Source: Rhodopirellula sp.
GTDB taxonomy: Bacteria; Planctomycetota; Planctomycetia; Pirellulales; Pirellulaceae
Assembly (NCBI GenBank): GCA_002690925.1
Contig: NZGD01000253.1
Location: 1 to 64,000, forward strand
Length of the DNA: 64,000 nt
Reading direction: 5' to 3'
Shown here: piece after piece, positions 1 to 64,000 of the stretch
Numbering within the stretch: the stretch's first letter is position 1
How the letters are laid out: each line of letters opens with the position of its first letter
Translations under genes and position numbers: made by a program
The notes under the pieces: model-generated
Databases searched by the model: none
The model's input: only the letters and a program-made list of their open reading frames with translations
What the model was told of the DNA's origin: nothing

Positions 1-340
1 CAACGCACTCCTCGTCGATAGCAGTAACGATCGTACGTGGGTCGCTCACCGCCTGACTGCACAATCTCGCAACGACCGCCGACACATCTTCGAGGCTTTT
101 CTGCACGGTGGAATACTCAAACTCGGTCATGCCATCATCCTGCTTGTCTTTCGCTGCGGCAAGCCGAATCAGAATGACGCCGACAACTCCCACACCGACA
201 GAAAACAGATACCACCACCAGGGGATGGTTGACCAACCGGATTCACTGGCTGCACCCTGAGGCGGCCCAGTCCGCAGCACGGCACAAAAGGCTCCGCCAA
301 GAAACCCTGACCACATCAGTAATTGTCCGATGATTTTCAT
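1..340 (-). CDS. Small membrane protein of unknown function (partial, runs off window)
   Basis: Reading leftwards from an ATG at 338-340 the frame stays open to the window edge, giving at least 113 residues starting MKIIGQLLMWSGFLGGAF. There is a hydrophobic segment at about residues 5-22, a Trp-rich stretch and a second hydrophobic segment at about 40-60 (YLFSVGVGVVGVILIRLAA), followed by a soluble acidic part. The start lies only 6 bases after the stop of the OPT transporter gene at 347, so the two are almost certainly cotranscribed and this may be a small partner of the transporter. I do not recognise a family; the C-terminus is outside the window. Confidence 0.75.
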   Translation of the reverse strand, partial: MKIIGQLLMWSGFLGGAFCAVLRTGPPQGAASESGWSTIPWWWYLFSVGVGVVGVILIRLAAAKDKQDDGMTEFEYSTVQKSLEDVSAVVARLCSQAVSDPRTIVTAIDEECV

Positions 341-346
341 GACTGT

Positions 347-2239
347 TTACAACCCCATTGAAATTGTTTGCACGACCACTGCACTTTGCTGCATGGCTGT
401 TTCAGCTGTTTCGGAATCGGCAAAGATTACATTCCAAAACGCATTCCCCACGCCCACCAATGCCTCGCCAACGATCATGCCTGCTGCGATTGGGATTCCG
501 ACTTCGTGGCTCCATTTGGCTCCTTTCAATTTATCGGCAGCAATTCTCAAACAGTTTCCAATGGTGTAAGTCAGGGCAATCGCAAACGGCATATAGAAAC
601 CGAGTGCTATCAAGACACCAATTCCTCCTAAGCCACTGACAGCCAACAACAGCCCCAACCCAGCACCTGCGGTATATCGGTAAGCCGGCACATTATCGTC
701 AAGAATCCCTTGGGTCACATCAGCCAACGCCTGAGCCTGCGGTGCCGGTAACTTGTCAGATCCAATCTCGTACTGATTATTCAACACGATCATCAAGCCG
801 ATTACGATCACCGGCCCCAACCACACCCCAGCAAATTGTGCCAGTTGCTGGCGACGGGGGATGGCCCCAACGAGATACCCTGACTTCAAATCCAACATCA
901 TGTCACTGGCTTGCGAAATCGCCAAACAGATGGCAGCTCCCATCAGCATTGAGCACACAATGGTCTCAGGATTATCGACTCCTCCTTTAGCGATCAGGAT
1001 CAAAATCGTGACTGCAATCAGTGTCATTCCCGACAAGGGAGACCAGTTGGTACGCCCCACACATTCAGCAACGATCACGCCCGCAATCCAAACCCACAAC
1101 GTACCCAGCAAGGCCATGGCAGCAGCACGCCCCAAGGACAAATTTTCGACAGAGGTATAGGCGATCCAAATCATCATCAACGCCCCCAGCCCGATTGCTC
1201 CGTAAAGTAGGCGGATGGGCATCTCATCGTTCTTGCTGTCGCCACCGGACTGTTTACTTGCTGAGTGCATCGACTTCATCGCACTCAAGATCAACGGAAA
1301 CGCGGCAACAATTCCACCAATCGCCGCCCCCACAAGCATGCCGATACCCAACGGTTTGTAAATCACACCGCGCATCTTGGACGGTTGATCAACCAGCCCT
1401 TCGACCACCACCCCCTCAGGCGAAATAACTCCGGCAATCTCGGGTCCAGCAAAGCCACTCAAAAGCGGAGACAGCAGGAAATAACAGATAAAGCCACCGG
1501 CCCCAAACCAGAAACCACCCTTGCCGGAAAGAAAACCGACACCGATCGTCATCACGGACAAATACAAACTGATGTTTAACAAAGCGGGTAAACCGAACGC
1601 CGCGCCAGCGTGCCAATCACTGTCCTCACCCATGAACCCCAGGACCAACAAGTGGACAAGACCAGAAAAAAGTGCACCGCCGAGCAACAAAACAGCTTTT
1701 CGAACACCCGCCCCAGGTGATTTAAGTATGGTCGCAACCGCGATCCCTCCCGGGTAGGCGAGGCGATCAAAATCGATCATCTGCTTTCGCAGCGGAATCA
1801 CAAACGCCAAGCCGAGGACCGAGCCTGTGATACAAGCGAGGATCATCAATGGCACATTAAAATCTGCCACCGACTCCAAACCTTGCGTCCGACTCAGAAT
1901 GAACAAGGCGGGAACCGAAAACATAATCCCCGACGAAGCACCATTGACGGCAGAGGCAATCGTTTGATTGATATTATTTTCAACGATACTTGTGCGTCGC
2001 ATCACGCCGCGCAGGAGCCCCCAACCCAAGATCGCAGCCAACTCCGAGCCCTCAATCGCAAACCCGAGGATCAATGCCGCATACCCGATTGAAACGGCAA
2101 TCAAAGCACCAATCGCCCAGCCTATAAATACCGCTGTCCATGTAAACTCAGGATAGGGACCTCGACGAATGACTGGTGAATCAGAAGATTCCCCCGTGCC
2201 TTCGACAACCGTCGAATCGTATGAATTATTAGTCTTCAT
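347..2239 (-). CDS. OPT-family oligopeptide transporter
   Basis: 630-residue, strongly hydrophobic inner-membrane protein with well over ten predicted membrane segments. A soluble N-terminus of about 30 residues precedes the first helix. The glycine-rich membrane text, with GYAALILGFAIEGSELAAILGWG near the start (shown here as family-like), NGASSGIMFSVPALFIL, and late segments such as IPIAAGMIVGEALVGVGN, matches the oligopeptide transporter (OPT) superfamily, proton-coupled symporters for short peptides or metal chelates. Length fits the bacterial branch (about 600-700 residues). The substrate cannot be read from sequence. ATG at 2237-2239. Followed directly by a small membrane protein gene. 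Confidence 0.9.
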   Translation of the reverse strand: MKTNNSYDSTVVEGTGESSDSPVIRRGPYPEFTWTAVFIGWAIGALIAVSIGYAALILGFAIEGSELAAILGWGLLRGVMRRTSIVENNINQTIASAVNGASSGIMFSVPALFILSRTQGLESVADFNVPLMILACITGSVLGLAFVIPLRKQMIDFDRLAYPGGIAVATILKSPGAGVRKAVLLLGGALFSGLVHLLVLGFMGEDSDWHAGAAFGLPALLNISLYLSVMTIGVGFLSGKGGFWFGAGGFICYFLLSPLLSGFAGPEIAGVISPEGVVVEGLVDQPSKMRGVIYKPLGIGMLVGAAIGGIVAAFPLILSAMKSMHSASKQSGGDSKNDEMPIRLLYGAIGLGALMMIWIAYTSVENLSLGRAAAMALLGTLWVWIAGVIVAECVGRTNWSPLSGMTLIAVTILILIAKGGVDNPETIVCSMLMGAAICLAISQASDMMLDLKSGYLVGAIPRRQQLAQFAGVWLGPVIVIGLMIVLNNQYEIGSDKLPAPQAQALADVTQGILDDNVPAYRYTAGAGLGLLLAVSGLGGIGVLIALGFYMPFAIALTYTIGNCLRIAADKLKGAKWSHEVGIPIAAGMIVGEALVGVGNAFWNVIFADSETAETAMQQSAVVVQTISMGL

Positions 2240-2835
2240 CGCTTCCCCAAACTAATGTTCTTGACCGCGTTGTGGATAACCTAGGCCATTGCTGGCCCAA
2301 TCACAACGCCGAAGCATTCCGCAACACCGGAGCATCCCACAAAACCAATCAAGAAACTGATTTTTTGGGCGGACCGTGTTTTCTAGGCGGACCGTGATCG
2401 AATGCATGGCACACCAACATCACAGCATCTTGAGCCCCCCAATAGCACCACACCTTTTGTGATCCCACACCAGCGAATAAACTGTTGCCTGTCGGCAGTG
2501 GATCAGGCTGAGCAAAATGACTTGTCATTGAAAAAACGCTCTCAGCAGTAAAATTGCTGAATGAAGACCAGCGTCACCTCGTTGTGGATCAGCATCGCTT
2601 CAATCTCAGCACGGTTTCGAACTCCATGCCCGGCCTTTGAGCACCAACCCACGTGTTGCTCTGGCGAATGCATGCGAACCGCTCCAGAGATGCTGAGGCC
2701 TGACACTGATCGAGATAAACTTGTAACGCTGACGTCCGCCCATGCAACGCGTTCAGAAACCGGTTCCTGCGCCGTTGGGCCTGACACACAAACACTTTGA
2801 CAACTCCCCGCTTCAACCCTAGAGACGCACCCGCC
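2240..2835. other. Intergenic region between divergent genes
   Basis: 596 bases between the divergent OPT transporter and SDR genes. It should hold both promoters. I see an 11-base direct repeat (GGCGGACCGTG) near 2369-2395, but no convincing gene. Reading frames here and on the opposite strand of the SDR gene show no family features. Confidence 0.5.
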
Positions 2836-3648
2836 ATGAAAAATCTGTTCAACCTCAACGAAGACGTGGCTGTTGTGATTGGTGGCACAGGTGAACTTGG
2901 TGGCACCATGGCGGAGGCACTTGGAGCGGCAGGTGCGAAAGTGGCTGTTGTTGGTCGCAACGCTGATCGCGGCAATGCACGTGCCGGCCGCATCACAGAC
3001 AATGGAGGCAAAGCCAAATTTTTCGCAGCCGACGGCCTTAACGCTGATTCCCTTGATGAAGCGCGTCAGGCAATCGCCCAATGGTCAGGCAGCCCTGCGT
3101 CCATTCTGGTCAACGCGGCGGGTGGTAACCGACCTGACGCGACGATTCCGCCAGGTGGTGACTACTGCAAACTGCCACTGGATGCATGGCGTGATGTGTT
3201 CGATTTGAACCTTGTCGGCGGTGCTTTGTTGCCAAGTCAGGTTTTTGGCCAGGACATGATCGACGCCGGAGTTGGCAGCGTGATCAACATAGCTTCCATG
3301 TCCGGCATGATTCCGCTTTCACGCGTGGTTGCCTATTCAGCAGCCAAAGCCGCAGTCATCAACCTGACCCAATGGCTGGCACGTGAGTGGGCCACAACCG
3401 GTGTGAGAGTCAATGCGATCAGCCCGGGTTTCTTCCCTGCTGAACAAAACCGCAAACTGCTATTCAATGATGATGGCAGCTACACCGAACGAGGTGGACA
3501 AATCATCGGACACACACCGATGGGGCGTTTCGGCAAAGCGGAAGAATTGGGCGGCGTTGTGACTTGGCTGGCATGCCGCAGAGCGGCCTCCTTTGTTACC
3601 GGACAGAACATTGCTGTGGATGGCGGATTTGCGTCCGTCACCATCTAA
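2836..3648 (+). CDS. SDR-family oxidoreductase, probably D-mannonate/fructuronate type
   Basis: 270-residue short-chain dehydrogenase/reductase. The Rossmann nucleotide-binding motif GGTGELGG is at residues 16-23, the NAG-like NAAGG follows, the catalytic Ser is in NIASMSG and the catalytic pair in YSAAK. The C-terminus has the usual SDR ending GQNIAVDGGF. ATG at 2836 is chosen because upstream codons lack SDR character. SDRs that open with F-L-E/N and are followed by a PfkB kinase are often annotated as fructuronate (D-mannonate) reductases; the neighbour at 3901 supports hexuronate catabolism, but the substrate is inferred, not shown. Confidence 0.85.
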   Translation: MKNLFNLNEDVAVVIGGTGELGGTMAEALGAAGAKVAVVGRNADRGNARAGRITDNGGKAKFFAADGLNADSLDEARQAIAQWSGSPASILVNAAGGNRPDATIPPGGDYCKLPLDAWRDVFDLNLVGGALLPSQVFGQDMIDAGVGSVINIASMSGMIPLSRVVAYSAAKAAVINLTQWLAREWATTGVRVNAISPGFFPAEQNRKLLFNDDGSYTERGGQIIGHTPMGRFGKAEELGGVVTWLACRRAASFVTGQNIAVDGGFASVTI

Positions 3649-3900
3649 ATGCTGCTGCACTGAAAATGGCAGCATGAAGCGGCTTCAGTGATCCAGCTCC
3701 AGTGATCACGTAACCAATACTCGCGTAACCAATGGGGAACTGGCACAACAGACATGATTCAACAAAGCCATTTCAAGTCACGAACATGAAATACTGGACG
3801 CGGGCTTGCCCATTGGGCCACCGAACGCGTGCCGGTCGCCACTGAATCTTAAAAAACACCAACCTTCAATCGACATCAATTCAAAAACAGGTACAGATAC

Positions 3901-4977
3901 ATGATGGAACTTCGTAGCGACGCAAAATACTCGTTGGTCATTCCCACCAGCATGGGAACACGCCTAACGCCCGTGGGCCACCAACCATTTCACTGCAGTG
4001 ACACCTTCAAGATGCAAGCGACCAGCGCCGAATCAAACGTCGGTAGCGTGTCTTCCTTCCTCGGCCTTCCCGTCAAGATCCTGACTGCCTTTGTGAAAGA
4101 CAGCCCTGTCGCTCGTTTCATCAAAGATGATCTCGCTAGACGACACATGGACTACGAAGGTCCCGAATTTGATCAGGACACACCATGGGGCGTCCGGCAC
4201 CAAATCAACATGGCTGACAGCGGTTGGGGCACCCGGGGGCCGCGAGTCCAGAATGACCGTGCGGGTGAAGTGGGAAGACATCTGAACGTCAAGGATTTTG
4301 ACTTGGACCGCATCTTCGCCCAAGACGGAGCGAAGATTGTTCACATGTCAGGTTTGATTGCAGCGTTGTCAGAGGACGCCAGCCAGTTCTGCCTTGAGAT
4401 TGCCCGCGCTGCGAAAAAAAATGGAGCACGGATTTCATTTGACCTCAATCATCGAGCGTCCTTTTGGAGTGGACGTGAAGCTGAGCTATCGGCTGCCTTC
4501 AAAGAGATTGCCAGCCTTTCTGACATCCTGATCGGCAACGAAGAAGATTTCCAACTCTGCCTTGATATCGCGGGCCCCGAGGCCGGAGGAGAAGACATCA
4601 GCGCCAAGATCGATGGTTTCAAGGAGATGATTCAACGTGTCAAGCAGGAGTACTCAGGTGCCAGCTTGTTCGCAACCACGCTGCGAGAAGTAGAAAGCGC
4701 CAACAGTCACATGTGGGGAGCCATCGTTTCAAGCGGCGATGATTGGCATGTCGTCAAACCCAGACAGATCGGAGTGCTGGATCGAATCGGTGGTGGCGAT
4801 GGTTTCGTGGGCGGCTTGCTGTATGGAGTCCTCAAGCAGTGGGAAGCAGAGAAATGCACCCAATTTGGCTGGGCCACCGGAGCACTCGCAGCGACCATGT
4901 ACACCGACTACGGACAACCTGCTGACGAAGATCAAGTCTGGAGCATCTGGCAAGGAAACGCACGCGTGAAACGGTAG
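3901..4977 (+). CDS. PfkB-family sugar kinase, probable 2-dehydro-3-deoxygluconate kinase
   Basis: 358-residue ribokinase/PfkB-type carbohydrate kinase, cytoplasmic. The C-terminal anion-hole and catalytic base motif reads DRIGGGDGFVGG (about residues 296-307), with the Asp as the expected base; mid-protein FDLNHRASFW and LIGNEEDF are typical of KDG kinases. The N-terminus lacks the usual crisp GGxxxN start (here SAESNVGSVSSFLGLPV), but is complete in length. It lies about 250 bases after the SDR gene on the same strand, which fits a route mannonate/fructuronate to KDG to KDG-6-phosphate. Substrate assignment is inference from family and neighbour. Confidence 0.85.
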   Translation: MMELRSDAKYSLVIPTSMGTRLTPVGHQPFHCSDTFKMQATSAESNVGSVSSFLGLPVKILTAFVKDSPVARFIKDDLARRHMDYEGPEFDQDTPWGVRHQINMADSGWGTRGPRVQNDRAGEVGRHLNVKDFDLDRIFAQDGAKIVHMSGLIAALSEDASQFCLEIARAAKKNGARISFDLNHRASFWSGREAELSAAFKEIASLSDILIGNEEDFQLCLDIAGPEAGGEDISAKIDGFKEMIQRVKQEYSGASLFATTLREVESANSHMWGAIVSSGDDWHVVKPRQIGVLDRIGGGDGFVGGLLYGVLKQWEAEKCTQFGWATGALAATMYTDYGQPADEDQVWSIWQGNARVKR

Positions 4978-5474
4978 AAAAATTCTGCCGAGGGTGAAAC
5001 GTTAGATCGACAAACGCGAATGCCGGTGCCCAAGACGGCATCGCGATGGCCCAGTGGATACAACCCAGTGAAGCAGCAGTCGCACCCTCGGTGAACCCTC
5101 CATGCCGAATCGGTAAATGAGGAAAAGAACATGCGTTTGGCAACTTGCTTTTGTGTGCAATTAAAACGCCAAACTGCGGGGCACCGGTAATGCAAGCTGA
5201 TGCGGCTTGGTTCATGATTGCCACCGGAACAGCTATGGCCGAATGTTTGTGGGCCTAATGCTGGTTCCAATCATTCGCGTCGCTGTTTCAGCATTCACCA
5301 GGCATACGATGCAGTTCGGGCACTCGAGACCGACCCTACGTTTGCTCCGCTCGAGCAATAGCAGCGTGAGCGTGAAAGGAGGCTGAAACGGAAACTCGCC
5401 GGGCGGTATCATCGCATGCGACAACAGCTGCCTGTTGCTCTAAAAGCATCAGTTGGGTCGGATTCTCAGTTTCC
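4978..5474. other. Intergenic region, no gene seen
   Basis: About 500 bases between the convergent sugar kinase and AAA+ ATPase genes. No terminator with a clear T-tract, no RNA gene and no protein-like frame recognised. Confidence 0.4.
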
Positions 5475-7328
5475 CTATTCCGAGATATTTTCAAGTCCGA
5501 CGCTGCTTCCCGCGTCCAAGTCGTTGGAATCAGGGGTCCCGGAAGGCTCGTCGGAGTCATCACTTGCCTGAGGCATTGTCATCACGGGTTCACCCCAGTT
5601 TGCCGTGAAGGACTCTTCGCAAGAATCGCACTTCAGTTCCGTTCCCAGCAGTTGGTCATCGACGACTTGGGCCGCCTTGCAAGCCGAGCACTTGACCCGT
5701 ACGGACCCGACTTCTTCTGCTAACGCAGCCAGATGCTTCTCGGTGACACCTGCGACCTCAATGTCCTGAGGCTCCAACGTGGTGAGAACTTTGTGATCAA
5801 TCTCACTAAGCTTTGCCAAACGATTAGCCATTCGCCTGACACTACGTTCAAAGCTATTTCGCGCACAGCGACCATTCCCAAAGTGCTGATCTCGACCGAT
5901 ATACAGAAATGTGAAGCCTCGCAACAAACGACGACGTGACTGAGTTGGCAAAGTGTACTTCGCTTTTGCAGCAATCAACTCAAAAATTCGGCACAGTGCT
6001 TCTGGTGGATAATCATCGAAGTGCATGGTCGTACCAACGCGTGATGACAACCCCGGATTGCTACGGATCATAGTCTGCATTTCATTCGGATACCCCGCAA
6101 GGATCACCACCAATTGGTCTCTCTGGTCTTCCATGCGTTTCAGCAGTGTCTGCACCGCTTCGCGACCGTATTGATCCTGCCCACTTTCATCAATCAGCGT
6201 GTAGGCTTCATCGATGAACAGGACTCCATTGAGTGCCTCATCAATTTTGGCGTTGGCTTTGGGGCCTGTTTGCCCTGCATACTCAGCGACCAGTCCGCTA
6301 CGATCCGTTTCAACCAGATGCCCACTTTCAAGCACCCCGAGCGCCCCGTAGATTTCCGCGACAATACGAGCAACCGTGGTTTTTCCGGTTCCTGGGTTAC
6401 CAACAAATGCCATGTGCAGACTGGGTTTGGTGGTTGGCAATCCAGCGTCTGCACGTTGCCGCTCCATCTTTAAAAAATTCGTCAACGTCTGAATCTGATC
6501 CTTGATGGCGTCCAGCCCAATGAGTCGGTCCAGACTTTGACGAGCATCCGCCAGACGCTGCTCCGGAGTGCGATCATCCGAGGGTTCTTTGGCCTTTTTT
6601 TTCTCGACTGCACCAACATTCGTTTTCATCCCGGTGGTGGGCTTGGCAACCCCACCGGGTCCGGCAATCGGTGTCGGCTTTTCTGCAGCCGTTACGTCAA
6701 CCCCTTCACGCAGTCGTTTTGCCTCGCCGCGCAACCACTCGAGAGCATCACGTGCATTGTCCGTATCTTTTTCGCTTGCCAAATGCTCTGGCGCGTGCCC
6801 CCGCAATTCATCAAACTGTCGCTGCATGGATTGCAGACTCGTGTTGTCGGCTACCGAGACATCACCATCCACCGAGGCAAGTAAATTCGCCATTCGCATC
6901 GCCAGCGTTTCCAACTCACCCCAACGATCTCGAATCGCGGGAATCTCAGCAAATGGCCTGACAAGATCTCGCCACTCAAAATCATTCGAAGCATTCAACA
7001 GCCAAGCAACAGCCTCTTGAAGCTGACTTCCCATCACCGACTTGCCCCAAATGTGCTCGAGCAACACGCGGCCCATCTGACGCTGGCCGATATTACGCGC
7101 GTCAATGCCCTGAACCACCGCGGCAAACACCTTCATCAACAGCCCCTGATGCAAATCGTCCATCTGATCTGCGATGGAAGCAGCATTCCTGTCTTCGCCC
7201 CCGGTCAACCAACCATAAGAACCACGTACCAAATTCCCGCTTTCCACATAAAGAGCTTTGGTTTCGCGAAGAGTCTCGCGGTACAGACGAATCGTTTCAA
7301 TGATTTGGTCGTCAGTGCGTCGTGTCAT
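5475..7328 (-). CDS. AAA+ ATPase, CbbX/SpoVK-like, with C-terminal zinc ribbon
   Basis: 617 residues. The first ~270 are helical and of unknown fold, followed by a Lys/Asp-rich linker. The AAA+ core has Walker A GNPGTGKTT at about residue 309, pore-type text LVAEYAGQTG, Walker B GVLFIDEAYTL and the arginine-bearing SNPGLSSRV, all as in the CbbX/SpoVK (ClpX-like, rubisco activase type) family. After the lid domain there is CSAC-x16-CDSC, a four-cysteine zinc ribbon, and an acidic tail. There is no rubisco here, so a CbbX role is unlikely; a general remodelling ATPase is the safer description. ATG at 7326-7328. Confidence 0.9.
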   Translation of the reverse strand: MTRRTDDQIIETIRLYRETLRETKALYVESGNLVRGSYGWLTGGEDRNAASIADQMDDLHQGLLMKVFAAVVQGIDARNIGQRQMGRVLLEHIWGKSVMGSQLQEAVAWLLNASNDFEWRDLVRPFAEIPAIRDRWGELETLAMRMANLLASVDGDVSVADNTSLQSMQRQFDELRGHAPEHLASEKDTDNARDALEWLRGEAKRLREGVDVTAAEKPTPIAGPGGVAKPTTGMKTNVGAVEKKKAKEPSDDRTPEQRLADARQSLDRLIGLDAIKDQIQTLTNFLKMERQRADAGLPTTKPSLHMAFVGNPGTGKTTVARIVAEIYGALGVLESGHLVETDRSGLVAEYAGQTGPKANAKIDEALNGVLFIDEAYTLIDESGQDQYGREAVQTLLKRMEDQRDQLVVILAGYPNEMQTMIRSNPGLSSRVGTTMHFDDYPPEALCRIFELIAAKAKYTLPTQSRRRLLRGFTFLYIGRDQHFGNGRCARNSFERSVRRMANRLAKLSEIDHKVLTTLEPQDIEVAGVTEKHLAALAEEVGSVRVKCSACKAAQVVDDQLLGTELKCDSCEESFTANWGEPVMTMPQASDDSDEPSGTPDSNDLDAGSSVGLENISE

Positions 7329-7522
7329 GGTGAATTGAGCAGAAGAGTTCCATTGCCAAAAAGAAAGAGCACGTCATCTTAACGGAAAAAACGTGCAACA
7401 TGCTTCAGATCGCATCACTGCGTTGAAGCAACCCACCCGTCAGTGAAGACAAGTCACCCCAGGTGCACCAACTCAAATCCGCGAATTTGAGTTGGGCAAA
7501 ACAGTCGGCTCGCCAAAAGCAT

Positions 7523-8833
7523 TCAGTGAGGCAACTGCACTGCTACCAGCTTGCCAGTCGCGTTCCTCGCAAACACGCACCCCTCAAACAGGACCGGCAC
7601 GGTCCAGCAGCGTCCTTCGAGAATGCTTGCCGAAGCAACCTCGTCGTATCCCACCGAAGTGGCCTTGGCGATCACCAAACGGCCATCATCACTGAGAATC
7701 ACCAACTTGCCGCCGGCAATCATCAAGGAACCGCAGCCCAGCCCACTCTCTGTCCACATGACCTCGCCGGAATCGTGTTTCATGCACGTCAGGTTCACGA
7801 CTCTTCCAAAGTTTGAGTTTCCATCAAAACCATAGAGATAACCGTCATGTAGGATGCTGTTATTGAAATGGTTACGCATCTTTCGATTATCGTAGACCAG
7901 TTCCAACTTGCCATCTTTCAACCGAAACAAGCCGCAACCAACCTGGTAGCCAGTGGAAACATAAATCGTTCCATCGTGGACGATGGGCGTGGTGGAATTG
8001 GTCCTGAACGGGGACTTCCATGGAAACGCATCAACCTCTACCCCATCATCAGCCTGCACCAGACGAAGTGCATCGGAGTCGAGCGTTGCGATCAAGCCTG
8101 CATTCTGATGATCAAAGCTGACAGCTGATCCATAACCAGCGGTATGCTTTTCTGTTTTCCAATTCAATTCACCAGATTTCTTATCAAACGACACGACGCG
8201 TCCGGCCTCGAGAATCAATTGATCACCAAGAATGAACGGCGAGCCATTGAATCCCCATTCGGGCAAACCGACTTCCAGATCAGCCTGCAAATCACGTTGC
8301 CAGATGATCTCGCCAGTGGCCACACGAAAACAGATCAATTGCCCCTCTTTACCAACCGTGTAGACGCGATCACCGTCGATCGTTGGTGTCGCTCCCGGAC
8401 CTCCCTCGTACAGATTATCAACCAATTCGGACGGGTAGGTATGCGACCAAATGGTCTTGCCAGTGCGTTGATCGAGACAAAAAACCGACTCGTTTCCATC
8501 CTCGTGCCCCATCGAGAAGAGCCGTCCCTCGGCAATGGATATCGAACTGAAACCAATTCCAATCTCTCGCTCCCAAATCACTTCCAAGCCCGTTTCAGGC
8601 CAATCAGTCGACCAGCCTGCCTCGAGGGAGATTCCATCATGCCGCTTCCCCATCCAGTTGGGCCAACTGGACGCCCCTGCCCGACTGCCCACTGCAACAC
8701 GAACGTTATCGGTAACGGGTTCGTCCGCAGTTACAAACGGCGGCACGGAGGCGATAACCATGACCAATATCATGGCAACCATGACTACCAAACCTGTGGC
8801 GATCATCATGAACCTGAGCATCAACACCCTCAT
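7523..8833 (-). CDS. Secreted PQQ-like beta-propeller repeat protein
   Basis: 436 residues from the ATG at 8831-8833; the frame is open further upstream but residues there are not signal-like. A signal peptide or anchor (MRVLMLRFMMIATGLVVMV, cleavage near SVPPFVTADEP) is followed by PQQ/BamB-type blades: WPNWMGKRHDGIS, CLDQRTGKTIWSHTYP, CFRVATGEIIWQRDL, SFDKKSGELNWKTEK. Each blade carries the G-x-x-x-W signature. Such proteins are common in planctomycetes and are usually periplasmic; there is no dehydrogenase catalytic motif, so enzyme activity is not implied. Function unknown. Confidence 0.85.
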   Translation of the reverse strand: MRVLMLRFMMIATGLVVMVAMILVMVIASVPPFVTADEPVTDNVRVAVGSRAGASSWPNWMGKRHDGISLEAGWSTDWPETGLEVIWEREIGIGFSSISIAEGRLFSMGHEDGNESVFCLDQRTGKTIWSHTYPSELVDNLYEGGPGATPTIDGDRVYTVGKEGQLICFRVATGEIIWQRDLQADLEVGLPEWGFNGSPFILGDQLILEAGRVVSFDKKSGELNWKTEKHTAGYGSAVSFDHQNAGLIATLDSDALRLVQADDGVEVDAFPWKSPFRTNSTTPIVHDGTIYVSTGYQVGCGLFRLKDGKLELVYDNRKMRNHFNNSILHDGYLYGFDGNSNFGRVVNLTCMKHDSGEVMWTESGLGCGSLMIAGGKLVILSDDGRLVIAKATSVGYDEVASASILEGRCWTVPVLFEGCVFARNATGKLVAVQLPH

Positions 8834-9202
8834 GGTATTAGCAACTTCTTCAATTAAAGATAACAGACGACTTAGGAAAAAAGCGTTTCCCAACGAACGT
8901 CGGCAGAAACGCCGCAATCTCAAACTTTCAAGACTGCCGGCATAATCTTTCGCGGCTGATCGATGCGTAAGTCGCACCCATTCATGCTTTCTGCAAACGC
9001 TTCCTACAAACTTTCAAGCTCTGCTTCCTCACCCACTGAGGAAGAAAAACGAACAGCATTTCCACCCGGCGACAACAACATTTCCAACAATTGATTGCTC
9101 AGAACGTTGCCGCCTCTCCACCAACAATAGTATAAGCCAAGGCCTGCCAATCCTGTGGCTTATGATGACAAGCTTAGCGAGCAGAGGCTTGCCGGCTCAC
9201 AT
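8834..9202. other. Intergenic region with a perfect 8-bp hairpin
   Basis: About 370 bases between the MOSC gene and the beta-propeller gene, both read leftwards. A perfect inverted repeat CTTCCTCA / TGAGGAAG with a 5-base loop sits at 9024-9044. No T-tract follows it in the direction of transcription, so I do not call it a terminator. No gene seen. Confidence 0.4.
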
Positions 9203-9850
9203 TCAGGACAGGTCTGCTTTCCAAGCATCAGCCAATTCAGCCATGTTCATCAGTTCGCTGACTGCCGTTTGGTCTTTCTCTTGTCCAAATAAAACATCAT
9301 TCGCTTTGGCAATGCTCCAATCCGGGTGTGGCCGCTCGAGTAACGAGACTTCCTGCCCTGCCTGAATCTGCCCCGACTCATGCACGCGAATGTACCACCC
9401 CGTTCGCCCCGTCTGCGTCACATGCTTGGTCAAAGTACTGAGCTGCCAGCGGCGGGCAATTTTCCAGCATGGCTGCCGTGGCTGACTGACTTCAATGCGG
9501 CAGGGACCGATTTGAAATTGATCACCGATGCAAACCGATTTTTCGTCGACTCCGCGAATCGTCAAATTTTCTCCGAACGCTCCCGGCCCCATCCTCAAAT
9601 CCGGCAGCTCCTGATTCCAAGCCTGATAGTGGTCCGCGGCATAACACAGCACGGCCTTATCACGACCACCATGATGTCGAGCATCAGCAACAAAATCCCC
9701 ATCCAACCCAAGCCTCCCCATGTTAACCGGATGGTCGACTGGTGACTTATAAAAGCCGGTCGTCCATTGGTGTTCGGCGGGATCACGACTGGCAGGATTA
9801 CCCTCGGTCAAAACCTTGCCAACCTGGATGCTCTCAATGGTGATCGGCAT
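9203..9850 (-). CDS. MOSC domain-containing protein
   Basis: 215 residues from ATG at 9848-9850 (a TTG lies one codon upstream). It matches the stand-alone MOSC family (YiiM-like): KSPVDHPVNMGRLGLDGDFVADARHHGGRDKAVLCY (positions about 35-70) has the typical L-x-GD-x2-D-x2-HGG-x-D-KAV block, followed by GAFGENLTI, IGDQFQIG and the conserved cysteine text EVSQPRQPCWK. MOSC domains bind or transfer sulfur for molybdenum cofactor chemistry or act in N-hydroxylated base reduction. No molybdenum genes are nearby. Confidence 0.88.
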   Translation of the reverse strand: MPITIESIQVGKVLTEGNPASRDPAEHQWTTGFYKSPVDHPVNMGRLGLDGDFVADARHHGGRDKAVLCYAADHYQAWNQELPDLRMGPGAFGENLTIRGVDEKSVCIGDQFQIGPCRIEVSQPRQPCWKIARRWQLSTLTKHVTQTGRTGWYIRVHESGQIQAGQEVSLLERPHPDWSIAKANDVLFGQEKDQTAVSELMNMAELADAWKADLS

Positions 9851-10062
9851 CAAATGTCTCGGGGGGTGTGGAGTGAATCACGGGAGCGGTTCAAGAGTTC
9901 GCAGGGTGACCGCCGCAAGTATTGGTGATTTATAGGTTTGCGGCAACATCCCAACAGTCTTGGGTCGTTGTTAAGCCGAGTGGAACTCGCTAGAATTTAT
10001 GTTCCTTTTCACGGCCATTATGGCGTCTCCCTGAAACGCAACTTTTCTTAGGAATCCGGGCA

Positions 10063-12921
10063 TTGGCAGAAGACGAAGGCAACAACGAAAACGGTAACGA
10101 TGACGGTTCGGATCTCACCGCTGAGAGCGAAGGCTCTGGGGGTGGCACGGGCGCTGGCGCGTTGAGGATGGTGGACCTGCCGATCGAAGACGAGCTCCGT
10201 GACAGCTATCTCACCTACGCAATGAGCGTGATTGTCAGCCGAGCGTTACCCGATGTGCGCGACGGTTTGAAACCTAGCCAGAGAAGGATTCTCGTCGCAA
10301 TGAACGACCTGAATCTGGGCCCGGGAAGCAAACGCGTCAAGTGCGCGAAAATTTCCGGAGACACTTCGGGTAACTATCATCCCCACGGCGAAAGCGTGAT
10401 CTATCCGACTCTGGTTCGGATGGCTCAAGAGTGGAACATGCGGCGGATGCTGATCGACAAACAGGGGAACTTTGGCAGCATCGCCGGACTTCCACCTGCG
10501 GCGATGCGATATACCGAGGCGCGATTGAGTGCCGTTGCCGCAACCATGCTTGATGACATCAAGCTGGATACGGTCGATTACACCCCAACTTATGACGAAG
10601 CCCGGAACGAGCCAACAGTTCTTCCAAGCAAGTTCCCCAACCTGCTGATCAACGGCTCGGGCGGTATTGCGGTTGGAATGGCGACAAGCATTCCGCCTCA
10701 CAACCCAACTGAGGTTTGCGATGCCGTCATTGCTTTGATCGAGAATCCGGACCTGACTGTCGATGAACTGTTTGGAATCGTACCGGGACCGGACTTTCCC
10801 ACGGGTGGCATCATCTGCGGACGTTCAGGAATTTGGCGCGGATATCACACGGGCCGCAGTACCATCATGCTGCGGGCCAAATGCCAGATCGAGGAGATGA
10901 AGGGCAACCGCTCACGAATCATCGTGAACGAAATTCCTTATCAGCAAACGCGAGACGGGGTGGTCAGAAAGATCGCAGAACTCGTCAATGGCGACAAAAT
11001 CAAAGGCATTTCGGGCATTCGTGATGAGAGCGATCTCAAGGAACCCGTCCGGTTGGTCATTGAGCTAAAACGCGACGCTGATCCCGATGTGGTACTCAAT
11101 CAGTTGTACCAGTTCTCGCCGCTGCAAACGACGTTCTCAATGATTTTCCTGGCGTTGGTCGACGGGAAACCACGTGAGCTGACTTTGAAGGAAATGCTGA
11201 CGGAGTTCATTCGCCACCGTCTCAATGTGATTCGTCGCCGAACACAATTCCTTCTGAACCGAGCAAGGCGACGCAAACACACGGTCGAGGGCCTGCTGCT
11301 GGCATTGGCAGACATCGACAAGATCATCCAGACCATCCGCGAAAGTCGCACTCAAATCGAGGCCAAACAGCGGCTGATGGGAATTGAATGCCCCGCCTCC
11401 ATGATGCAACGCGCCTTGGGTGATGAAGGTTTCCAGCAATTCGTATTGGAACGCGGCGAAGCCTCGGGATACACGCTAACAAGCGTGCAAACCGATGAAA
11501 TCCTGCGGATGCGGCTCGGACAATTGGTCAACCTGGAGCAGGAAAAACTGTCCAAGGAGCACCAAGAGTTACTGGCTGAGATCTCGGATTACCTAGATAT
11601 TCTTGGCAATCAGACCCGGATCTACCAGATTATCAAAGATGACCTGGAAGAGATCAAACGCAAATTCGGCGATGCCCGCCGGACCGAGATTTCCCAAATG
11701 GAACTCGGTAACATCAACATCGAGGACCTGATCACCGAAGAGACGATGGTGGTATCCATCAGTCACTCCGGGTACATCAAACGTACGGCCTCCAGTGTTT
11801 ACAACACACAAAAACGTGGCGGTAAAGGACTCAAAGGAGCAAAGACCGACGACGCTGACCCAATCGAACACCTGTTCGTCGCAAGCACTCACGCTTATTT
11901 GCTGTTCCTGACGACGGCAGGCAAAGTGCGATGGCAAAAGGTCTACGACCTGCCGCAATTACCGCGGGACAGTCGTGGGCGGGCTATCGTCAACCTGCTA
12001 AATCTTGAAAAAGAAGAACGCATTGCCGAATGCCTGGCGGTCAGAAATTTTGATCAGGAAGGCTATTACGTCGTGATGGCGACTCGCAGCGGCCTTGTCA
12101 AAAAGACGCCACTGGAACAATACAGTCGCCCGAAACGTGGTGGCATCATCGCCATCAAACTGCGTGAAGGCGACGAACTGGTTGATGCAGCTGTGATCGG
12201 CCCCGGCGACGAAGTTGTGCTGGTGACGGCTCAAGGCATGGCCATTCGCTTCCGCGAATCGGATGCCCGCCCAATGGGCCGGAATACCTCCGGGGTCAAA
12301 GGCATCACCCTTGTGGGCGATGACCATGTGGTCGGAATGGTTGTTGCAGATCCAAGTGATTCATTGCTTACCATCTGCGAAAATGGATACGGAAAACGAA
12401 CCAAGTTCGGCCCCAACGCATCCGCTTCGGACACCGGAGAAAGTGACAGCGAAGGAGACGAGGAACTGTCTTCCAGCGCCCGATACCGAACCCAGAAACG
12501 CGGTGGAAAAGGGCTCCGGGACATCCGCACCAGCGACCGAAACGGCCAAGTGATCGGTATCGCACGCGTCAATGACGAAGACGAAATCTTCATGATGACG
12601 GGCAAAGGCAAACTGCAACGCATCAAGGCCGCAGACATCAATGTCATCGGACGCAACACCCAAGGTGTGCGAATCATGAATGTTGACGAAGGCGATAATC
12701 TGATCGCTGTTGTGCGTGTTCCGGCTGAAGAAGTTTCCGAAGAAGAAACCGCCGCAGCGGCACAAACTGATGGCGAGACTGCTGCGGTTACAGAGGGCAG
12801 TGCGTCCACTGGAACAGAAGCGTCTGATTCGGGCACTGCCCCAACAGAAACGAACCCAGGCGGTCCTGAGGACAACGGTCCTGAGGACAACGGCCCTGAG
12901 AACAATGAAACGCAGGACTAA
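10063..12921 (+). CDS. gyrA: DNA gyrase subunit A
   Basis: 952 residues if translation starts at the TTG at 10063, with a weak AGGA 10-12 bases upstream; an ATG at 10168 would remove an acidic/Gly-rich leader of 35 residues. The breakage-reunion domain has the catalytic tyrosine in [11 protein letters not shown] (Y150). The GyrA box QKRGGKG, which separates GyrA from ParC, occurs twice in the C-terminal beta-pinwheel (in [13 protein letters not shown] and [13 protein letters not shown]). The quinolone region reads [10 protein letters not shown]: the serine is kept, but the position equivalent to E. coli Asp87 is proline. The C-terminus is an acidic tail with three 5-residue repeats. gyrB is not nearby. 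Confidence 0.97.
12862..12906 (+). repeat. Three tandem 15-bp repeats in the gyrA tail
   Basis: Copies at 12862-12876, 12877-12891 (identical) and 12892-12906 (diverged), each encoding G-P-E-D/N-N, so in frame at the extreme C-terminus of GyrA. Likely a replication-slippage expansion in a disordered acidic tail. Confidence 0.85.
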
Positions 12922-13317
12922 TTCCTGAACGGACACCGCCCAGGAATCCACCAGCTTGCACAGCAGCAAGACTGACTGGATTGCGGTTATCGTTGCTGTT
13001 TCCAGGACGCAATCCCGTCACAGTGAGCTTCAAAACAGGCGGATGAGCCGTTCTAAGAAAAAGCACAGTCCGCCTCGACCAAGCCAGCTGAGATCAGCCT
13101 GCAGCGACGGGAAAAACCGGTAGCTCGGAAATGCATTGGAATGACTCACATTCCGCAACGCTTCTCTGCGGCAGTCAACCTTGCCAGGGCCGAGTTGAGG
13201 CCACAAAAAAACCCGACGAGAATCAATCCCGACGGGCTTCATTTTCATATCACGAGCGTTTTGCATCGTGAGCAATATGACGTTACACAGCCTGACAGCT
13301 TGTGAACCTGCAGTCAC
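12922..13317. other. Intergenic region between convergent gyrA and gap
   Basis: About 400 bases with an 8-bp inverted repeat GGATTGCG / CGCAATCC (12978-13015, long loop), the gap terminator (13204-13238) and a 6-bp hairpin TCACGA / TCGTGA (13250-13271). No gene seen. Confidence 0.5.
13204..13238 (-). terminator. Probable rho-independent terminator of gap
   Basis: On the minus strand a GC-rich stem (CCCGTCGGGA pairing with TCTCGTCGGG, one T-T mismatch and one G-T pair, loop TTGAT) is followed directly by seven T. It lies about 80 bases after the gap stop codon. Confidence 0.8.
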
Positions 13318-14697
<1,380 letters not shown>

Positions 14698-15585
14698 ATG
14701 AACCAGCCCCCGCGTCAACAGCCTGCCAGCAGCGTCGATCCGGAACAAGTTTCCGAAGCCAAGACGACGTCATACAGGCCCCATGAGACCAGAATTCCAC
14801 AATGGCGACGGCCCCGAGGGGTTGCTCCCGGCACTTGGGAATATGTCCATCAGCGGTCAATAGCCGACCATTACGACGCTTTTGTGGCGGATACGCCGCT
14901 ATGCGGACTCGATCAGCAAATCCTGAGAGAGACTCTCCCGGGGCCAAATCACCCCCGATCTGAGGTCATTCTCGACCTCGGATGCGGCAGCGGCCGAACC
15001 GCTTTGCCACTTGCAGAACGTGGCTATGACGTGATCGGGGTCGACCTCAGTCGCGCCATGCTCGAAATCATGAATGGCAAATTCAGGGCCGGTTGCACCG
15101 CTGGCACAATATTTCCCGTTCAGGCAAATCTGGTCGAATTGGGCTGTTTTTCCGAACAAAGCGTGGATCATGCCGTCTGCCTGTTCAGCACCATGGGAAT
15201 GATCCACGGGCGATCCAATCGGCGATCCATGCTTAATACCCTCTTCAAACTGGTACGTCCCGGTGGGACCTTTATCCTGCACGTCCACCATCGCTGGGCT
15301 GCCCTGAGAGAGCATCAGGGAATACGACAACTCGCCCGATCATGGTGGAATGCGACCCGAGATCGAAATAGTGAGTTCGGTGACTGCACTTACGCCTATC
15401 GAGGACTGCAAAGCATGTTCATGCACCGCTTTTCAAAGCGAGAGTGCAAACAGGACCTGCGAGACACTGGATGGACGATCAGCAGGATTGATCCAATTTC
15501 CATTGATGGCGCACAGATCAACCGCAAAACCGTTCTGCCAGGAGGCTTTGTTTTCCATGCCGTTCGGAACTCTCATTCCGAGTGA
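14698..15585 (+). CDS. Class I SAM-dependent methyltransferase
   Basis: 295 residues. Motif I VILDLGCGSGRTALPLAERGYDVIGVD (residues about 90-116 in shape) with the SAM-binding G-x-G-x-G and the acidic residue ending strand 2, then LSRAMLEIM, motif IV/V text DHAVCLFSTMGMI and RPGGTFILHVHHRW. The N-terminal ~65 residues are polar and not conserved-looking; the real start could be later. The substrate cannot be told; the late FSKRECKQDLRDTGW resembles the methyltransferase-11 family C-terminus. The gene ends 20 bases before the start of the transaldolase remnant. Confidence 0.85.
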   Translation: MNQPPRQQPASSVDPEQVSEAKTTSYRPHETRIPQWRRPRGVAPGTWEYVHQRSIADHYDAFVADTPLCGLDQQILRETLPGPNHPRSEVILDLGCGSGRTALPLAERGYDVIGVDLSRAMLEIMNGKFRAGCTAGTIFPVQANLVELGCFSEQSVDHAVCLFSTMGMIHGRSNRRSMLNTLFKLVRPGGTFILHVHHRWAALREHQGIRQLARSWWNATRDRNSEFGDCTYAYRGLQSMFMHRFSKRECKQDLRDTGWTISRIDPISIDGAQINRKTVLPGGFVFHAVRNSHSE

Positions 15586-15606
15586 CTCCGCGGATTAGCA
15601 TGATGA

Positions 15607-16308
15607 ATGCCACAACGAAGCACCGAACGCGGTAAACACTACCCCCAAGGCCACTCCAACCGAATGATCAAAATTCCGGCTACACCGCTAGGCATTGGTG
15701 CTTTGGAGGAACTGACGGCAGCAGGCGTGACACTCAATGTGACATCGAGTGTCACACCAGACCAATACACACAGGCTCGTGAGGGGGTTTGGCGAGGAGC
15801 CCAATGAAAATCCAGCCTAACCGATTTCAAGAGCGTTTACAGCATTTTCATTTCCCGCATTGATGTGTACACCGAACAGGAAATTCCACACCTGCAACCT
15901 GGGGCTCAAGGCCTGGTTGGAATTTTAAATGCAAAACGCGTCTGGCAAGCCAATCAGGATTTCTGGAATGACAAAGACCTGATACTGCAGCAGGAACTGA
16001 TTTTTGCCAGTACCGACACCAAGCAACCGTCTGTTCCTGCATGGAAATACGTGCAAGCACTGGCAGGCAGTGACATTCAAAACACCCCACCTGAAACCAA
16101 TGCAGCAATAGCCTCACATGATATTGAATTCTGCCGAACTGTTGATGTCATGCCGACACTGGAGATCCGGTAGCAGATTGACTCAAGCATTGAAATGAAG
16201 ACGATGCAGGATGTGTTGATGAAACAGAGCGTGGATAAATTCGTGAAACCCCAACGCGTCTCACTATCGCTGATTGCGAACAAGCGGAGTGAACTCAGCG
16301 ACAACTAA
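15607..16308 (+). pseudogene. Transaldolase pseudogene: N-terminus lost, two in-frame stops
   Basis: A single reading frame over 15658-16308 carries transaldolase sequence broken by TGA at 15805-15807 and TAG at 16171-16173. It opens with [19 protein letters not shown], the strand bearing the Schiff-base lysine, then [18 protein letters not shown] and WRGAQ-stop. It continues with [44 protein letters not shown] and [13 protein letters not shown], and after the second stop with KFVKPQRVSLSLIANKRSELS and a final TAA at 16306-16308. No frameshift is needed. The part before the Schiff-base strand, roughly the first third of a transaldolase, is missing and the remnant abuts the methyltransferase gene. 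The first stop sits where the family has arginine, consistent with CGA to TGA. Confidence 0.85.
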
Positions 16309-16396
16309 GCTTCTCGATGGTCAAACATCAAACCGATATCCACAAGCATTCCCTGCTGTTGTCTGTTATCCGATACTTTCGCTGCCGATCATGGGA

Positions 16397-16813
16397 TCAC
16401 GCTGGCTCCGGCAAATCACCAGCGTCAAAGGAGCGGGGCAACAGCTCAGACAGGTTGCAGACGCTGCGTGCTCCGTCGATCAGGTTAACGAGAATGATAG
16501 GCGTATCGATCCCGAACTCGGCGAGAAATTGACGACAAGCTCCACACGGGGGAACTCCACCAACACTTGCAATTGCCACACCTCGCCATTTGCGATAGCC
16601 AGCGGAAACAGCTGCCGCTGCAGCGGCTCTCTCAGCACATATCGACAAGCCATAACTTGCGTTTTCCACATTGCACCCGGCAATCACTTGACCATCCTGC
16701 ATCAGGATCGCAGCCCCTACTTCAAATTGACTGTAAGGAGCGTAGGCTCGTCCGCATGCGTCCACAGCAGAAAGAGCAAGCTGTTCGATTCTTCGGTCAC
16801 TCAACTTGGACAT
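16397..16813 (-). CDS. cdd: Cytidine deaminase
   Basis: 138-residue zinc enzyme that deaminates cytidine and deoxycytidine to uridine forms in pyrimidine salvage. The zinc/active-site motifs are complete: NASYGLSICAERAA with the Cys ligand and catalytic Glu, and PPCGACRQFLAEF with two Cys ligands. N-terminal YAPYSQFEVGAAI is the family substrate pocket. The length is typical of the homotetrameric class. ATG at 16811-16813. It follows deoA on the same strand with about 130 bases between, a logical salvage pair: Cdd supplies (deoxy)uridine to the phosphorylase. Confidence 0.96.
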   Translation of the reverse strand: MSKLSDRRIEQLALSAVDACGRAYAPYSQFEVGAAILMQDGQVIAGCNVENASYGLSICAERAAAAAAVSAGYRKWRGVAIASVGGVPPCGACRQFLAEFGIDTPIILVNLIDGARSVCNLSELLPRSFDAGDLPEPA

Positions 16814-16947
16814 GCAATCATCCGTAAGGGGAACGAGGGAGCAAACGCGATACGTCTGCGTGACTTCTGCGTGATTCCTGCCAAAGCCTTGCGATCATCG
16901 AAGTTCAAAAATGCATCGATGATTCATTGTTGTTTATTGCACTAAAT

Positions 16948-18243
16948 CTAAACATCCGCAATTTGTCTGTGCAGCACCAGCGGCCTCGCTGCAACAGGAG
17001 CTTCAACCACATCGACTGCACACTGCAGCAGCCCAACATACTCGCTGACTCGATGCCGAGCACAATAAAGCGTTAGCAGCGGATCACCTTTTTCAACTGG
17101 ATCACCGATACGTCGATGTACGTTCAAGCCGACCGCATGATCAATTTGATCTCCTTTTTTTCGACGTCCACCGCCCATGGAAACAACCGCCCGCCCCAAG
17201 GCCCGACAGTCATACCTTGCGATCCAACCAGTACTCTCAGCAGTGATCACGTGTGATTCAGCGAGTGGCAGAGGACCTTCCCACTTTCCTTGTTGTGCGC
17301 GAAGCATGCGTTCAAACCTTTCAAAAGCAAATCCCTGATCGATCATTTGCCCGAGCTTCGTTTTTGCCAGTCCGACTTCGTCGACCACTGACATTTTCAG
17401 TAGCAGCGTTGCGCCCAACTCAATCGCCAGATCACGCACACTTCCTCGCTGCCCCTGCAAGACCTCGACCGCCTCATTGACCTCACACGCGTTGCCCACG
17501 GCTCGCCCGAGAGGTTGATCCATATCGGTTAGCAGAACCGACGTCGGTAACCCCGCATCACGTCCAACTCCTACCAGCGTGTCAGCCAAGTCATGTGCAG
17601 CATCCAGTTCCTTCATGAATCCACCCGCACCAACTTTGACATCCATCACTAGCGCATCCAGATCTTCCGCCAACTTTTTACAAAGAATGCTCGCTGTAAT
17701 CAGAGGAATGGATTCAACAGTTCCTGTCACATCTCGCAGGGCATAGAGTTTCCGATCAGCAGGGGCAATTCGATCACTTGCGGACTTGATAAATACCCCT
17801 GCATCTGACAGCACTTCTGCAGATTTCGAGGGTGACAAATCGATGGTAAATCCAGGTATCGACTCCAGCTTATCGAGTGTCCCTCCACTGATCCCCAGGC
17901 CGCGACCACTGATCCTGGGAACATCAAATCCACACGCAGCCAAGGTAGGGGCTAAAACCATGGATGTCTTATCCCCCAGCCCTCCAGTACTATGCTTGTC
18001 CACCCGCAGACGCTCAGGATTAGTCTGATTCCGAGGCAACCGGTCACCACTATCCAACATCGCCTGAGTCAAAGCTGTGGTTTCCCGCCGATTCATGCCG
18101 CGCAGACAGACAGCCATCGCGAAAGCTGACATCTGATAATCCTCGACGTCTCCATTACAAAACCCATCGATTAAGAAATGGATTTCCTGATCGGTCAGAG
18201 CCTGACCCTCTCGTTTCTTGACCAACAGGCTCGGAATGTACAT
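16948..18243 (-). CDS. deoA: Thymidine / pyrimidine-nucleoside phosphorylase
   Basis: 431 residues from ATG at 18241-18243, chosen because MYIPSLLVKKREGQALTDQE begins exactly where the family begins; the frame is open to an ATG at 18360, but that adds 39 unrelated residues and would overlap the divergent protease gene. The enzyme cleaves thymidine or uridine nucleosides with phosphate. The family signature is present as SGRGLGISGGTLDKLE, preceded by DKHSTGGLGDKTS (phosphate loop). The C-terminal PYNP domain includes VSMGGGRRKKGDQIDHAVGL. Length matches the usual ~435 residues. Confidence 0.95.
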   Translation of the reverse strand: MYIPSLLVKKREGQALTDQEIHFLIDGFCNGDVEDYQMSAFAMAVCLRGMNRRETTALTQAMLDSGDRLPRNQTNPERLRVDKHSTGGLGDKTSMVLAPTLAACGFDVPRISGRGLGISGGTLDKLESIPGFTIDLSPSKSAEVLSDAGVFIKSASDRIAPADRKLYALRDVTGTVESIPLITASILCKKLAEDLDALVMDVKVGAGGFMKELDAAHDLADTLVGVGRDAGLPTSVLLTDMDQPLGRAVGNACEVNEAVEVLQGQRGSVRDLAIELGATLLLKMSVVDEVGLAKTKLGQMIDQGFAFERFERMLRAQQGKWEGPLPLAESHVITAESTGWIARYDCRALGRAVVSMGGGRRKKGDQIDHAVGLNVHRRIGDPVEKGDPLLTLYCARHRVSEYVGLLQCAVDVVEAPVAARPLVLHRQIADV

Positions 18244-18346
18244 GTGTTCGCGGCGGATTCGAGGAAGACAGACCATACAAGGCCTTGAATGCTCGTTATA
18301 TTGCATGAGACAAGAAAAGGCGATTCGATTTGAAGCTTCTCTGTAG

Positions 18347-19852
18347 ATGATCTCTCGCATTCACCGAAAAAACACGACCACGGGATTCAGCATGTACAAC
18401 GTTTGCGGCAAGAGATCCTCGAAAAATGTCACAATTTCCATGGGAATATCGAGTGACTGGTCTGAGCATCGCTTGTTGCCGGGCTGCTCTCAAACGCCCA
18501 GTCTGATCGGTTTCTGCGTCTTCATGCTGATGACTGTAGCTGGCATGAATGTTGTCTCAGCGGATGACGCTGACGTGGGCAGCACGCCCGTCAGTGAGCA
18601 GTTGCCCCCCCGTTCAGACGTTGATGTGAACCAATCGTCAGCTGGCAAGACAAAGATCGACATCACCGATCTTGACCTCACGGAACTGGAGTTATTGGTT
18701 GGCCCCCGTGCGCTATCACGAGCGTTTCGCAACGCGGCACGCAAAGCGACTCCCGCAACGGTAACCATTCTTTCCTATGGCCAAGTCACTGTGATGGCGA
18801 ATCAAAATCCGCCAGCGGCGCCCACCAACCCCCTTCAAGGTGGCGACGAACCTGATGAACGCCCGGAGCCTGACGAAAACCAACTGACGGGAGTCGGAAG
18901 TGGCGTGATTGTCTCCAAGGATGGAATGATCATTACCAACAACCACGTCATCACCGGCGCCAAAAGGGTGGTGGTAAAGCTGGCTGATGAAACCGAGGTG
19001 GAAGCCACGGCCGTACGTGGTGATGTCGATAGCGACGTAGCGACCCTCAATATCAAACGCAAAGGAGGCTTCCCCGCTGTCGAACTGGGCAATTCGGACG
19101 CGCTTGAAATTGGCGATTGGGTATTAGCAATTGGAAGTCCGTTCCGTCTGGAAGCAACCGTCAGCGCGGGCATCATCAGCGCCAAAGATCGAGCGTTACG
19201 GCGTATCAGTCGCGGTCGCCTGCTGCAAACAGATGCTGCGATCAACCCGGGTAATTCTGGCGGACCGCTCGTCGATCTGGATGGGCGTGCAATCGCAATC
19301 AGCACCGCCATTGCCTCGCGCACCGGCTCTTACCAGGGAATTGGTTTTGCCATCCCGATCAACCAGGCCAAGTGGATTGCAGATGAACTGGCGGCACACA
19401 ACAAAGTACGTCGCGCTGCCATTGGCATTCGCATGGCCGAACTTAACCCAAAAATCGCAGGCAAGTTTAAACTACCTGTCGGATTGGGCGTTCTCGCTTA
19501 CCAAGTCACAAAAGATTCTGCTGCTGAAAAAGCTGGAGTTAAACCGCTGGACGTGATTCTTGAATTTGCTGGCGAGAAAGTCAGCGACCCAAATAGCTTT
19601 CAGGAAATCGTTGAACGCAAACCTGTAGGCTCGATCCAAGACTTGAAAATCTACCGGAAAGGCGAAGAAATTATGCTGCAGGTGGAACTGGCAACTCTGG
19701 AGGACCCCACGCTACAAAAGGAAGAGTCGCAAGAAAAAGACTCTGAAAATAAGGAACAGGAAAACGATCCGGAAGCAAAAGACGATGAAGCTTCCAAAGC
19801 AAACCCAGACAATTCCAAAAGTGAAACGAAGGAAAATGGACATCCAAAATAG
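18347..19852 (+). CDS. HtrA/DegP-type periplasmic serine protease with one PDZ domain
   Basis: Up to 501 residues; ATGs at 18392 and 18440 are alternative starts, the last giving the most typical signal peptide (core SLIGFCVFMLMTVAGMNVVSA). The trypsin-like domain has its triad in TNNHVITGA (His, about 200), DSDVATLNI (Asp) and NPGNSGGPLVD (Ser, about 301). A single PDZ domain follows (GVLAYQVTKDSAAEKAGVKPLDVI). The last 45 residues are an acidic Lys/Glu/Asp tail, probably disordered. Envelope protein quality control is the expected role. The promoter must lie in the roughly 100 bases shared with deoA. Confidence 0.93.
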   Translation: MISRIHRKNTTTGFSMYNVCGKRSSKNVTISMGISSDWSEHRLLPGCSQTPSLIGFCVFMLMTVAGMNVVSADDADVGSTPVSEQLPPRSDVDVNQSSAGKTKIDITDLDLTELELLVGPRALSRAFRNAARKATPATVTILSYGQVTVMANQNPPAAPTNPLQGGDEPDERPEPDENQLTGVGSGVIVSKDGMIITNNHVITGAKRVVVKLADETEVEATAVRGDVDSDVATLNIKRKGGFPAVELGNSDALEIGDWVLAIGSPFRLEATVSAGIISAKDRALRRISRGRLLQTDAAINPGNSGGPLVDLDGRAIAISTAIASRTGSYQGIGFAIPINQAKWIADELAAHNKVRRAAIGIRMAELNPKIAGKFKLPVGLGVLAYQVTKDSAAEKAGVKPLDVILEFAGEKVSDPNSFQEIVERKPVGSIQDLKIYRKGEEIMLQVELATLEDPTLQKEESQEKDSENKEQENDPEAKDDEASKANPDNSKSETKENGHPK

Positions 19853-19953
19853 CCACCGAAAATCCTCAAGTGGCGACTCTCGATTACCATGAACAAATTT
19901 TCAAGTGGCGAATGATACGGCTGAAACACCGGTCAGACATGCTGCTGGATTGA

Positions 19954-20970
19954 TCAAACGTCAATCAGTTCACGTATGAAGTTCGGATCCGGGTCACTCT
20001 TACCCTTTTTATCGCACTTGAAAAACTCGCTCACGTAGCGAGTGGTCGTGCGTTTTTCCGGAACCTTGAAGCGATCTCCTTTCTGCAACACGGGGCGGTA
20101 TTCATCCATCCGCCCGAATTGTCGTGTGCCTGCGGCCTGGCACGGGAACCAGTGTCCTGTGCCGGAAGCATCCTCAAGATAGAACTCGGGATAACAGTGT
20201 TCTGGAATCCAGACCATGCGAGCGGGGATTTTCGCGTTTCTGCACAATGCTACAAACAGGCTTGTCATTTCTTCGCAGTCACCGTGGCCCTCTCGTAAAG
20301 CCTGCGAAGCATTCTTCAGTGACCCTTCAACATACTTGACTTTGTCGCGGACAAAATCATAGATCTGCTCAACACGGGCCCATGCATTAGGGACCTCTTC
20401 TGCAGCAAGTCCCCTCCACGCTGCCTTGATACGAGCATTACTACTGTCAATATAAGGACTATTGGAAAGAAAGAAACGCAAATCTCGCCCGATCTTGGCC
20501 GGGATCACGAGATCCTCGGTTTGAGTTGGCCCAAGAATACGTGATCGCTCGATGGCAATATTGAAGGTCATTTCCACGGTGGAGCCAGCGGGCACACGTG
20601 CCATTTTCAGCATCACCTGCTTCACGCCGCCGCTCAGTTCACGAGTATCCCAACCCGTGACCTGCGGATCGATCGTGCGTCCTGTAACCGTTACCTTTTG
20701 CTCTGGCCAATTCATTGGCACTGGAAACGTGGCAAAAACATCAGTACAGGTCACTGGCGTCTTCAGTACGAGGCCGATTCGCCAGTTCTGCACCTGTGGG
20801 GTTTCATAGGTCAGGCGTGTACCACCGGCCTCTTCTGATTTTTCATCGGACTGATCCTGAGCATTCACCGCCGGCAACCCGCACATCCCAAGCGAGGTCA
20901 AACCACCCAACAATGCATGCCGGCGGTTCAGCAGTCCATTGGAACCCAACACATTCATCCGAACTCTCAT
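19954..20970 (-). CDS. Transglutaminase-like domain protein, exported
   Basis: 338 residues from ATG at 20968-20970; another ATG lies 4 codons in. A twin-arginine-like export signal NRRHALLGGLTSLGMCG leads the protein. The transglutaminase/protease-like core has its Cys in GHGDCEEMTSLFVALCRNA, the His in SGTGHWFPCQ and the intervening ARMVWIPEHCYPEFYL. Such periplasmic TG-like proteins are peptidases or act in envelope assembly; the exact reaction is unknown. It converges on the HtrA gene and is followed in the 5' direction by the Cys-rich lipoprotein gene on the same strand, so the two may share a transcript. Confidence 0.88.
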   Translation of the reverse strand: MRVRMNVLGSNGLLNRRHALLGGLTSLGMCGLPAVNAQDQSDEKSEEAGGTRLTYETPQVQNWRIGLVLKTPVTCTDVFATFPVPMNWPEQKVTVTGRTIDPQVTGWDTRELSGGVKQVMLKMARVPAGSTVEMTFNIAIERSRILGPTQTEDLVIPAKIGRDLRFFLSNSPYIDSSNARIKAAWRGLAAEEVPNAWARVEQIYDFVRDKVKYVEGSLKNASQALREGHGDCEEMTSLFVALCRNAKIPARMVWIPEHCYPEFYLEDASGTGHWFPCQAAGTRQFGRMDEYRPVLQKGDRFKVPEKRTTTRYVSEFFKCDKKGKSDPDPNFIRELIDV

Positions 20971-21128
20971 ATCCGTGCACCAAAGTACGGGGTGAAATAA
21001 AAACAGAACGGTCGAAGCAAAGCAATGCCCTGGGCAATTTTGCTCCGACCGTCGCTCGCTACGGTAAAGCCAGTTTAACGAACTGGCGCTGAACAGGTCC
21101 AACAGATGGGTCAATCCCCGAGAGAGTT

Positions 21129-21569
21129 CTACAGCGAGTTGTCGCCAGCGGACTCTTCCCACAGGATTCTGCTTCCATCGGTATCAAATTTACGTGCATT
21201 GAAACTGTCGGTTTGCATAGGAACGCCCGTGCCTCCCATGATTTGGCCATTTTGCGGAATGACCTGACCAGATTGGTAGGGATCAGCGACCCCGTAAGTT
21301 CCACAGCCACAATTATTTGGTGCCGTTGCTCCGCAACCGCCACAAGGCTGGGCCGCATAAACCTGACCGTTGCATCCAGCGGCAGGTTGCTGGCAGGTTC
21401 CTGGGTTAGGAGCCTGCATTGTATTTCCAAACTGGGGTCCGACTGTGCCACCACTGCAGAGTCCGCATCGGGCGCCACGACCGAACAGAAAGTTCTTAAC
21501 TCCGGTGCATCCGGAACTAAAGGTCACGAGCGTCATAACCGCGATGACCGAGCAAATGCGAGTGTTCAT
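21129..21569 (-). CDS. Cysteine- and glycine-rich putative lipoprotein
   Basis: 146 residues from ATG at 21567-21569, chosen for the good AGGAAG ribosome binding site and the signal peptide MNTRICSVIAVMTLVTFSSGC, where the cysteine fits a lipobox-like site. The mature part is low in complexity: many Cys, Gly, Gln and Asn (CGLCSGGTVG, CGGCGATAPNNCGCG). I count about ten cysteines after the signal, suggesting disulfide bonding or metal binding on the surface. No family recognised; proteins of this composition are common in planctomycetes, which have a protein-rich wall. Confidence 0.7.
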   Translation of the reverse strand: MNTRICSVIAVMTLVTFSSGCTGVKNFLFGRGARCGLCSGGTVGPQFGNTMQAPNPGTCQQPAAGCNGQVYAAQPCGGCGATAPNNCGCGTYGVADPYQSGQVIPQNGQIMGGTGVPMQTDSFNARKFDTDGSRILWEESAGDNSL

Positions 21570-21736
21570 GTTATCTTCCTTCATATGCATAGCGAGCGTA
21601 TTCGGCAGTCTCAAAGGTAAGACCACTGAAAATTAGGCCACAGACAATGATGTGCAAACGCAACATTGTTTTTTTTCTGCAACAATGTGGTGACTGAAGT
21701 GAACTTCCAACAAGATCCGCCGACCTGTTGTTCCCC

Positions 21737-22900
21737 ATGAAGCCTTCCCAACACACTCGAAAACAGCCCGCCGCCGCATTTGCCGCGGCCCTGGTTTCTC
21801 TTTGCGTATCTCGCCAAACCACCGCTGAAGAACTGTTTCCATGGTCGGGACCACAAAATCCAGCACCCAAGCAAATCAGCTCACTGCTGCCCAACGCGGA
21901 ACCCTTAATTCACCAAGTTTCACTGCCAGAGCTGACAGAAGGCACCACCGACGCCGCGATCAAAACTGCCCGGGAACAAATCAGTCTGACGAATATCCCG
22001 AATGTAGCGGACAGATTTTGGATGATCAGCACCCGCTCGCTGACCAGCTCCATCCGTAACGTTGATCTGGACTCACCACAATTGCGCGTTCACCGCTTGG
22101 ACAACCAAGGCAAAGCATCACCGGCAACTCTTGACGAGTATTTGGGATCACTGACACCGGAACGTCAGGTTGTCGTTTACGTGCACGGAAATCGCATGGC
22201 CTCAAACAAGGTTGTGAATCGTAGTTTCTCTGTCTACCGAAACATCGTTCGCTGCAATGAGAAACGCCCCATGGACTGGGTGATTTTCAGTTGGCCCAGC
22301 ACTAAGCAGGGAGTGCTAATGCATGACGCCAGACGCAAAGCATCTCGCACCGACGCGCAAGGGCTCTACCTCGCTTGGTTGCTTCGACAACAGGTAGAGC
22401 AAGCCGAATCAACCAAGATGATCGGCTTCAGCTTTGGCAGTCGAGTCATCACGGGGGCACTGCATTCTCTTGCCGGAGGTAAACTGGGAGGACGTCTTCT
22501 TCCGGGGTCGCCCACAACCGGTGCTACTGTCGATGTCGGCTTGGTCGCTCCAGCGATCGACAGCAATTGGTTATCGGAAAAGGGCTATCATGCAATGGCA
22601 ACCAAAAACCTTGATCGATTGGCACTGCTGTACAATCGACGCGATGCGGTGCTGAAACGATACTGGCTACTCAATAAGGTTCGCGGACGAGTGGCACTGG
22701 GTTACACCGGACCACGCTCGTTCGCTCCTCGTGCTGACGGTTCCGAACTTCCCGTTGTTGCTCGCGACTACTCATCTTACATAGGCCTACGCCACGACGA
22801 ATTGGACTACTACACCAAGTCCCGACACGCTGCCAACATCATGGCTGACTTGATCAATGACACCAACGACACCGAAATCAACGACACCGAAATCCGGTGA
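21737..22900 (+). CDS. Alpha/beta hydrolase, DUF900-like, exported
   Basis: 387 residues from ATG at 21737 (another ATG is 9 bases earlier at 21728). Signal peptide with AAAFAAALVSLCVSR core. The alpha/beta hydrolase core shows the oxyanion strand VVVYVHGNRM and the nucleophile elbow IGFSFGSRVI, with SWPSTKQG between, as in the DUF900 esterase-like family. The C-terminus ends in NDTNDTEINDTEIR, produced by a 15-bp tandem duplication that overlaps the next gene. Substrate unknown. Confidence 0.82.
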   Translation: MKPSQHTRKQPAAAFAAALVSLCVSRQTTAEELFPWSGPQNPAPKQISSLLPNAEPLIHQVSLPELTEGTTDAAIKTAREQISLTNIPNVADRFWMISTRSLTSSIRNVDLDSPQLRVHRLDNQGKASPATLDEYLGSLTPERQVVVYVHGNRMASNKVVNRSFSVYRNIVRCNEKRPMDWVIFSWPSTKQGVLMHDARRKASRTDAQGLYLAWLLRQQVEQAESTKMIGFSFGSRVITGALHSLAGGKLGGRLLPGSPTTGATVDVGLVAPAIDSNWLSEKGYHAMATKNLDRLALLYNRRDAVLKRYWLLNKVRGRVALGYTGPRSFAPRADGSELPVVARDYSSYIGLRHDELDYYTKSRHAANIMADLINDTNDTEINDTEIR

Positions 22901-23801
22901 ATCCACTGATTTGATCACCATTGGTTTTCTGGGGGGCGAGTGGGTGCCCCAGAATCAAATGGTAATCAGTGTTGACGATGGAGGCTTTCGGCAGGGCGTT
23001 ACCGCCGTCGAACGCTTGCGAACCTATGGTCAAGCAATCTTTGAACTTGAGCCTCATTTAGATCGCTGGCAACACAGCACCTCACAAATGGGCATTGATG
23101 GCCTCCCCCGCTTGGCTGATATCGACGCCTTGCTGTGGGAATTGCTGTCACGAAATCAGCAGACTCTCGATTTAGAAGGCGAACTGGGGATCACACTATT
23201 TGCCACCCCAGGGACGGCGCAAGCTGAACCGGCAACGTTTGGAATGCACATCAATCGCCTCGATTTGAATCACATTCAACGGAGACAAGAACTTGGTCAG
23301 GCGTTGGTAGTCACTGACATCCAACAGCCCTCCCCTCAATGCTGGCCGAGAACAATCAAAGCCCGATCGCGACTGCACTACCATTTGGCAGATCAAGTAG
23401 CACGACAGATAGCCCCAAGTGCCTCAGGCGTGCTCATTGATAACGACGGCACCATCACCGAAACAAGCATCTCAAATATCGCAATCGTCAAAGCTGAAAA
23501 AATCTTGTCTCCTCCAAGAGACCGAGTCCTGCGGGGTATCACTCAAGCCTTCGTTGAACAAATCGCACGAGAGATTCAGATTGACTGGGCTACTTCTCAG
23601 ATCACCACAACAGACATGCTTGAAGCTGATGAAGTCTTGCTGATGGGGACAGATGGCGGCTTATGGTTCGCCAACAGCGTAAACGAAAACGCGATTGGCA
23701 AAGGAGATGCCAGACCTACCTACCAAGCGTTACAGCAGCAGTTCCAGTCAAAGCTGGACGCCATGCACAATTCTAACAACTCTGATTCACAGACTTGTTG
23801 A
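22857..23801 (+). CDS. Class-IV PLP aminotransferase (BCAT / aminodeoxychorismate lyase-like)
   Basis: 314 residues from the ATG at 22857, which overlaps the hydrolase gene by 44 bases; a TTG at 22911 just after that gene's stop is an alternative and would begin at the first conserved residues. Fold-type IV features: FRQGVTAVERLRTYG near the start, the PLP-lysine in PRTIKARSRLHYH, and GTITETSISNIAIV, followed by LRGITQAFVEQ. The group includes branched-chain and D-amino-acid aminotransferases and aminodeoxychorismate lyase (PabC, folate route). I cannot choose between them. Confidence 0.85.
   Translation: MTPTTPKSTTPKSGESTDLITIGFLGGEWVPQNQMVISVDDGGFRQGVTAVERLRTYGQAIFELEPHLDRWQHSTSQMGIDGLPRLADIDALLWELLSRNQQTLDLEGELGITLFATPGTAQAEPATFGMHINRLDLNHIQRRQELGQALVVTDIQQPSPQCWPRTIKARSRLHYHLADQVARQIAPSASGVLIDNDGTITETSISNIAIVKAEKILSPPRDRVLRGITQAFVEQIAREIQIDWATSQITTTDMLEADEVLLMGTDGGLWFANSVNENAIGKGDARPTYQALQQQFQSKLDAMHNSNNSDSQTC
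22865..22894 (+). repeat. Tandem 15-bp duplication in a gene overlap
   Basis: Two identical 15-bp copies (22865-22879 and 22880-22894), reading NDTEI twice in the hydrolase frame and contributing TPKST/TPKSG to the overlapping aminotransferase frame. Confidence 0.9.
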
Positions 23802-24012
23802 ATCCAGCCCTTCGTACGGCTCACGCTGGCTGATGGCCAGACTTGTGCGTAGGAAACACCTGATCCAATCGGCACCGCCGTTCACATCCATCTTAACTAT
23901 TCCAAAGCGCCCATTTCGAGCGGGAAATATAGGACGGGGACCCTTGCGAGTCAGCAAATCGTTACACTGTGGGCGTTGCAATTCCGGATTTCTTGGATGG
24001 AGTACCCAAACG

Positions 24013-25029
24013 GTGTATCGATTTCTGCAGGCGAACGTTTTTGTTTTAGGTTTAATCCTGGTTGCGTTTGTGATTGGATGCGGCCCCTCGGCTGAACCCA
24101 TCGCGACCAACAGCGGTGGTGGTGCACAGGAAACAAAATCGCTGCGGATCGCAGTCATCCCGAAAGGCACCAGTCACGAATTCTGGAAGTCCGTTCATTT
24201 TGGCGCACAAAAGGCTGCGGATGAATTGGGAAACATCGAGATCATTTGGCGTGGTCCTGTTGTTGAAAGTGATACAGGCAGCCAAATTGAAGTGGTCAAA
24301 AACATGATCACCATGCAAGTCGATGGCATTGTCCTTGCCCCCAACCAGAAGGGTGGCTTGGTGGATGCAGTCGACGAATCAATTGGTGAAGGAATCCCTG
24401 TGGTGATCTTTGACAGTGGACTCGATGAAGGCCCCGAGATCGTCAGCTATGTGGCCACCGACAATTACAAAGGTGGTCAGATGGCTGCCAAGCAGATGGC
24501 TACCGCGATTGGTGACAAAGGGAATGTGATCCTGCTGCGTTACATTGCCGGCAGTGAAAGCACAGAACAACGTGAGCAGGGTTTTCTTGACGGCCTCGAG
24601 GATTATCCGAACATCAAGGTCGTTTCTTCAGACCAACGAGGTGGCGACAACACGACTTCCTCAAAAGAAAAAGTCGATCAGCTCTTGCAAACCTACGGCG
24701 ATGACCTTGCCGGAATCTTCGCGGTCTGTGAGCCCAATGCCAATGGTACGCTCGAGTCACTGAGGAACGCGGGCTTGAACAAGAAGGTCAAACTGATTGC
24801 GTTTGACCCAAGCGACGCTCTGACAGAAGCACTTACTGATGGTTCCTGTAGCGGGATCATTATCCAAGACCCGGTCCAGATGGGCTATCAGGCGGTCAAG
24901 ACGATTGTCGGTTCGATCAATGGTGAAAAAGCAGAGCCGTTCATTTCAACCGGTGAGTACGTTGCTACACCAGAAAACATGAACGATGAGGAATCATTGC
25001 GTCTGCTCAAACCTTCGATTCTGGAATAG
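24013..25029 (+). CDS. Sugar ABC transporter substrate-binding lipoprotein (RbsB-like)
   Basis: 338 residues from a GTG at 24013; the frame is open much further upstream but no ATG there gives sensible protein. The N-terminus is a lipoprotein signal (FVLGLILVAFVIGC, cysteine at about 23). The mature part is a periplasmic-binding-protein type 1 fold: LRIAVIPKGTSHEFWKSV, VDGIVLAPNQKG, PVVIFDSGLD, IAGSESTEQREQGF and GIIIQDPVQMGYQAV are all typical of ribose/galactose-type binding proteins. It heads the ABC importer operon with 25042 and 26674. The sugar is not known. Confidence 0.9.
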   Translation: MYRFLQANVFVLGLILVAFVIGCGPSAEPIATNSGGGAQETKSLRIAVIPKGTSHEFWKSVHFGAQKAADELGNIEIIWRGPVVESDTGSQIEVVKNMITMQVDGIVLAPNQKGGLVDAVDESIGEGIPVVIFDSGLDEGPEIVSYVATDNYKGGQMAAKQMATAIGDKGNVILLRYIAGSESTEQREQGFLDGLEDYPNIKVVSSDQRGGDNTTSSKEKVDQLLQTYGDDLAGIFAVCEPNANGTLESLRNAGLNKKVKLIAFDPSDALTEALTDGSCSGIIIQDPVQMGYQAVKTIVGSINGEKAEPFISTGEYVATPENMNDEESLRLLKPSILE

Positions 25030-25041
25030 GCGTGTTCGAAC

Positions 25042-26622
25042 ATGACGTCGAACAATGGGAATGACGGCATCAGTGCCGCGCCAGCTGAAAACGGTAGCAA
25101 CACGAACCCATACCGGCCTCCAGTGGAGGCCGCATTATTGTCGGGCTGCTTGCTGACGATGAACTCAATCTGCAAGAGCTTCGGCCCCACCCGCGCTTTG
25201 AACTCCGTGTCACTTTCTGTTCAAAGCGGAGAGGTTCTCGCTTTGATTGGCGAGAACGGTGCTGGCAAGAGCACATTACTCAAAGTGCTTAGCGGTGCTC
25301 ATCGCGCCGACGCTGGCACGATGTCGATCAACAATAAACCTTATCGCCCCCGAGGCCCTCAGGACGCGAGAGCTGCCGGAGTGGCAATGATTTATCAGGA
25401 ATTGAATCTGGCACCCGACCTCAGCGTTGAAGACAATCTGCTGCTTGGGCACTCCAATGTTGGTGCAGGCTTTCTTTTTCGATCCAAACAACGCGAGCGA
25501 GTTCAGGAAGCGCTGAACATGGTCGGACTGAACTCCCTCAGCCCTACCGCTATCGTAGGAGAGCAATCGGTCGCAACCCAACAATTGCTCGAAATCTCGC
25601 GGGCTTTGATCAGCAAAGCGAATATCATTCTGTTCGATGAACCAACCAGTTCACTGCCCCAGAAAGATGTACAACGCCTGTTCGAAATCATTGACCGACT
25701 GAAACGCCAAGGCATGGGGCTGGTTTACATCAGCCACTTTCTTGAAGAAGTTCGTGCGGTGGCAGATGCCTACAGTGTCCTACGCGATGGCGAGAACGTA
25801 GGCGAAGGACGTATTCACCATGTCAACGACGACCGAATTGTGTCGCTGATGGTTGGTAGAGATGTCAATGACTTGTTCCCCAGCGTTCCCCATGAACCGG
25901 GCGATCCGTGGGTAAGCATTGACCGACTTCGGGGTGATTCAGTTACCAACGAAATCACCTTTGACCTGCGTCGCGGCGAAATCTTTGGCATTTCAGGTTT
26001 AGTGGGTGCGGGACGCACAGAACTATTGCGAACTATTTTTGGACTCGACCATATCACTGCAGGAGACATCCTGGTCGATAATTCAAGAGTCCAGCATTCA
26101 GTAAGATCAAAAATGCGGGCAGGCTTTGGAATGTTATCTGAAGACCGCAAACAGGAAGGCCTGACGCAGGATTTATCTCTGATCGAAAATACAACCCTGG
26201 GCGACATGGGCAAGTACACCCGTTGGGGGTTCATCAATCTGCGAGCGAGAAATAAGGCAGCTCAGGAGTTACTGCAACAAGTCGAAGTGAAATCGCACTC
26301 CGGCCATCAGCGAGTGTCTGAACTTTCCGGCGGTAACCAGCAAAAAGTTGCGATTGCCCGAATCCTGCATCAAGAGTCAGAAATCCTGCTCATGGACGAG
26401 CCCACCAAGGGAATCGATGTCGGCACCAAAGCTGAAATTTATCGCCTGATGGGAACCTTGGCAGCGGAGGGCAAAACCGTGGTATTCGTGAGTTCCTATC
26501 TACCTGAACTCCTCGCAGTCTGTGACCGCGTCGGCGTGATGTCGCGTGGTGAAATGCGTGCCATCCGCGACGCTGACGAGTGGACTGAAGACGAAGTCAT
26601 GGCCACCGCCATGGCACTTTAA
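25042..26622 (+). CDS. Sugar ABC transporter ATPase with two nucleotide-binding domains (RbsA-like)
   Basis: 526 residues. Domain 1 has Walker A GENGAGKST, Q-loop YQELNLAPDL and Walker B IILFDEPTSSL, but a degenerate signature (VATQQLLEISRAL). Domain 2 has the degenerate Walker A GLVGAGRTELLRTIFG, signature LSGGNQQKVAIARIL and LLMDEPTKGIDVGTK. This asymmetry is normal for the CUT2 (RbsA/MglA) class of monosaccharide importers. It starts 12 bases after the binding protein gene and is followed 51 bases later by the permease. A 35-residue polar N-terminal extension is unusual. Confidence 0.95.
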   Translation: MTSNNGNDGISAAPAENGSNTNPYRPPVEAALLSGCLLTMNSICKSFGPTRALNSVSLSVQSGEVLALIGENGAGKSTLLKVLSGAHRADAGTMSINNKPYRPRGPQDARAAGVAMIYQELNLAPDLSVEDNLLLGHSNVGAGFLFRSKQRERVQEALNMVGLNSLSPTAIVGEQSVATQQLLEISRALISKANIILFDEPTSSLPQKDVQRLFEIIDRLKRQGMGLVYISHFLEEVRAVADAYSVLRDGENVGEGRIHHVNDDRIVSLMVGRDVNDLFPSVPHEPGDPWVSIDRLRGDSVTNEITFDLRRGEIFGISGLVGAGRTELLRTIFGLDHITAGDILVDNSRVQHSVRSKMRAGFGMLSEDRKQEGLTQDLSLIENTTLGDMGKYTRWGFINLRARNKAAQELLQQVEVKSHSGHQRVSELSGGNQQKVAIARILHQESEILLMDEPTKGIDVGTKAEIYRLMGTLAAEGKTVVFVSSYLPELLAVCDRVGVMSRGEMRAIRDADEWTEDEVMATAMAL

Positions 26623-26673
26623 GAATCTCCCCTGATAAATCTAAATCCCCAAGTTTAAAACATACAATTTCTC

Positions 26674-27687
26674 ATGGTGAAAAAGTTACTCTGGCAACTC
26701 GGACCACTGGTCGCGTTGTTTGTCATCATGCTCTTGTTCACGATCGCGGACAGCATTTGGGGTGCAGGCAACTTCATGTCGGGGTACAACCTTCGCGTGA
26801 CCAGCGGCAGTGCGGCCTTGATCGCGGTGCCCGCGTTCGGCATGACATTGATCATCATCTCAGGTGGCATTGATCTCTCCGCCGGGACAGCCCTGACACT
26901 TTCTGGTACGGCGTTGGCACTGAGCTTAAAAGCAGGTGATCCAATCATCAATGCGTTAATGCTCATGTTGCTCACTGGCTGTCTATGTGGATTTGCCAAT
27001 GGGGTCATGATTAGCGCTACCAAAGTAGTGCCTTTCATCGTAACCCTCGGCACCATGACCATCTTTCTGGGAATCGGTCAAATCATATCCGGCGAATCTA
27101 CGGTGTACGCACCCAAGGAAAACATCCCCGACTGGCTAAGCCTCTGTTACACAGGCAGCGACAGCGAACGATATCTGATTCCCAAGATACCCACGAGCGT
27201 TTTAGTCGCAACCATCTTGGGCGTTGGTGTTGCTACCATGATGCATTACACCGTTTTCGGCCGGAACGTCTTCGCGATCGGGTCCAGTGAATCAACTGCC
27301 CGTCTTTGCGGCATCAATGTGGCAGGAACAGTGATCGCTGTTTACACCATCGCGGGCTTCTTTGTGGCAATCGGTGGACTACTTTACTTTGCAGATGTAA
27401 AGAACGGAAACCCCAGCGATGGAACCGGAAAGGAATTGGAAATCATCGCCGCGGTGGTCCTTGGGGGTGGAAGCCTCAGCGGTGGCCGTGGATCAATTTT
27501 TGGCACCATGGTCGGCGCACTGATCATCACTGTAATTCGCAGCGGTTGTAGCCAACTGTCCATCCCGAATACCTACACCCATATTATCATCGGCTGCATC
27601 ATTATTGTCGCCGTGATCGTCGACCAATTGAGGCACGGGTCACCCGAATGGTTCTTTCGGATGTTTCGAAATCAAACCAGAGCGTGA
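26674..27687 (+). CDS. Sugar ABC transporter permease (RbsC-like)
   Basis: 337-residue inner-membrane protein with about eight to ten membrane segments. Conserved text of the CUT2 permease family is present: LIIISGGIDLSAGT near residue 65-80, VPFIVTLGTMTIFLG, and IAAVVLGGGSLSGGRGSIFGT, which contains the EAA-like loop contacting the ATPase. As in the family, one permease gene would serve as a homodimer. Third gene of the operon 24013-27687; no dedicated sugar kinase or regulator follows, so substrate stays open. Confidence 0.95.
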   Translation: MVKKLLWQLGPLVALFVIMLLFTIADSIWGAGNFMSGYNLRVTSGSAALIAVPAFGMTLIIISGGIDLSAGTALTLSGTALALSLKAGDPIINALMLMLLTGCLCGFANGVMISATKVVPFIVTLGTMTIFLGIGQIISGESTVYAPKENIPDWLSLCYTGSDSERYLIPKIPTSVLVATILGVGVATMMHYTVFGRNVFAIGSSESTARLCGINVAGTVIAVYTIAGFFVAIGGLLYFADVKNGNPSDGTGKELEIIAAVVLGGGSLSGGRGSIFGTMVGALIITVIRSGCSQLSIPNTYTHIIIGCIIIVAVIVDQLRHGSPEWFFRMFRNQTRA

Positions 27688-28130
27688 TACATTCCGTTAC
27701 CGCACCTATTTGCACTGCCGCTGCCACCAGCATTATGACGTGCGACTTGGCCAGCGATGCCTACAATTTACAGCGTTGATACAAACCATCATTTCCAGCC
27801 GATGCCCGTAACCAACAATCGTAAAAAACAACCGCGGATACGCTCCACGCAGAGACACTGATACCATCGACCCAAACAAAGCCAACTCAGTTCGCGCCCC
27901 CTCAACACAGTGAACCAGCCTATCCAGCAGGTCCATTGAACTGCCTTGCTCGCAGAAATGGCCGGTTACTCTTCTTTCGCATTGAAAGGTAGAACACAAG
28001 GGCACATGGAAACAAGCATGCATCAAGCCGTGCAAATTTCATTTAACGCAACCACTAAAAACCTTTGTGACATCAGAAACAGAGCATCTCGGGACAGCAA
28101 CCACGTTGAGCTCAGAAAGAGACAAGAAGC
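27688..28130. other. Intergenic region, no gene seen
   Basis: About 440 bases between the sugar permease and the helical membrane-anchored protein. No terminator with T-tract and no RNA gene recognised. It should hold the promoter of the lipid-transporter operon. Confidence 0.4.
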
Positions 28131-29516
28131 ATGACAACAACGACTCTACGAATCATCGGATTCACCACGTGGGTCGTTCTAATCAGCCTGCTGGTCGCAG
28201 GATTACGAAACAAGCAGCAACAAGTTGCAAGTGGATCCGACGAGTCACTAAAAAACTACCTGCTTGGGAAACGGAACGAAGTCTCCGTGAGCGTTCCCAA
28301 GGGCTCGTTACGCCTGCATGATCCGGTTTTTCTTCAGCAGAGAAATGGCTCGTGGTTACAAGTTGGCTTTGTACAGTCGCTTGCCCTCACCTCTGCCAAA
28401 TCCGGCAACACCTATTCATCCGCCATTTTGAACTGGCATTCTTCTCAGATTGAGGCAACCGACTGTCGTTTCATGCTGTACCGTAACCGCGGCCGACTGG
28501 AGGATGTGATCGCGACCATGCTTCCACCCGCAACACGGGCAAAGATCCAAGAACGATTAGCGACCACGATGAAGCAGCATGGCGAGGAATTGTCCAATGC
28601 TTTTGTGCCATTAGTACAAGACAGCTTGAAACGGTCGCTGCCCATCATTGAAACGGAACTTCGGCTTTCGGTTCAAAGACATCGCAGCGAAATTGAAGCG
28701 TTGGGTGACCGCTGGAACGACGAGGTGGTTAGCCAACGACTTGTTCCCCTCGCCCGCCGAGAGATTGTTCCCATTGTCAGAAAACATGGGGAACCTACCG
28801 CTGAGGAGATTGGCCGTGAACTATGGGACCGCGCATCGATCTGGTCGTTTGGCTGGCGAGCGGCTTATGACGGACTTCCTCTCGTTCCACGCAAGGATCT
28901 TGTGCGAGAAGAATGGACACGGTTCGTCGAGGATGAAGCGGTCCCGGTTTTTGAGGAGCGGATGGATGACATCGTAACAAGCATCCAAAGAATCGTCGCT
29001 GATGTAGCTGCCAACCCGAAAGTTCGAAAAGAATTAACCGATGTTGCGATCGTGATAGCCAACGACCCAGAAGCACAGATACTGGTTCGACAGATATTAA
29101 AAGAGTCCTTGGTCGACAATCAGCGACTCAAGGATTCATGGAAAGAGGTTTGGAATAGCGACCAAGCACGCAAAGCATTTGATTTAGCTGGTGATAAACT
29201 GGAACCTGTGATACGAAAGATTGGTGATGACCTGATTGGGTCTCGTGAACTTGGAATCAACCCAAACTTTGCCAGAGTCCTGCGAAGTCAGATTCTAGGC
29301 AAGGACCGGCAGTGGATCGTCGCCATCCCGAATCACGGCGAGGATCCCACACAACTGCCTCAACTGGAAATTTCGCAGGAAGCAATGCCTTACCCGATCG
29401 TCTACCTTGCCAACCCTGAAAACGTCCAGCTTGCAATCACTGACGCAAAGGCAACCATTACTGGCGAAGCGAATCGCATCAAGGATGCTGATTCAGTCGA
29501 GGCAAATGCGAAATGA
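28131..29516 (+). CDS. Membrane-anchored, mostly helical protein; possible MCE/MlaD-like partner
   Basis: 461 residues. One N-terminal membrane helix (residues 6-25, IIGFTTWVVLISLLVAGL) anchors a periplasmic body. Residues about 45-105 are beta-rich, with LRLHDPVFLQQRNGSWLQVG and GFVQSLAL resembling the start of an MCE domain (D-P-V-x-L, then V-G-x-V). The following 300 residues are predicted long alpha helices rich in charged residues. It overlaps the fused lipid-type ABC transporter by 4 bases (ATGA), so it is very likely the substrate-binding or channel component. MCE assignment is inference; sequence similarity is weak. Confidence 0.7.
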   Translation: MTTTTLRIIGFTTWVVLISLLVAGLRNKQQQVASGSDESLKNYLLGKRNEVSVSVPKGSLRLHDPVFLQQRNGSWLQVGFVQSLALTSAKSGNTYSSAILNWHSSQIEATDCRFMLYRNRGRLEDVIATMLPPATRAKIQERLATTMKQHGEELSNAFVPLVQDSLKRSLPIIETELRLSVQRHRSEIEALGDRWNDEVVSQRLVPLARREIVPIVRKHGEPTAEEIGRELWDRASIWSFGWRAAYDGLPLVPRKDLVREEWTRFVEDEAVPVFEERMDDIVTSIQRIVADVAANPKVRKELTDVAIVIANDPEAQILVRQILKESLVDNQRLKDSWKEVWNSDQARKAFDLAGDKLEPVIRKIGDDLIGSRELGINPNFARVLRSQILGKDRQWIVAIPNHGEDPTQLPQLEISQEAMPYPIVYLANPENVQLAITDAKATITGEANRIKDADSVEANAK

Positions 29517-31192
29517 CAACGAAACCTTCTGCCGAGCATCCCTCGGACAACACGGAACCCTCGGCTCCAAAATCGCTGCATCTGAACCACCTGAAAATAA
29601 AAGCAGGTGATCGCGAACTATTAGCTGAAACAAATCTAACGATCACTGCGGGCAAGATCACCGTGATCGTGGGCGGAAGCGGAGCCGGAAAATCGGTCCT
29701 GCTACGTACCCTTGCCGGTTTGATTCCCAACAATGGCCCGGTCATCAAATGGAATGGGAAAATAGAAAGTGGGCACGTGTCACAAACGACATCCCCACCA
29801 GAAGTTGCCCCTGAAAACCACTCGAGCAAAGACCACCAGGGTACTACCTCCGCTTCTGAAACCAACCCAACGGTTCAACCGCGCATCGGTATCGTCTTCC
29901 AGCAATTTGCACTGTTCGATGAATTATCACCGACGGCAAATGTCCAGTTCGCACTCGATCACCGCAACGACCGAACCCGGACTTCTAGTCATTCATCACG
30001 GCAATGGCTTGAAGAATTAGGGGTACCTGCCAAGACTCCGGTGGCTGCATTGAGCGGGGGACAAAAGCAACGACTGGCAATCGCGCGTACGCTTGCTGCA
30101 AACCCTGACATCATTCTCTATGACGAACCAACATCGGGCCTGGATGCAGCCAGCGGTGGCAAAGTGGCTGAGTTGATTCGCCACACACATGACACCTATC
30201 ACCGAACCAGCATCATTGTCACCCATGACTACGAGACACTGATTCCCATTGCCGACGAAGTCCTGTTACTGGACAGTGAAACCCGACTGCTGGTTCCCGT
30301 ACCCCGCCAGGATTGGCCCCAAATTCCGACGCGGATGCGCCCCGTACAACTCTCCGAAACTTCAAGCAATCCGCCTACCTTGCCTCAGCAGAGCACGTCG
30401 AAAATCGACGCGTTTCTGAAACAAACCGGTTCAACCGTTGTCGCAGCAGTCAGGCTTCCGTACGACCTGCTTCCACTGTTCCCCCGCCCACGCTGGGGAC
30501 TGCGATTCTTCGCTCATTATCTACGTCTGGTGGGTGGTGTTTCCGCATGGATTTATCTGATCCTTGCGGGGCTGATTGTTGGATTCACGGGAACCTATTT
30601 CACATTCCGATTTCTTCCGTTTCGGCTCTACACTCAACCGTTGTTGATTGATGAGCTTTTGTCATCGATCGGTTTTGCACTCTACCGCATTCTCGTTCCA
30701 GTGTTGGCAACCATTCTGATTGCGGCACGTTGTGGAGCAGCGGTCGCAGCTGATGTCGGCGTAAAACAATATGGAGGACAAATTGATGCGATGCGAACGC
30801 TCGGAGTTAAGCCAAGGCTCTACCTGCTGATTCCAATCGTACTGGCATTCATGTTGGCTACGCCTATCCTGGAATGGATGGCCTTCGCCTCCGCTCGTTT
30901 CATCAGCATGCTCAGCTTCACAGCAACACACCCGGATGTCGGACCTTTTTTCTGGGAACAGCATTTCTATCGCAACCTAATCACTTCAGACGGGGGCTGG
31001 CCTCAAGGCTGGGGATGGGTGATGCTAAAGAATCTGGCATGTGGCATTGGCACCGGTGCGATCGGTTTTTATCGTGGCATGGCTCCAAAACAATCCGCCA
31101 GTGACGTAAGTAATGCAATCACGTCCACGGTATTATGGACGACTCTGTATGTATTGCTGGTGCACTTCATCATTGCATTGATCGAATTCTAG
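29513..31192 (+). CDS. Fused ABC ATPase and MlaE-type permease
   Basis: 559 residues with two normally separate subunits in one chain. Residues ~20-260 form an ABC ATPase: Walker A GGSGAGKSVL, Q-loop FQQFALFDELSP, signature LSGGQKQRLAIARTL, Walker B IILYDEPTSGLD. An insert of about 40 Ser/Thr/Pro-rich residues separates Walker A from the Q-loop. Residues ~330-559 are an MlaE-like permease with five membrane segments; GAAVAADVGVKQYGGQIDAM and TLGVKPRLYLLIP match the MlaE signature region. In other bacteria MlaF and MlaE are separate and move phospholipids between membranes. The expected partner is the preceding gene. Confidence 0.88.
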   Translation: MTTKPSAEHPSDNTEPSAPKSLHLNHLKIKAGDRELLAETNLTITAGKITVIVGGSGAGKSVLLRTLAGLIPNNGPVIKWNGKIESGHVSQTTSPPEVAPENHSSKDHQGTTSASETNPTVQPRIGIVFQQFALFDELSPTANVQFALDHRNDRTRTSSHSSRQWLEELGVPAKTPVAALSGGQKQRLAIARTLAANPDIILYDEPTSGLDAASGGKVAELIRHTHDTYHRTSIIVTHDYETLIPIADEVLLLDSETRLLVPVPRQDWPQIPTRMRPVQLSETSSNPPTLPQQSTSKIDAFLKQTGSTVVAAVRLPYDLLPLFPRPRWGLRFFAHYLRLVGGVSAWIYLILAGLIVGFTGTYFTFRFLPFRLYTQPLLIDELLSSIGFALYRILVPVLATILIAARCGAAVAADVGVKQYGGQIDAMRTLGVKPRLYLLIPIVLAFMLATPILEWMAFASARFISMLSFTATHPDVGPFFWEQHFYRNLITSDGGWPQGWGWVMLKNLACGIGTGAIGFYRGMAPKQSASDVSNAITSTVLWTTLYVLLVHFIIALIEF

Positions 31193-31224
31193 CAACTTGC
31201 CTAACCTCCTCAGGAAATCAACGC

Positions 31225-31395
31225 ATGGATAAAAAAGCAAAAAAACGCCTCAACGTCATCAACAAGAAACTCCAAACCTTGCGACCACGGCTGTCGGGTT
31301 CGCGTGAGCAAGCTGACGATGCCGAAGAACTGAAAGCTCTGGAAGACGAAATCACCAGTTTGGAAGAAGAGGCCGCCAAGCTAAAGGCCTCCTGA
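31225..31395 (+). CDS. Small charged coiled-coil protein
   Basis: 56 residues from ATG at 31225 with an AGGAAA ribosome binding site nearby. The sequence is almost entirely charged, starting MDKKAKKRLNVINKKLQTLR and ending in a heptad-like stretch ALEDEITSLEEEAAKLKAS, so a short coiled coil is expected. It lies 32 bases after the fused transporter gene and is followed by a terminator-like hairpin, so it is probably the last gene of that operon. Function unknown. Confidence 0.65.
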   Translation: MDKKAKKRLNVINKKLQTLRPRLSGSREQADDAEELKALEDEITSLEEEAAKLKAS

Positions 31396-31416
31396 GAGCC
31401 GCAGAACTCTTGGAAC

Positions 31417-31441
31417 AAAAAAACGACCCGTGGTGTTTTTT
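31417..31441. terminator. Bidirectional terminator between convergent genes
   Basis: A run of seven A, a short ACC / GGT stem with loop CGT and flanking C-G pair, then six T. A-U pairing extends the stem from both sides, so it can act in both directions, for the operon ending at 31395 and the pseudouridine synthase gene ending at 31455. Confidence 0.65.
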
Positions 31442-31454
31442 GCAACTCCGCTTG

Positions 31455-32444
31455 TCAGGTATCACCAAGACCAAGACGACCATGCTCAGAGTCACTCATC
31501 CAAGCAGGTTCCCTTGATCGAAAACAAACCATTTCTTCTGTTTGCGGATGCCTGAAAGAGAGACTCTGAGCATGCAGGCACATCGGTGGATCTGCCAGCG
31601 TCAGCGTCTGATTTGCAACACGCTGACCATCGACAAGATAAGTAGGATCACCCAACACAGGTGTTCCTTTTCCCCATAAGTGCAAACGAATCTGATTGGT
31701 GCGTCCGGTTTCCGGAAACGCACGCAACACCGCCGTACCATCAGCCAACTGTTCCAGCAGATGGAAACGAGTGCGTGATTCCTGGCCATCGTGACGGAGT
31801 TCGCGAGTGCCCCCCTTCACTGTTCTCTTCCCAATGCGTTCATCACAAACGAATTCCTTCGCCGGTGGATGACCGACGCAACGGACCAGGTACTGCTTCT
31901 GCACCTGATTCAAATCAAATTGTTGCCGCAAATGGGTTGCAACCTTTCTGGTTCTTGCCAACACCATCACTCCCGTTGTGTTGGCATCCAAGCGGTGAAC
32001 CAACCTCAAATCCTCACCAGGGTAAACCGTCGCCAGCAGCGATGTCAGAGTATTGAGGTTGAACCGACCGCAGGGGTGCACCGGCAAAGGAGCCGGCTTG
32101 TACACGACAATGAATTCCGATTCTTCGGTCAAAATCCGGACAGCGGCATCCACCTCAGGTTCAGTCGTGTCGGGAAATGAATGTTGAAACTGCTGCCCAC
32201 CTCGGACGATTGCTTTTGGATCAGCACGATCATCACCCGACAGGATATGACCTTCCGAGAACCACAACTGCCACTGCGATTCACCGACTTGTGGATAAAC
32301 GCTGGTCACACATTCCAGCAGTGTTTTTCCATCGCAACTGGCTGGAACATTGATTGGCCGAACATTGTCGTAAGGGATACTGCCTGGCAGTTGGCCCTGC
32401 AGTTGGCGCAGACCCTCGTTTCGCTGCTGCAGCGTCGCGTTCAT
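31455..32444 (-). CDS. RluA-family pseudouridine synthase
   Basis: 329 residues from ATG at 32442-32444 (a TTG six codons upstream is possible). The catalytic aspartate lies in LVHRLDANTTGVMVLART, the RluA-family signature. It is preceded by VVYKPAPLPVHPCGR, the typical strand, and followed by FPETGRTNQIRLHLWGKGTPVLGDPTY. Residues 40-90 look like an S4-type RNA-binding region (LLECVTSVYPQ...WFSEGHILSG). The enzyme isomerises uridine in rRNA or tRNA; which site cannot be told. Confidence 0.93.
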   Translation of the reverse strand: MNATLQQRNEGLRQLQGQLPGSIPYDNVRPINVPASCDGKTLLECVTSVYPQVGESQWQLWFSEGHILSGDDRADPKAIVRGGQQFQHSFPDTTEPEVDAAVRILTEESEFIVVYKPAPLPVHPCGRFNLNTLTSLLATVYPGEDLRLVHRLDANTTGVMVLARTRKVATHLRQQFDLNQVQKQYLVRCVGHPPAKEFVCDERIGKRTVKGGTRELRHDGQESRTRFHLLEQLADGTAVLRAFPETGRTNQIRLHLWGKGTPVLGDPTYLVDGQRVANQTLTLADPPMCLHAQSLSFRHPQTEEMVCFRSREPAWMSDSEHGRLGLGDT

Positions 32445-32704
32445 CGCTCTCACTGAAATCAAATCTGCTGACGAAAACTTTCCAGACGTTCAGAACTGCC
32501 CCCATCAAAAGATAGCGAAACCGGTTCAAAAGCAACATGACATTTCACGCGACCTGATACTGAAAACCGGAATTACCCGCGATTTCGCGTACAAGACTTC
32601 CGACAAACTGCTGTCAGTTAACGGCTTCCACACGGTACCTCCTGAAAACCAATTTTTTCAAGACAATTGCCACTTGCGGGGCAGCATGAAATCCTTGCCA
32701 AAAC

Positions 32705-35700
32705 ATGAACCAGATGGTGCCACGTTGCACAGCAGGATTGATTCTTGGCTACCATAGTGAAATGCACCGCTTTGAATCCCACCCTACCGCTCCATGTATT
32801 CCTGCACTGGGCATCCTGTGTATTCCTGCACTGGGCATCCTGTTGCTCTTTCTGCCGACGGCTGTCACGTCAGCACAGGCAAGTGATCCGGTGACTGCGT
32901 CTGTTGAGAAGGTTGACTTCGCTCAGGACGTACGATCGATCATTTCCGAGAACTGCGTTTTTTGCCATGGCCCGGACGAATCGACTCGCGAAGCAGATTT
33001 ACGTTTGGACACGCAGCAGGGAATTGAATCCGTCATTAAAAAAGGCTCCAGTACTGACAGCGAGTTGATACGCCGCCTGACTTCCACAGATCCTGATGAA
33101 GTCATGCCACCGCCCGATTCCAATCGGGCGGTGGAGACTGAAGAAGTTGGGCTCTTGCGGCGTTGGATCGACGAGGGGGCGACTTGGCAAACCCATTGGG
33201 CTTTCCGTCCTCTTGGGTTGCCAGAAATCCCCACAGTCAACTCGTTGCAGCAAGACGAGGCCGATTTTCCACTCCGCAATCCGATCGACCACTTCGTTCG
33301 CCGGAAACTGCTTGAGCACAATCTGACCGCAGCACCCGAAGCTTCGCGTACGACTCTCATACGCCGCCTGTCTCTGGATCTGACCGGTCTGCCTCCGACA
33401 CCGCAAGCGGTCGATCGATTCCTGGCTGACAAATCGCCCCATGCCTACGAAGAGCTTGTCAATCGATTGCTGGATTCAGATGCCTACGGGCAGCGGATGG
33501 CATGGAACTGGCTGGATGCCAGCAGGTATGCCGATACCAACGGTTACCAGGGAGACCGTGAGCGTACGATGTGGCCGTGGCGTGATTGGGTCGTGGATGC
33601 ATTCAACAAGAACCTGCCCTACGACCAATTCACGACTTGGCAAATTGCAGGCGATCTCCTTCCCAACCCGACACTGGAGCAAAAACTGGCGACAGGTTTT
33701 TCCCGCAATCATATGATCAATGGCGAGGGTGGTCGGATCGCAGAAGAAAATCGTGTCGAGTATGTGATGGACATGTCCGAAACGGTCGGCACCGTCTGGC
33801 TCGGTTTGACATTCAATTGCTGTCGTTGCCATGATCACAAATATGACCCGATCAGCAATCGCGAGTATTACAAATTCTTTGGGTTCTTCAACCAAACTCC
33901 AGTCAACGGCGGCGGAGGAGATCCCCAAACCGCTCCGAACCTTGCGGTCCCGACCGCTCAGCAATCGCAAAAGCTCAGTGCACTTGCGGACCAAATCAAA
34001 CAAACGGATAGCGAAATCACGGCCTTGTCAGCTCAGATTGCATCAGAGCAGAGTGCATGGGAAGCACATGAGCTTGCCAAACTGAAAAAGGAACCGAGGT
34101 GGCACACCATCAAACCGACGCAAGCCAAGGCAACCGGTTCTACCCTTTCCGTGCTGCCGGATCAGTCCATCCTCACCGGTGGCCCTGCTCCCGACAAAGA
34201 CACCTACACAATTTCAGCGGATTCACCGATTCAAGCAATCACAGCATTGCGGATTGATGCACTGCGACACAATTCGTTTCCACGCAACAGCCTGTCTTAT
34301 TCGGACAGTGGAAATTTTGTCCTGACCGAACTCGAAATCAAAACAGTCAATCGCGGACCAGATTCGAAAGCCGGTACAACGCACAAGATTGCGACCGCGC
34401 AGGCAACGTATGAGCAGGGTTCACATGGTGTGGCCAATGCATTTGACGGAAACAGCACGACCGGCTGGGCAGTCTACGAGGGTCGTCATGTCGATCGCGA
34501 TCACGCCGCCATTTTCCGCTTTGAGAAGCCGCTGGTGATTAGGAACGATCAACAACTACAAGTGACGCTGCGGCATGATTCGATTCACAAGAAACACAAT
34601 CTCGGCCACTTCCTGCTTTCGGTCACTGCTGTTCCTGATCCTAAACTTAACGAAAGTGGCAAGGCTCTTGTGCTGGCACTGGAAACGGAGACTGAAAAAC
34701 GCTCAGCTGAGCAAAAGCAACTTGTGGCCAATCAGCATCGGACAGCCACACCGGCGTACAAAGAGCTGACGGATAAAAAAGCTGACCTGATCAAGCAACT
34801 AGACACATTGAATCGCAGCCTTCCAAAAGTGATGGTAATGGCTGATATGCCAAAGCCCCGCAAAACCTTTGTGCTGAAGCGAGGTCTTTACAACAAACCG
34901 ACCGACGAGGTTCAGTCTGGTTTACCTGCATTTCTTCCTGGACCGACCCGTCAGGACTTAAACCAGCCGGCCAATCGGTTGACGCTCGCCCACTGGCTGG
35001 TGGATTCGAACAATCCACTGACGGCCCGTGTCACGGTGAACCGTTTTTGGCAGCAGATATTCGGGATCGGGTTAGTAAAGACAACGGAAGATTTCGGCAC
35101 GCAGGGTGAGGTTCCCCTGCAAATGGATCTGCTGAACTGGCTGGCACAGACATTTCAACGCAACGGCTGGAACGTCAAGCAACTCATACGAACGATTGTC
35201 ACCAGCCACACCTATCGACAATCTTCCGTGATCCGTGATCTGGCAACGTATCAACGCGACCCCGACAATCGCCTGTTGGCCAGAGCCTCTCGGCATCGCC
35301 TTCCGGCTTGGATGCTGCGTGATCAGGCTCTCGCGGCCAGCGGACTCCTATCACCTGTCAACGGGGGACCATCGGTCAACACCTACCAACCTGAGGGCAT
35401 TTGGGAAGAAGCCTCGTTTGGAAAGAAAAAATACAGACAGGACAGCGGCGAAAAACTTTACCGACGCAGTTTGTACACGTATTGGCGTCGCATCATCGCA
35501 CCAACCATGTTTTTTGATAACGCCTCACGGCAGACATGTACGGTTAGAGCCAGCCGAACCAACACGCCGCTGCATGCATTGCAGACACTCAACAACACCG
35601 CCTACGTTGAAGCTGCCCGCGTGCTTGCACAAAAGACCCTGCTGGAACATCCTGCAGACGATGCTGCCCAGCAGAAGAAGCTCGACGAGATCGATTCAGT

Positions 35701-35944
35701 TCGCATTGACACCGTTATGAAACGCATCCTAGCGCGTCCCGCGTCCGCTCCGGAACAGAAAATTCTGCTTCGCGGCCTGAATCGTACCCGCGTTCAATTC
35801 TCCGAGGACACGAAGGATGCGCTGGCATTAATTACGGTCGGTGCGTCGGAACACGATGACAGTATCAGCCCGAACGAATTGGCGGCCTGGACGAATCTTT
35901 GCCTCGCCATTCTGAATCTGGATGAAGCCCTGAACAGGGAATGA
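32705..35944 (+). CDS. Planctomycete cytochrome-type PSCyt1/PSCyt2/DUF1553 protein
   Basis: Up to 1079 residues; ATG at 32762 is an alternative start closer to the signal peptide. After the signal comes a PSCyt1 domain with the haem motif CVFCH (about residue 92-96). The PSCyt2 (DUF1549) region has [14 protein letters not shown] and YAYEE-like text; a discoidin-like insert lies about residues 490-650 ([16 protein letters not shown]); the DUF1553 (PSD1) region ends the protein ([35 protein letters not shown]). These secreted proteins are a hallmark of planctomycetes and are usually paired with a DUF1501 protein, as here; their reaction is not established. Confidence 0.92.
32795..32842 (+). repeat. 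Tandem 24-bp duplication in a signal peptide
   Basis: Two identical 24-bp copies (32795-32818, 32819-32842), each encoding CIPALGIL in the hydrophobic core of the signal peptide of the PSCyt1 protein. Confidence 0.95.
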
Positions 35945-35965
35945 ACCACACAAGCGACTCGGCTC

Positions 35966-37459
35966 ATGAATCCTTTGGAACAATACCAACAACACCTCAA
36001 TCGACGTCATTTCTTCGGACGTTCAGCCACGGGGATCGGAACCGCGGCTCTTGCCTCGCTTTTGCAACGCGATGGTTTTGCGGAAAACGGAGACAACTCG
36101 GCAGGACAATCAGAAGGATCACCACCAACACGCATCGGCGGTCTTCCGTCACTGCCACACTTTGCTCCCAAAGCAAAACGTGTGATCTACCTCTTCCAGA
36201 ACGGCGCTCCCACTCACGTTGATCTGTTCGACTGGAAACCCAACCTGAAGAAGAGGCATTCCGAGCCCGTTCCCAATTCGTACATTGGTGATCGGCGGTT
36301 CAGCACCATGACCGGTAATGCGGATGGAAAGTTGCTGCTGGCTCCCGTAGAACCCTTCGAACAACATGGACAATCCGGCGCATGGGTAAGTAACTTCATG
36401 CCACACACCGCAAAGGTCAGTGACGAATTGTGCTTTGTCAAAAGCATGCACACCGAACAGGTCAATCACGCGCCGGCAATCAACTTCAACCTCAGCGGTG
36501 GTGAGATGCCGGGACGGCCGACGCTGGGAGCATGGCTGTCTTATGGGCTGGGTAGCGAAACCGATGAGCTACCTGCGTTTGTCGTGATGACCAGCATCAC
36601 CAAAAACACAAGTTGTGGCCAAATTTTCTATGATTTTTACTGGGGCAACGGTTTCTTGCCTTCCCGTTTTCAGGGCGTCAAATTTCGAGGCAGCGGGGAT
36701 CCCGTGCTGTATGTTTCAAACCCTGATGGCATCAGTCGTGAGGTCCGCCGTGGCTGGCTGGATGACATTGCCGCGATCAATGAATTGAAACTTCAGCAAT
36801 TTGGCGATCCGGAAATTGCAACGCGGATTGCCCAATACGAGATGGGCTTCAAGATGCAGTCGAGCATTCCGGAACTCGCAGACTTTTCGGATGAGTCCCA
36901 GGAAACCCTGGACCTTTATGGTCCCGACGTAAAAGAAGCTGGGACCTTCGCCCACAACTGCCTGCTGGCACGACGACTGGTCGAGCGCGGCAGTCGGTAT
37001 GTCCAACTGATGCATGCAGGATGGGATCAACACAACAGCCTGACGACGGAACTGTACAACCAATGCCGCGACACTGACCAGCCCAGCGCGGCTTTGGTGA
37101 TGGATCTAAAACGACGCGGTTTACTTGAGGACACGCTTGTCATCTGGGGCGGTGAATTTGGGCGTACTCCTTTCCTGCAGGGCGACATCAACAATCGTCC
37201 GAGGTGGGGCCGTGATCACCATCCGTATGCCTACACCGTCTGGATGGCTGGCGGGGGAGTTAAACCTGGGATCAGCCACGGGGCGACTGACGATCTAGGA
37301 ATCAACGTCGCCGACGATCCAGTGCATGTGCATGACTTTCAAGCAACCCTCATGCACCTGCTGGGAATTGACCATGAAAGACTAACCTACAAATTTCAAG
37401 GTCGGCAATTCCGTCTGACGGATGTTCATGGCAAGGTAGTTCACAACATCCTCGCCTGA
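35966..37459 (+). CDS. DUF1501 domain-containing exported protein
   Basis: 497 residues. The N-terminus has a twin-arginine-like signal NRRHFFGRSATGIGTAALA. The alkaline-phosphatase-like DUF1501 fold shows KRVIYLFQNGAPTHVDLFDWKP, MHTEQVNHAPA, and toward the end GGEFGRTPFLQG, HHPYAYTVWMAGGGVKPG and HDFQATLMHLLGIDHERLTY. The Asp/His residues in these motifs would be metal ligands by analogy with sulfatases. The gene starts 21 bases after the DUF1553 gene, the standard planctomycete pair. Function of the pair is unknown. Confidence 0.93.
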   Translation: MNPLEQYQQHLNRRHFFGRSATGIGTAALASLLQRDGFAENGDNSAGQSEGSPPTRIGGLPSLPHFAPKAKRVIYLFQNGAPTHVDLFDWKPNLKKRHSEPVPNSYIGDRRFSTMTGNADGKLLLAPVEPFEQHGQSGAWVSNFMPHTAKVSDELCFVKSMHTEQVNHAPAINFNLSGGEMPGRPTLGAWLSYGLGSETDELPAFVVMTSITKNTSCGQIFYDFYWGNGFLPSRFQGVKFRGSGDPVLYVSNPDGISREVRRGWLDDIAAINELKLQQFGDPEIATRIAQYEMGFKMQSSIPELADFSDESQETLDLYGPDVKEAGTFAHNCLLARRLVERGSRYVQLMHAGWDQHNSLTTELYNQCRDTDQPSAALVMDLKRRGLLEDTLVIWGGEFGRTPFLQGDINNRPRWGRDHHPYAYTVWMAGGGVKPGISHGATDDLGINVADDPVHVHDFQATLMHLLGIDHERLTYKFQGRQFRLTDVHGKVVHNILA

Positions 37460-37719
37460 ACCGGGAGGTTTGTGTTTATACTGTGCGGCGTGCCAACCAA
37501 CAGGCACCGGCCCTGAAAGCCTGAGCCACCCCAACCGTGCCCCCGCACTTGTTTTTTTCCTGTCACCAAGTGACACGCCGGATATCCACTACGCCAGGCG
37601 TCTTTTATCCTTGAGCGGGTCAGTTAGACAAAAACCACCGATTCTGATTTCCGGTTCAACTGAACCTATCCCCCGACACTCTCCCCCCCCCTCAAACCCA
37701 TTTGATTGCAGGTGAAACG

Positions 37720-38664
37720 ATGACCGATCACGCCCAGATTCGCCGCCGCCGCTTCATGACACTTACAGCAACCGGCATTGCAGGCAGCAGTTTCATGCAC
37801 AGCTTTGGAGAAAATGCTCACGCCGACACCAAATCGGAGCAAAAGCCGTGGCTGCGAAAGACTCTCAAGGTTGGCATGATTCGCTCCAAAGGATCGCTGA
37901 CCGACAAATTCAACATGGCCAAGGAAGCCGGGTTTGAAGGTGTGGAACTGAATGTTCCCGGAATCGACATCGAAGCAGCCAAAAAAGCAGCCAAGGAATC
38001 AGGCATCATCATTGACGGAACCGTAGGTGGCTATCACTGGGGGCAACGACATACCGACCCAGATCCAAAGGTGAGGGAAGTTGCACTCGAAAAGCTCAAA
38101 CAGGGGCTGACCGAGACTGCAGCAGTTGGTGGTAAAACAATGCTGTTAGTGCCCGGTCATGGAAAAGATGGCACAGACGCCGAGGTCATGGAACGAGCTC
38201 AAACTGCAATCCGGTCTGCTTTACCCGTCGCCAAAGAAAAAGGTGTCTCAATCCTGATCGAGAATGTCTGGAACGATTTCTGTTATGACCACGAGGGTGG
38301 CAACGACCAATCCGCCGAGCGACTGGCTGCCTTTATTGATTCGTTTAACTCGCCTTTGGTCGGTGTTCAGTATGACATCGGCAACCACTGGAAATACGGC
38401 GATCCCGCAGAGTGGATTCGCACGCTCAACAAACGGATCAAGAAACTGGACACCAAGGGTTTCTCGCGAGAGCAAGGCAAGTTCACGAAAATAACCGAAG
38501 GGGACATCAACTGGCCCTCGGTTGAAAAAGCTCTTCGTGATGTCGGGTTCACCGGTTGGCTTGCCGCCGAAGTTGGCGGCGGTGATCTGACACGACTCAA
38601 AGAAGTCAGTGCCCATATGGACGAATCCCTGAACTGCAACAAGAGTATCGCTGGTGCCGGCTGA
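37720..38664 (+). CDS. Tat-exported sugar phosphate isomerase/epimerase family protein
   Basis: 314 residues from ATG at 37720, chosen over an in-frame start 18 bases earlier because an AGGTGA site sits 5 bases upstream. A twin-arginine signal RRRRFMTLTATGIAGSSF leads a xylose-isomerase-like TIM barrel: KEAGFEGVELNVPG, VLIENVWNDF (shape), VGVQYDIGNHWKYGDP and GWLAAEVGGGD contain the usual Glu/Asp/His metal ligands. The protein should act in the periplasm on a sugar or cyclitol. It follows the DUF1501 gene by 260 bases and overlaps rsmH by 11 bases. Confidence 0.88.
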   Translation: MTDHAQIRRRRFMTLTATGIAGSSFMHSFGENAHADTKSEQKPWLRKTLKVGMIRSKGSLTDKFNMAKEAGFEGVELNVPGIDIEAAKKAAKESGIIIDGTVGGYHWGQRHTDPDPKVREVALEKLKQGLTETAAVGGKTMLLVPGHGKDGTDAEVMERAQTAIRSALPVAKEKGVSILIENVWNDFCYDHEGGNDQSAERLAAFIDSFNSPLVGVQYDIGNHWKYGDPAEWIRTLNKRIKKLDTKGFSREQGKFTKITEGDINWPSVEKALRDVGFTGWLAAEVGGGDLTRLKEVSAHMDESLNCNKSIAGAG

Positions 38665-39586
38665 AAATCGCCCACAAGATCGCGAGCCAATCGCGACATG
38701 TCACATTCCGGTGATGCCAAATGAAATCGTTCACTGGCTGGGTGAGATATCACCCAGCGTGATCGTCGACGGCACCTATGGTGGCGGCGGCCACGCTGCG
38801 TTATTGCTGGAAACATTGCCAGCAGATCAGGGACACCTTGTTGGACTCGACCGTGACCCGGCTGTCAGCGAGCGAGTTGAATCAGAACAACACGACCCCA
38901 GACTTAATGTTTTTCTTGGCAGTTACGAGAAAGCTCCGCAGGCGTTGGCAGCCCTTGAACTGTCGATCGCTGACGGTGCTGTCTTGGACCTCGGGCTGTC
39001 GAGTGACCAATTGGCTGATCCCCACCGCGGCTTCAGCTTCACGCGTGCGTCAGCCGAGCTAGACCTTCGTTTTGACCCTGAATCAGGGCAATCGGCAGCC
39101 CAATGGCTGGCTTGGAATAAGGAAGCCGATATCGCCAATGCGATCTATCGATACGGCGAAGAGCGATATAGCCGCCGGATCGCTCGCGAAATCGTTGCCA
39201 GACGCCGACGTGAAGCCAGCGTAAAGACAGTGGAGGACTTGGTGGACGTCTGCAAACGATGCGTACCACGCAGCAAAAACCATGACATCCACCCGGCAAC
39301 GCGGACGTTTCAGGCTCTGCGGATTGTCGTTAACGATGAACTGGGGGCTCTCGAACGCACTCTGCAGTCTGCGCCCGACTGGATCTCGGAGCGAGGTCGC
39401 TTGGCCATCATCAGCTTTCACTCACTGGAAGATCGCATCGTTAAAAATACTTTCCGGGACGATCCAAGATGGAATGTTTTGACAAAGAAGCCGCTACGTC
39501 CCAGTGAACACGAAGTGGAACAGAATCCGCGCAGCCGAAGTGCCAAACTACGAGTCGCCGAACGCGCCGTTACCACAGGAACTTGA
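38654..39586 (+). CDS. rsmH: 16S rRNA (cytosine(1402)-N(4))-methyltransferase
   Basis: 310 residues from a GTG at 38654 overlapping the previous gene. SAM-binding motif VDGTYGGGGHAALLLE at about residues 36-51, then GLDRDPAV, VLDLGLSSDQLADPHRGFSF, NIATPTR-like HPATRTFQALRIVVNDELGALE, and ISFHSLEDRIVK are the RsmH signatures in order. The enzyme methylates C1402 of 16S rRNA. In most bacteria rsmH (mraW) lies in the division/cell-wall cluster before ftsL; here no mraZ, ftsL or mur gene is adjacent, consistent with the reduced division cluster known from planctomycetes. Confidence 0.96.
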   Translation: MPAENRPQDREPIATCHIPVMPNEIVHWLGEISPSVIVDGTYGGGGHAALLLETLPADQGHLVGLDRDPAVSERVESEQHDPRLNVFLGSYEKAPQALAALELSIADGAVLDLGLSSDQLADPHRGFSFTRASAELDLRFDPESGQSAAQWLAWNKEADIANAIYRYGEERYSRRIAREIVARRRREASVKTVEDLVDVCKRCVPRSKNHDIHPATRTFQALRIVVNDELGALERTLQSAPDWISERGRLAIISFHSLEDRIVKNTFRDDPRWNVLTKKPLRPSEHEVEQNPRSRSAKLRVAERAVTTGT

Positions 39587-39673
39587 ACGCTACATCACAG
39601 CCCAGCGAATCGGAAACACTCACGCTAGATCGGCCACGAAGAGCCCCGCAGTTTGCTTACCTGAACAGCAGGA

Positions 39674-40594
39674 TCAGTCGCGGTAAACCGGATAGTACCC
39701 GTCATAGTAGGGAGCTACTGGATAAGGTGTTCCCGGGCCGGAAGGATAAGGGTTGAACGGGCTCGGTTGTGGAGCCGAACGGTATCGACCCCGATTTCTC
39801 CAGTCATTTGGTATGCCTTGCCTGCGATCGTACCGCCGCCTCGGATCATTTGTGCCCGCCGCATCTGGCACCCCAGCAGCGTTGGGTACAAGATTTCTCA
39901 CCTGCCCCGCTCGCTCACCTTCGGCACCACCACTCAACTCGCGCTGACCAACGGCCGTACTCTGGTCGCGTGCACGCAACAATTCGCCTTCAGGGATGAT
40001 GCCATCCACGGGTACGCCAAAACCATCGCCACTGGGAACAACGGACATGGTTGCAGAGGGTGGCAATAATCCATCGACGGAAAGTCCACTGCCACCCACT
40101 TCTGGAACTTGGCCTGCCGGAATTTGGCCTGCCGGAACAGTACCGCCCTGAGGTGACATCACAGGGTAGCGTCCGCCAGGATTCATGCCCGCACCCCAAT
40201 ATGGATCGTAAGGTACAGGTCCGTAGGGACTGTAATAGCCTCCCCCCAAATTCAACCCGGCATAAGGCGGACCCCAATTCGGGTACGGCGTACTGTAGGG
40301 TCGATAGGGAAATCGCCATTCACCGTAAGGACGCACCGGATCACCCCACTGCTCAACGCGATGGTAGTTGTCTGCCGATTGACCGTAGTTCAAGGAACTA
40401 CGGGTGTGGGTGTAGCCGCTGGTGCGAAAATTCGAGGGCTGTGGTACGGACGGTGCCTCGATTCTTGCGTATTGTGCAACGCGTTCGCCCGTACTCGGGT
40501 TGTGGCTGTAGCGACTTGGGAGCGTCAGCCAGTCGGCCGCTCCAGCAAGCGGTGAAATGCAGATTATGGTGAGAACAAGAATAGCGATTCGCAT
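39674..40594 (-). CDS. Secreted Pro/Tyr/Gly-rich protein of unknown function
   Basis: 306 residues from ATG at 40592-40594, giving the signal peptide MRIAILVLTIICISPLAGA. The mature protein is low in complexity: YRPYSTPYPNWGPPYAG, GGGYYSPYGPVPYDPYW and a C-terminal PYPSGPGTPYPVAPYYDGYY, with short repeats AGQIPAGQVP. A structural or wall-associated role is plausible for such Tyr/Pro-rich secreted proteins, but nothing in the sequence shows it. It converges on rsmH. Confidence 0.7.
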   Translation of the reverse strand: MRIAILVLTIICISPLAGAADWLTLPSRYSHNPSTGERVAQYARIEAPSVPQPSNFRTSGYTHTRSSLNYGQSADNYHRVEQWGDPVRPYGEWRFPYRPYSTPYPNWGPPYAGLNLGGGYYSPYGPVPYDPYWGAGMNPGGRYPVMSPQGGTVPAGQIPAGQVPEVGGSGLSVDGLLPPSATMSVVPSGDGFGVPVDGIIPEGELLRARDQSTAVGQRELSGGAEGERAGQVRNLVPNAAGVPDAAGTNDPRRRYDRRQGIPNDWRNRGRYRSAPQPSPFNPYPSGPGTPYPVAPYYDGYYPVYRD

Positions 40595-40717
40595 GAGCGC
40601 CAAACTACTTCCAAAAAGTGGATGTGCTTGAAAACTCCCCGTAGAAACCACGTTATTTTGAATGACTCAGGAGTGCAATCACCAAATCTGCTGAAACCGG
40701 GAAAAATCGCACTGCCC

Positions 40718-41755
40718 CTATAAGTGGCGCAACCCGTCCTCACTCATTGGATTGGGCACCTCAGCCTCCAACTCATCCAGCCGATCCAAGGTCTCCTGAT
40801 CCAATACTAAATCGCGTGCCTCGAGCGATTCATCAAGCTGCTTCAAGCTGGTGGCACCGATAATCGTTGAGGCAACGAAATCGTGCTGACGGCTCCAAGC
40901 GACAGCCAAGGCGGTGAGAGTGATCCCCAGTGACTGGGCAATCTCAGAGAGTCGCCGAGTGGTTTCCAGTGTTCTTGAATTGACAAATCTCCGCGCCATC
41001 TTTTTCTGCCGCTCATTTCCATCCACCAGATAACCACTGAACCTTGCTCCAGCGGGTCGGTCCTGCTGATACTTACCTGTCAGAACTCCACCCCCCAGCG
41101 GCGAATAGGGCAAAAGACTTACCTGCTCTCGACGACAAACCTGCGCCAATTCACTCTCACATCGACGATTAATCAAACTGAAGTTATTTTGCACGGTTTG
41201 ATAACGATCAACGGCGTGAGACTCAGCAGCCCAAAGACTTTTCATCAAACCCCAGCTGGTCTCATTGCTACAGCCAATTACTCGCACCTTCCCTGCATCT
41301 CGCAATTCCGTAAGCACACCAAGGACCTCTTCGTAAGGCATTCCGTGATCCGGCCAATGCGTTTGGTAGAGATCGATGTAATCAGTTCCCAAGCGAGTCA
41401 AGGAGGCGTCACAGGCAGCCACAATTTGCCGCCGATCCAACGATGTTTTCCCATGGCGAACAGGAGGGACAAACCAACCATGCCCTGGCCCGGTGACCTT
41501 GGTTGCGATCACCACTGTCTCACGCGGTTTCGTTTTCATCCAACGTCCGACAATTTCTTCGGTCACTCCCACAAGCTCAGCTGTGGGAGGGACCGGGTAG
41601 ATCTCCGCTGCGTCGAAGAAATCAATCCCGGCATCCCACGCCAGATCACAAATTGCATGACTAGTCGCCTCATCACACTGACCTCCGAAGGTCATTGTGC
41701 CCATACAAATATCAGACACGACCAGACCACTGGTCCCCAAACGTCGCCTTTCCAT
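40718..41755 (-). CDS. Aldo/keto reductase (Tas-like)
   Basis: 345 residues from ATG at 41753-41755 (MERRRLGTSGLVVSDICMG); a start further upstream (TTG at 41800) adds unrelated residues. The TIM-barrel oxidoreductase motifs are intact: GIDFFDAAEIYP with catalytic Asp and Tyr, ATKVTGPG with the Lys, YIDLYQTHWPD with the His, and NADP-binding WSRQHDFVASTIIGATS near the end. The length and the SLLPYSPLGGGVLTGKY segment resemble the Tas/YajO subgroup. Substrate unknown; no operon partner. Confidence 0.93.
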   Translation of the reverse strand: MERRRLGTSGLVVSDICMGTMTFGGQCDEATSHAICDLAWDAGIDFFDAAEIYPVPPTAELVGVTEEIVGRWMKTKPRETVVIATKVTGPGHGWFVPPVRHGKTSLDRRQIVAACDASLTRLGTDYIDLYQTHWPDHGMPYEEVLGVLTELRDAGKVRVIGCSNETSWGLMKSLWAAESHAVDRYQTVQNNFSLINRRCESELAQVCRREQVSLLPYSPLGGGVLTGKYQQDRPAGARFSGYLVDGNERQKKMARRFVNSRTLETTRRLSEIAQSLGITLTALAVAWSRQHDFVASTIIGATSLKQLDESLEARDLVLDQETLDRLDELEAEVPNPMSEDGLRHL

Positions 41756-42215
41756 CGCCTGCATCTCTCCAGTTGTGTAGTAATCCCAGCTGTGTACCAA
41801 TCATCGCATGTTAAGCCTCAAACCGTAAGCATCGGTAAAACGCCCATAACCTATCTGCTCAATTGCTGGATTCAGAATAGCATCCCATTCGCATAGTTTC
41901 CGCTGTACCTGCTCATGCTTACATCAACCTAGAAGGCCACTCACAAAACAGCATCAATGAACGAGCCCCCTTCTTAGCCGCGATAAAGTATCTACCCATG
42001 GTGAAGCAGCAGCTGAACTGCCATTGCCAGGGCCTTTGGTCGTTAAGGGACGGCATGAGTTTTCGGCACTTGCTGATTTTGGCAGGTACCATGAGCCATA
42101 CGACCTTCCCTGCCAAAGCCACGCTTGGCAAAAATCAGTTGCGTCAAATGTGCTTGATCCCAATTCACGCTAAACTGTAGTTTCTCCCTTCCTCACTTTT
42201 CCACTTTGCGTATCC
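41756..42215. other. Intergenic region between divergent genes
   Basis: 460 bases between the aldo/keto reductase and esterase genes. Several short frames are open on both strands at 41920-42180, but none has a start with a ribosome site or recognisable family text. No RNA gene or hairpin I can support. Confidence 0.4.
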
Positions 42216-43145
42216 TTGCCCGTGTCGATCTCACAATTTTTTGCGGTGGTCGTTATTTCGACGACTATCATGCTCAGCTTTCTGTGTCCTTTACAGCTAC
42301 AAACTCTCCAAGCGGCAGACGGGCCTTATCAGCATGGACCGGATTCCATGCTCAATGCGGGTAACCCGCGTGGGACGGTGACTGAGCATGTAATTTCGGA
42401 CAGCAAGGTTTTCCCTGGAACCAAAAGACGTTACAGCCTGTATGTTCCGGCCCAGTACAATCCGAAGCGGCCAGCAGCATTGATGGTATTTCAGGATGGC
42501 CACGCCTTTGTTGGCGACCGCGGTGATTTTCGCGTTCCGACCGTCTTTGACAACCTGATCGCAAAGGGTGTCATGCCTGTCACAATCGCCATCATGATCG
42601 ATCCAGGCCACAAAGGCGAATTACCCGACAAACGCGGCTGGAAACCGACGCCTGCGAACCGAAGTGTTGAGTATGACACAGTGAGTGGTGACTATGCAAA
42701 ATTTTTACTCGAGGAGGTTTTGCCGCCTATCGAGGCAGACTACCGAATTACCCAAAACCCAGAATTGCGAGCGATTTGCGGCAACAGCTCGGGGGGAATC
42801 TGCGCCTTCTCCGTTGCTTGGCATCGCCCCGACCAATTTCGCAAAGTACTCAGCCACATCGGCAGCTTTGTCGACCTAAGAGGTGGCCACAACTACCCTC
42901 CGATGATCCGTAAAGCAGAAAAAAAACCAATTCGTGTTCTCCTGCAGGATGGTGAAAACGACTTAGACAACCGGTTTGGTAATTGGCCCTTGGCGAATCG
43001 GCAAATGGCCCGGGCATTGTCATATCAGAATTACGATTACAAACTTGTGTTTGGTGAAGGAGCGCACGATGGAAAACATGCCGGCACCATCTTTCCTGAT
43101 TCACTACTTTGGTTGTGGAGAGGCTGGGAACAACTGAAGCCATGA
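42216..43145 (+). CDS. Exported esterase (enterochelin esterase / esterase D-like fold)
   Basis: 309 residues from a TTG at 42216; a GTG two codons later is equally possible. A signal peptide (FFAVVVISTTIMLSFLC core) leads an alpha/beta hydrolase: RYSLYVPAQYNPKRPAALMVFQDGHAF is the typical Fes/esterase-D opening, the nucleophile serine is in ICGNSSGGICAF, and the histidine in GEGAHDGKHAG. Such planctomycete proteins act on carbohydrate esters or related compounds; substrate cannot be read. Confidence 0.88.
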   Translation: MPVSISQFFAVVVISTTIMLSFLCPLQLQTLQAADGPYQHGPDSMLNAGNPRGTVTEHVISDSKVFPGTKRRYSLYVPAQYNPKRPAALMVFQDGHAFVGDRGDFRVPTVFDNLIAKGVMPVTIAIMIDPGHKGELPDKRGWKPTPANRSVEYDTVSGDYAKFLLEEVLPPIEADYRITQNPELRAICGNSSGGICAFSVAWHRPDQFRKVLSHIGSFVDLRGGHNYPPMIRKAEKKPIRVLLQDGENDLDNRFGNWPLANRQMARALSYQNYDYKLVFGEGAHDGKHAGTIFPDSLLWLWRGWEQLKP

Positions 43146-43323
43146 ACAAACGGCAAAACAGGGCTGCGTGAACATCATTTCCATTGTTCTCCGTTTTCTC
43201 TTTCCCGCTTGTCGCAAAAAAGCAGTTCCACCGCGATCCATACTCGATCTGGCTCAGATTCACACTCAATAGACACCGCTTCTATCCAAATATCCAAACG
43301 ACCCACAGCAGCTCCCTTCACCC

Positions 43324-44508
43324 ATGCCCAACCCGTCCGAAACCTCACTCGACGTTCAGTTTTCGGTGCCGTTTGTGCATCGCCTGCGAGTCACCGATGA
43401 TGTATCCCGGGAAGACCTGCCCGCATTGTTGTCAGTCATTGAAGCTGGATCCGGGGAACGAGCCAAGGTGTTACTGATTGCGGAGCGTTCGCTATCTGAG
43501 CCCACCACCCGCATTGCGGAACAGCTTGGGCACGCGAATGACATCGACATGGTTCACGCACCCGTCCTGGTTGACGGTGGGGAAGGGATCAAAAATTCGT
43601 CCAAGACAGTAGAGCGTATTCTGCAGCAGATCAATCAGCTAAACCTCGACCGCCGCAGTTACATTGTGGCCATTGGCGGGGGTGCGATGCTGGATGCAGT
43701 GGGCTACGCAGCCGCTGTGGCCCACCGCGGCATCCGACTGATTCGCCTGCCGACCACAACGCTTGCCCAAGCCGATTCAGGTGTTGGTGTCAAAAACGCA
43801 ATCAATCACTTTGAAAAAAAGAATTGGATCGGTACCTTTGCCGTGCCATGGGCGGTTATCAATGACGCGTCTTTACTGCAAACTTTGCCTGATCGCGATT
43901 TCAGATGCGGCTTCAGCGAAGCGGTAAAAGTCTCGTTATTGAAAAGTCAGCCAGAGTTCTCGTGGCTTTGTGAAAATGCTGATGCCATTCGAGAACGTGA
44001 AACAGTTGCTTCCAAACGTGCTGTGCATCAGTCTTGCCTGCTGCACCTGAAACACATCACCCACGGAGGTGATCCTTTCGAAATGCTGGAAGCCCGACCA
44101 TTGGACTTTGGTCATTGGTCAGCGCACCGTCTTGAGCCACTGACCCACTATCAGATCCGTCACGGCGAAGCAGTTGCCATTGGGGTCGCGATCGACACAA
44201 TTTACTCATCACTGAAGTTTGGCTTTCCCGAACAGGACATGCGAGCCGTTTGCAAATGCTTGACTCGCCTGGGCATCCAACTTTGGCACGAAGAATTAAC
44301 ACCCATCGAGCGTTTGATGCAGGGTCTGGAAGAGTTCAGACAGCACCTGGGAGGTCGCCTGACGATCACGATGCTCCGTGGCGTCGGTGATCCAATTGAC
44401 GTCCACGAAATCGATCATATCGTAATGCGCAACGCGATTGATCAATTGCAGCGAATGCAACAGGAACTCGCGTCCAGCAACGAGCCAAAGGTCGGAAGCA
44501 ATGGGTAA
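43324..44508 (+). CDS. 3-dehydroquinate synthase-family cyclase, EboD-like
   Basis: 394 residues of the AroB-like sugar-phosphate cyclase superfamily. NAD-binding YIVAIGGGAMLDAVGYAAA, then RLPTTTLAQADSGVGVKNAIN in place of the AroB text with DSSVGGK, metal-ligand Glu in CGFSEAVKVS, and His ligands in DFGHWSAHRLE and RHGEAVAIG. The pattern HRGIRLIRLPTT and the SGVGVKN stretch resemble the EboD branch found in eboABCDEF clusters, not housekeeping AroB. No other ebo gene is adjacent. A true aroB role is possible but less likely. Confidence 0.82.
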   Translation: MPNPSETSLDVQFSVPFVHRLRVTDDVSREDLPALLSVIEAGSGERAKVLLIAERSLSEPTTRIAEQLGHANDIDMVHAPVLVDGGEGIKNSSKTVERILQQINQLNLDRRSYIVAIGGGAMLDAVGYAAAVAHRGIRLIRLPTTTLAQADSGVGVKNAINHFEKKNWIGTFAVPWAVINDASLLQTLPDRDFRCGFSEAVKVSLLKSQPEFSWLCENADAIRERETVASKRAVHQSCLLHLKHITHGGDPFEMLEARPLDFGHWSAHRLEPLTHYQIRHGEAVAIGVAIDTIYSSLKFGFPEQDMRAVCKCLTRLGIQLWHEELTPIERLMQGLEEFRQHLGGRLTITMLRGVGDPIDVHEIDHIVMRNAIDQLQRMQQELASSNEPKVGSNG

Positions 44509-44681
44509 AGCACCGTGCGGATCCGAACGGCGCCCACGCGGCCGCGACCAATAGAAGTTGGGGAAGCAGAAAAAGCCGGCGGATAAATTGCACCACCGAA
44601 CGACCGCTGGCTGTCCCTGCGTCTGGACAGGCATCTTAAGCCAAGAATCTTGTCGCACATATTGAACATCAAAGTGTGAAT

Positions 44682-44707
44682 CGCTGCTGGATCCACCAGC
44701 GTTTTTT
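44682..44707 (+). terminator. Terminator after the AroB/EboD-like gene
   Basis: CGCTG / CAGCG stem with one C-C mismatch, inner TG/CA pairs and loop GATC, followed by six T at 44702-44707. It lies about 175 bases after the gene and reaches into the stop codon of the convergent dehydrogenase gene. Confidence 0.65.
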
Positions 44708-45809
44708 ATTCTTCCGCGACGTTCACATAGACTTTCAAGGCGTCCTTTTCTTCAACCAGCAATCGCATCATCTCGGCGAAATTTTCGAGACCATCGACGG
44801 GGTTGGTAAGAATGCGTTCTAGCACTCCCGGGTACATCATTTCACCAAGAGCCAAGTCTTTGATTCCCATCTCAAAATGATGACGGTTTGCATTCACGCT
44901 GCCCAGCAACAACTTATTTCCCAAGACCCATTGTAAATTGATCTTATCGGCAGGGACCTCACTTTTGTTGTCACCACCGGTGATCCCGGTCCAGACGAGA
45001 ACTCCATTGAGCCCCAGATGCTCCATCGCCTCAAAAGCAAGCCGACTGCTACCCGTTGCATCCACGATCAAGTCCGGCTTCCCGGTCTGAGCAACAAGAT
45101 CGTCCCATGAGGTTTCACGAGTGCTGACGTAGGTTGCCTCCAAACCGCTCACAATCTCGCTTTTGAGGTTCGGAGCCTCACCCCGAGCCAATGTATAAAC
45201 CTCAAGCCCCCGCAACTTCAGTACAAGCGTGGTTAGCAAACCGATTTGGCCTGCTCCGAGAACGTAGGCGACCTGAGGCCTCCAAACCTTCATTCGCTGC
45301 TGTGCCTCGTAAGCCTGATGAACAGCCTTCGCTGCGCAACTCATCGGTTCCATCAAAACGTGCAGATGCTTCAGCCCGAGTGGCACTCGCACGATGTATT
45401 CTTCTTCATCGACAAAATACTCGGTCAAATAACCATGACGCAGGTTGATCCCTCGCTCGTAATACTCTTCCTCGCTTGTCATGTCGTTGGTGCCGATCAA
45501 GTCATAAATCGACCCTCCCGGGCGACGAACTGTCGCAGTCACATAGTCGCCAACCTTGACACGTCTGACATTTTCGCCAACCGCCTCAACGATGCCAAAC
45601 GACTCGTGCCCAATGACCAGATGCCCATCACCCTCCGGCGCATTCCCGTAAAGTGCATCATTGATTTCGCGATCGGTCGCATCGACGCCGACCTTCAGGA
45701 CGCGTACAAGGACTCCCAAACCATCGGGAACCGCTTCGAGAGTTGGCTTTTCAATCTCTTCCAGATGAACACTATTTGGCGTGCCGGGCGTTACCGCAAC
45801 TGCTTTCAT
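44706..45809 (-). CDS. Glucose 1-dehydrogenase, archaeal/halophilic type (MDR superfamily)
   Basis: 367 residues. Medium-chain dehydrogenase with catalytic domain text [20 protein letters not shown] and [15 protein letters not shown], then [13 protein letters not shown] and the Rossmann motif [16 protein letters not shown]. The order and the sequence TDREI match archaeal-type glucose dehydrogenases that oxidise D-glucose to gluconolactone. The residue where Sulfolobus-type enzymes have the zinc-binding Cys (GVCGTD) is Asp here (GVDATD), as described for the haloarchaeal enzyme. NADP/NAD choice cannot be judged. Isolated from other sugar genes. Confidence 0.88.
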
Positions 45810-46348
45810 TGGGAGACTCTGAGTGACGCTTGGTACGAAGGAAAACGGGAAAAAACGAACGAACGGCGGGAATTAGAAGCGAAGGTATCGAACTGCTCCC
45901 AACGGGATCGTATCAGCCAAACGGTCGCTTTAGCAGTGGGGGATGCCAAGCCTCATAACCAGCAATGCAGCATCCAGCAGGAAACTCCCGCTGATATCGA
46001 ATCGGATCCGCCCCCGCCCGGAAAACTATTTTTCACACCAGCAGTTGTCAAAAATCGCCAAGTCCGTAACATTAGAAGGAATCATCGCGGAGATTTTACG
46101 CCTGCCAACCCCACTTGGCTTAGAAAATTAGGGGCTGGGGTGGGCGGGCCTTCGCGGGCCACGCGGTAGGAAACTTGGCATTGGCATCGCAGAACGTTGG
46201 TCTCAATCAAAATGTTAGCCTTAATCAAATTGGTTAAGTCGACGAGCTTGAGGAACACGGTCTGGCAGGGACCGGTTGCTGAAAAGCCCTTAGCGTTCCT
46301 AACACGTATAAATCCGGACTGCTTCACACAAACTTCAGCCCAAACCCT
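45810..46348. other. Intergenic region ahead of the suf operon
   Basis: About 540 bases without a convincing gene. It holds the probable promoter and operator of the suf regulator (46203-46238). The stretch 45830-46180 shows frames continuing from the opposite strand of the dehydrogenase gene, without family character. Confidence 0.5.
46203..46238. promoter_or_regulatory. Candidate operator of the SufR-like regulator
   Basis: A 19-bp imperfect palindrome CTTAATCAAATTGGTTAAG lies at 46220-46238 (one mismatched pair). It is directly preceded by a related half-matching element TCAATCAAAATGTTAGC at 46203-46219, so two similar boxes sit in tandem about 110 bases before the regulator gene. Binding by the SufR-like protein is inference from position. 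Confidence 0.45.
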
Positions 46349-47119
46349 TTGAACTTAAAAGTCAACACAAACGAACTTCGCTCGGTTGACCGAGAACTCT
46401 TATCCGCCATGCGCGGCGGAGACGCCATGCGCAGGGGTGAGGCGTGGGGCGGTGGTGAGGCAAGTGGTGTCGGCGAGGCATGGGCAATTGGGGAGCTCAC
46501 AAAACTGCTAGGTGTGACTGCGACCGCGGTACGTCAGCGAATCGAAAGATTGCTGGAAATGGGCCTGATCGATCGAGAAAAAGTCGTCGCCGGCAGAGGA
46601 CGTCCAACGTTCCGATATCGATTGACTGTTACTGGTCATCGCGATGCGGGGGCGAATCCCGCCGATTTGGCTGATGCAATGTGGCGAGAAATTGTCGCAT
46701 TGGAAGACGAAAACACGCGAAAGAAACTCCTCTCTGCGGTGGCAGCACGCCTGGGGAAACAATTCGCGTTACAGCTCGGATCGGACCAAGCCGAGGGTAG
46801 CTTTCAGGAAAGAATGCGAAAACTCTCCGAGGCCATGTCAGCGCGTCAGATGGTCACTGAGGTAACGACCGCAGGCGACTTGCCAGTGCTGGACATTGGC
46901 ATGTGCCCTTTCCCAACCCTCACCGATGCGTCAGACGATCGCGAGATGTGCCGTCTTGAAGAGCAGATGATTTCTGAAGCTCTCGGACAGCCCGTTCACT
47001 TGAGCAGTTGTCGCCTTGATGGTGATGATTGTTGTCAGTTTTCTGCGGTTACCTTGGTATCCGATGCGGCCGTGTCAACGGAAACCGAGACTGGCACACC
47101 AGTCGCCAACGAGACCTGA
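46349..47119 (+). CDS. SufR-like iron-sulfur transcriptional regulator
   Basis: 256 residues from a TTG at 46349; ATG codons at 46409 and 46427 are alternatives. Residues ~25-45 are low in complexity (repeated G-E-A), then a winged helix begins: IGELTKLLGVTATAVRQRIERLLEMGLI and GRGRPTFRYRLT. The C-terminal half has cysteines spaced MCPF-x12-MCRLE, then SSCRLDGDDCC, as in SufR-type regulators that bind an Fe-S cluster and repress suf. It lies 210 bases upstream of sufC on the same strand, as sufR does in many genomes, so autoregulation of the operon is likely. Confidence 0.82.
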   Translation: MNLKVNTNELRSVDRELLSAMRGGDAMRRGEAWGGGEASGVGEAWAIGELTKLLGVTATAVRQRIERLLEMGLIDREKVVAGRGRPTFRYRLTVTGHRDAGANPADLADAMWREIVALEDENTRKKLLSAVAARLGKQFALQLGSDQAEGSFQERMRKLSEAMSARQMVTEVTTAGDLPVLDIGMCPFPTLTDASDDREMCRLEEQMISEALGQPVHLSSCRLDGDDCCQFSAVTLVSDAAVSTETETGTPVANET

Positions 47120-47330
47120 GCGAGACTGAGTTTTTTTCACTCCCCAGACAAAGAACCACACACAAGCGATCCAACAGCAGCAGAGATTCAATACAAATCC
47201 GCGACACCATCGAGCCTGTCCGAAGATTTTGCAATCCGACAAGCCACGAAGATCACACGACGATTTTGCTGCGAGTTGCAGCACGCCTTGAAACATACTC
47301 CTTCACTTTCCCAGATTCCCAATTAGCAAG

Positions 47331-48146
47331 ATGACACACGTTCTCAAAATTGAAGACCTGCACGTTAACGTTGGCGAAAAGCCGATTTTGCGTGGAGTCA
47401 ATCTTACAATCAATCACGGCGAAACTCACGCATTGATGGGTCCCAACGGAAGCGGCAAAAGCACGCTTGGACTCGCCATCATGGGACACCCAGGTTATGA
47501 GGTAACCGGCGGTAAGATCTCGCTTGATGGGAGAGACGTGCTGGCAATGGAGCCCGATGAACGTGCTCGCGAGGGGATTTTCATGGCGTTCCAGCGGCCG
47601 ATGGCCATTCCGGGTGTGAAGATGGCTGATTTTCTGCGCCACGCGACGACCAATGTCCGCAGACCCGACCGCAAGGAAGGCGAGGAACTGATTCCGATGC
47701 GCGAGTTCCGAAAAGAACTGAAAGACAAGATGTCCCATCTCCGAATGGATGTCGAATTCGCCCGCCGCTATGTTAACGACGGCTTTTCTGGGGGCGAGAT
47801 GAAGCGAGCTGAGATTCTGCAACTTGCAATGTTGCAACCAAAATTCGCTCTGCTTGACGAAACAGACAGCGGACTCGACGCAGACGCAGTACGCCTTGCC
47901 AGCGAGTCAATCGCCGAGATCGGCCAAGGAAAAATGGGCCTCCTCATTATCACGCACCACGACAAACTTTTGGAACACAATCCACCGGAATTTACTCACG
48001 TGATGCTAGGTGGACGACTGGTTGAGACGGGAGGCCGTGAACTCGCAGATGAATTGCACGAGCACGGATATGACCGCATACGCAATGCGTATCCGGACGC
48101 AGAGGCGGCAAACCAGGAAATGCTTGCCGAAGAGGCGGCTGTCTAG
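47331..48146 (+). CDS. sufC: Fe-S cluster assembly ATPase SufC
   Basis: 271 residues. Cytoplasmic ABC-type ATPase of the SufBCD scaffold. Walker A GPNGSGKSTLG, the long SufC-specific Q-loop region EGIFMAFQRPMAIPGV, signature FSGGEMKRAEILQLAML, Walker B FALLDETDSGLDADA and the H-loop LLIITHHDKLLE are all intact. No membrane partner is expected; SufC works with SufB and SufD encoded just downstream. ATG at 47331. The order C-B-D differs from the E. coli A-B-C-D-S-E order but is common elsewhere. Confidence 0.97.
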   Translation: MTHVLKIEDLHVNVGEKPILRGVNLTINHGETHALMGPNGSGKSTLGLAIMGHPGYEVTGGKISLDGRDVLAMEPDERAREGIFMAFQRPMAIPGVKMADFLRHATTNVRRPDRKEGEELIPMREFRKELKDKMSHLRMDVEFARRYVNDGFSGGEMKRAEILQLAMLQPKFALLDETDSGLDADAVRLASESIAEIGQGKMGLLIITHHDKLLEHNPPEFTHVMLGGRLVETGGRELADELHEHGYDRIRNAYPDAEAANQEMLAEEAAV

Positions 48147-48203
48147 GAAAAAAACAGCAGCTGAATCACACGAGACCACGACAAAGAGCAACAGGAACGA
48201 CTC

Positions 48204-49610
48204 ATGGCAACTGACATCACTGAATCCGCAGAACTGGGCGAAATCAACAAGTACAATTTCCGCACCGAGACCACAGGTGTCTTCAAGGCGAAAAAAGGTA
48301 TCAATGCCGAAATTGTGAATCAGATTTCGGACATCAAAAACGAGCCGGACTGGATGCGAGAATTCCGGCTCAAATCATTGGAGATTTTTGAGTCACGCCC
48401 CATGCCAAAATGGGGTGGCGACATCGACATCGACTTTCAAGATATCTTTTACTATCTGAAGCCGACCAATGGCCAAGGTCGAACGTGGGATGACGTCCCG
48501 CAGGAGATCAAGGACACTTTCGACAAGCTTGGCATTCCTGAAGCAGAGAAAAAATTTCTCTCAGGCGTCAAAGCACAATTCGAAAGTGAAGTCATTTATG
48601 GATCACTTGAAGAAGATCTCGCGAAGCAGGGGGTCATTTTCACCGATACAGACACAGCAGTACGCGAACATCCGGAATTGCTACGAGAATACTTCGGCAA
48701 AATCATCCCACCGGAGGACAACAAGTTCGCTGCACTGAACAGCGCCGTCTGGTCAGGTGGTTCGTTCATCTACATCCCAAAAGGTGTTCATGTTGACTTC
48801 CCGCTGCAAGCATATTTCCGAATCAACGCGGAGAGCATGGGGCAATTTGAGCGGACGCTGATCATTGTCGACGAAGGTGCAAGCATTCACTACGTCGAAG
48901 GTTGCACTGCACCGATGTACTCCACCGAGAGTCTGCATAGTGCAGTGGTTGAGGTGATTGTCAAAAAGAATGCACGTTGCCGTTACACGACGATCCAGAA
49001 CTGGGCTAATAACATCTACAACCTCGTAACCAAAAGGGCGTACGCCTACGGCGACGCAACGATGGAGTGGGTTGATGGAAACTTGGGCAGCAAGCTGACC
49101 ATGAAGTACCCAGCGGTACATATGATGGAACCAGGTGCCCGGGGGGAAATTTTATCGATCGCGTTCTCCAGCGCGGGACAGCATCAAGACGCCGGTGCCA
49201 AACTTGTCCATGAAGCTCCGAACACAACGGGCCAAATCATTAGCAAGAGCATTAGCAAGAATGGAGGGCGAAGCAGTTATCGCGGTCTCGTCCGCGTCGA
49301 ACCCGGCGCCCACAACAGCAAGAACAATGTTGTTTGCGATGCACTGATTCTGGATCCGGAAAGCCGCAGCGACACTTATCCCTACATTGAAATCGCTGAA
49401 CAGGATGTCCAAATTGGACACGAGGCGAGTGTCTCCCGAATTGGTGAAGAACAAATGTTTTATCTCCTCAGTCGTGGGCTAACGGAACAGGAAGCAAGCA
49501 CTATGATCGTCAACGGATTCATCGAACCGTTGGTCAAAGAGTTGCCGATGGAGTACGCAATTGAAATGAATCGGTTGATTCAGTTGCAAATGGAAGGGAG
49601 CGTTGGCTAA
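48204..49610 (+). CDS. sufB: Fe-S cluster assembly scaffold SufB
   Basis: 468 residues, matching the usual ~470-480. The beta-helical core and C-terminal text are typical: [60 protein letters not shown], and near the end [21 protein letters not shown]. SufB accepts sulfur and builds the cluster on the SufBC2D complex. Starts 57 bases after sufC; followed by a 200-base gap before sufD. ATG at 48204. Confidence 0.97.
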
Positions 49611-49811
49611 TCCCCAAGTCCTTGAATCAAAATCGGGAACCGGGGCCGTCGCCTCGCGACTCATAACACTCACCTGATATCCCCCATTGAGGACTCAGGT
49701 CCACACTTCCGGGGACTTCGAACGACCGCTGATCTCGAGCCTCGGCAAATTCCAAGCTTTTTCAAGACGCGACCGCCCGAATCGGCGGTTTAGCGCAAAC
49801 ACTGAAGAAAC

Positions 49812-51134
49812 ATGACACAAACAACTCTTACTACTTTTGACCAGGCCGGATTCGATGCATTCATTGAATCACGTGACGAGCCTGACTGGTTGCTGGCGAT
49901 GCGACGTGAAGCATGGCAACACGGGTCGGACATGCAGTGGCCCGAACGCCGCCATGAAGAGTGGATTCGCACCGACATTCGAGCGTTCCAGATTGGCAAA
50001 TACAGTGTGCCTACTGGGCCTGACCAAGACGAACCCGCGTTGGCAGACCACGAGCAGGTACACCAGTTGCTGCAAGACGTTGACCTTGCAGGACGCATAG
50101 AAACCGTAGACAGCAAGATAGTCGGGGAAAGCCTTGACGAGTCAGCAGCCGAACGTGGTGTTGTGTTCGGAAGCCTTTCGCGCCTGTGCAAGACGCATCC
50201 CGATTTGGTTCGCAAACACCTTTTCACTGCTTTCGACCCGGACGAGGATAAGTTTGCAGCGTTGCATGCTGCTTTCTGGTCGGGTGGCCAGATCCTGTAC
50301 GTCCCTCGCGGAGTGGTCTTGGACCGCCCCGTTCACATCGGATCGATTCTCTCCGAAGGCGGAACCGACACCACGCACACATTGATCATCCTGGAAGACG
50401 GTGCGGAAGCGACCGTGCTTCACGAAAGCAACGGTGCTTCGACTAACGCTTCGGGACTGCATTTGGGTGCTGTCGAACTGATTCAAAAGCCGGGCTCGCA
50501 TCTGAGGTATGTCAACCTGCAGGAGTGGGGGCACAAAACGTACAATTTCGCCCAGCAGAAAGCATCAGTTGATCGTGACGCAACGCTGCAATGGACACTG
50601 GCTGCCATGGGTTCCATGCTGTCCAAGGTCAATCAAACCGTCGACCTCGTTGGCCCGGGAGCGAACAGTCAAGTGAACGGTGTGATGTTCACTGAGGCAC
50701 GGCAACACATTGCCTACCACACGCTTCAGCATCACAAAGCACCAGGATGCCGGAGTGACTTCCTCTACAAAGCAGCCCAGCAGGATAAAAGCCGCACTGT
50801 TTGGCGGGGAATGATCAAGGTGGACAAGGAGGCACAAAAAACCGACGGCTACCAGCGAAACGACAACCTGGTACTCTCGAACACGTCGCGAGCAGATTCA
50901 ATTCCCGGACTTGAGATCGAGGCAGATGATGTTCGTTGCACTCACGGAAGCACGACGGCCAAAGTCGACGAAGAGCAGATTTTCTACGCTCGCTGTCGAG
51001 GCTTTACCCGGAAAGAAGCCACCCGAATGATCGTCAGTGGATTCTTCCAGCAGATTTTCGATCGAATTTCAATCGAAAGTGTTCGTGAAGCTCTCGCAGC
51101 GGCGATCGCTCGCCAAGTGCGCGAGTACGAATGA
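49812..51134 (+). CDS. sufD: Fe-S cluster assembly protein SufD
   Basis: 440 residues, paralogous to SufB but distinct: CTHGSTTAKVDEEQIFYARCRGFTRKEA carries the SufD-type histidine in CTHG, and GAEATVLHESNG, YVNLQEWGHKTYNFAQQ and DFLYKAAQQDKSRTVWRGMI are typical. SufD pairs with SufB and is needed for iron entry. The N-terminal ~110 residues are variable. ATG at 49812. Confidence 0.95.
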   Translation: MTQTTLTTFDQAGFDAFIESRDEPDWLLAMRREAWQHGSDMQWPERRHEEWIRTDIRAFQIGKYSVPTGPDQDEPALADHEQVHQLLQDVDLAGRIETVDSKIVGESLDESAAERGVVFGSLSRLCKTHPDLVRKHLFTAFDPDEDKFAALHAAFWSGGQILYVPRGVVLDRPVHIGSILSEGGTDTTHTLIILEDGAEATVLHESNGASTNASGLHLGAVELIQKPGSHLRYVNLQEWGHKTYNFAQQKASVDRDATLQWTLAAMGSMLSKVNQTVDLVGPGANSQVNGVMFTEARQHIAYHTLQHHKAPGCRSDFLYKAAQQDKSRTVWRGMIKVDKEAQKTDGYQRNDNLVLSNTSRADSIPGLEIEADDVRCTHGSTTAKVDEEQIFYARCRGFTRKEATRMIVSGFFQQIFDRISIESVREALAAAIARQVREYE

Positions 51135-51332
51135 TCTTTTTGAAAGTGGCAGAATCACGGTACCCCTTGGCGGATGAGTGTCGTGCGTTATGCCGAATGA
51201 ATGCGTCTGGCAGACCAAATGAGTGATGCCACGACGAGTGAAGCATTGACGTAAATGCGTTTCAGATAATGCAACGCAGTTCATTTTTCATCTCGAAAAA
51301 CCAACACAAACGATTCACAGGATGTCCGCACC

Positions 51333-51653
51333 ATGGCACTTGCAGAAGACACAGTTCGCGAAGCATTGAAACAAGTCATCGACCCCGAGCTCTATGTCAA
51401 CATCGTTGACCTGGGGCTGATCTATGTGGTCAGCATTGGCGAGGAAGATGCAGATGGCAAGCACGAGGTCAACATCGAGATGACGATGACCAGCCCTATG
51501 TGTCCCGCTGGTCCGCAGTTGGTTGCTGGCACCAAGGGCGCAGCGGAAGGCTTGGAGGAAGTCACCACCTGTGAAGTCAAGGTGGTGATGGAACCGGCAT
51601 GGTCGCCTGATCTGATGACCGATGAAGCTCGTGACCATCTCGGCATTTTCTAG
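51333..51653 (+). CDS. DUF59 / MIP18-family metal-sulfur assembly protein (SufT-like)
   Basis: 106 residues. The whole protein is one DUF59 domain: REALKQVIDPELYVNIVDLGLIYVV with the conserved DPE and DLGL, then MTMTSPMCPAG with the reactive cysteine, and AWSPDLMTDEARDHLGIF at the end. In this family SufT/PaaD-type proteins help mature Fe-S proteins. It lies last in the suf operon, about 200 bases after sufD. ATG at 51333. Confidence 0.93.
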   Translation: MALAEDTVREALKQVIDPELYVNIVDLGLIYVVSIGEEDADGKHEVNIEMTMTSPMCPAGPQLVAGTKGAAEGLEEVTTCEVKVVMEPAWSPDLMTDEARDHLGIF

Positions 51654-51831
51654 GATTTCCCAAAAAGCCAGCCTCCTTTTCCTATCCCCGAGCCTACCGA
51701 ATGCACCTCGGCCTGAATGAGTTTTCAGGCCCGCTTATCCTGCTGCATTCCAACGGGGCTTCCAGTTTTCGGTATCATGGGCACCGCGTGGTCCTCGTCT
51801 GCCCGATACCAGCCGTTCGGAGACACACAAC

Positions 51832-52860
51832 ATGCGAATTTTTGTCGGAGAGTATGTCTGCGGCGGTGGACTTGCTGATAAAGCGATCGACGAAATCCCC
51901 TCCAGCCTTCGGCGTGAGGGTGCGGCGATGCTGCAGTCCATCGTCTCTGACCTTGCGGAGGTCGCCGAAACAGTCGTCCCTCTGGACCCTCGCTTTGCAG
52001 GCACTTTTTTCAGCAACACCACCGACACGGTCAACATCGAGCGTGACCAGTCGCTCTGGGGGCAATGGGTAGCAGCAGCACAAACATGTGACGCCGCTTT
52101 GCTTGTCGCTCCTGAAAGCGACGGCATTCTCGCCCAAGCAGTCGCCATGCTACGGGCCAGTGGCATCGATGTCATCGCCGGAAGCGGCGATTTTCTGCGC
52201 ACAGCAAGTGACAAACACCTCACTGCAAAAATCCTGCACACTGCTGGTGTTTCTCACCCACCCTACATGACGCTGACAGACCGCCGCATGGAGCAGGAAC
52301 TGCAAAGCTTCGAGAAGTTTGTCGTTAAACCACGTGACGGATGCGGAACCCAAGAAATCAGGATGTATGATTCTTTCGACAAAGCGTCCAACGACTTGAC
52401 CGAGGATGGAATCCTGCAAGCGTGGATACCAGGAAGGGCAATCTCGATCGCTTTGGTCGCCTCTGCGACCCAACATACGTTCCTGCCAGCCGTCTCGCAG
52501 CACCTCTCTGATTCCCATTGCGAGTATAGTGGTGGAATGGGGCCGTTGGATGACGATGCTCAACGTCGGGCCGCAGCCCTTGCATCTCGAGCCATCGTGG
52601 CCATGCCACCAACGGCGCGTGGTTTTGTTGGCTTGGACCTGCTGCTTGGAGAACGTCCGAGTGAAGACTGTGTGATCGAGATCAATCCTCGCCTGACCAC
52701 CTCCTACGTGGGCTTGCGTCGGATGATTAACGGAAACCTCGCAGCACGACTCTTTGATTTGGAAACTGGTCCCGTTTCCTGCTGCACCGCCGCCAATTCG
52801 GTGCGTTGGACTCCCGATGGAGACGTCTGGATCAATGACAAAGTGGTCGAAAGTGCGTGA
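51832..52860 (+). CDS. ATP-grasp ligase, MfnD-like (tyramine-glutamate ligase type)
   Basis: 342 residues. N-terminal MRIFVGEYVCGGGL, a central lobe with KFVVKPRDGCGTQEI (ATP-binding lysine) and the Mg-binding end CVIEINPRLTTSYVGLRR are features of the MfnD family, ATP-grasp enzymes that join glutamate to tyramine in methanofuran synthesis. The next two genes are MfnF-like and MfnE-like, which makes this assignment much stronger than it would be alone. Its start ATG is at 51832, 178 bases after the suf operon, and it overlaps the next gene by 4 bases (GTGA). Confidence 0.82.
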   Translation: MRIFVGEYVCGGGLADKAIDEIPSSLRREGAAMLQSIVSDLAEVAETVVPLDPRFAGTFFSNTTDTVNIERDQSLWGQWVAAAQTCDAALLVAPESDGILAQAVAMLRASGIDVIAGSGDFLRTASDKHLTAKILHTAGVSHPPYMTLTDRRMEQELQSFEKFVVKPRDGCGTQEIRMYDSFDKASNDLTEDGILQAWIPGRAISIALVASATQHTFLPAVSQHLSDSHCEYSGGMGPLDDDAQRRAAALASRAIVAMPPTARGFVGLDLLLGERPSEDCVIEINPRLTTSYVGLRRMINGNLAARLFDLETGPVSCCTAANSVRWTPDGDVWINDKVVESA

Positions 52861-53903
52861 TACCTGACATGCAAAAGCTCGTTCTCGGAATGGACATTGG
52901 TGGCGCCAACCTCAAGTATGCCAGTTCATGCGGTACCGCCATAGCACGTGAATTTGCCATGTGGTTAACGCCCGAGCAGCTTTCACAGAGCCTGATCGAA
53001 GACATGCAAAAGCATTTTATCGATTGTGGCATCATGCCCGATGAATTGGCCGTCACCATGACGGGTGAACTGGCAGACTGTTTTCTCGACCGCAAAATAG
53101 GTGTTGAGCATATCGTCCAACAGACCTGCCATGCCGCCGAACAACTTAATGTCGAGAATGTGCGATTTTATGGAGTCGACGGCTGTTTTCATCAAGCAAA
53201 CCATGCCCGTGAAGATCCAGATCTGGTCGCGGCAGCCAATTGGCATGCACTCGCCAACTTCGTTGGCCGCGAAATCGCATCGGACGCCCTGCTGATTGAC
53301 ATCGGTTCAACCACAACTGACATCATTCCAATCAGTGAAAAAAAAGTTCTCACCGATGCACTCACGGACTACGACCGCCTGTGTGATGGATCCCTTGTTT
53401 ACATCGGTTGCAGACGGACTCCCGCCTGCGGACTTGTCAACAACCTCGAATACCAAGGCATCTCCACCCCGGTCATGAATGAGTTGTTCGCGACCATCGA
53501 TGATGCCATGCTAGTGCTCGGACACACCGTCGAAAATGTCAATGACTGCAACAGCGCCGATGGCAAACCAAGATCACGACCACTTGCAGCAAATCGACTT
53601 GCCAGAATGATCGGACTTGATCGCAGAAGCATCAACCTTGCTCAGGCAAAAAAGCTTGCTGAACAAATCATCGCTGCAGCAAACCAAAGAATTAGTCATG
53701 CCATCAACAAACATCAAAGGCACCCTGCCTGGGTGCTAAGTGGTCATGGCAAGGCGTTGGTTTCCATTCCCAATGGACAACCGACACTCCATCTTGCAGA
53801 TCACCTTGGGCCCGAAGTTGCTCGATGTGCGCCAGCCTATGCAGTGGCACGACTCAATTCCAACGAAAATCAGAGAGAACCTGACGATGCTGCGGGTCAT
53901 TAA
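52857..53903 (+). CDS. Hydantoinase/oxoprolinase-fold protein, MfnF-like
   Basis: 348 residues from a GTG at 52857; an ATG four codons later is possible. The ASKHA-type phosphate loop GMDIGGANLKYAS, second loop LLIDIGSTTTDIIPI, and YIGCRRTPACGL match the family whose archaeal member MfnF condenses the furan diphosphate with glutamyl-tyramine. NTP-binding C-terminal text VLSGHGKALV is present. Overlaps mfnD-like by 4 bases and mfnE-like by 17. The exact cofactor made in bacteria may differ from archaeal methanofuran. Confidence 0.82.
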   Translation: MIPDMQKLVLGMDIGGANLKYASSCGTAIAREFAMWLTPEQLSQSLIEDMQKHFIDCGIMPDELAVTMTGELADCFLDRKIGVEHIVQQTCHAAEQLNVENVRFYGVDGCFHQANHAREDPDLVAAANWHALANFVGREIASDALLIDIGSTTTDIIPISEKKVLTDALTDYDRLCDGSLVYIGCRRTPACGLVNNLEYQGISTPVMNELFATIDDAMLVLGHTVENVNDCNSADGKPRSRPLAANRLARMIGLDRRSINLAQAKKLAEQIIAAANQRISHAINKHQRHPAWVLSGHGKALVSIPNGQPTLHLADHLGPEVARCAPAYAVARLNSNENQREPDDAAGH

Positions 53904-54489
53904 GATAGGAGGAAGCATCCTGTTGCGTAACAATCTCGCAGCGACAGTCCACCAATGGCTGGATGCCCACCCCGCCGACGAGACGATGGTAATCATAGGG
54001 GGTGGCAAATTAATTGATGCAGTGCGTGAACTTGATCAACAACACACTATGTCCCCGCAACAGACGCACTGGATGTGTGTAGACTTACTGACAGCCACCG
54101 CCAGTTTTGCAGCAGAGATTTTTGGCTGGCCATTAGTCGCCACCGAGCAAGAGTGGAACGTGGCCATTGAGCAAAGCAAAACTCTCCCCAAACCGCATGG
54201 CCCCGCGGTGCCAACGGTGATCACACCGAACGTTTTCTACAACAGAAAGAATAGCAAAAACAAAAACATCTTAGACATGCGAGTTCCCAATGACTGGCGA
54301 ACCACAACCGACACGATTGCAGCTTTACTGGCACACCGGATTGATGCTGACGAATTGGTGTTACTGAAATCATGCCCAATTGTCTCAAAGATGTCCTTCA
54401 CAAAGCTTGCTGAGGCAGGGATCGTCGATGAGGCTTTCCCAGAAATCGCAACGGGCCTCAAAACGATCCGGGTTGAACAACTAAAGTGA
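53887..54489 (+). CDS. Amino acid kinase-fold protein, MfnE-like
   Basis: 200 residues from ATG at 53887, chosen because MLRVIKIGGSILL is the typical kinase start; the frame is open upstream inside the previous gene. Amino-acid-kinase features: KIGGSIL, MVIIGGGKLIDAVRELD and, before the end, DTIAALLAHRIDADELVLLKS. This short form corresponds to MfnE, which phosphorylates the aminomethylfuran phosphate in methanofuran synthesis. Last gene of the tightly overlapping trio. A 9-bp inverted repeat begins right at the stop codon. Confidence 0.8.
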   Translation: MLRVIKIGGSILLRNNLAATVHQWLDAHPADETMVIIGGGKLIDAVRELDQQHTMSPQQTHWMCVDLLTATASFAAEIFGWPLVATEQEWNVAIEQSKTLPKPHGPAVPTVITPNVFYNRKNSKNKNILDMRVPNDWRTTTDTIAALLAHRIDADELVLLKSCPIVSKMSFTKLAEAGIVDEAFPEIATGLKTIRVEQLK

Positions 54490-54679
54490 GTCGCCCACAG
54501 CAGCCGAATCAGCAGCGAATCCAACAACAAAACGCCTAATATCACCCGCGTGGGCGACCATGCATCTCTGGCTTTTGACGCCACGCTGCATTCATCATCA
54601 CCCGTAAGGGTTTGACCTTAAGCCGTCAACGTTGACCTGCGTTTGACCGCTTCGCCGCTCACCGCTGAGACTGCCTGCG

Positions 54680-56503
54680 TTACGGTTGATTGACGGCATC
54701 GCTTGGCGATGCTGATTGGCGTCGTTTATCCAGCAGGCGAGCCCGGAGCCGGTTCCCATGCTCCTGTGGATCACCATCGGTTTTGTAAAGCTTGATAGCT
54801 TCGTCAACCTGCCCGCTCTGTTCCAGACTTCGAGCGAGGTTATATCGTGCCGCGGCCACCCAAGGCGACAACACATCACCAGTCAATTCACGGCGAGAGA
54901 TCAACTCCGAATCAAGCACACGCTTTGCAAACCAAGTCTGCGCGGTTTCGTATCTCCCGTCGTCATATTGGATCAAACTGACCCAGTAGGTCGCAGCATT
55001 CTTCCCCATTCGCATCAAATCCTGAGCATAGCGGAGCTGCATTTCATATTGTTTCTCGTCCATTCCCAGTTCGCGGCGAACCCCGTAAGCCTTTTGCAAG
55101 TTGACGTCAATTCCGAGATCCTCAATTTCAAACTCGGGTGCGCGCTGCCGGAGGTAAAGCACTCTCGCCCCCTCAGCATCTTCCTCATCATTTTTATCGA
55201 ACTGCCCATGCAGATGTCGCCACCGAGCCAATGCCAATAATTTTGCATTGTCGGTCATATCTTCAATGATGGACCAGGAGGCTCGCGACCAGAACGTCAA
55301 AAGCGGATCACGCCCTGCCGCAGCCTTCAACTCGGCAGCATAGACCTCAGCGAGCACGGGAACATCCCAAAGCCGGACCCCTGCGATGCCCGGCACAGCA
55401 TCAATCTCGATTGCCAAGGCATCAACATCAACGAATGTTTTCATCCGACGCATACCGGTCAAACCTGACTCAAGTTGCTTCATTCGAAGACTGACTGCTT
55501 CTGGTGTCACATTCAGAAGAGCGATCGATTGCTGCACATCAGATTTCGACACTGGGTAGTCGAAATAGGAAACCACGTTCAAGCGTCGCAACACTGATGC
55601 GTCAGACCGCGCCTGACGCAACGTAGCAATTCCCTCCTGCCCCGGACCCGGTATGTAACAGCCAAGTTCAGGCTCAAACAGATAGACACTCTTACCTATC
55701 AATACACCAACACTCCACGGCGTAAGCGTTCCATCTTGCTCGGATTGGGTCGCCAAAACAAAAGCGGGAATGGAAGCCTGTCGACACAATTGAGTGAAAA
55801 CCCCGGCACGCTGCTGCGAATCACCGAGACCACGCCAAACAGTTTCGTAATCAGTCTGCCGATACCCCGGACCTTGAAACTGCATCCCCAATGAAAATTC
55901 TGGGATTGACATTCCACTGGGGAAAGGCGGATGTGGCAGCAAGCTTGTCTCAGGCTGCAGCGGCTCATACCCCACGTTCCTGACGGTCCAGTCGAACATT
56001 CGTACTGCTGTACGTAGTTTCACAACCTCCTCTTCGGGAAGTCTTGATTCGATTTCGTTCAACCAATCCTTCAACAAAGGATCCTCACCTGACTCACGAT
56101 CGATCCACTCAGAGATCTGGCGGAACAGATAGCAATCCCTCAGATAATCGGTATCAGAGCCAACGAACGACGCTTGCTCGGTCAACGCCCTAGCCTGCTC
56201 CTCGGGCATCACAGCACTGATTGTTTTGAGCAAGGGCGTGACTTTCTCATCACCGAATGTCTTGCTTTCACCCCAGCGATTCAGATGGTAGATCACCTCT
56301 CGTTGAGCTTCCTGCGGGTTCAGCTCAACGAGCCTCGTTAACAGGCTGTGGACCTCCCCCAGATGATCAACTGTAGTGTCGGCTTGGATTCGAGCCTGCC
56401 GCTGCCGCTCGATCGCCCGAACCTTAGCGGCATTATCACTACAACCAGCGGCCACCATCACAGCAGCTGAGAGTCCCAGTAGCAAGAATTTTCTGTGTGG
56501 CAT
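54680..56503 (-). CDS. Large lipoprotein with transglutaminase-like centre and C-terminal repeats
   Basis: 607 residues from ATG at 56501-56503, giving the lipoprotein signal MPHRKFLLLGLSAAVMVAAGC with a clean lipobox. Residues ~160-310 resemble a degraded transglutaminase-type fold: AVRMFDWTVRNVGYEP, then QQRAGVFTQLCRQASIPAFVLA, with the catalytic cysteine equivalent not convincing. The C-terminal 120 residues contain tetratricopeptide-like helices (NAATYWVSLIQYDDGRYETAQTW; AARYNLARSLEQSGQVDEAIKLYK). Location outer or inner membrane surface; function unknown. It reads away from kdsA, which lies upstream on the same strand. Confidence 0.75.
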   Translation of the reverse strand: MPHRKFLLLGLSAAVMVAAGCSDNAAKVRAIERQRQARIQADTTVDHLGEVHSLLTRLVELNPQEAQREVIYHLNRWGESKTFGDEKVTPLLKTISAVMPEEQARALTEQASFVGSDTDYLRDCYLFRQISEWIDRESGEDPLLKDWLNEIESRLPEEEVVKLRTAVRMFDWTVRNVGYEPLQPETSLLPHPPFPSGMSIPEFSLGMQFQGPGYRQTDYETVWRGLGDSQQRAGVFTQLCRQASIPAFVLATQSEQDGTLTPWSVGVLIGKSVYLFEPELGCYIPGPGQEGIATLRQARSDASVLRRLNVVSYFDYPVSKSDVQQSIALLNVTPEAVSLRMKQLESGLTGMRRMKTFVDVDALAIEIDAVPGIAGVRLWDVPVLAEVYAAELKAAAGRDPLLTFWSRASWSIIEDMTDNAKLLALARWRHLHGQFDKNDEEDAEGARVLYLRQRAPEFEIEDLGIDVNLQKAYGVRRELGMDEKQYEMQLRYAQDLMRMGKNAATYWVSLIQYDDGRYETAQTWFAKRVLDSELISRRELTGDVLSPWVAAARYNLARSLEQSGQVDEAIKLYKTDGDPQEHGNRLRARLLDKRRQSASPSDAVNQP

Positions 56504-56680
56504 GACAAGTCCACCTGCGTACGTCGCTGGATTCATGAATTTCCGCATCGTTCAGTTTTACTTCCAGGTCGGCATGGCCAAGGTCAGGGGTTGAGAGCGG
56601 ACGAGACGGGGTCGGCCATGAAAGAACACGAGAGCGTCTCTCCGATCGTCCTGAGAGGAGTTCAACGCCGTGCCGTGCAA

Positions 56681-57514
56681 TCAAGCTTCTGCGGCAACGG
56701 ACTGAGCGACCTCACGCAGCCTCAGAAGTCGCATCATAGTCGCCTCAAAGGCATGCAGCGGAATCATGTTCGGACCATCGCTCGGTGACGTCTCCGGATC
56801 AGGGTGTGTCTCGAAAAAGAGTGCGTCAGTACCGATTGCTACGGCTGCGCGGGCCAATGGTTCAACCATTTCCCGGTTTCCGCCGGTCGCCCCCCCCAAT
56901 CCTCCGGGCCTCTGCACGCTGTGTGTGGCATCAAACACAACAGGGACGCCTAAATTTCGCATCAGGACCAACGACTGCATGTCGTTGACAAGCCTTCCAT
57001 AGCCAAAGAAAGTTCCACGCTCGCACAGCATGATGCCGCCGTCACCACTGCCTTGAACCTTGTCAACGACGTATTTCATGTCCTCTGGCGACATGAACTG
57101 CCCTTTTTTGACATTCACAGGCCGCCCCGTTCCAGCTGCCGCCACCAACAAATCCGTCTGTCGAGCCAGAAAAGCGGGGATCTGCAACAGATCACAAACC
57201 TGACCGACAGCTTCCGCCTGCTCGGGAAGGTGCAAGTCAGTAGTTGTGGGCAACCCTGTCTTGCTGCCGATCACTTCCATCATTTTGAGCCCCTGCTCCA
57301 AGCCCGGCCCTCGCTTCGCATTCAAACTTGTTCGATTCGCTTTGTCGAACGAGCCTTTGAAGACCACATTGACATCAGATCGCTCGTTAAGTCGGGCCAG
57401 CGGCTCGGCAATCTCCAAAGCAAGATCCACCGATTGCAATACACATGGCCCCGCGATCAACAACAAAGGTTGCCCCGGACCACACAAATAGCTGCCAACA
57501 GTCACGCTGCTCAT
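56681..57514 (-). CDS. kdsA: 3-deoxy-D-manno-octulosonate 8-phosphate synthase
   Basis: 277 residues from ATG at 57512-57514; the frame is open further 5' but only this start gives the usual ~280-residue enzyme. It condenses phosphoenolpyruvate with arabinose-5-phosphate for Kdo, a core sugar of lipopolysaccharide. Motifs: [58 protein letters not shown]. The Cys in AGPC indicates the metal-dependent class, unlike E. coli KdsA with Asn. It supports an outer membrane with LPS-type glycolipid. Confidence 0.95.
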
Positions 57515-57763
57515 ATAAATGCCGCCGAGATTGGTTCCTAAGTCTGACAAATCAACAGAATGCAAAGTTTCGGCTAAGCCGACCTCGACGACAAGCCGTC
57601 TGTGGCACCCCTTCTGGATCATGACGCTGGCTCCAACCCACGGTTTGCGAGCCGTAGCCGCCCATCGATTGGCTGAGTGATCAGCATTCAAACCAGGTAC
57701 CCCATCTTCTTTCTCACGAACGATGTTCGCTCTGGATGGCACAACCGTTTGGCTCACGGATGA

Positions 57764-58744
57764 CTATTTATCCACAGCCGGAATCAGCAGTGGCACAGCA
57801 GCGGGTAGAGTGGTGATCTCAATCGGCAATTGGCCTCCAAAATCCCCATCCAGTTGATAAGCCACTGGCCTCCTCGAATCGACTCGAATCGTCGTTCCCT
57901 GAAGACGCTTCACATCCTTCGCATTCAGGTGCCGCCCGGTCCAAATACCTGCCACATAACGCAACCCGCTGGCAATGGACCCACGTTCAAAAACGATCAC
58001 ATCCAAAAGGCCATCATCGCCCAGAGCATTGGGCTCGATCTTGAGCCCACCACCGTACTTCGGCAGGTTGAAACTCATCACCCAGCAGCACTTGCCGATG
58101 TCTTTACCGTCGACGTTCAAGCTGAGCTTGGGAAATCGATACCGCAGTAAGGTATTAACGACAGGAACCAAATAGCTGAATCGACTGATATGCCCTTGGC
58201 GTCGTTCATGCATCTCACGAACCACTTCAGCATCAAACCCACACGTAGCCATGACTAGAAACGGCTTCCCGTTGGCTAAACCGGCATCAAGCTTAAACAG
58301 CTGGCCATGGCGTATCGTCCTGAGCACGTCATCAGCATCTGCTAGCTGCCCAAAATGCCTGGCAAGCAGATTTTCAGTCCCCAACGGCATCGGCAAAACC
58401 GCGACATGCCCCGACGAGCGTCCAACCTCAGCCAGCGACGAGGAAGGGTCTTCAGGTGACTGGGGTCGATTTTGGTCGCTTAGAAATAACGTGGCACATG
58501 CCAACGAAAGCGTTCCGTCGCCACCCGCTGCAACCACAATCGTGTCACCGTGCTCACCATCTGCCGTATCCTCATTGACCAACCGCCGAAGCTGATCAAC
58601 TTGATTTACGACCCGAACCTCAACGCCTAATTCGCACAGCAAAGTCTCAAGCCGTGGAACCTGCTCCCTACCGGTGCCACTTCCCGCCTTAGGGCTGGTA
58701 AAAATCAATATCCGTGTCGAGCCTTGCTGCGTAAGACGATCCAT
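57764..58744 (-). CDS. Diacylglycerol/sphingosine kinase-family lipid kinase
   Basis: 326 residues from ATG at 58742-58744. The DAGK catalytic motif is VVAAGGDGTLSLACATLF, preceded by FTSPKAGSGTG (phosphate loop) and followed by VLPMPLGTENLLARHFG, VMATCGFDAEVVREMHERR and the C-terminal DGLLDVIVFERG and YQLDGDFGG. YegS/DgkB-type enzymes phosphorylate diacylglycerol or related lipids at the inner membrane. It lies about 250 bases ahead of kdsA on the same strand. Confidence 0.93.
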   Translation of the reverse strand: MDRLTQQGSTRILIFTSPKAGSGTGREQVPRLETLLCELGVEVRVVNQVDQLRRLVNEDTADGEHGDTIVVAAGGDGTLSLACATLFLSDQNRPQSPEDPSSSLAEVGRSSGHVAVLPMPLGTENLLARHFGQLADADDVLRTIRHGQLFKLDAGLANGKPFLVMATCGFDAEVVREMHERRQGHISRFSYLVPVVNTLLRYRFPKLSLNVDGKDIGKCCWVMSFNLPKYGGGLKIEPNALGDDGLLDVIVFERGSIASGLRYVAGIWTGRHLNAKDVKRLQGTTIRVDSRRPVAYQLDGDFGGQLPIEITTLPAAVPLLIPAVDK

Positions 58745-59086
58745 CGTTTCAATTTCCCAGATAAAATGCAAATGGATATGAGCATTGACGGTATGGCACC
58801 CGGAAAAACACGCCCGCAAGCCGCAGAGTCTTTCGGTGCCGCAAACTATAGCGAAATCTTTTGTTCAGATCGCGAGCCGTGCATTTTAATCAACGCACTG
58901 AGACAATTATGAGCCTGATTTCTGCGAATCAGCCGCACCGACCAAAATCGTATCCTAGGGTTTCCAGGAGGGTCGGCGCTGCTCTGATCCGAAATCCGTC
59001 TGATCGTTGCAAGCGGTACGAATCAGCTCGCCAAACACGTCGTTAAGTATTCGTCCGTTCCCCTCATCGTCTCCGAGCCTGCTGCC
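58745..59086. other. Intergenic region between divergent genes
   Basis: About 340 bases between the lipid kinase and the FliL-like gene. It should hold both promoters. Nothing else recognised. Confidence 0.4.
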
Positions 59087-59560
59087 GTGAATCGCATTCG
59101 TCGTTATTGGGGTGCATGCCTTATCGTACTGATGGTCGTCGTACACGCGGCGTTGATTGGGTACATGCGAAGTCGAGTATCGAGGCTCACTCACCTCAAC
59201 ACCATGGTTGTCGAAATGGGCAGCTATCGCTTCCAGCCGGTCAATGATCTAACAAAGGTTTATCTCTTCAAGCTGCATGCGGTGGTTGACCCAACCAAGC
59301 AACGTAGAGGCGAAGAGCGTCTCCAGATGATGCGAATGCAGATACGCGAAACTGCGGAACAAACGCTCAGACAGGTCGATCCAAGATGGCTTGAAGACCC
59401 AACCCAGAATCAGATCCGTGATCGCCTGATGCAAATTGTGCACAAGCATCTTGAGGAGCCACTGGTTCAACGCATGCTGATCACCGACTGGCTTGAACTC
59501 CCCCTCCAAAGCGTGGATCTGCAATTCGACACGCCTGTACAAACGCTGGCGTTGCAATAG
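59087..59560 (+). CDS. Single-span membrane protein, possibly FliL-like
   Basis: 157 residues from a GTG at 59087. One N-terminal membrane helix (residues 8-27, WGACLIVLMVVVHAALIGYM) is followed by a soluble domain. RQVDPRWLEDPTQNQIRDRLMQIVHKHLEEPLVQRMLITDWLELPL (here summarised) has the order of FliL: helix, short strand, I-R-D-x-L helix, then a C-terminal strand. FliL is a flagellar motor-associated protein; no flagellar genes are near, so the assignment is tentative. Confidence 0.6.
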   Translation: MNRIRRYWGACLIVLMVVVHAALIGYMRSRVSRLTHLNTMVVEMGSYRFQPVNDLTKVYLFKLHAVVDPTKQRRGEERLQMMRMQIRETAEQTLRQVDPRWLEDPTQNQIRDRLMQIVHKHLEEPLVQRMLITDWLELPLQSVDLQFDTPVQTLALQ

Positions 59561-59876
59561 CGTCAACGTCAATTGCTACGGTTCGGATATGAACCGCATG
59601 GTTCGGTCATGCGTGGGATCACCACCGGACATCAATCTCCACCGGCATTGCAGGTGCACGAGACGAGGCCCAAACTAGCTTCACTACCGATTGGACCATG
59701 CGCGGTGACCGGCCACCAAGTTACCTTTGAACTTTGCCGGCGACCACGTTTTGCGGGCCCCACGAAGCCGAGCAACGTCGCCGTTGCTACAAGTAGATCG
59801 ACAGGCGTTCACAAAGGCACCAAAATCGTCGGCAACAGACTTCCCCTGTGAACCGCGACTCTGAACCGAACATGGC

Positions 59877-59910
59877 CTGAAAGCAACGTGAAACTGAAAG
59901 CAACGTGAAA
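59877..59910 (+). repeat. Tandem 17-bp duplication
   Basis: CTGAAAGCAACGTGAAA occurs twice without a gap (59877-59893 and 59894-59910), 11 bases before a terminator hairpin. Confidence 0.95.
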
Positions 59911-59920
59911 CAAATGTGTC

Positions 59921-59948
59921 CGAAAACATTCGAGTTTTCGTGTTTTTT
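59921..59948 (+). terminator. Rho-independent terminator
   Basis: Perfect 7-bp stem CGAAAAC / GTTTTCG with a 6-base loop, followed by T-G-TTTTTT. It is about 360 bases after the FliL-like gene and 150 before the POTRA gene. Confidence 0.8.
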
Positions 59949-60093
59949 GTTAAACCCGTCCCGTTTCACTCTCCCAGAAGACAAATCCGACTTGTGGCAA
60001 TCCGGCCTGCACTGGTAGTTACCGGGAACCGTAGACGGAGTTTCGACTCCACTGACCGGAATACATGACTTTCGTGCTGTTGGTTTCAAGAGT

Positions 60094-61545
60094 ATGCCGC
60101 AACGTTCACTGATCCCATTTCAACATTTCACTTCTGCCCTCAGGCCAGGACTGGAATTACGGTTTGTGACCCGGAATTTCTTTCTTTACTGTCTGTTCGC
60201 CGCCTTACCGACGAATCTCCCCGCTCAAATGGGTGGACCTGGTATGGGAGGTGGCGGTGCCGGCGCACCACCGGCCGAAGAAAAACCAAAGTTTCGCGAG
60301 CACATCCACAACATCGAAGGGTTGCCAATCCACCGAGAAAAAGGGGATGCGGTCGTCAAAAGTGTGCGAGTGATCGGCAACCGTGCTGTTGGCATTCACA
60401 AAATCACGTCAAAACTTCAGACACGCAAGAACCGCTTTTACGATTACGAACTTGTTCTCGGAGACGTTCGACGCCTCAATGATATGGGCTCGTTTGACCA
60501 TGTCACTTTTAAAATCGATGAGCAGCCTGATGGCGTCAATGTGACGTACATTGTCAACGAACGCCCGATGATCACCCGTGTCATTTACCATGGGAATCGT
60601 GCCATGGGTGAGCGAGAGGTTTCAGGCCGTTGCGGTATTTCCAAGGGTGACCCGCTGAGCGAGTTCTCCATTGAATCCGCACGACGTCGATTGGTCGACT
60701 ATTACCAATCCGAAGGTTTCAATCAGGTCTCCATTAACTCGGTCATTGGCATTGAGGGAGATCCTGGTGCGGTAGTGTATCGGATCAACGAGGGACCTAA
60801 AGAACGAATCGCGAGCATTCATATTCATGGTTCGACCATTGTCAGTGAGGCACGCCTGAAAAAGATCATCAATAGTCGGGGCCCAATGGCAGGAATACTG
60901 ACTTACATTGGGAACGCCGTTGACATGCGAAAAATTGACCAGGACGTTGACGTCCTAGCAACCTATTATCACAACCTCGGATTTCTAACAGCAACCGTCG
61001 GACGGCAAATCGAATACGACGACAGTGGGAAGTGGTTGACTGTGAACTTTGTGGTTAACGAAGGCCCCCGATTCAAAGTCAATGATGTTCAGATCATTGG
61101 AAATCAATACATCACTGAAGAATCTTTGCGACAACGCATGAACCTGAAACCAGGCGACATGTTCGACGGGACTTTGATGCGACGCGACATCGGCGAACTC
61201 GTCTATGGCTATGGAGAACTCGGCTACATCTATGCAGAGGTGGAACCCAAAACTGTCATGAGAGACGAGTCAAACGTGGTTGATCTCGTCTACCAAATTA
61301 CGGAAGGTGATCGCTGGAAAGTGGGTGAGATTCTGGTGAACATCGAAGGTGATCCAGATCTCATGAAAGAAACAACGATGCTCAATCTCGTTGATCTTCG
61401 AGAAGGTGACTGGATCGATCGAAGAACACTTGAATTGAATCGAAGGCGTCTGGAACGAAGCCAACTGCTGGAAGTCAACCCACAGATTGCCGACCCACCG
61501 GACATCAAGGTCGTGCCACGCGGGGAGCAATTTGATGATTTTTAA
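60094..61545 (+). CDS. POTRA-only half of a BamA/Omp85 system
   Basis: 483 residues, exported (hydrophobic stretch at about 28-45, FFLYCLFAALPTNLPAQ). The rest is a chain of about five POTRA domains, each with a beta-alpha-alpha-beta-beta pattern: VVKSVRVIGNRAVGIHKI, MITRVIYHGNRAMGEREV, RIASIHIHGSTIVSEARL, KVNDVQIIGNQYITEESL, KVGEILVNIEGDPDL. It ends soon after the last POTRA (VVPRGEQFDDF, stop at 61543-61545) with no beta-barrel, which every BamA normally has. The barrel is encoded by the next gene, 79 bases downstream. Confidence 0.9.
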   Translation: MPQRSLIPFQHFTSALRPGLELRFVTRNFFLYCLFAALPTNLPAQMGGPGMGGGGAGAPPAEEKPKFREHIHNIEGLPIHREKGDAVVKSVRVIGNRAVGIHKITSKLQTRKNRFYDYELVLGDVRRLNDMGSFDHVTFKIDEQPDGVNVTYIVNERPMITRVIYHGNRAMGEREVSGRCGISKGDPLSEFSIESARRRLVDYYQSEGFNQVSINSVIGIEGDPGAVVYRINEGPKERIASIHIHGSTIVSEARLKKIINSRGPMAGILTYIGNAVDMRKIDQDVDVLATYYHNLGFLTATVGRQIEYDDSGKWLTVNFVVNEGPRFKVNDVQIIGNQYITEESLRQRMNLKPGDMFDGTLMRRDIGELVYGYGELGYIYAEVEPKTVMRDESNVVDLVYQITEGDRWKVGEILVNIEGDPDLMKETTMLNLVDLREGDWIDRRTLELNRRRLERSQLLEVNPQIADPPDIKVVPRGEQFDDF

Positions 61546-61624
61546 AACCAAAATTCAAAGTCCCCCGATTCACTTCCACCAATCGTTCATTGTTCCCTTT
61601 CAAACTTCAGATGAAGCTGACCGC

Positions 61625-63448
61625 ATGAAGGACACGAATAGCACAGCTAACCGCCGTTGGGCCAAATGCTTGGCCATGCTTGGATGGCTGGTGTGCCTGA
61701 CGGGATGCGTGAGCCCCCTGACAAATCAACCATGGATCACACCGACTGCGCCGCCCACTGCGGGGGCTCCAGCAAATGAAGCGTTCACAGTTTCACCAGT
61801 CACTGGTGAAACTCTCTCACCACCGACTGATCCCGGTGAAATCAACTTCAATCTTTCGGACCTCGACCTCGGCAACAGCACTGCCTCCCCGACAACGCCT
61901 GCGGTGAATCACAGCTACAACCAGCCCACGGCGTATGCCCCGACCGAGGCCTCTGCATCGGGATTCGTTGGTGACTTGGCAACCACCCCGAGCATGAATG
62001 CAGCCGCATCACAACAAGGTACGACGGCACCTTACGTCGCCCGGCAGTTCCCCAGCGATCCACCGCCCAACTACTCACCACCAACGGTTGCACCACCATC
62101 CTTGGCAACTGCGCCGCCCATGACAGGGAACGCGCCGCCCCCAAATTATCAGCCACCACCCGCGTCACCCGGGTACCTTCCTCCTTCGGCATCGCCGGGC
62201 TTGGGCTCGGGGCTACCGCCTGCGACAAGCACCCCGTTGGGACCGCCGATTTACGGAACGGCGGACGGTGCTCCGATGCTTGGAAACACCGGGATCGCAG
62301 AGCCCTACGCACCCATCACACCCAATATGGGGTACCAGCCCGGTCCTACTGTCCGGGAAGCCGACTTGATCATCAACGGTTTTCCAGCACGTACAGGTCG
62401 TATCATGCTTGGTGGTGCCGTCAACAGTGATGCCGGGATCACGGGACAACTGACCATCGATGAGAGAAACTTTGACATTTGTCGTTGGCCGCGTTCTTTT
62501 CAGGACTTGTTCAGTGGAACGGCTTTCCGCGGTGCGGGACAAACCTTCCGCCTCGAGGCGGCACCGGGCACAAACTTCAAACGCTACACCATGCAGTTCG
62601 CTGACCCGAATCTATTCGGTTACAAGCCAGTCAGCATGTCAATCAGCGGCTTTCTCTATGATCGTCGATTTAACGACTGGGACGAAGAACGCCTTGGTGG
62701 GCGTCTGTCCTTTGGCTACCGGATCACACCCGACCTTTCGATTTCAGCAGGTATCACTGGACAGCGTGTCGATATGGGTGGATATGATCCCGACAACACC
62801 ATCCCCCAACTGAAACAGGTTTACGGAAAAACCTCACTGTTTAGTGGTGAACTTGCATTGGTTCATGACACCCGCGACAGTCCGATCCAAGCGTCCCGGG
62901 GCCACTTTTTCGAAGCCAACTTCGAGCAGGCGTTTGGCGATTTCGATTATTCTCGGTTTGAGCTTGAATTTCGACGTTACTGGCTGATCGCCGAACGTGC
63001 TGATGGTTCAGGCAAACAGACATTCTCGTTTTCAACGCGAGCTGGTTACAGCGGTGATGACACCCCGATTTACGAAAACTTCTTTGCTGGTGGTTATGCC
63101 ACCATTCGAGGCTTTGAATTTCGCGGAGCCAGTCCGGTACAAAACCTTCCTGGGCAAGGAGACATTGAAGTGGGAGGTCGCTTCCAGTGGCTTAATACAT
63201 TGGAGTACATTTTTCCAATCACAGCCGATGATGCTTTTCGAGGTGTCGGCTTTGTCGATTTTGGAACGGTGGAACCAACCTCCACACTCAGCTCAAAATC
63301 CTACCGGGTCGCGCCAGGCCTGGGCTTGCGAGTTGCCTTACCAATGCTTGGTCCCGCTCCACTGGCCTTCGACTTTGCTTATCCGGTCGCCAAGGCCGAT
63401 ACTGACCAAGTTCAGGTATTCAGCTTCTACATGAGCATGGTCCGCTAG
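61625..63448 (+). CDS. Omp85/BamA-type beta-barrel with lipoprotein-like leader
   Basis: 607 residues from ATG at 61625; upstream codons are open in frame to 61487 and would overlap the POTRA gene. Leader WAKCLAMLGWLVCLTGC fits a lipoprotein signal. Residues ~30-240 are Pro/Ala/Thr/Gly-rich and probably disordered. The last ~360 residues form the Omp85 barrel: RTGRIMLGGAVNSDAGITG, LVHDTRDSPIQASRGHFFEA, and the conserved loop-6 motif in YATIRGFEFRG, ending in LGLRVALPMLGPAPLAFDFAYP and an aromatic/hydrophobic final strand. No POTRA is present, so it should work with the preceding gene. Confidence 0.9.
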   Translation: MKDTNSTANRRWAKCLAMLGWLVCLTGCVSPLTNQPWITPTAPPTAGAPANEAFTVSPVTGETLSPPTDPGEINFNLSDLDLGNSTASPTTPAVNHSYNQPTAYAPTEASASGFVGDLATTPSMNAAASQQGTTAPYVARQFPSDPPPNYSPPTVAPPSLATAPPMTGNAPPPNYQPPPASPGYLPPSASPGLGSGLPPATSTPLGPPIYGTADGAPMLGNTGIAEPYAPITPNMGYQPGPTVREADLIINGFPARTGRIMLGGAVNSDAGITGQLTIDERNFDICRWPRSFQDLFSGTAFRGAGQTFRLEAAPGTNFKRYTMQFADPNLFGYKPVSMSISGFLYDRRFNDWDEERLGGRLSFGYRITPDLSISAGITGQRVDMGGYDPDNTIPQLKQVYGKTSLFSGELALVHDTRDSPIQASRGHFFEANFEQAFGDFDYSRFELEFRRYWLIAERADGSGKQTFSFSTRAGYSGDDTPIYENFFAGGYATIRGFEFRGASPVQNLPGQGDIEVGGRFQWLNTLEYIFPITADDAFRGVGFVDFGTVEPTSTLSSKSYRVAPGLGLRVALPMLGPAPLAFDFAYPVAKADTDQVQVFSFYMSMVR

Positions 63449-63901
63449 TGTCCGAGGAAACCATAAGGCTCGCTAAAACACACAGACGGCTCAAGCGACC
63501 TGAAGCCTGCGAGAGCGGTAACTCCGAGAAATGGGGATCACCTCGAATTGGGGATGTTTCTTCACAGGCTCCACATTACTCCCAAAGCAGTACCTGCGGC
63601 ACGATCTGTCAACCTCGCGGCAGATTGGTTGCATATCGTTGCTTTTGAATTAGGCTACGAGGAACAAGGTAAACTGTTGAACAAAATCAAAAGGTCACGA
63701 TTTCCGAATCTTGAATTGCTGCGTGCCAGATGTGAACTTGTCATGATTGATCGATAGAAATGTCATGTAAGCGAGGGACAAACGGTCTCCATGATGAAAA
63801 AAACGCTGAAATATTCCTCCCTTGCGAGAGAACGGATCGTCTAGTAAATTTCCACCTGATTCGAAATTGAATCGGCTTTGCCGAGAGATTCAGAATCACC
63901 T
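63449..63901. other. Intergenic region, one doubtful small frame
   Basis: About 450 bases between the barrel gene and the tRNA. It contains the doubtful frame 63548-63757 (listed separately) and the tRNA promoter region. Nothing else recognised. Confidence 0.4.
63548..63757 (+). CDS. Doubtful small protein
   Basis: 69 residues from ATG at 63548. The second half (WLHIVAFELGYEEQGKLLNK, then LLRARCELVMIDR) has ordinary protein composition with plausible helices, but no recognised family and no good ribosome binding site (GGGG lies only directly before the ATG). It could be a small real protein, a remnant, or chance. Confidence 0.3.
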   Translation: MGMFLHRLHITPKAVPAARSVNLAADWLHIVAFELGYEEQGKLLNKIKRSRFPNLELLRARCELVMIDR

Positions 63902-63974
63902 TCCCCTGTAGCTCAGTTGGTAGAGCAGGTGGCTGTTAACCACCTTGTCACAGGTTCGAGTCCTGTCGGGGGAG
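63902..63974 (+). tRNA. tRNA-Asn (anticodon GTT)
   Basis: 73-nt cloverleaf. Acceptor stem TCCCCTG pairs with CGGGGGA (one T-G pair), D-arm contains AGCTCAGTTGGTAGAGC, anticodon stem GGTGG / CCACC around loop CTGTTAA with anticodon GTT at 63935-63937, and the T-arm has GGTTCGAGTCC. Discriminator G at 63974. The 3' CCA is not encoded (GCTTTTT follows). Confidence 0.97.
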
Positions 63975-64000
63975 CTTTTTGAAAAACTACGGAACAAAGT

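Follow-up and report, generated by a model that had tools for sequence, protein, structure and literature searches.

The window (the whole 64,000-nucleotide stretch of Rhodopirellula sp. DNA analysed here) carries three open frames on its + strand downstream from a group of suf genes: ATP-grasp first, then hydantoinase-fold, then amino-acid-kinase-fold. The features are as follows:

48204-49610, + strand: sufB (SUFBD_core, 292 bits)
49812-51134, + strand: sufD (SUFBD_core, 268 bits)
51333-51653, + strand: SufT-like FeS assembly protein (DUF59; PF01883, 55.4 bits)
51654-51831, + strand: leader of 178 bases from sufT to mfnD; a conserved block directly precedes the mfnD start
51832-52860, + strand: mfnD-like ATP-grasp ligase, 342 aa (PF02655, 111 bits, and PF18301)
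52857-53903, + strand: mfnF, hydantoinase/oxoprolinase-fold condensing enzyme, 348 aa from the GTG or 344 aa from ATG 52869
53887-54489, + strand: mfnE-like amino-acid-kinase-fold enzyme, 200 aa (PF00696, 41.8 bits)

The sequence-only reading had placed three overlapping frames at 51832-54489, and they are there, on the + strand. It gave two gene orders; the one in its title (D, F, E) is correct, but the one in its body text, with the kinase before the hydantoinase, is not. Its phrase “three consecutive steps” is loose, as in the published scheme two halves are made or activated and then joined: the first is the product of MfnD, the second is activated by MfnE, and MfnF is the joining enzyme.

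Both of the claimed overlaps are valid, given the choice of start codons. The 4-base mfnD/mfnF overlap (GTGA) requires GTG 52857 as the mfnF start (the alternative being the ATG at 52869), and the 17-base mfnF/mfnE overlap requires ATG 53887, where homologues begin too. Among five relatives compared at the mfnD/mfnF junction, the GTGA overlap recurs in L001 and L003, an ATGA overlap takes its place in L006, and in L004 and L005 an ATG lies 8 bases past the mfnD stop. All three genes are under purifying selection, with dN/dS values against the nearest relative (L001) of 0.08 for the mfnD-like gene, 0.16 for mfnF, and 0.27 for the mfnE-like gene.

As upstream neighbors, sufB and sufD keep their order in relatives, and sufT lies upstream of an adjacent mfnD-mfnF pair in 23 of 45 loci (within 1 kb in 19). 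The SufT-like gene is probably outside the pathway; SufT was not named among the literature matches listed for SufT with methanofuran, which are a small share of all matches. The leader, whose conserved block was defined by aligning the window with five relatives, could have its own promoter. A regulatory RNA in this gap found no support, given a fold z-score of -1.65, no Rfam match, and no promoter-like site on the + strand of 51000-55000.

Family assignment of the three proteins

MfnF passes the curated cut-off of TIGR03123 (“H4MPT-linked C1 transfer pathway”; 256.1 bits, E 4.8e-76, cut-off 244.1), a match far beyond chance, and falls below that of the archaeal MfnF equivalog NF040623 (177 bits, cut-off 520), and we thus class it by score as a member of the former and not of the latter. 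Its sequence also matches PDB 3c0b (E 6.5e-36).

For the kinase-fold protein, NF040622 is the best model, although the score (35.2 bits) is below the equivalog cut-off of 300. The same model matches all 25 planctomycete homologues supplied, and other models match at most 12. Comparison with proteobacterial MfnE using hhalign gave 99.9%, and a Foldseek search with the predicted fold (pLDDT 92.5) returned 7qrh, the solved archaeal MfnE, first of 873 matches with E up to 10 (E 6.4e-9 vs. 1.9e-6 for the next entry; TM 0.72/0.69 for 7qrh). By profile and predicted fold, the protein is MfnE-like and of the bacterial branch. The Azoarcus counterparts are likewise under the NCBIfam equivalog cut-offs (MfnD-like, 48.6 of 400; MfnE, 71.9 of 300).

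The best of the 18 NCBIfam models listed for the ATP-grasp protein is MfnD_Meth (NF040722), at 70.9 bits. Since the equivalog cut-off is 400, we class the protein as MfnD-like only.

Partner genes and conservation among relatives

The sequence-only reading proposed a search of the rest of the genome for other C1 genes. The genome encodes MfnB, FhcA, FhcB, FhcD, and two Fae-family proteins, but mch was not found. The genome's MfnB is above the Pfam cut-off and below that of the NCBIfam equivalog (93 bits, cut-off 304). A FwdD-like protein is also present, as is a MyfA-like (OrfY-like) gene, which lies beside fae.

Mch is present in 54 of 60 genomes. In relatives a MyfB-like ligase gene adjoins mch, and this gene was not found here either; the single MyfB-like match, on contig C77, scores about as the relatives' RimK paralogues do. 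When the mch region of a relative (G006) was mapped onto this assembly, base 1 of contig C4 marked the end of its left flank, and base 1 of C274 that of its right flank. From these contig ends, both genes have probably fallen into an assembly gap, which would require ~15 kb to be missing. A trio orphaned from the center of its pathway is therefore unlikely, although the case is not fully clean, and weaker matches (69%-71%) to part of the right side of the region occur on C160.

MfnF is present in 57 of the 60 genomes, and two nearly complete genomes that lack it (G052 and G053) also lack Mch, MfnB, FhcA over the cut-off, Fae, and OrfY. Presence or absence of MfnF across 50 genomes (completeness at least 90%, contamination at most 5%) agrees with that of Fae and OrfY in 50, MfnB and FhcA in 49, and Mch in 48, agreement that rests on two losses (the two high-quality genomes without MfnF) and on tests that ignore phylogeny. 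In 45 loci of relatives, D-F adjacency was seen in 34, F-E in 36, and D-F-E in 29; mfnD does not adjoin mfnF in 11 (in G003 they are 5.8 kb apart).

A probable methylofuran pathway and its client enzyme

The sequence-only reading held that the organism makes a methanofuran-like carrier, which the genes support: profile, fold, and tree comparisons assign the proteins to methanofuran families, or closest to them, rather than in unrelated ATP-grasp, kinase, or hydantoinase subfamilies, and other C1-carrier genes are present in the genome. In our assessment, the trio very probably carries out the last part of core synthesis for methylofuran, the bacterial form of methanofuran, as judged by family kinship, gene order, conservation, selection, and the presence of most partner genes. 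The guess that the side chain differs from that of archaea fits bacterial methylofuran, which is built on tyrosine or tyramine with polyglutamate, according to the extract of PMC8141765.

Individual reactions can be inferred from archaeal and proteobacterial work. The MfnD-like ligase would probably join L-glutamate to tyrosine or tyramine. MfnB, encoded elsewhere in the genome, and a transaminase would supply aminomethylfuran-methyl phosphate, which MfnE would probably phosphorylate to its pyrophosphate; in the MfnF reaction, the glutamyl-tyrosine or glutamyl-tyramine half would displace the pyrophosphate through its phenol oxygen. MyfA-like and MyfB-like ligases would then probably extend the glutamate chain. 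The cofactor would serve as the formyl carrier between the formyltransferase FhcD and formylmethanofuran dehydrogenase (FhcA, FhcB) in H4MPT-linked formaldehyde oxidation.

Whether the core contains tyramine, as in archaeal methanofuran, or tyrosine, as in Methylorubrum, is evenly poised. The genome has two PF00282 decarboxylases above the Pfam cut-off, which could suggest tyramine, but we rejected both as MfnA: they miss the MfnA cut-off of 299 bits (127 and 97 bits), one scores as glutamate decarboxylase (645 bits against a cut-off of 380), and the other resembles PanP/diaminobutyrate decarboxylases. Moreover, eight of the 57 genomes with MfnF lack any PF00282 match. We nevertheless gave tyramine more weight because the ligase is MfnD-like and, in the extract of PMC8141765, an MfnD paralogue occurs in five of six tyramine-type strains and is absent from most tyrosine-type strains, and an MfnA homologue is absent from three of those six.

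A different concern is that the ATP-grasp protein could be a MyfA/OrfY ligase, responsible for adding the second glutamate, leaving the trio without the first ligation. MyfA and MfnD are partly similar (PMC8141765), both are divergent ATP-grasps, and the window protein shares a 121-residue stretch at 28% identity with the OrfY-like protein of the same genome. However, in a set of 19 proteins it is closer to MfnF-adjacent proteobacterial ATP-grasps (E 4e-22, 9e-22, and 1e-18) than to mch-adjacent ones (E 5e-5 and 0.008), and its 70.9 bits against MfnD_Meth compare with 48.6 and 19.6 for the two Azoarcus kinds. The OrfY set splits off in the tree at 99/99 support (long branches were flagged), and the genome has its separate OrfY-like gene. 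We consider a MyfA/OrfY identity quite improbable, and by these comparisons the protein is of the MfnF-adjacent, MfnD-like kind. Least credible of all is that the trio is vestigial or makes some other cofactor unconnected with C1 transfer, as the missing Mch and the spread of C1 genes over several contigs away from the trio might suggest, given the purifying selection, the near-constant presence of MfnF and joint loss of the pathway genes, and the mch-region flanks at contig ends with the mch-adjacent MyfB-like gene missing as well.

The client of the proposed methylofuran pathway is probably a selenocysteine formylmethanofuran dehydrogenase, as suggested by an in-frame TGA in FhcB. Of 60 genomes, 23 show this TGA, and SelB is over the cut-off in 22 of these. 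A scan of three stretches near selB, FhcB, or fae found no tRNA-Sec, and two of them gave no Rfam match. Within a genus-level group of 22 genomes, this genome and 14 others have a predicted selenocysteine, [4Fe-4S], W/Mo-type dehydrogenase. Five members of the group (G001, G003, G011, G018, and G021) keep MfnD, MfnF, MfnE, and FhcA, with no FhcB of this type found and SelB not over the cut-off. Near fhcA in G003 and G001, no FhcB was matched by tblastn at E up to 1 with either our own or the Aquabacterium FhcB as query, and for a single ORF lying upstream of fhcA in each genome, NCBIfam gave no match. The suf/trio linkage is retained in G001, G011, G018, and G021, where no Fe-S-type FhcB was found, and for this reason we dropped an Fe-S client enzyme as the explanation of the linkage and treat it as inherited gene order.

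It is conceivable, although we lean against it, that a single, unaltered methylofuran pathway feeds more than one kind of client enzyme in this genus-level group. If so, planctomycete methylofuran would be used redox-wise, as in archaea, and perhaps also hydrolytically, as in proteobacteria, and the group would be a natural experiment on a bacterial departure from a metal enzyme. The client enzyme makes the better lead: bacteria with the probable selenocysteine dehydrogenase, beside close relatives in which no such enzyme was found, would offer a handle on the redox/hydrolytic switch.

Comparison with known systems

With archaeal MfnD, MfnE, and MfnF (Methanocaldococcus; 7qrh from Methanococcus vannielii), the trio shares all three families, and archaeal structures are matched by MfnE in fold and by MfnF in sequence. 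It differs in that profile scores are below the archaeal equivalog cut-offs, none of the PF00282 proteins found reaches the MfnA cut-off, and a polyglutamate chain likely takes the place of the archaeal side chains.

The proteobacterial “archaeal-like” cluster comprises orf1 (MfnD paralogue), orf9 (MfnF), orf21 (MfnE), orf22 (MfnB), myfA, and myfB (PMC8141765). The MfnD-like, MfnF, and MfnE genes of the window are arranged as in some proteobacteria: three of four plasmid regions opened (Aquabacterium, Azoarcus, Paraburkholderia) have a matching trio and order, and the Azospirillum region has mfnF without trio neighbors. The myfA-like gene of this genome and the MyfB-like genes beside mch in relatives are further likenesses. 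In contrast to that cluster, the trio adjoins suf/sufT on a different contig from fhc and fae, with identity of about 25%-37%.

Closer to home, H4MPT/methanofuran-linked C1 genes in Planctomycetes, the same phylum and pathway, have been in print since 2004 (Chistoserdova 2004, as cited in PMC5020050), making archaeal-like C1 genes here less surprising than the sequence-only reading held. A selenocysteine fmdB was published in 2016 for the Porphyra-associated Rhodopirellula P2 (PMC4807772), which shares with our genome the in-frame TGA in FhcB/FmdB and the consecutive fmdD-fmdB-fmdA arrangement; FmdC was not identified in our genome, and the TGA pattern extends to the 23 genomes noted above. 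The trio thus belongs to a further genome of a planctomycete pathway already known, and provides a clear genomic case for methylofuran synthesis being near-universal among sampled members of one planctomycete order.

The gene trio and its neighborhood

Three forward-strand open frames occupy 51832-54489, which confirms the trio of ATP-grasp, hydantoinase-fold and amino-acid-kinase-fold genes picked out by the sequence-only reading. They and their neighbors (the latter from a domain scan) are as follows:

5' of the trio: sufB, sufD and a SufT-like gene
51832-52860, + strand: mfnD-like ATP-grasp ligase, 342 aa (open frame)
52857-53903, + strand: mfnF, hydantoinase/oxoprolinase-fold protein, 348 aa (open frame)
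53887-54489, + strand: mfnE-like, short amino-acid-kinase-fold protein, 200 aa (open frame)
3' of the trio, opposite strand: protein with weak TPR matches
3' of the trio, opposite strand: DAHP-synthase-I-family gene, which we take to be KdsA-like
3' of the trio, opposite strand: YegS/diacylglycerol-kinase-like gene

From its position, the gene at 47331-48146 is presumably sufC. Before the suf genes, at 46349-47119, lies a gene with weak winged-helix regulator matches, found at the same place in many relatives. The draft genome (G000) comprises 7.78 Mb in 314 contigs, with 90.4% completeness and 7.84% contamination. Its named relatives are the ground for describing the organism as Rhodopirellula-like, and the nearest of them is a MAG labeled Rhodopirellula sp. 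(84% identity over MfnF).

MfnF scores 256.1 bits against TIGR03123, "probable H4MPT-linked C1 transfer pathway protein" (cut-off 244.1), stays below the cut-off of the archaeal MfnF model (177 vs. 520 bits), and matches an archaeal protein in the PDB (3c0b/3cet) over residues 8-337 (E 6.5e-36). The best model for the MfnE-like protein is MfnE at 35.2 bits, below the cut-off of 300 and mostly from residues 3-69; the runner-up is pyrH_arch at 25.6 bits. Because this margin is thin, homolog profiles, hhalign and predicted fold were also considered. The MfnE model matches all 25 planctomycete homologs given, pyrH_arch 12 and argB 11, and hhalign with three proteobacterial MfnE proteins gives 99.9% (E 8.6e-33). 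The AlphaFold2 model (pLDDT 92.5, pTM 0.90) has as its top PDB entry 7qrh, MfnE of Methanococcus vannielii (E 6.4e-9), followed by an aspartate kinase (E 1.9e-6).

Gene order was counted in 45 relatives' loci (11 more MfnF-bearing genomes of the genus-level group were left out), with adjacency defined as ≤500 bases between matched stretches. By this measure mfnD-mfnF are adjacent in 34/45, mfnF-mfnE in 36/45 and all three in 29/45. SufT lies 5' of an adjacent mfnD-mfnF pair in at least 23 of the 45 (at least 19 within 1 kb), a lower bound because several contigs end near mfnD. The trio 3' of sufT, often also of sufB/sufD, recurs across several families of the order (window 48204-54489; loci L001, L003-L008, L010). 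Elsewhere mfnD is 5.8 kb from mfnF (G003) or 3' of it on the opposite strand (G023 and G055), and none was seen within the stretch examined in eight relatives' loci. The mfnD/mfnF GTGA overlap is shared by L001 and L003, is ATGA in L006, and is absent in L004 and L005. Against L001, the nearest relative, dN/dS is 0.08 for mfnD, 0.16 for mfnF, 0.27 for mfnE and 0.024 for sufD.

The ATP-grasp ligase and the cofactor core

Methylotrophs carry MyfA (OrfY) and MyfB and, in some cases, an MfnD paralog, Orf1 (excerpted text of PMC8141765). MfnD_Meth tops the 18 models listed for the window's ligase (70.9 bits, below the cut-off of 400; next 41.4). Plasmids of Azoarcus, Aquabacterium and Paraburkholderia have an ATP-grasp gene immediately 5' of mfnF, and the first two have a second one with mch on one side and the gene for methylene-H4MPT dehydrogenase on the other; from position, we infer that these are Orf1 and OrfY, respectively. 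In a set of 19 proteins, the window's ligase matches the mfnF-adjacent kind at E 4e-22 and 9e-22 (residues 1-309) and 1e-18 (Aquabacterium, just 92-310), vs. 5e-5 and 0.008 for the mch-adjacent kind. The Azoarcus proteins score 48.6 (mfnF-adjacent) and 19.6 bits (mch-adjacent) against MfnD_Meth. A tree of 28 proteins separates the OrfY set at 99/99, with the remainder a partly open fork and long branches flagged, and is compatible with the window's ligase being akin to the proteobacterial mfnF-adjacent proteins. A distinct OrfY-like gene lies on contig C272, divergent from fae.

Two proteins of this genome exceed the Pfam cut-off for PF00282. One, at 645 bits against a cut-off of 380, is a glutamate decarboxylase and the other is PanP/diaminobutyrate-like; neither reaches the MfnA cut-off of 299 bits (127 and 97 bits). 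The lack of a PF00282 protein at MfnA level points to a tyrosine core, offset by evidence pointing the other way: in PMC8141765, the MfnD paralog mostly accompanies tyramine-type strains, three of six of which have no MfnA homolog.

The rest of the pathway

Of the C1 genes that the sequence-only reading proposed to look for, the genome has MfnB, FhcA, FhcB, FhcD and Fae; mch was not found. MfnB (contig C58) has 154.9 bits with Pfam and is under the NCBIfam cut-offs. FhcA is on C180. Beside it are FhcB at 496 bits, FhcD at 407 bits and a protein that resembles FwdD but, at 77.8 bits, is below the cut-off of 175. Fae is at L198:5202-5699 (C272; 241 bits). A second, weaker Fae-family protein (197 vs. 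241 bits) is at C29:19492-19986, and many relatives have second copies.

In the relative G006, mch lies at ∼8.2-9.1 kb of locus L097, adjoining a MyfB-like gene. On the left, L097 aligns with contig C4 of this genome as far as the contig's base 1, and on the right with C274 starting at base 1, which fits, but does not prove, an assembly gap that swallowed both genes. Weaker matches of C160 (69-71%) to parts of 12.8-15.5 kb of L097 are possibly a paralogous or contaminating stretch.

Among 60 genomes, MfnF is found in 57 (51 over cut-off), Mch in 54, MfnB in 56, FhcA over cut-off in 55 and Fae in 58; the MyfA query matches 57 and the MyfB query, which also matches RimK paralogs, 56. G052 and G053 (99% and 97% complete) have no MfnF, Mch, MfnB, Fae or MyfA/MyfB matches, and their FhcA matches are weak and under cut-off. 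Fisher tests of co-occurrence on the 50 better genomes give p 0.0008-0.005, with no correction for phylogeny and with two losses as the basis of the association. Counting against a tidy picture, several MfnF-bearing genomes lack a partner: Mch in G000, G008, G023 and G035, MfnB in G047 and G058, and an FhcA above cut-off in G010, G050 and G058. Incompleteness is clear for only some of them.

The probable client enzyme and known systems

FhcB of formylmethanofuran dehydrogenase (L095:6132-7466; C180:50131-51465) is interrupted at codon 116 by an in-frame TGA, which gives the motif SHTSL-U-HGP; an N-terminal CTFCGCVCDD precedes it. The TGA occurs in 23/60 genomes at an identical position; SelB is over cut-off in 22 of the 23 (G009 has just sub-cut-off pieces) and in 13 genomes without the TGA. 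Cys occupies the site in 7/7 stop-free FhcB loci fetched, a count that excludes other stop-free matches, some from TGA-bearing genomes. Three prime of the TGA, CAGTTGGG is invariant in 23/23 sequences, and 19/23 single folds predict a hairpin around it, as a SECIS element would require. The genome also has selA and selD after selB. Its FhcB is probably a selenocysteine enzyme, and UHxP is listed as a Sec motif for subunit B (PMC13188914). In two genus-level relatives (L202 of G003, L203 of G001), no recognizable FhcB precedes fhcA. The neighbors of fhcA there are presumably fhcD and fhcC, labels given by resemblance.

The client enzyme bears on PMC5020050, according to which Planctomycetes lack fwdD. 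The sequence-only reading was right in its observation of the trio and essentially right in its interpretation; that planctomycetes carry H4MPT/methanofuran C1 genes, as it noted, has been in print since 2004 (cited in PMC5020050), so the pathway in this phylum is already known. Nor is a selenocysteine FhcB new, because a 2016 paper already has an fmdB of this kind from Rhodopirellula P2 (PMC4807772). At L199:3890-9371 (contig C155), selB, selA and selD stand in a row, with SelD fused behind an oxidoreductase domain. This row recalls the operon-like layout that the same paper gives for Rhodopirellula P2 (PMC4807772).
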